Shown here: positions 1 to 15,960 of the stretch, piece after piece
Layout of the letters: every line of letters begins with the position of its first letter
How positions within the stretch are numbered: the stretch's first letter is position 1
NCBI GenBank assembly: GCA_017462505.1
Contig: JAFTQY010000056.1
Coordinates: 1 to 15,960, forward strand
Length of the DNA stretch: 15,960 nucleotides
DNA from: Clostridia bacterium
GTDB taxonomy: Bacteria > Bacillota_A > Clostridia > Christensenellales > Borkfalkiaceae
Direction of reading: 5' to 3'
Notes under the pieces: generated by a model
Seen by the model: the letters and a program-made list of their open reading frames with translations, nothing else
Told to the model about the DNA's origin: nothing
Databases searched by the model: none
Translations under genes and position numbers: made by a program

Positions 1-684
1 GAGCTGGAAACGCTGGGGCTTTTGGATACTTCGGTCATGACCGTAACGGGCAAAACGATGAAAGAAAACCTCAAAGGGGTGGTCAATCTCGACGAAGAGG
101 TTGTCAGAAAACCCGAAAACGCGTTCGGCAAAACGGGCGGTATTGCGGTTTTAAAAGGCAATCTTGCACCTGACGGTTGCGTGGTAAAACGCGCGGCGGT
201 GGCGGCGGAAATGCTCGTTCACGAAGGACCTGCGAAGGTATTCGAGAGCGAAGAAGAATGTATCGCGGCAATCTACGGCGGTAAGATCGTGAAAGGCGAC
301 GTTGTCGTCATTCGTTACGAAGGTCCTGCCGGCGGTCCTGGTATGCGCGAAATGCTTTCGCCCACTTCCGCTATTGCAGGTATGGGCTTGGATAAGGACG
401 TTGCGCTCATCACCGACGGTCGTTTTTCGGGCGCTACGCGCGGCGCGTCGATCGGTCACGTTTCCCCCGAAGCGGCGAACGGCGGTATGATCGCGTACGT
501 GAAGAACGGCGATATCATTTCCATCGATATCCCCAATTATTCCATCAAGATCGATATTTCCGAGGAAGAGCTTGCCAAGCGCAAAGCGGAAATGCCCATC
601 AAGAAAAAGGAAGTCAGCGGTTATCTGAAACGCTATGCGGCGCAGGTTAGCTCGGCGGATAAAGGCGCAATCATTAATAAGTAA
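1..684 (+). CDS. ilvD: Dihydroxy-acid dehydratase, C-terminal part (5' end outside window)
   Basis: Dihydroxy-acid dehydratase converts 2,3-dihydroxy-3-methylbutanoate and 2,3-dihydroxy-3-methylpentanoate to the 2-keto acids that lead to valine, leucine and isoleucine; it is a cytosolic Fe-S enzyme. The frame is open from base 1, so this is a partial gene with 227 codons before the TAA at 682. The family is usually about 550-570 residues, so roughly the last 40% is present. Diagnostic sequence is the [11 protein letters not shown] stretch followed by [14 protein letters not shown], which matches the second IlvD/Edd signature. The N-terminal cysteine ligands lie outside the window. The related Edd (6-phosphogluconate dehydratase) is unlikely because leuCDB follow directly. 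Likely first visible gene of a branched-chain amino-acid operon, although the 186-bp gap to leuC contains a repeat element. Confidence 0.95.
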
Positions 685-686
685 AA

Positions 687-819
687 ACGGATATACTTCG
701 CAATACTTCGTTGGTGCTCGGTCACGTACTATTTGTACGCTCCTTCGCGCCGCCTCGTCTTGCTCGCATCTACGTTTTTACGACGGGCGAACGGATATCG
801 GGCGTTGGTGCTCGGTCAC
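687..819. repeat. Intergenic repeat element, copy A
   Basis: The ilvD-leuC gap is filled by a structured repeat. ACGGATAT occurs at 687-694 and 791-798, and the 17-mer CGTTGGTGCTCGGTCAC at 709-725 and 803-819, so the far end looks like the start of a second, truncated unit. ATACTTCG is tandem at 693-700 and 703-710. A small hairpin CGTAC/GTACG lies at 725-739. Collinear pieces reappear near 10811-10930: CGCAATACTTCG, a GTAC-type hairpin, GTCTTGCT and CGTTTT. It has no convincing ORF or ribosome binding site. I see no T-box features or obvious promoter here for leuC. Probably a dispersed non-coding element; its function is unknown. Confidence 0.6.
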
Positions 820-870
820 TTATCGAGTGTAAGTATTGAAAGTAACACATAAATCAGAGGTAAATCAATT

Positions 871-2136
871 ATGTCAATGACAATGACGCAAAAAATACTC
901 GCGGCGCACGCGGGCTTGGAGTCCGTCGAAGCAGGGCAACTCATTTTAGTCAATTTGGACAGAGTGCTCGGCAACGACATCACTTCCCCCGTAGCCATTC
1001 GCGAGTTTGAAAAAATCGGCGCGACCAAAGTATACGACAAAGACAAGGTTACGATGGTCATGGACCATTTCGCGCCCAACAAGGACATCAAAGCGGCTAC
1101 CCAATGCAAAATGTGCCGTGACTTTTGCGACAAGCACGAAGTCACCCACTTCTACGACGTAGGGCAAATGGGTATCGAACACGCGTTGCTCCCCGAAAAG
1201 GGCTTGGTCGTGCCCGGTGACGTGGTTATCGGCGCGGACTCCCATACCTGCACGTACGGCGCTCTCGGCGCGTTCTCGACGGGCGTAGGCTCGACGGATA
1301 TGGCGTGCGGCATGGCGACGGGCAAGGCTTGGTTCAAAGTGCCCTCCGCAATCAAATTTGTCCTGAAAGGCAAGCTGAACAAATACGTGTCGGGTAAAGA
1401 CGTTATTTTGCACATTATCGGCAAGATCGGCGTGGACGGCGCGCTGTACAAATCCATGGAATTTGTCGGCGAGGGAGTGCAATCGCTGACCGTATACGAT
1501 CGTTTGACGATTTCCAACATGGCGATCGAGGCGGGCGCAAAGAACGGAATTTTCGAGGTGGACGAACAGACAATCGAGTATGTAAAAGCGCGTTCTGACC
1601 GCGAATTTATCGCGTACAAGGCAGACGAGGACGCTATCTACGACGAAACGTACGAAATCGATCTGTCCACGATCAAACCGACGGTGGCGTTCCCGCATTT
1701 GCCCGAAAACACCAAGACCTTTGACGAGATCGGGGATATTGCCATCGATCAGGTCGTTATCGGTTCTTGCACCAACGGTCAATATAAGGATATCGCCGAG
1801 GCGGCGGAAATTTTAAAGGGAAGAAAAATCGCAAAGCGCGTCCGCGCGATCATCATTCCCGCAACGCAGGATATCTATATGCAGGCGGTGGAAAACGGCT
1901 TGGTGAAAATTTTCATTGAGGCGGGCTGCGTGGTATCTACGCCCACCTGCGGGCCTTGCCTTGGCGGGTATATGGGTATTTTGGCGGCAGGCGAACGCGC
2001 CGTTGCCACGACGAATAGAAACTTCGTCGGGCGCATGGGCCACGTAGACAGCGAAGTATATCTTGCCTCGCCCGCAGTAGCGGCGGCAAGCGCGATCGCA
2101 GGGAAAATCGCGTCGCCCGAGGAGGTGCTGAAATGA
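871..2136 (+). CDS. leuC: 3-isopropylmalate dehydratase large subunit
   Basis: Large, Fe-S-bearing subunit of isopropylmalate isomerase, which converts 2-isopropylmalate to 3-isopropylmalate in leucine synthesis; it works as a heterodimer with LeuD. At 421 residues it is the shorter LeuC/HacA-like form common in clostridia and archaea rather than the ~465-residue enterobacterial form. The three [4Fe-4S] ligands are visible: Cys300 in GSCTNG, and Cys360 and Cys363 in [16 protein letters not shown] near residue 123 is a further aconitase-family motif. AGAGG at 855-859 sits about 11 bases ahead of the first of three closely spaced ATGs (871, 877, 883); the later ones cannot be excluded. The stop overlaps the leuD start (ATGA), indicating translational coupling. 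Homoaconitase is a theoretical alternative, but leuD and leuB context argues for leucine. Confidence 0.96.
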
Positions 2137-2627
2137 TTTTTAACGGAAAATCGATCAAATACGGCGATAACGTGGACACGGACGTAATCATTCCCGCCCG
2201 TTATCTCAATACCATCGACAAAAAAGAACTCGCGTCCCATTGTATGGAAGATATCGACAAGGATTTCGTCAACAAAGTACAGGACGGCGATATCATGGTG
2301 GCGGGCTATAACTTTGGTTGCGGGTCTTCGCGTGAACACGCGCCCATCGCGATCAAGGCGAGCGGTATTTCGCTCGTTATCGCGCGTAGTTTTGCCCGTA
2401 TTTTCTATCGCAACTCTATCAATATCGGGCTTGCGATCGTGGAATGTCCCGAGGCGGTGGACGGCATTGCCGACGGGGATAAGGTAGAGGCGGATTTGGA
2501 TAACGGCGTTATCTACAACCGCACGACGGGCAAGAGCTTTAAAACCCAGCCCTTCCCCGCGTTTATTCAGGAAATTATTCAAAACGGCGGCTTGGTTTCG
2601 TCCATTCAAAAGGGCGTTATCCGTTAA
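2133..2627 (+). CDS. leuD: 3-isopropylmalate dehydratase small subunit
   Basis: Small subunit of isopropylmalate isomerase, supplying the aconitase swivel domain that completes the active site on LeuC. The 164-residue length fits the short LeuD type that pairs with a ~420-residue Leu[17 protein letters not shown] near the N-terminus and [11 protein letters not shown] around residues 63-73 are family hallmarks; the latter contributes substrate-binding residues. The start ATG overlaps the leuC stop by four bases and is preceded by GAGGAGG inside the end of leuC, so the two subunits are probably made in a coupled, equimolar way. A 34-bp gap follows before leuB. Confidence 0.96.
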
Positions 2628-2661
2628 GACAACGGCGCGAAAAAGCGCATAGGTGAGAAGT

Positions 2662-3732
2662 ATGAAAAATTATAAAATCGGCTTATTGAAAGGGGACGGT
2701 ATCGGCCCTGAGATCGTGGAAAGCGCGGTGCGCGTTTTAGAGGCGGTCGGCAAAAAACGTGATATTGCTTTTACGTTTACGCCCTACCTTATCGGCGGCG
2801 CGGCGATCGACGCTTGCGGCAAGCCTCTGCCCGAAGAAACGGTGGCGGGGTGTTTATCTTCCGACAGCGTGTTGCTCGGCGCGGTAGGCGGTCCGAAATG
2901 GGATACTCTCCCTGGAAACGTACGCCCCGAAAAGGCTCTGCTTGGTATTCGTGCGGCGATGGGGTTGTTTACCAACCTGCGCCCTGCAAAACTGTACCCT
3001 GCCTTGAAAGGCGAGTGCCCTTTGCGCGAGGATATCGTGGCAAACGGCTTTGATATTATGATCGTGCGCGAGCTTACGGGCGGTATCTATTTCGGCGAGC
3101 GCGGCTATCGCGAGGGCAAGTACGGCGAAGAGGCGTACGACACCGAGGCGTACAGCCGTATGGAGATCGAACGTATTGTGCGCGTAGCCTTTGAAACGGC
3201 AAGAAAACGCCGCAAAAAGCTGACGAGCATCGACAAGGCGAACGTGTTGGAAACGTCCAGACTTTGGCGCAAGATCGTGCACGAGATCGCGGCGGAATAT
3301 CCCGACGTAGAGGTCGCGGATATGCTGGTAGACAACGCGGCGATGCAGCTTGTGCGCAACCCGTCGCAATTCGACGTGATCGTCACGAGCAATATGTTCG
3401 GCGATATTTTGTCGGACGAGGCGTCGCAGATTACGGGCTCTATCGGTATGTTGCCGTCCGCGTCCTTGAACGAGGGCAAGCGCGGCTTGTATGAGCCGAT
3501 CCACGGTTCTGCCCCCGATATCGCAGGGCAAAACAAGGCGAACCCGATCGCAACCGTTTTGTCGGCGGCGATGATGCTCTTGTATGCGTTCGACGAAACG
3601 GCGGCAAGCGAGGATATCGTAGGCGCGGTGGATAAGGTGCTTGCGGCAGGTTTCCGTACGGCGGATTTGGCGCATGGCGCGCCTGCGCTTACGACCGAAG
3701 AAATGACGGATAAAATTATCGAAAATCTTTGA
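2662..3732 (+). CDS. leuB: 3-isopropylmalate dehydrogenase
   Basis: NAD-dependent oxidative decarboxylation of 3-isopropylmalate to 2-ketoisocaproate, the last dedicated leucine step before transamination. From the ATG at 2662 the product is 356 residues, normal for LeuB. A GTG at 2653 in the same frame is less likely because AGGTGAG at 2651-2657 would then overlap the start, whereas it is well placed for 2662. Visible motifs are [11 protein letters not shown] at the N-terminus, [14 protein letters not shown] (LeuB-type substrate loop), DNAAMQL and [17 protein letters not shown] (metal-binding aspartates and family signature), and [18 protein letters not shown] (NAD-binding). The TGGIYFG context supports isopropylmalate over isocitrate or tartrate dehydrogenase. 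It belongs to the leuCDB run. Confidence 0.96.
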
Positions 3733-3749
3733 TTTTCAAGGAAAAAGAT

Positions 3750-4934
3750 ATGGCAAACAAGGAACTGAATGCAATTTATGCAAAGCTTTGTCTTTGCACG
3801 GTGTTCCGCAAAGTGACCGAAAAGCCCTTGTTTAAGGCGTTTGAGCGGTATTGCTTGGCGGAGAGCCAAAACGAAAAACGCAAGGCATACGCGGCGTTTA
3901 CGGAGCTGGTTTACGAGGACGGCGGGTCGCTGACGGACAGCGTTGTGCGGCTCGTTTCCGAGGACGAAAACGTGTACGTAAAATGCGTGGCGGCGGACAA
4001 AACACCTGATAAAAACGTGGAAACGGCGGCAAGGAAAGAATTGTCGGCGTTTGCCCTTTTCGGCGCTCTTTCCCGCAAGGATTTCGCGGCAGACATGGGC
4101 GAAAACGAGGACGAATTGCCTAACTTTTTGTCCGTGAATGCGGACATGGGTGGGGTCTACGACGAAAGATTGCAAAATCTACACAAGTACGGCTACGGCA
4201 TTTTTTCGTCGCGGTGTATGTTCCGTCTTTCGGACGAAAAGGAGATCGAGCCGATCGTCAGCGCCGATAAGACGAGCATGGCGCAATTTATCGGGTACGA
4301 AAAGGAACGCGCCAAGGTCGTGGAAAATACCCGCGCGTTTATCGAGGGCAGACCTGCGGCAAACGTGCTCCTTTGCGGGGACGCGGGCACGGGCAAATCG
4401 TCCACGGTCAAGGCGGTGGCAAACGAGTTTTTCGGCGAGGGCGTTCGCTTGATCGAGCTGAGAAAAGATCAGCTTAGATACCTGCCCAACGTGATGGCAA
4501 AGGTCAGCGGCAACCCCTTAAAATTCATTATCTTTATCGACGATCTGTCCTTTAACAAGAACAACGACGATTTCAGTATGTTAAAGGCAGCGCTGGAAGG
4601 CTCGGCAAGCGCGACGGCGGACAACGCGGTGATCTATGCGACGAGCAACCGTCGGCATATCGTCAAGGAAAGCTTTGGCGATCGCGAGGGCGACGACGTG
4701 CACAGAAACGACACTCTACAAGAAACGCTGTCTTTATCCGAACGTTTCGGGCTTACGGTGCTCTTTTCCAAGCCCGACAAAAAGCTGTTTTTGTCTATCG
4801 TGCGGGAGCTTGCAAAACGCAACGGAATTGTTATGGACGAAAACGAATTGGACGTTCAAGCGGAAGCCTTTGCCATCCGCAAGGGTAGCAGATCTGCCCG
4901 TTGCGCAGAACAATTTATCAATAGCCTTTTATAA
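3750..4934 (+). CDS. DUF815-like AAA+ ATPase
   Basis: A 394-residue ATPase whose C-terminal half resembles the DUF815 family of AAA+ proteins, which have no well-defined role. Walker A is GDAGTGKS at residues 210-217; Walker B is IIFIDDLSF with Asp264 and Asp265; YATSNRRH follows as a sensor-1-like segment; and the GDREGDDVHRNDTLQE stretch before LSERFGL is typical of the family as I recall it. The N-terminal ~200 residues are helical, variable and not recognisable. The in-frame TTG at 3729 overlaps leuB, but the ATG at 3750 has AAGGA about seven bases upstream and is preferred. It lies 17 bp after leuB and 47 bp before ilvA, so it is probably cotranscribed with amino-acid genes although nothing in it suggests a metabolic role. 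No signal peptide or membrane segment; presumably cytosolic. Confidence 0.82.
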   Translation: MANKELNAIYAKLCLCTVFRKVTEKPLFKAFERYCLAESQNEKRKAYAAFTELVYEDGGSLTDSVVRLVSEDENVYVKCVAADKTPDKNVETAARKELSAFALFGALSRKDFAADMGENEDELPNFLSVNADMGGVYDERLQNLHKYGYGIFSSRCMFRLSDEKEIEPIVSADKTSMAQFIGYEKERAKVVENTRAFIEGRPAANVLLCGDAGTGKSSTVKAVANEFFGEGVRLIELRKDQLRYLPNVMAKVSGNPLKFIIFIDDLSFNKNNDDFSMLKAALEGSASATADNAVIYATSNRRHIVKESFGDREGDDVHRNDTLQETLSLSERFGLTVLFSKPDKKLFLSIVRELAKRNGIVMDENELDVQAEAFAIRKGSRSARCAEQFINSLL

Positions 4935-4981
4935 AGGGGGCTATACGTCCCGCAACGAAACCCACTACGAGGTGAAAAATT

Positions 4982-6175
4982 ATGCTTACGATCGACAACG
5001 TATACCGCGCGAGCAACGCGCTCAAAGGCGTAGCGAGAAAAACGGACGTGCTGTACGCGCCCAAGCTCTGCCCCGGCGTAGAGCTGTATTTAAAAACGGA
5101 AAATTTGCAAATTACCGGCTCGTTCAAGGTGCGCGGCGCTTATTATAAAATGACCAAGCTTTCCGCGGAAGAAAAACAGCGCGGCGTGATTGCCTGTTCG
5201 GCGGGCAACCATGCGCAGGGCGTGGCGCTTGCGGCGCAAAAAAACGGCATTAAGGCTGTGATTTGCCTGCCCGACGGCGCACCCATTTCCAAGGTCGAGG
5301 CGACGAAGAGCTACGGCGCGGAAGTTTGCCTTGTCGAAGGGGTGTACGACGACGCTTATCAAAAAGCGTTACAGCTCCGCGATGAAAAGGGGTACACTTT
5401 CTTGCATCCGTTCAACGATGAGGACGTGATCGCGGGACAGGGTACGATCGCACTTGAAATCGCCGAACAGCTCCCCGATTTGGACGCGGTGCTCGTGCCT
5501 ATCGGCGGAGGCGGGTTGATTTCGGGTATCGCCTATACCATTAAAACGCTCAACCCCAACGTCAAGGTGATCGGCGTGCAGGCAAAGGGTGCGCCGTCCA
5601 TGAAAAATGCGATCGAGCACGGCGAAGTGGAAGAGCTCCCGTCCGTATCGACGATCGCAGACGGTATCGCGGTGAAAAAACCGGGGGATCTCACGTACGA
5701 AATTTGCAGTAAATACGTGGACGAGATCGTGACGGTGACGGACGATGAGATCTCGGCGGCGATCTTGGCGCTGATGGAACAACATAAACTCGTTACCGAG
5801 GGCGCGGGCGCGGTCAGCGTTGCGGCTGCAATGTTTGGTAAAGTCGACCTCAAAGGCAAAAAAGCGGTGTGCTTGCTTTCGGGCGGCAATATCGACGTAA
5901 CCATTCTTTCGCGCGTGATCAAGCGCGGTTTGTTGATGTCGGGCAGGAGCTGCCAACTCATGATCGAGCTGATGGACAAGCCCGGTCAGCTTAAAAACGT
6001 GTCGCGTATCATTGCCGACCTTGGCGGCAACGTCACCAGCGTACACCACGAACGCGCCAACGAGGGTTCGGACGTCAACGGGTGTTACTTGCGTATCGTG
6101 CTGGAAACGAAAAATTACGAGCATATCGCGCAAATTCGTCAGGCGTTGAAGGATTTTGGGTTTAAGCTTTTATAA
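4982..6175 (+). CDS. ilvA: Threonine ammonia-lyase with one C-terminal ACT domain
   Basis: PLP enzyme that deaminates threonine to 2-ketobutyrate, the entry point of isoleucine synthesis. The PLP lysine is Lys49 in GSFKVRGAYYK; the glycine-rich phosphate loop is GGGG at 175-178; SAGNHAQGVA (about residues 74-83) is another fold-type II hallmark. The last ~80 residues (from about 320, ending GFKLL) form a single ACT domain, so this is the ~400-residue one-ACT type rather than the ~510-residue enterobacterial biosynthetic IlvA with two regulatory repeats. In this class the ACT domain is the likely site of feedback control. The start has GAGGTGA at 4969-4975 with ideal spacing. Placement between leuCDB and ridA argues for a biosynthetic job; a catabolic TdcB-like role is the alternative. 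Confidence 0.93.
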   Translation: MLTIDNVYRASNALKGVARKTDVLYAPKLCPGVELYLKTENLQITGSFKVRGAYYKMTKLSAEEKQRGVIACSAGNHAQGVALAAQKNGIKAVICLPDGAPISKVEATKSYGAEVCLVEGVYDDAYQKALQLRDEKGYTFLHPFNDEDVIAGQGTIALEIAEQLPDLDAVLVPIGGGGLISGIAYTIKTLNPNVKVIGVQAKGAPSMKNAIEHGEVEELPSVSTIADGIAVKKPGDLTYEICSKYVDEIVTVTDDEISAAILALMEQHKLVTEGAGAVSVAAAMFGKVDLKGKKAVCLLSGGNIDVTILSRVIKRGLLMSGRSCQLMIELMDKPGQLKNVSRIIADLGGNVTSVHHERANEGSDVNGCYLRIVLETKNYEHIAQIRQALKDFGFKLL

Positions 6176-6202
6176 AATTCGGCAAAAGTAAGGAGAAAAA
6201 TT

Positions 6203-6583
6203 ATGGCACAGCTTAAAAAAGTATCTACGGACAAAGCTCCCGCGGCAATCGGGCCTTATTCGCAGGCGATCGTGTGCGGGGACATGGTGTTTACCTCGGG
6301 GCAGATCCCCATCAATCCAGTTAGCGGCAACGTGAAGGCGACGACGATCGAGGGGCAGGCGGAACAGGTTATGCAAAACCTCGGCGAAGTGTTAAAGGCG
6401 GCGGGCAGCGGCTTTGAAAAAGCGGTAAAGACGACCTGTTTTTTGGCGGACATGGCGGATTTTGCGGCGTTTAACGGCGTGTATGCAAAATATTTCACGA
6501 CCAACCCCGCGCGTAGCTGCGTAGCGGTTAAAACCTTGCCGAAAAACGTGCTCGTTGAGGTGGAAGTTATCGCAACTTTGTAA
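6203..6583 (+). CDS. ridA: RidA family enamine/imine deaminase
   Basis: RidA hydrolyses reactive 2-aminoacrylate/2-aminocrotonate and their imine forms, released by PLP enzymes such as threonine ammonia-lyase, to keto acids and ammonia; this protects other PLP enzymes. The product is 126 residues, the standard length. Family residues visible are GPYSQA with Tyr19, PARSCVAV with Arg104, and the VEVEVIA terminus with Glu119. The start is fixed by AAGGAGAA about eight bases upstream. It follows ilvA by 27 bp and ends just before a strong terminator, so it is the last gene of the amino-acid unit, and the IlvA-RidA pairing makes direct biochemical sense. Confidence 0.95.
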   Translation: MAQLKKVSTDKAPAAIGPYSQAIVCGDMVFTSGQIPINPVSGNVKATTIEGQAEQVMQNLGEVLKAAGSGFEKAVKTTCFLADMADFAAFNGVYAKYFTTNPARSCVAVKTLPKNVLVEVEVIATL

Positions 6584-6608
6584 TATAATCAAAACGTAAA
6601 AATAGGCG

Positions 6609-6645
6609 AACTCGCCGTGAGTGATACAGCTCACGGCGAGTTTTT
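6609..6645 (+). terminator. Rho-independent terminator after ridA
   Basis: A perfect 13-bp stem, AACTCGCCGTGAG (6609-6621) with CTCACGGCGAGTT (6630-6642), has an 8-base loop and is followed by a run of T at 6641-6645. It lies 25 bases past the ridA stop and closes the amino-acid unit. Confidence 0.93.
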
Positions 6646-6721
6646 CAATATGCGGTCGATAGTTTTCCCAAACGAAAGCGGTTTTTTTAAACACACGGAA
6701 GGCAAGGTTGTAAGTCTGGCT

Positions 6722-6736
6722 GCAAGATCATCTTGC
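6722..6736. promoter_or_regulatory. 15-bp palindrome upstream of ABC cassette
   Basis: GCAAGAT-C-ATCTTGC is a perfect inverted repeat around one base, directly next to the 11-bp hexamer ladder that begins at 6738. It could be a protein-binding operator. As RNA it would give only a 6-bp stem with a TCA loop before four T, a weak terminator. Function not demonstrated. Confidence 0.35.
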
Positions 6737-6737
6737 T

Positions 6738-6824
6738 TTTACATTTCTTTTACAAAATCTTAATAAAACCTTTGCCGAAAAAGAACATTTTTTTGATAGG
6801 ATACTTTTACAATATATGTAAAAT
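6738..6824 (+). promoter_or_regulatory. Candidate response-regulator box and promoter of the ABC cassette
   Basis: TTTACA (6738), TTTACA (6749), TTAATA (6760) and TTTGCC (6771) lie exactly 11 bp apart; the 6782 position is degenerate, and TTGATA (6793) is again on the 11-bp grid. TTGATA could act as the -35 box, with TAAAAT at 6819-6824 as -10 after a long 20-bp spacer. PhoB/PhoP/VanR-type regulators of the OmpR family bind direct hexamers at 11-bp period next to weak -35 regions, so I infer an activator-dependent promoter. The same arrangement precedes the gene at 10432. Confidence 0.55.
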
Positions 6825-6843
6825 AACGAAAACGGAGAAAATT

Positions 6844-7743
6844 ATGAACGCGATCGAAATCAGAAATCTATCCAAAAGCTTTCGCGGCATGTACGCGGTA
6901 AACGGTTTAAACATGACCGTACCCGTGGGCGCGATCTACGGCTTTATCGGCGAAAACGGGAGCGGGAAATCCACGACGGAAAAATTGCTGTGCGGACACC
7001 TCGTGCCCGACGGCGGCGAAATTCGCCTGTTCGGCAAGCCGTATACGGACGCAGGGGTGCGCGCACGGGTGGGCGCGCTCATTGAAAACGCGGGCTGTTT
7101 CCCCTCGTCCAGCGTGTATGCAAATCTTAAAATGCAGGCGCTGAATTTAGGACTGGAAAATGCCGACGAGGAAATTGCGCGCGTCTTGAAGATCGTCCGC
7201 ATGGAAAATTCCGCGAAGATCAAATTTAAAAGCTGTTCGCTGGGTATGAAACAGCGTATCGGTATCGCGATGGCGCTCCTTGGCGACCCCGCTTTGCTCA
7301 TCTTGGACGAGCCGATCAACGGTTTGGACACGGACGGTATGCGGATCATGCGCGAAATTCTCGTCGATATCACCAAGACGTACGGGTGCACGGTGTTGAT
7401 CTCGTCCCATATCTTGGGCGAGCTGGAAAAGATCGCCACGCACTATGGCATTATCCGCCAAGGGCGCATGGTACAGGAGCTTACCGCCAAGGAAATGGAA
7501 AGCCGCGCGCGGGTGTTCGTGTCCTTGAAAACGGCGGACATGCAGGGCGCAAGGGCGATTTTGTCGGCGAAATTTACTTCCGTCCGCGAAGAGGACGGGT
7601 ATCTGCGCGTGTACGACGTGGACGATACGGAAAGCATCGTAACCGCTTTGCTTGAAAGCGGGCACGCGGTACGGGAAATCAAGAAAAACAAGATCGGCTT
7701 GGAAGAATACTACGTCGAACTCATGAGCCGAAAGGGGGTGTGA
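6844..7743 (+). CDS. ABC transporter ATP-binding protein, BcrA-like (module 1)
   Basis: Nucleotide-binding subunit of an ABC transporter, 299 residues from the ATG at 6844, which has CGGAGAA just upstream; the frame is open further upstream but without support. Walker A is GENGSGKST at 36-44, the signature is degenerate SLGMKQR at 132-138 (instead of LSGGQ), Walker B is LLILDEP with Asp155 and Glu156, and SSHILGELE supplies the switch histidine. SLGMKQR with DEPINGLD is characteristic of the BcrA/LanF-like subfamily tied to bacitracin or lantibiotic resistance and to many uncharacterised exporters; the substrate cannot be told from sequence. The C-terminal ~80 residues match the typical extension of this group. 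Its partner permease starts one base after its stop codon. A close paralogue lies at 8583. Confidence 0.9.
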   Translation: MNAIEIRNLSKSFRGMYAVNGLNMTVPVGAIYGFIGENGSGKSTTEKLLCGHLVPDGGEIRLFGKPYTDAGVRARVGALIENAGCFPSSSVYANLKMQALNLGLENADEEIARVLKIVRMENSAKIKFKSCSLGMKQRIGIAMALLGDPALLILDEPINGLDTDGMRIMREILVDITKTYGCTVLISSHILGELEKIATHYGIIRQGRMVQELTAKEMESRARVFVSLKTADMQGARAILSAKFTSVREEDGYLRVYDVDDTESIVTALLESGHAVREIKKNKIGLEEYYVELMSRKGV

Positions 7744-7744
7744 T

Positions 7745-8572
7745 ATGGAAAAGGTACGAGAATTAAAATTTGAAAATCCTAGCTTTGCCAAGCGCATTAA
7801 GGGCATGCTCGGCGTAGATTTTTACCGACTGTTCCACACGCCGCTTTTTTACATTTTCTTGGCGATCGCGGCGATCATTCCCGCAATGATACTCGGCATG
7901 ACGAGCATGGAAAACGCGGAAGGGGTGGTCGAGCCGCTGTATACCAACACGTGGCAAGTGATCGCGGCAAAAGAACCGCTGTATGCCATTAAAAATATCG
8001 CCGATTACGCGAATATGAACATGGTGTTTATCTTCGGCGGTATCATGGTGTCGATCTTTATCGGGCACGATTATAAGAGCGGATACGTCAAACAGCTCTT
8101 TACCACGCACGCAAAAAAGGAAGATTATATGATCTCCAAAACGGCGATCGGGGCGTTTTCGATGGCGTGCATGTGCATAACGTATTTGTTGGGTACGGTG
8201 CTTGCGGGCGCGCTGGTACAGGCGTCCTTTAAGGTGAGTTTCGTCGGCATTGTCAGCGCGTTGCTCGGCAAAATCCTGATGAGCCTCGGCTGGGCGAGCC
8301 TGTACGTTTTCCTGAACGTGATTTTCAGAAGATACTTCGGCGTATCGATCGCGTCGTCCTTCTTTTTCGGGACGGGGATCTTGATCGTCGGGGTTGCGGC
8401 GGCGGCAGGCAATACGCCCATGCTCAACGTGTTCTTGTACGGGGCGTCGGTGTACGCTTGTCTGAGCGCAAATTTCCTGTCCGTTTTGGTATGTCTTGGG
8501 GTGTCCGTGGCTTGGGCGGCGATCTATAACGTGCTGGGCTCGGTGGTTTTGTCCAAGTGCGACGTGTATTGA
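7745..8572 (+). CDS. ABC-2 type transporter permease (module 1)
   Basis: Integral membrane subunit, 275 residues, with about six predicted membrane segments near residues 33-52, 92-107, 131-157, 166-192, 198-221 and 243-268, as usual for ABC-2 permeases of BcrB/LanE type. A cytosolic amphipathic N-terminus precedes the first segment, and a ~40-residue loop lies between the first two. GHDYKSGYVKQLFTTHAKK after segment 2 is a conserved-looking cytoplasmic loop, paralleled in the second permease by AEDFRSGYAKNLFTVRAKK. It presumably pairs with the ATPase directly upstream; AAGGGGGTG at the end of that gene serves as ribosome binding site. The exported substrate is unknown. Confidence 0.87.
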   Translation: MEKVRELKFENPSFAKRIKGMLGVDFYRLFHTPLFYIFLAIAAIIPAMILGMTSMENAEGVVEPLYTNTWQVIAAKEPLYAIKNIADYANMNMVFIFGGIMVSIFIGHDYKSGYVKQLFTTHAKKEDYMISKTAIGAFSMACMCITYLLGTVLAGALVQASFKVSFVGIVSALLGKILMSLGWASLYVFLNVIFRRYFGVSIASSFFFGTGILIVGVAAAAGNTPMLNVFLYGASVYACLSANFLSVLVCLGVSVAWAAIYNVLGSVVLSKCDVY

Positions 8573-8582
8573 GGGTGTAAAT

Positions 8583-9509
8583 ATGAACGCAGTAATAAAC
8601 GCAGTTGAAATTAGAAACTTAACGAAAAACTTTGGCGCAAAACAGGCGGTGAACGGGTTGAATATGACCGTACCCGTGGGCGCGATCTACGGCTTTATCG
8701 GCGAAAACGGGAGCGGGAAATCGACGACGGAAAAGATCATTTGCGGGCTTATCCACGCAAGCGGCGGGGAGGTCAAGCTGTTCGGCAGAGATTTAACGGA
8801 CGAGGACGTGCGCGCAAAGATCGGCGTTTTGATCGAAAGCCCCGGCTGTTTTAAAAATTGCACGGTATGGAATAATTTGATGATACAGGCGGAAAACCTG
8901 TCCTTAAAAAACGCAAAAGAAAAGGTGCGGGACGTATTGAAACTGGTGCGCATGGAAGGCGCGGCGGGCAATAAATACAAAAACTGTTCGCTGGGCATGA
9001 AACAGCGTATCGGTATTGCGATGGCTCTGCTTGGCGAGCCCGAGCTGCTTGTTTTGGACGAGCCGATCAACGGTTTGGACGCAGACGGTATGCGTATCAT
9101 GCGCGAAGTGTTGACGGACGTGGCGAAACGGGGTTGCACGGTCATCGTTTCGTCCCATATCTTAGGGGAGCTTGAAAAGGTGGCTACCCATTACGGGATC
9201 GTGCGCGGCGGCAAGATGATCAGAGAGATGACGGCGGCGGAGCTGGAAAAAAGCTGTCGTACGTTTGTGGCTTTGCAGGCGAAGGATATGATGAAAGCCA
9301 AAGCGCTCTTGACAGCGAAATACGCTCGCGTCGAAGAGGACGAAAAGGGATATTTGCGGGTGTACGATGACGTGCGCGCCGAAGAGGTGGTCGAATATCT
9401 CTACCGCTACGGCGTGGTGGTCAACGAGATCGGCACAGATAAGATCGGGTTGGAAGAATACTATATCGACTTGATGCAGGGGGCAAATAATCATGGAAAA
9501 ACAGTTTGA
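8583..9509 (+). CDS. ABC transporter ATP-binding protein, BcrA-like (module 2)
   Basis: Second ATPase, 308 residues from the ATG at 8583; GAGGG at 8571-8575 gives a proper spacing, so the open frame extending back into the permease is not used. Walker A GENGSGKST is at 40-48; CSLGMKQRIGIAMALLG, LLVLDEPINGLD and SSHILGELE match module 1 almost word for word. The whole length aligns with the first ATPase, including the C-terminal GLEEYY-(I/V)-(D/E)-LM motif. The two genes share a 59-base perfectly identical stretch around Walker A (8664-8722 and 6913-6971), while other parts have diverged clearly. Its 3' end overlaps the next permease by 17 bases, indicating coupling. The two ATPases may form a heterodimer or serve separate permeases. 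Confidence 0.9.
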   Translation: MNAVINAVEIRNLTKNFGAKQAVNGLNMTVPVGAIYGFIGENGSGKSTTEKIICGLIHASGGEVKLFGRDLTDEDVRAKIGVLIESPGCFKNCTVWNNLMIQAENLSLKNAKEKVRDVLKLVRMEGAAGNKYKNCSLGMKQRIGIAMALLGEPELLVLDEPINGLDADGMRIMREVLTDVAKRGCTVIVSSHILGELEKVATHYGIVRGGKMIREMTAAELEKSCRTFVALQAKDMMKAKALLTAKYARVEEDEKGYLRVYDDVRAEEVVEYLYRYGVVVNEIGTDKIGLEEYYIDLMQGANNHGKTV

Positions 9510-10326
9510 AAAGAATACCTTTGCAAAGCGGTTAAAGAGCATGCTGCGGGTGGATACGAGGCGTATGTTTACCTCGCCGCTCGTCTATATTATGGCGGGG
9601 ATATCGCTCGTCGTGCCCGTTTTGATCTTGGTGATGACGACGATGATGGACGGAAAGGTGTCCGTCGATCCGCAGACGGGCGCAGAAACGGTGATGGAAG
9701 GCTTTAAAAACGTCTGGCAGATATTCGGGGCGGTCAGCTCCGCGGGTACGGGCGCAGACGCTGGCGCAGGCGCAGGTATGGGTATGGGCATGAGCATTAC
9801 GTCCATGTGCAATATCAATATGATGTATTTTGCGATCGCGGTGCTCGTTTGTCTGTTCGTCGCGGAGGATTTCCGCAGCGGGTACGCAAAGAACCTGTTC
9901 ACCGTCCGTGCGAAAAAGACGGATTACGTGATATCCAAAACGGCGGTTTGCTTTATCGGCGGCGCGATCATGATTTTGTGCTTTACGGTAGGCGCGCTGA
10001 TCGGCGGCAAGGTAGCGGGCTTGCCCTATACCATGGACGGATTTAACGTATATAATATTGTTTGCTGTATCGTGAGCAAGACGTTGCTGGTGTCTATTTT
10101 CGTCGCAATTTTCTTGGTAATGAGCGTCGTAGGAAAGCACAGATCGTGGCTGTCTTTGCTGCTTTCGTTCGGGTTGGGAATGTTCCTGTTTATGATGGTA
10201 TCGATCGCAAGCCCCTTGGACGCGGGCGTGTTGCATATCGTCCTGTGCTTGGCGGGCGGCGGTATGTTTGCCGTGGGTTTGGGCGCGATCAGCAATATCG
10301 TGCTCAAAAAGACGAGCTTGGTTTAA
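9493..10326 (+). CDS. ABC-2 type transporter permease (module 2)
   Basis: A 277-residue membrane protein homologous to the permease of module 1: the N-termini align (FAKRLKSMLRVDTRRMF against FAKRIKGMLGVDFYRLF) and so does the cytoplasmic loop after segment 2. About six membrane segments are expected, the first near residues 30-50. Unlike its paralogue, the extracytoplasmic loop between segments 1 and 2 carries a low-complexity Gly/Ala/Met stretch, roughly residues 85-100 (GTGADAGAGAGMGMGM), which looks like repeat expansion at DNA level. The ATG at 9493 lies inside the ATPase gene, with AGGGGG upstream. The stop codon overlaps the first hexamer of the regulatory ladder for the next gene. Confidence 0.87.
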   Translation: MEKQFEKNTFAKRLKSMLRVDTRRMFTSPLVYIMAGISLVVPVLILVMTTMMDGKVSVDPQTGAETVMEGFKNVWQIFGAVSSAGTGADAGAGAGMGMGMSITSMCNINMMYFAIAVLVCLFVAEDFRSGYAKNLFTVRAKKTDYVISKTAVCFIGGAIMILCFTVGALIGGKVAGLPYTMDGFNVYNIVCCIVSKTLLVSIFVAIFLVMSVVGKHRSWLSLLLSFGLGMFLFMMVSIASPLDAGVLHIVLCLAGGGMFAVGLGAISNIVLKKTSLV

Positions 10327-10398
10327 CAAAAGCTTAACAAAACCTTTGCAAACGGTTTACGGATTTTTGATAAAAGAGCAATATCCCCTCCGTATAAT
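10323..10398 (+). promoter_or_regulatory. Candidate response-regulator box and promoter for the small membrane protein gene
   Basis: TTAACA (10323), TTAACA (10334), TTTGCA (10345), TTTACG (10356) and TTGATA (10367) all lie on an exact 11-bp period. TATAAT at 10393-10398 is a perfect -10 box, 20 bp after TTGATA. Order, spacing and the 20-bp spacer match the element ahead of the ABC cassette, aligning 6749 with 10323 and 6793 with 10367. The first hexamer overlaps the permease stop codon. I infer control by the same OmpR/PhoB-type regulator; readthrough from the cassette may also transcribe the gene. Confidence 0.6.
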
Positions 10399-10431
10399 AA
10401 GGGTGTAAGCTGAAAGGAAAGGAGAAACATT

Positions 10432-10788
10432 ATGGACGAAAGCAAAAAAAGATTGATAGAGGATATCCGCGGCGATTACGAGGAAAAACCGCAAACGATC
10501 TTTGACGAGCTGATCGCTTTGGATAAAAAAGCAAAACGTCCCGCGCTGATTTTTGCGCTCGCATTTGGGATTTTTGCGGCGCTGATCATGGGGACGGGTA
10601 TGTGCCTTGCGATGAAAGTGGTTTTCGCAAGCTACGTTTGGACGATGCCCGTAGGGGTCGCGGTCGGAATTGTCGGGCTTGGCTTATCGGCACTCAATTA
10701 CTACCTGTATCGGGTGTTGCAGCAAAAAGGCAAGGATAAATACGGCGAAACGATTCTTTCTCTTACGAACGAATTGCTCGGCGAATAA
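10432..10788 (+). CDS. Small two-helix membrane protein, function unknown
   Basis: A 118-residue protein with a charged helical N-terminus (about 1-38), two membrane segments (about 40-62 and 68-92) and a charged C-terminal tail ending in ELLGE. The double AAGGAAAGGAG ahead of the ATG is a strong ribosome binding site. It resembles small Firmicutes membrane proteins that I recall being labelled dihydropteridine reductase in automatic annotations; I see no reductase motif or nucleotide-binding fold, so that name should not be transferred. It follows the ABC cassette and shares its regulatory element, which suggests a role in the same envelope or antimicrobial-peptide response. No terminator is visible directly after it; an intergenic repeat follows. 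Confidence 0.75.
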   Translation: MDESKKRLIEDIRGDYEEKPQTIFDELIALDKKAKRPALIFALAFGIFAALIMGTGMCLAMKVVFASYVWTMPVGVAVGIVGLGLSALNYYLYRVLQQKGKDKYGETILSLTNELLGE

Positions 10789-10789
10789 A

Positions 10790-10797
10790 AGGAGGTT
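10790..10797 (+). promoter_or_regulatory. Orphan Shine-Dalgarno-like sequence
   Basis: AAGGAGGT follows the stop of the small membrane protein gene by only a base or two, but no start codon with a worthwhile ORF follows at ribosome-binding distance. Repeat copy B begins 14 bases later, so the site may once have served a downstream gene now displaced. Confidence 0.4.
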
Positions 10798-10810
10798 CTG
10801 TTCCAACACT

Positions 10811-10930
10811 CGGTAGATTTCTACCTACAAAACGCTACGCAATACTTCGCATAACGCGCGGTTTCGTACCACAGCGGGTACGCGCCCTTGCATTCTGCTT
10901 GTCTTGCTTGCGTTTTCCTACGGTAGATTG
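10811..10930. repeat. Intergenic repeat element, copy B
   Basis: CGGTAGATT occurs at both ends (10811-10819 and 10921-10929). Inside, in the same order as copy A near 687-819, are CGCAATACTTCG (10838-10849), a hairpin CGTACC/GGTACG (10865-10882), GTCTTGCTTGCG (10901-10912) and a T run. A further small hairpin GGTAG/CTACC lies at 10812-10825. No ORF of note. The flanking direct repeat could be either an element end or a target duplication. The rest of the gap, 10931-10986, is A/T-rich and holds no clear promoter. Confidence 0.55.
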
Positions 10931-11003
10931 CTAAGGCTAATCAACCGCTTGTTGTGACATCACCATAAAAAATAAAAAATTAAAATAAAAGGAGAAAACA
11001 AAA

Positions 11004-11279
11004 ATGGGTTTTTTCAAAAAGGCATTCAAGGACATGAAGGAAAACGCAAAGGCGCAGCACGAAGTAGACAAGGCGAACTTTAACGCGGTAAAAGCGGAAT
11101 CGAAAGCGACGTGGGAAGAGGCGAAACAATCCCCTGCGGCTCGCCAAGCGATGATGCAGGAAGAACGCGAAAAGCAGATCGCGGAGGCGAACGCGCGCAC
11201 GGCGGCGGCGCAGGCGCGTATTGACGCGGCAAAAAACCGCAACACCGTAGCGAAAGCGAACCGCGAAGAAAAAAACTAA
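11004..11279 (+). CDS. Small charged helical protein, function unknown
   Basis: A 91-residue protein rich in Lys, Glu, Ala and Gln with no Cys and almost no hydrophobic runs apart from the MGFFKKAF start. It should be one or two long helices, possibly a coiled coil: the segment from about residue 47 to 85 has repeated REK/AEANAR/AAAQARIDAAK character. AAAGGAG ahead of the ATG at 11004 and the terminator right after the stop make it a convincing single gene. I recognise no family. The amphipathic N-terminus might touch the membrane, but there is no signal peptide. It lies between the small membrane protein and cls; no functional link can be shown. Confidence 0.72.
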   Translation: MGFFKKAFKDMKENAKAQHEVDKANFNAVKAESKATWEEAKQSPAARQAMMQEEREKQIAEANARTAAAQARIDAAKNRNTVAKANREEKN

Positions 11280-11285
11280 AAGAGT

Positions 11286-11310
11286 AAGGGCAGATACGTC
11301 TGCCCTTTTT
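11286..11310 (+). terminator. Rho-independent terminator after the small helical protein
   Basis: A 9-bp stem AAGGGCAGA (11286-11294) with TCTGCCCTT (11299-11307) around a TACG tetraloop, followed by T to 11310. It starts seven bases after the stop codon and lies 24 bp before cls, so cls needs readthrough or its own promoter; I see no clear promoter between them. Confidence 0.88.
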
Positions 11311-11333
11311 CCCTTTTTGGTTAGGAGCGTATT

Positions 11334-12902
11334 ATGAAGAAAAAAACCGTTTATAACGTCGGGCGTAAAAAGATCGAACGGGAGATCAATTATATTCCCG
11401 TCCGCTATATTATTGCCATGATGATCACGGTGCTGGAAATTTTGGCGATCATCGGTACGGTGGTGGCGCTTTGTTATTTTGTGCCCTATTTTTATTTGGC
11501 GGTGCTGGTAACGCAGGTCTGTTGCGTGGTGGGGATCATTGCCACCGACGACAACCCCGATTATAAGATACCGTGGCTGCTGTTCGTTATGATCCTGCCG
11601 ATCGCGGGCTTTATGCTGTATTTTCTCTTTTACAAGCGGAATTTGAATAAAAAATTCCGTCGGCGTTTGGAACGGCTGTTTGCGCGCCGTTATCAAAAAG
11701 AGGACGAGGGAACCTTTGCGCGGCTTAGGGAAGAGAACGCCGTGGCGGCTACGCAGGCAAAAATGCTGTGCAATATTGCGGACGCGCGCCTTTTTTCAAA
11801 TACCAAGCAGGAATATTTCCCCGTCGGGGAAGAAATGTGGGTGCGGTTGCTTGCCGATCTGCGTAGCGCGCAAAAATTTATATTTATGGAATATTTTATC
11901 GTCGAAGAGGGGAAATTTTGGAACTCGATTTTGGCGATTTTAAAGCAAAAGGCGGCAGACGGGTTGGAAGTAAAGGTCGTATACGACGATATCGGCTGTA
12001 TGTCCACGCTCCCCGGAAATTACGCAAAGCGGCTGAAAAAATTCGGTATTGAGGCGACCCCCTTTTCTCGCCTGCGCGGTAGCGCGGACGGGGAATTTAA
12101 CAACCGCAGTCACAGAAAAATTACGGTGATCGACGGCGTGATCGCGTACACGGGTGGGGTGAATATCGCCGACGAGTATATCAACGAGGTCAAACGGTTT
12201 GGGCACTGGAAGGACGTTGGGTTGCGCTTGGAAGGGGAGGGCGTTTTGGAAATGACGCGGCTCTTCCTTGTCGATTACGGCATGAACGTCAAAAGAAACG
12301 GCGAATGGAAGGATAGCTATTTTCCCGCCTTTGAAAACGGGGGACAAGCGCACGGGTACGTCGTGCCCTTTGGCGACGGACCCCGTCCCGTGTACAAGCG
12401 TAACGTGGGCAAAAGCGTAATTTTAAATTTGCTTGCTTGCGCGACCGAATACGTCGATATTACGACCCCTTATTTGATTTTGGATAACGAGCTTTGCAGC
12501 GCGATAGAAAACACGGCGTTGCGCGGGGTACGGGTACGGATCGTCGTGCCGCATATCCCCGATAAAAAACTCGTTTTTGAGGCGACGCGTAGCTTTTACA
12601 AACGGTTTTTGGACGCGGGCGTAGAGATTTACGAATACACGCCCGGGTTTATCCACGCAAAGACGTACGTAGTGGACGGAAAATATGCGATGATCGGCAC
12701 GATCAATCTCGATTACCGCTCTCTTGTGCACCATTTTGAAAACGGCGTGTGGATGTACGGTTGCGAATGTATCAAGGACGTGGAAAAGGACGTAGAAGAA
12801 ACGGTGCAAAAAAGCCAAAAAATCGAAAAGGAAACGTGGAAAGTCAGCGTGTCCAAACGCATGCTCCGTTCCCTTGTGCGGATCTTTGCGCCGCTGTTAT
12901 AA
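11334..12902 (+). CDS. cls: Cardiolipin synthase, phospholipase D superfamily
   Basis: Membrane enzyme joining two phosphatidylglycerol molecules into cardiolipin and glycerol. The 522-residue product has the standard layout: hydrophobic segments at roughly 25-48, 53-70 and 80-100, then two phospholipase D domains. Both HKD motifs are intact: HRKITVID (His260, Lys262, Asp267) followed by GGVNIADEY, and HAKTYVVD (His441, Lys443, Asp448) followed by GTINLDYRS. The strongly basic patch after the membrane segments (KKFRRRLERLFARRYQK) suits a lipid-facing surface. AGGAG lies ahead of the ATG at 11334. It ends at a palindromic terminator shared with the convergent transporter gene. Another PLD-type phosphatidyltransferase is possible, but the length and N-terminal membrane region favour Cls. 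Confidence 0.93.
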   Translation: MKKKTVYNVGRKKIEREINYIPVRYIIAMMITVLEILAIIGTVVALCYFVPYFYLAVLVTQVCCVVGIIATDDNPDYKIPWLLFVMILPIAGFMLYFLFYKRNLNKKFRRRLERLFARRYQKEDEGTFARLREENAVAATQAKMLCNIADARLFSNTKQEYFPVGEEMWVRLLADLRSAQKFIFMEYFIVEEGKFWNSILAILKQKAADGLEVKVVYDDIGCMSTLPGNYAKRLKKFGIEATPFSRLRGSADGEFNNRSHRKITVIDGVIAYTGGVNIADEYINEVKRFGHWKDVGLRLEGEGVLEMTRLFLVDYGMNVKRNGEWKDSYFPAFENGGQAHGYVVPFGDGPRPVYKRNVGKSVILNLLACATEYVDITTPYLILDNELCSAIENTALRGVRVRIVVPHIPDKKLVFEATRSFYKRFLDAGVEIYEYTPGFIHAKTYVVDGKYAMIGTINLDYRSLVHHFENGVWMYGCECIKDVEKDVEETVQKSQKIEKETWKVSVSKRMLRSLVRIFAPLL

Positions 12903-12920
12903 AACGGACGAAAAAAACAA

Positions 12921-12952
12921 AAAGCCCCCGACACGTGTCGGGGGCTTTGCTC
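12921..12952. terminator. Bidirectional terminator between cls and the convergent transporter
   Basis: Positions 12921-12948 are a perfect 28-bp palindrome, arms AAAGCCCCCGACAC and GTGTCGGGGGCTTT. A residues precede it and T/C residues follow, so a GC-rich hairpin with a short U tract can form from either strand. It lies 18 bp past the cls stop and 15 bp past the end of the minus-strand gene. Confidence 0.9.
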
Positions 12953-12962
12953 TTTTTAAAGG

Positions 12963-14129
12963 TTAAACAAACGGTCTTTCTACGCGGATTACGCAAAAGC
13001 AATTCGGCTTTTGCCTGCGGATATTTTCGCTGACGAGATTTTCCGCCTCTTCCGTTTCCATCTTGCAATCTGCGGGAAGTAATAAATCGAAGATAAGGTT
13101 GACGTTCGTTTCGCCCATGGTCATACGGAAATCGTGAATGGAAAACGCGGGGTCAACTTCCTTAGCGGCGGCAACCGCTACCGCGTGCATTTCGTTTACG
13201 AGCGGGTCGTTCATCACGAGGGGGTCTAAATGAATGGTCACGATACACCCGAACGTTTCGTGCATGTCCCGTTCCATTCTGTCCACTTCCTCGTGCGCAT
13301 TGTTGATATTTTCCTCGGAATCGACCTCGGCATGGAAAGAAACGATCTGTCTGCCGGGGCCGTAGTCGTGCACCATAACGTCGTGGATACCGATGACCAA
13401 AGGATACCCCTTGGCAAAGTCGTAAATTTGTTTAATAAATTCGGGGTCGGGGGTAGAGCCAAGCAACAAATCGATGGTTTCTTTCGCCGCCTTAAAGCCC
13501 GTGAACATGATAAACACGGCGACGAGGATACCCGCATACCCGTCGATACGCCAGCCCCAAATTTTCGCTACAACGGACGAAACGAGCACGAGCGTGGTCG
13601 CGATACAGTCGCTCAGGCTGTCGAAAGCGGCGGCTTTGAGGGGGGCGGAATTGATTGTGTTTGCAATTTTGCGATAGAAGAAAAAGAGCCAGACCTTGAC
13701 TAAGATCGCTACGCCGAGAATGACGAGTGTGACCGTGCCGACGGTGGGGAGCTGCGGATGCATGATTTTATCTACGGACGAGGTCAAAAGCTCAAACCCG
13801 ACCAAGATGATGAGCATATCGACGATAAAGCCCGTGACGTATTCCAGCCGCCCGTGCCCCAAGGGGTGTTCCTTATCGACGGGCTTATTCGCAAGGCGAA
13901 AGCCGATGAGGGCGACGACGGACGAGCCCGCGTCCGAGATGTTGTTAAACGCGTCCGCAATAATGGCGACGGAGCGCGCAATCAAGCCCATAACCAGCTT
14001 GCCCGCAAAGAGCAAAACGTTTAAAAGAATGCCCGTAAAACCGCCGAGAGCGGCGTATTTGCCCCGCACCTTAGGATCGCGCGGGTCTTTGTCTTTGCCG
14101 ATAAAAATTCGGGTAAGTAAGTTCGTCAT
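12963..14129 (-). CDS. Cation diffusion facilitator family transporter, probable Mn2+ exporter
   Basis: Divalent-metal/proton antiporter of the CDF family, 388 residues: six membrane segments in the first ~210 residues and a cytosolic C-terminal domain. The transport-site residues are Asn62 and Asp66 (NxxxD in segment 2, within DAFNNISD) and Asp170 and Asp174 (DxxxD in segment 5). Zinc-type members usually have His in these positions (HxxxD); NxxxD with DxxxD is the pattern of bacterial manganese exporters such as MntE, so I infer manganese. HPLGHGRLEY follows segment 2 as in many family members. The tail beyond ~300 is longer than the shortest CDFs and includes a second ferredoxin-like-looking stretch. 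The start codon is preceded by GGACGGAAAA, a modest ribosome binding site. Confidence 0.92.
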   Translation of the reverse strand: MTNLLTRIFIGKDKDPRDPKVRGKYAALGGFTGILLNVLLFAGKLVMGLIARSVAIIADAFNNISDAGSSVVALIGFRLANKPVDKEHPLGHGRLEYVTGFIVDMLIILVGFELLTSSVDKIMHPQLPTVGTVTLVILGVAILVKVWLFFFYRKIANTINSAPLKAAAFDSLSDCIATTLVLVSSVVAKIWGWRIDGYAGILVAVFIMFTGFKAAKETIDLLLGSTPDPEFIKQIYDFAKGYPLVIGIHDVMVHDYGPGRQIVSFHAEVDSEENINNAHEEVDRMERDMHETFGCIVTIHLDPLVMNDPLVNEMHAVAVAAAKEVDPAFSIHDFRMTMGETNVNLIFDLLLPADCKMETEEAENLVSENIRRQKPNCFCVIRVERPFV

Positions 14130-14182
14130 AATTTTCCGTCCGTAGAAATAAATAGCGTGCGTATAGGCGCGCCTGTATTTGT

Positions 14183-14211
14183 ATTATATGCAAAACGGGG
14201 GGATTTGTCAA
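14183..14211 (-). promoter_or_regulatory. Consensus sigma-A promoter of the CDF transporter
   Basis: On the minus strand, TTGACA (14206-14211) and TATAAT (14183-14188) are separated by exactly 17 bp, both perfect consensus. A 10-bp palindrome AGGCGCGCCT at 14165-14174 sits at about the predicted transcript start and could be an operator. The leader to the start codon is only ~45 nt, too short for a full yybP-ykoY manganese riboswitch. Confidence 0.85.
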
Positions 14212-14212
14212 T

Positions 14213-14242
14213 AAAAAAGCCGACCTTTTCGGGTCGGCTTTT
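14213..14242 (-). terminator. Rho-independent terminator after the oadB-oadG operon
   Basis: An 11-bp stem, AAAAGCCGACC (14215-14225) with GGTCGGCTTTT (14232-14242), gives a U tract on the minus-strand transcript from the A run at 14213-14218. It lies 16 bases past the end of the gamma-subunit gene and abuts the -35 box of the next gene. Confidence 0.88.
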
Positions 14243-14258
14243 CCGTCTTTGTTAATTT

Positions 14259-14483
14259 TTAATTTGAATTTTCGTCGTTGGATTTTTGTTCTTCCGCTTT
14301 CTTTTTCTTTGCCTCTTCGCATTTTGCGATGGTGAGCGCGGTCAATTTTACGACGATGATGATTGCAAAAATTACAATAAAAATCGCAAGGAGACCTTTC
14401 CATAAAATTTCAAGAGAGGCGGTCATATTTTTGCCGTTCATAGGGGTAAGTCCTTCAAAAAGTGCAAGCATTGTATTCAACAT
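14259..14483 (-). CDS. oadG: OadG-like gamma subunit of a sodium-pumping decarboxylase
   Basis: A 74-residue protein with a short N-terminal stretch, one membrane helix (about residues 28-50, ILWKGLLAIFIVIFAIIIVV) and a highly charged, Lys/Glu-rich C-terminal tail ending in SNDENSN. This is the layout of OadG/MmdD gamma or delta subunits, which hold the cytosolic carboxyltransferase to the membrane beta subunit. The sequence is short and low in complexity, so the call rests largely on the 13-bp distance to oadB and on topology. Its TAAGGAGAG ribosome binding site includes the oadB stop codon, indicating coupling. It is the last gene before a terminator. Confidence 0.7.
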   Translation of the reverse strand: MLNTMLALFEGLTPMNGKNMTASLEILWKGLLAIFIVIFAIIIVVKLTALTIAKCEEAKKKKAEEQKSNDENSN

Positions 14484-14496
14484 AGTCTTTCTCTCC

Positions 14497-15624
14497 TTAT
14501 AATACCAAACCGATGATCAGACCGCCGACGATAGCCGAGGCGATTTGTCCCGAAACGTTTGCGCCGACTGCGTGCATCAAAAGGTGGTTAGACGTGTCCT
14601 CTTTAACGCCCACTTTTTCCACGACGCGCGCCGCCATAGGGAATGCGGAAATACCTGCCGCGCCGATGAGCGGATTGATTTTTTCTTTCGAGAACAGGTT
14701 CATGAGCTTTGCGCACATAACGCCGCCTACCGTGTCGAATACAAACGCAAACAAACCGAGCGCCATAATGATAAGCGTGTTAATGGAGATAAACGCGCTT
14801 GCTTGCATTTGGAATGCGATCGTGATACCAAGGAGCAACGTGATGATATTCGAAAAAGTCGACTGCGCCGTTTCCGAAAGCGAGCCGAGTACACCGCATT
14901 CTCTAAGTAAGTTACCGAACATCAGCATACCGACGAGGGAGAGCGATTCGGGGGCGATCAAGCCCGAAATGACCGTTACGATGATCGGGAAGAGGATTCG
15001 CATCAAACGGGAAACCTGTTTTGCGCTGTATTTCATTTTAATACGGCGTTCTTTTTTGGTCGTGCAAACTTTCATAACAGCGGGCTGTACAATAGGAACA
15101 AGCGCCATATAGGAATACGCGACTACGGTGATAGGTCCTACGAGGGAATTAAACAGATTGCCGATGGGGAGCAGGGTGTTTGCTACGTGGATCGCGGTAG
15201 GGCCGTCCGCCGCGCCGATAATACCGATCGAGGACGCCGCGTCGAGAGGGAAACCGATCATAACCGCTAAAATAATAGTAATAAAGATACCAAGCTGCGC
15301 CGCGCCGCCCAAAATAAAGAGTTTCGGGTTGGAAAGTAAAGGACCGAAGTCGATCATACAACCGATACCGATAAACAGGAGCAAGGGCATTGCCTCGCTT
15401 GCCGCGATACCGACTTTGAACAGCGAAGTGATGATGCCGTTGTCCTTGATCACGGGGGATAAGGGCAGGTTGACCAAGATCGCGCCAAAGCCCATGGGCA
15501 GAAGAAGAGCGGGTTCCATATCCTTTTTAATGGCAAGGAAAATGAGCAACGCGCCGATGAACCACATCGCGATCATTTTGGGGTTATCGCCGATGGCGTA
15601 AAAACCCTCTAAAAGGTATTTCAT
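14497..15624 (-). CDS. oadB: Sodium ion-translocating decarboxylase beta subunit
   Basis: Membrane subunit that couples decarboxylation of carboxybiotin to Na+ export, as in oxaloacetate, methylmalonyl-CoA or glutaconyl-CoA decarboxylases. From the ATG at 15624 it is 375 residues, normal for the shorter family members; this start has GGAGG six to seven bases upstream, whereas the longer frame to 15681 would begin upstream of the predicted transcript start. Strongly hydrophobic with about nine segments. SIGIIGAADGPTAIHVA carries Asp140, corresponding to the Asp implicated in Na+ binding in characterised OadB; SAFPMAARVV and the terminal GANVSGQIASAIVGG are further family motifs. No alpha or biotin-carrier subunit is near, so the substrate is undetermined. 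Confidence 0.93.
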   Translation of the reverse strand: MKYLLEGFYAIGDNPKMIAMWFIGALLIFLAIKKDMEPALLLPMGFGAILVNLPLSPVIKDNGIITSLFKVGIAASEAMPLLLFIGIGCMIDFGPLLSNPKLFILGGAAQLGIFITIILAVMIGFPLDAASSIGIIGAADGPTAIHVANTLLPIGNLFNSLVGPITVVAYSYMALVPIVQPAVMKVCTTKKERRIKMKYSAKQVSRLMRILFPIIVTVISGLIAPESLSLVGMLMFGNLLRECGVLGSLSETAQSTFSNIITLLLGITIAFQMQASAFISINTLIIMALGLFAFVFDTVGGVMCAKLMNLFSKEKINPLIGAAGISAFPMAARVVEKVGVKEDTSNHLLMHAVGANVSGQIASAIVGGLIIGLVL

Positions 15625-15652
15625 AAAAGCCTCCAAAATATATTTCGTATTT

Positions 15653-15681
15653 ATTATAAAATAATCGAAAAAGGTTGTCAA
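15653..15681 (-). promoter_or_regulatory. Consensus sigma-A promoter of oadB-oadG
   Basis: On the minus strand, TTGACA (15676-15681) and TATAAT (15653-15658) are separated by 17 bp, both perfect consensus. Predicted transcription starts near 15646, about 20 nt ahead of the start codon, leaving no room for a leader element and supporting the ATG at 15624 as the true start. Confidence 0.85.
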
Positions 15682-15752
15682 GGGAAAAAGGGAAACATGG
15701 AAAGAAAAACAAAAAGAAAATAAAAAATTTGCAAAAACTTGGTGAAAAACGC

Positions 15753-15781
15753 TTGCCTTTATATCAAAAATTATATATAAT
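15753..15781 (+). promoter_or_regulatory. Sigma-A promoter of rplS
   Basis: TTGCCT (15753-15758) and TATAAT (15776-15781) are separated by 17 bp in an A/T-rich region. Transcription would start around 15788, immediately ahead of the structured leader. Confidence 0.75.
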
Positions 15782-15794
15782 AATTGCTGACTTC

Positions 15795-15855
15795 GAGCGT
15801 TCCGCTGCCTTTTTTTGGGCGTGGTGAGGAATCACGCAGCGGGTTATGAACGTTT
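15795..15855 (+). ncRNA. Structured rplS leader, L19-leader-like
   Basis: Nested complementary segments lie between the promoter and rplS: CGTTC (15798-15802) with GAACG (15848-15852), CCGCTGC (15802-15808) with GCAGCGG (15836-15842), and an inner hairpin GTGGT (15821-15825) with ATCAC (15831-15835) closing a GAGGA loop. The position fits the L19 leader known from Bacillus and relatives, thought to be an autoregulatory site for the protein. I cannot run a covariance model, so the family assignment is from position and fold only. Confidence 0.65.
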
Positions 15856-15881
15856 CGTAAATAACGGAGGTAAAGTCTAAA

Positions 15882-15960
15882 ATGAAAGGAATTATCGAAG
15901 CTATCAACGCAGAGAGCATGAAGGCTGAGGTTCCCGCATTCAACGTAGGCGACACGATCA
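15882..15960 (+). CDS. rplS: 50S ribosomal protein L19, N-terminal part (3' end outside window)
   Basis: The first 26 codons (MKGIIEAINAESMKAE...FNVGDTI) match the N-terminus of L19, which sits at the 30S-50S interface; the family is about 115 residues, so most lies beyond the window. GGAGGT at 15866-15871 precedes the ATG at 15882. It is divergent from oadB, with its own promoter and structured leader. The sequence is short, but the FNVGDTI motif together with the leader makes the call firm. Confidence 0.88.
   Translation, partial: MKGIIEAINAESMKAEVPAFNVGDTI

Follow-up and report, generated by a model that had tools for sequence, protein, structure and literature searches.

An 11-bp hexamer ladder and a candidate OmpR/PhoB-type regulator at a duplicated ABC-2 transporter module of uncultured Clostridia

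Results

The window, i.e., the whole 15,960-nt stretch of DNA that was analysed, carries on its + strand a duplicated ABC-2 type transporter followed by genes for small membrane proteins and membrane lipid synthesis. The first gene past ladder 1 encodes an ABC ATPase (A1, 6844..7743; PF00005), and it is followed by an ABC-2 type permease (P1, 7745..8572; PF12730 with 21.8 bits, below the cut-off of 27), a second ATPase (A2, 8577..9509; PF00005) and a second permease (P2, 9493..10326; PF12730 with 28 bits, above the cut-off of 27). The gene order A1-P1-A2-P2 was shared by the window and most of the 80 loci compared with it. The best NCBIfam model of A1 was TIGR03740 (lantibiotic-protection ATPase) with 199.7 bits, and A2 reached 212.6 bits with the same model, both below its cut-off of 309.75. 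Further downstream lie the genes of a small membrane protein of 118 aa (MP, 10432..10788), whose homologues in relatives have their own ladder, of the 91-aa protein Q91 of the AQHEVDKAN family (11004..11279), which often neighbours MP and cardiolipin synthase, and of a cardiolipin synthase of the PLD type (11334..12902; TIGR04265 with 321 bits, above the cut-off of 290), whose homologue in locus L054 is preceded by a ladder of its own. MP had no match in Pfam (E 0.001) or NCBIfam (E 0.01), and no family was found for Q91 in the profile searches of the same two databases. An RNA element or tRNA in the window was rejected, since the searches gave no Rfam match at the gathering score and no ARAGORN match.

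Ladder 1 (6738..6798, + strand, score 23.2), upstream of A1, consists of six positions, TTTACA (6738), TTTACA (6749), TTAATA (6760), TTTGCC (6771), the degenerate unit AGAACA (6782) and TTGATA (6793). Ladder 2 (10323..10372, + strand, score 25.0), ahead of MP, consists of five hexamers, TTAACA (10323), TTAACA (10334), TTTGCA (10345), TTTACG (10356) and TTGATA (10367), the first of which is overlapped by the stop codon of P2. Re-reading of the sequence bore out every hexamer position given by the initial annotation, as well as the exact 11-bp step and the terminal TTGATA of both ladders. The same annotation had placed a TAWAAT -10 box 20 bp after TTGATA at both promoters. This held for promoter 2, where TATAAT occupies 10393..10398 (+ strand) and the strong pair begins 70 bp before it. 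At promoter 1, the proposed TAAAAT (6819..6824, + strand) is present and in 11-bp phase, but it lacks conservation in both of the closest relatives, and TACAAT at 6808..6813 (+ strand) is the more likely -10, to judge from its aligned counterparts TACAAT (L001) and TATAAT (L015). We chose 6808 because of this conservation, even though a simple -10 matrix favours 6819 (6.2 vs 4.9). With the -10 at 6808, the distance from the strong pair to the -10 is 70 bp in both promoters (6738 to 6808 and 10323 to 10393), and TTGATA lies 9 bp before the -10 in promoter 1 and 20 bp before it in promoter 2. A sigma-70 promoter with a normal -35 was rejected, since the promoter scan found none with a 16-18 bp spacer at either window site. 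The alignment from ladder to -10 was gap-free across eight hand-picked promoters.

Scored as four hexamers at an 11-bp step, the two ladders outrank every other 11-bp TTWACA ladder of the window. It is hardly credible that such a ladder is a chance product of AT-rich DNA or a bending tract to which no regulator belongs: the regions are indeed AT-rich (0.64-0.67) and contain A/T tracts, but evidence against this reading comes from the shuffles, from the other steps tried in those regions, from background windows and from the phase to the -10. In 500 whole-window dinucleotide shuffles the maximum was 13.3 +/- 1.6 and the largest value 23.5, so that the score of ladder 2 was reached in 0/500 and that of ladder 1 in 1/500, while shuffles of each 160-bp upstream region reached the observed score in 0/5000 apiece. 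The best window score was 11.2-13.8 at steps 8-10 and 12-15 against 25.0 and 23.2 at step 11, and 13.5 on the - strand. Across the window and the 80 loci, step 11 gave 52 positions with a score of at least 20, and every other step tried (8-10, 12-15) gave 0-4; adjacent registers of the same ladder entered this count separately.

Absence of the hexamers from orthologous promoters had been set as the refuting test, and the hexamers proved to be conserved in a fixed phase to the -10. A ladder of at least 17.5 was found upstream of A1 in 26/81 regions, upstream of MP in 10/26 and upstream of the response regulator RR-X, described below, in 10/26. None of the 276 regions upstream of the internal genes HK, M308, P1, A2 and P2 reached this value, these controls being less AT-rich (0.50-0.57 vs 0.64-0.67). 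Among 6000 random windows 0.37% did so, and steps 9, 10, 12 and 13 reached 17.5 in at most 3.8% of those A1, MP and RR-X regions. Forty-eight of the 81 A1 regions scored below 15; some of the low-scoring ones sit behind module genes with a ladder farther upstream (e.g., L073) and others have no ladder. When the -10 boxes were picked independently of the ladder, the best five hexamer offsets to the -10 were 48, 37, 26, 15 and 59 bp for A1 (57/81 regions) and 48, 37, 59, 15 and 26 bp for MP (22/26 regions), and the RR-X list was led by 15 and 26 only. The control genes likewise had 59 as their best single offset, at a far lower score (-0.55), and they also passed 1000/1000 runs of the jitter test, with a margin of 0.05 vs 0.2-1.7 units for the other sets. 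In 19/24 A1 regions the strongest pair began either 48 or 70 bp before the -10, and in 8/11 MP regions it began 70 bp before it; the matrix preference for 6819 put the window's own A1 pair at 81 bp in this tally.

RR-X is an OmpR-family response regulator with PF00072 and PF00486 over the cut-off (L003, and L095 as the copy of genome G001), and its partner kinase carries PF00512 and PF02518; the two genes adjoin each other in the relatives. The initial annotation had called for an unlinked regulator with its own copy of the box, and in both closest relatives RR-X indeed lies on a separate contig and has its own ladder (G001:C50 and G002:C12). Its statement that the regulator is encoded elsewhere fits the window, where no regulator match was found, and these two nearest kin, but not the 26/81 loci with a regulator match near the module, one of them just 36% identical. 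RR-X presence and the A1 ladder were weakly associated (28/60 vs 4/20, Fisher p 0.039), and at the cut-offs applied L025 and L051 showed a ladder but no RR-X match. Among RR-X genes at 55-65% identity, 3/33 reached the ladder threshold, and the top offsets of this set were 15 and 26. The kinase shows the features of intramembrane sensing, i.e., two N-terminal membrane helices and a short outer loop. Intramembrane-sensing histidine kinases have an outer loop of less than 25 aa, and by a simple hydropathy script the loop measured 9-21 residues in 16/24 full-length kinases, the script having over-split 8/24; one further kinase was truncated, and those of G001 and G002 lie outside this set. The conserved ladders, the fixed -10 phase and the finding of the OmpR-family RR-X thus support the earlier reading of the 11-bp repeats as OmpR/PhoB-type sites. 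RR-X is probably the reader of the ladders, judging from its linkage to the module and the ladders on its own gene, and it would be expected in the window's own genome as well.

In 37 hand-picked genomes, three-hexamer matches with at most one mismatch numbered 40, as compared to 12 for the reversed pattern. The two-mismatch scan (50 matches vs 31 for the reversed pattern, 12 genomes) was too loose, hence the one-mismatch limit. Of 30 matches whose locus was read, 22 precede module genes (7 RR-X, 3 A1, 11 MP, Q91 or cardiolipin synthase, and 1 weak MP-like gene) and three precede phosphate-transporter-like genes, named from sequence. A diacylglycerol-kinase-like gene (G001, L212) was rejected as a regulon member, its ladder being out of phase with -10-like sequences by a count made by eye.

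The phosphate-transporter-like genes raise the question whether the ladders are Pho boxes, by which a PhoB/PhoP-type phosphate regulator would run these genes in a phosphate-starvation response. The hexamer and the 11-bp spacing resemble Pho boxes, TTTACA stands 9 bp before the -10 in the pstS promoters of G050 and G034, and the G034 pst cluster includes a Na/phosphate-transporter-like gene with a three-hexamer ladder of 15.8. Three-hexamer scores at PstS were 13.3 (G050), 13.3 (G034), 8.7 (G004), 11.2 (G029) and 17.6 (G057), the last upstream of a weak, partial PstS match. In view of these phosphate-gene ladders, a PhoB-like regulator may read such sites. The best NCBIfam model of RR-X is likewise a PhoB model, but below the cut-off, and RR-X (L003) is not a PhoB equivalog (TIGR02154 163.6 bits, cut-off 296.2; NF053854 187.5 bits, cut-off 270). 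Against Pho control, the module genes account for most of the matches read, and RR-X, not the pst-linked regulator, adjoins the module. In G050, G034 and G004 a different OmpR-type regulator is found no more than about 6 kb away from pst, and RR-X and the PstS match are on different contigs in G003, G004, G029, G034, G050 and G057. The two closest relatives, which are MAGs and may be incomplete, gave no PstS family match; each shows two OmpR-type regulators, RR-X and a second one without a three-hexamer ladder of at least 13 in the surrounding regions read. We regard phosphate control of the module as improbable.

Discussion

With a probability of roughly 0.78, an autoregulated OmpR/PhoB-type system governs the duplicated ABC-2 transporter, the small membrane proteins and the cardiolipin synthase. 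The ladders are candidate operators to which RR-X is predicted to bind; the kinase paired with RR-X is a histidine kinase that has two membrane helices and a very short loop on the outside. Phosphorylated RR-X would occupy the strong TTWACA-N5-TTWACA pair as head-to-tail dimers, extend from there along the weaker in-phase units toward the -35 region and bring RNA polymerase to promoters whose -10 lacks a normally spaced -35. Both window promoters would be switched on jointly, yielding the duplicated transporter together with MP, while Q91 and cardiolipin synthase would be made by read-through, and RR-X would also activate its own gene. The regulon probably serves in defence against membrane stress, and antimicrobial peptides or other stress on the membrane or envelope may be the signal.

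RR-X might instead read the ladders as a repressor that is released upon stress. The weaker units do extend over the -35 region, and PMC6222199 describes RR_1586 of Clostridioides difficile, an OmpR-family regulator with 11-bp direct repeats, which acted as a repressor of reporters in E. coli and, when phosphorylated in vitro, came off most of the sites tested. Against repression, no sigma-70-type -35 at 16-18 bp was found at either window site, and the strong pair stands a whole number of turns ahead of the -10, at 48 or 70 bp in the majority of regions, a far-upstream placement that suits activation. We consider repression unlikely and expect RR-X to act as an activator. RR_1586 itself was rejected as the same system, its repeated consensus DRTTAAGNWWW, as given there, being a different operator.

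Among known systems, the Pho box, described in PMC4415409 as a direct repeat of 11-nt units that an OmpR-family regulator reads head to tail, is like the window ladders in its repeat length and in having units in phase upstream of the -10. It differs in that the ladder targets are a transporter and membrane-lipid module, that the regulator is not the pst-linked one, and that in most cases 48 or 70 bp separate the strong pair from the -10, with weaker units in the interval, the operator unit being close to TTWACA-WWW-C-T. The lantibiotic-type CprRK-CprABC system of C. difficile, according to PMC5786555 and PMC10601699, comprises an ABC-2 type transporter whose two-component regulator is encoded elsewhere on the chromosome, a distant arrangement shared with the window, where the ATPases are nearest to TIGR03740. 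However, CprABC has one ATPase and two permeases whereas the window has two ATPase-permease pairs, the window ATPases fall under the TIGR03740 cut-off expected for the Cpr/LanFEG type, the RR-X and kinase genes are adjacent in relatives, and CprK has a loop of 113 aa (PMC5786555) as compared to the short loop of the RR-X partner. Modules of the BceRS-BceAB type, which have intramembrane-sensing kinases, are similar in that the transporter is accompanied by a kinase whose two membrane helices flank a very short loop, but BceB permeases have 626-651 aa (PMC5786555) and the ABC-2 type permeases of the module about 275 aa. DraRS of C. difficile, linked to lipid II antibiotics, also activates hexRK and hexSDF, so that its regulon too combines an ABC transporter operon with membrane-lipid (hexSDF) genes (PMC10601699); the target genes differ, this comparison being by regulon description. 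The module was not described among the matches listed, by title and abstract start, in literature searches on direct-repeat operators, lantibiotic modules, CprRK and cardiolipin-synthase regulons, in which subscription journals and preprints are thinly covered.

Such switches are little known in these bacteria, and the ladder is a variant of a known switch type. For a regulator of bacteria known mainly through metagenomes, it offers a readable operator code with which a list of target genes can be drawn up using nothing but sequence. The transporter, unnamed small membrane proteins and cardiolipin synthesis are joined in one predicted stress response, by which the unnamed membrane protein families gain a testable role, and the whole-turn positions of the strong pair make it testable how OmpR-family operators tolerate varied distances to RNA polymerase. 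A more tentative extension, which we hold to be possible rather than probable, is an undescribed regulon of uncultured Clostridia whose promoters are tuned by whole turns (26, 48 and 70 bp from strong pair to -10) with weak in-phase sites between. The doubled ABC-2 transporter, the small two-helix membrane proteins and cardiolipin synthesis would then form one membrane-repair response, in which the small membrane proteins MP and Y125 may assist the short-loop kinase as accessory sensors.

Results

The initial annotation had read hexamers at an exact 11-bp step in two promoters, one before the first ABC ATPase (A1) and one before the gene of the 118-aa small membrane protein (MP), and all hexamers were found at the claimed coordinates. 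The ladder score, summed over four TTWACA-like hexamers whose starts lie 11 bp apart, was 25.0 at 10323 (ladder 2, promoter 2, MP) and 23.2 at 6738 (ladder 1, promoter 1, A1). The remaining high plus-strand scores in the window were registers of these two ladders, and the top minus-strand score was 13.5. Dinucleotide shuffles of the whole window (n = 500) gave a maximum of 13.3 +/- 1.6 with a largest value of 23.5, and matched 25.0 in 0/500 and 23.2 in 1/500 cases; local shuffles matched the observed score in 0/5000 at each of the two sites. At steps of 8-10 and 12-15 bp the score in the window was never above 13.8.

The -10 box of promoter 1 had been placed at 6819 (TAAAAT), but it is not kept in the two closest relatives (L001 of genome G001 and L015 of G002, ATPase 1 91% and 89% identical to that of the window), whereas TACAAT at 6808 is, as TACAAT in L001 and TATAAT in L015. 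We chose 6808 because of this conservation, even though a simple -10 matrix favours 6819 (6.2 vs 4.9). With the -10 at 6808, both promoters have the start of their strong TTWACA-N5-TTWACA pair 70 bp upstream of the -10; the window A1 entered the hexamer-offset and pair-distance counts with its -10 at 6819. A short palindrome, GCAAGATCATCTTGC, occupies 6722-6736, its end one base ahead of the first hexamer of ladder 1; L015 has a similar but imperfect one, GCAAAATTATCTTGC, and in the alignment with the window and L015 it is absent from L001. A strong hairpin at 6609-6642, between the RidA-family gene and ladder 1, is perhaps a terminator separating the ABC operon from the upstream genes.

Relatives were the best 80 of 396 loci matching ATPase 1 (80-91% identity), each from a separate genome; their titles name Clostridia or groups related to them, and many come from the gut of deer, goat or sheep. 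Positions scoring at least 20 in the window and these loci numbered 52 at step 11 vs 0-4 at each other tested step. The upstream scan took 160 bp per gene at a threshold of 17.5 or more, one locus being able to supply more than one region per class; it left out A1, second ATPase (A2), regulator, kinase and cardiolipin synthase matches under 35% identity, matches starting after residue 40 and upstream pieces under 100 bp. Ladders were found in 26/81 A1, 10/26 MP and 10/26 regulator regions, in 2/32 regions of the 91-aa protein Q91 and in 1/23 of cardiolipin synthase, and in none of the DGK (0/1) and Y125 (0/42) regions; random 160-bp windows reached the threshold in 0.37% of 6000. None was found before the internal genes, i.e., kinase (0/21), M308 (0/25), A2 (0/77) and the permeases P1 (0/80) and P2 (0/73), whose regions have an AT content of 0.50-0.57 vs 0.64-0.67 for the A1, MP and regulator regions. 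Steps of 9, 10, 12 and 13 reached the threshold in at most 3.8% of the same A1, MP and regulator regions. By no means all A1 genes carry a ladder: 48/81 regions scored below 15.

The phase to the -10 was read from boxes chosen by a TATAAT matrix with the ladder ignored, which were found in 57/81 A1, 22/26 MP, 23/26 RR-X (the OmpR-family response regulator) and 107/276 control regions. The top five hexamer offsets were 48, 37, 26, 15 and 59 bp for A1 and 48, 37, 59, 15 and 26 bp for MP; for RR-X, 15 and 26 were on top, followed by out-of-phase ones, and the top control offset was likewise 59, at -0.55, the next being out of phase. With anchors jittered by up to 5 bp, 0/1000 runs matched the observed phase (margins 1.0, 1.7 and 0.2 units for A1, MP and RR-X), but the control set passed too, in a different phase and with a margin of 0.05 units, and the jitter test alone is therefore no proof of phase. 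Where a strong adjacent pair was present, its start lay 48 bp from the best -10 in 12 and 70 bp in 7 of 24 A1 regions, 70 bp in 8 of 11 MP regions, and 48 and 26 bp in 4 each of 14 RR-X regions; over all 49 regions the distance was 4 modulo 11 in 39. Eight hand-picked promoters of the promoter 2 type, of which the L015 member precedes Q91, aligned without gaps from the ladder through the -10, with hexamer T, A and C positions among the invariant columns. The repeat unit approximates TTWACA-WWW-C-T.

Ladders in the relatives also precede the gene of the 223-aa RR-X (receiver and Trans_reg_C domains, PF00072 and PF00486), which is followed by a histidine kinase (PF00512, PF02518), a membrane protein of about 308 aa (M308) and a protein of about 125 aa laid out like MP. 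A regulator match was present in 26/81 loci, often beside the ABC cassette and the MP-Q91-cardiolipin synthase genes (that of L049 being only 36% identical), and absent from the window. A regulator encoded elsewhere with its own box had been predicted, and this was borne out in both closest relatives, where RR-X lies on another contig behind TTAACA-N5-TTAACA-N5-TTGATA (G001) or TTTACA-N5-TTAACA-N5-TTAACG (G002). Among the regions read, no three-hexamer ladder of at least 13 preceded the second OmpR-type regulator of G001, G002 and G003 (L238-L240). All 80 genomes were searched for RR-X, 30 at E <= 1e-50 (27 matched) and 50 at E <= 1e-60 (36 matched), and the 60 of 74 matches with locus sequence were tallied: ladders of at least 17.5 occurred in 14/21 genes of at least 65% identity (top offsets 48 and 37), 3/33 of 55-65% (15 and 26) and 1/6 below 55%. 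RR-X presence and an A1 ladder (at least 15) are only weakly associated (28/60 with RR-X vs 4/20 without; Fisher p 0.039, uncorrected for relatedness). Of 24 full-length kinases, 16 show two membrane helices joined by a loop of 9-21 residues, and the script over-split the remaining 8. Y125 (L003:9460-9834 and homologues) forms a second small membrane protein family of MP-like layout and follows the kinase and M308 in 21/26 loci with a regulator match. In L003 neither Y125 nor MP had a Pfam match, and precomputed PF20990 was present on 1/12 MP homologues.

We scanned a non-random sample of 37/80 genomes, hand-picked mostly for an RR-X match or ladder, for the three-hexamer pattern, allowing one mismatch. 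It gave 40 matches, in 24/37 genomes, vs 12 for the reversed pattern. The 30/40 matches with locus sequence were annotated: 11 stand before MP or Q91, whether or not cardiolipin synthase is present, 7 before RR-X, 3 before A1, 1 before a protein with a weak (28%) MP-like match, 3 before phosphate-transporter-like genes, named from sequence without a search, and 5 before nothing that is part of the module. In G002, where no MP gene was found, a ladder promoter (L015:13476-13587) stands directly before Q91 and cardiolipin synthase. Lipid genes recur behind ladders, i.e., cardiolipin synthase (own ladder in L054; the window copy is over the TIGR04265 cut-off) and a PlsY-type acyltransferase (PF02660; L036:3761). 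A ladder at L010:2165 precedes what we take from its sequence to be a FabF-like gene, again a lipid gene.

A rival, less likely reading is that the ladders answer to phosphate and are read by a PhoB-type regulator. In the pstS promoters of G050 and G034 the geometry is the same, TTTACA standing 9 bp ahead of the -10, and the three-hexamer score is 13.3. Upstream of a weak, partial match to PstS in G057 (L207, G057:C20) lies a three-hexamer ladder of 17.6, and 11-bp ladders of three hexamers with at most one mismatch precede presumably phosphate-transporter-like genes, so named from their sequence, in L181 (G004:C4:68189), L253 (G054:C21:2367) and L258 (G031:C7:77925). However, RR-X scores under the PhoB cut-offs, and neither G001 nor G002, both MAGs, yielded a PstS (PF12849) match; two OmpR-type regulators were seen in each. 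In G050, G034 and G004 a different regulator is close to pst, its gene followed by a kinase in G050 and G034, and RR-X is on a separate contig; RR-X is therefore not the pst-linked regulator. The ladders of L181, L253 and L258 are possibly PhoB sites overlapping the RR-X code, a reservation that extends to the ladder of L207, and RR-X and the pst-linked regulator may read similar DNA.

Discussion

The ladder, its conservation and phase, the target set and the RR-X linkage are computed results. If RR-X reads the ladder as OmpR-family regulators do, phosphorylated dimers would bind the strong pair head to tail, then fill the weaker in-phase units toward the -35 region and bring polymerase to promoters that lack a normal -35; the promoter scan found none at 16-18 bp spacing in either window promoter.

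In its mode of action the module resembles CprRK-CprABC and Bce-type modules, but its defining features set it apart from both: according to PMC5786555, the former combines a single ATPase with two permeases and has a long loop in its kinase, and the latter have large permeases. Direct repeats at 11 bp are standard for OmpR-family regulators (PMC6222199, PMC4415409). According to PMC10601699, the C. difficile DraR regulon holds an ABC transporter operon together with membrane-lipid genes. The signal is the least certain step; the short-loop kinase, ABC-2 transporter and cardiolipin synthase suggest that it may be membrane or antimicrobial-peptide stress. The window ATPases are nearest to lantibiotic-protection ATPases, at scores below the cut-off.
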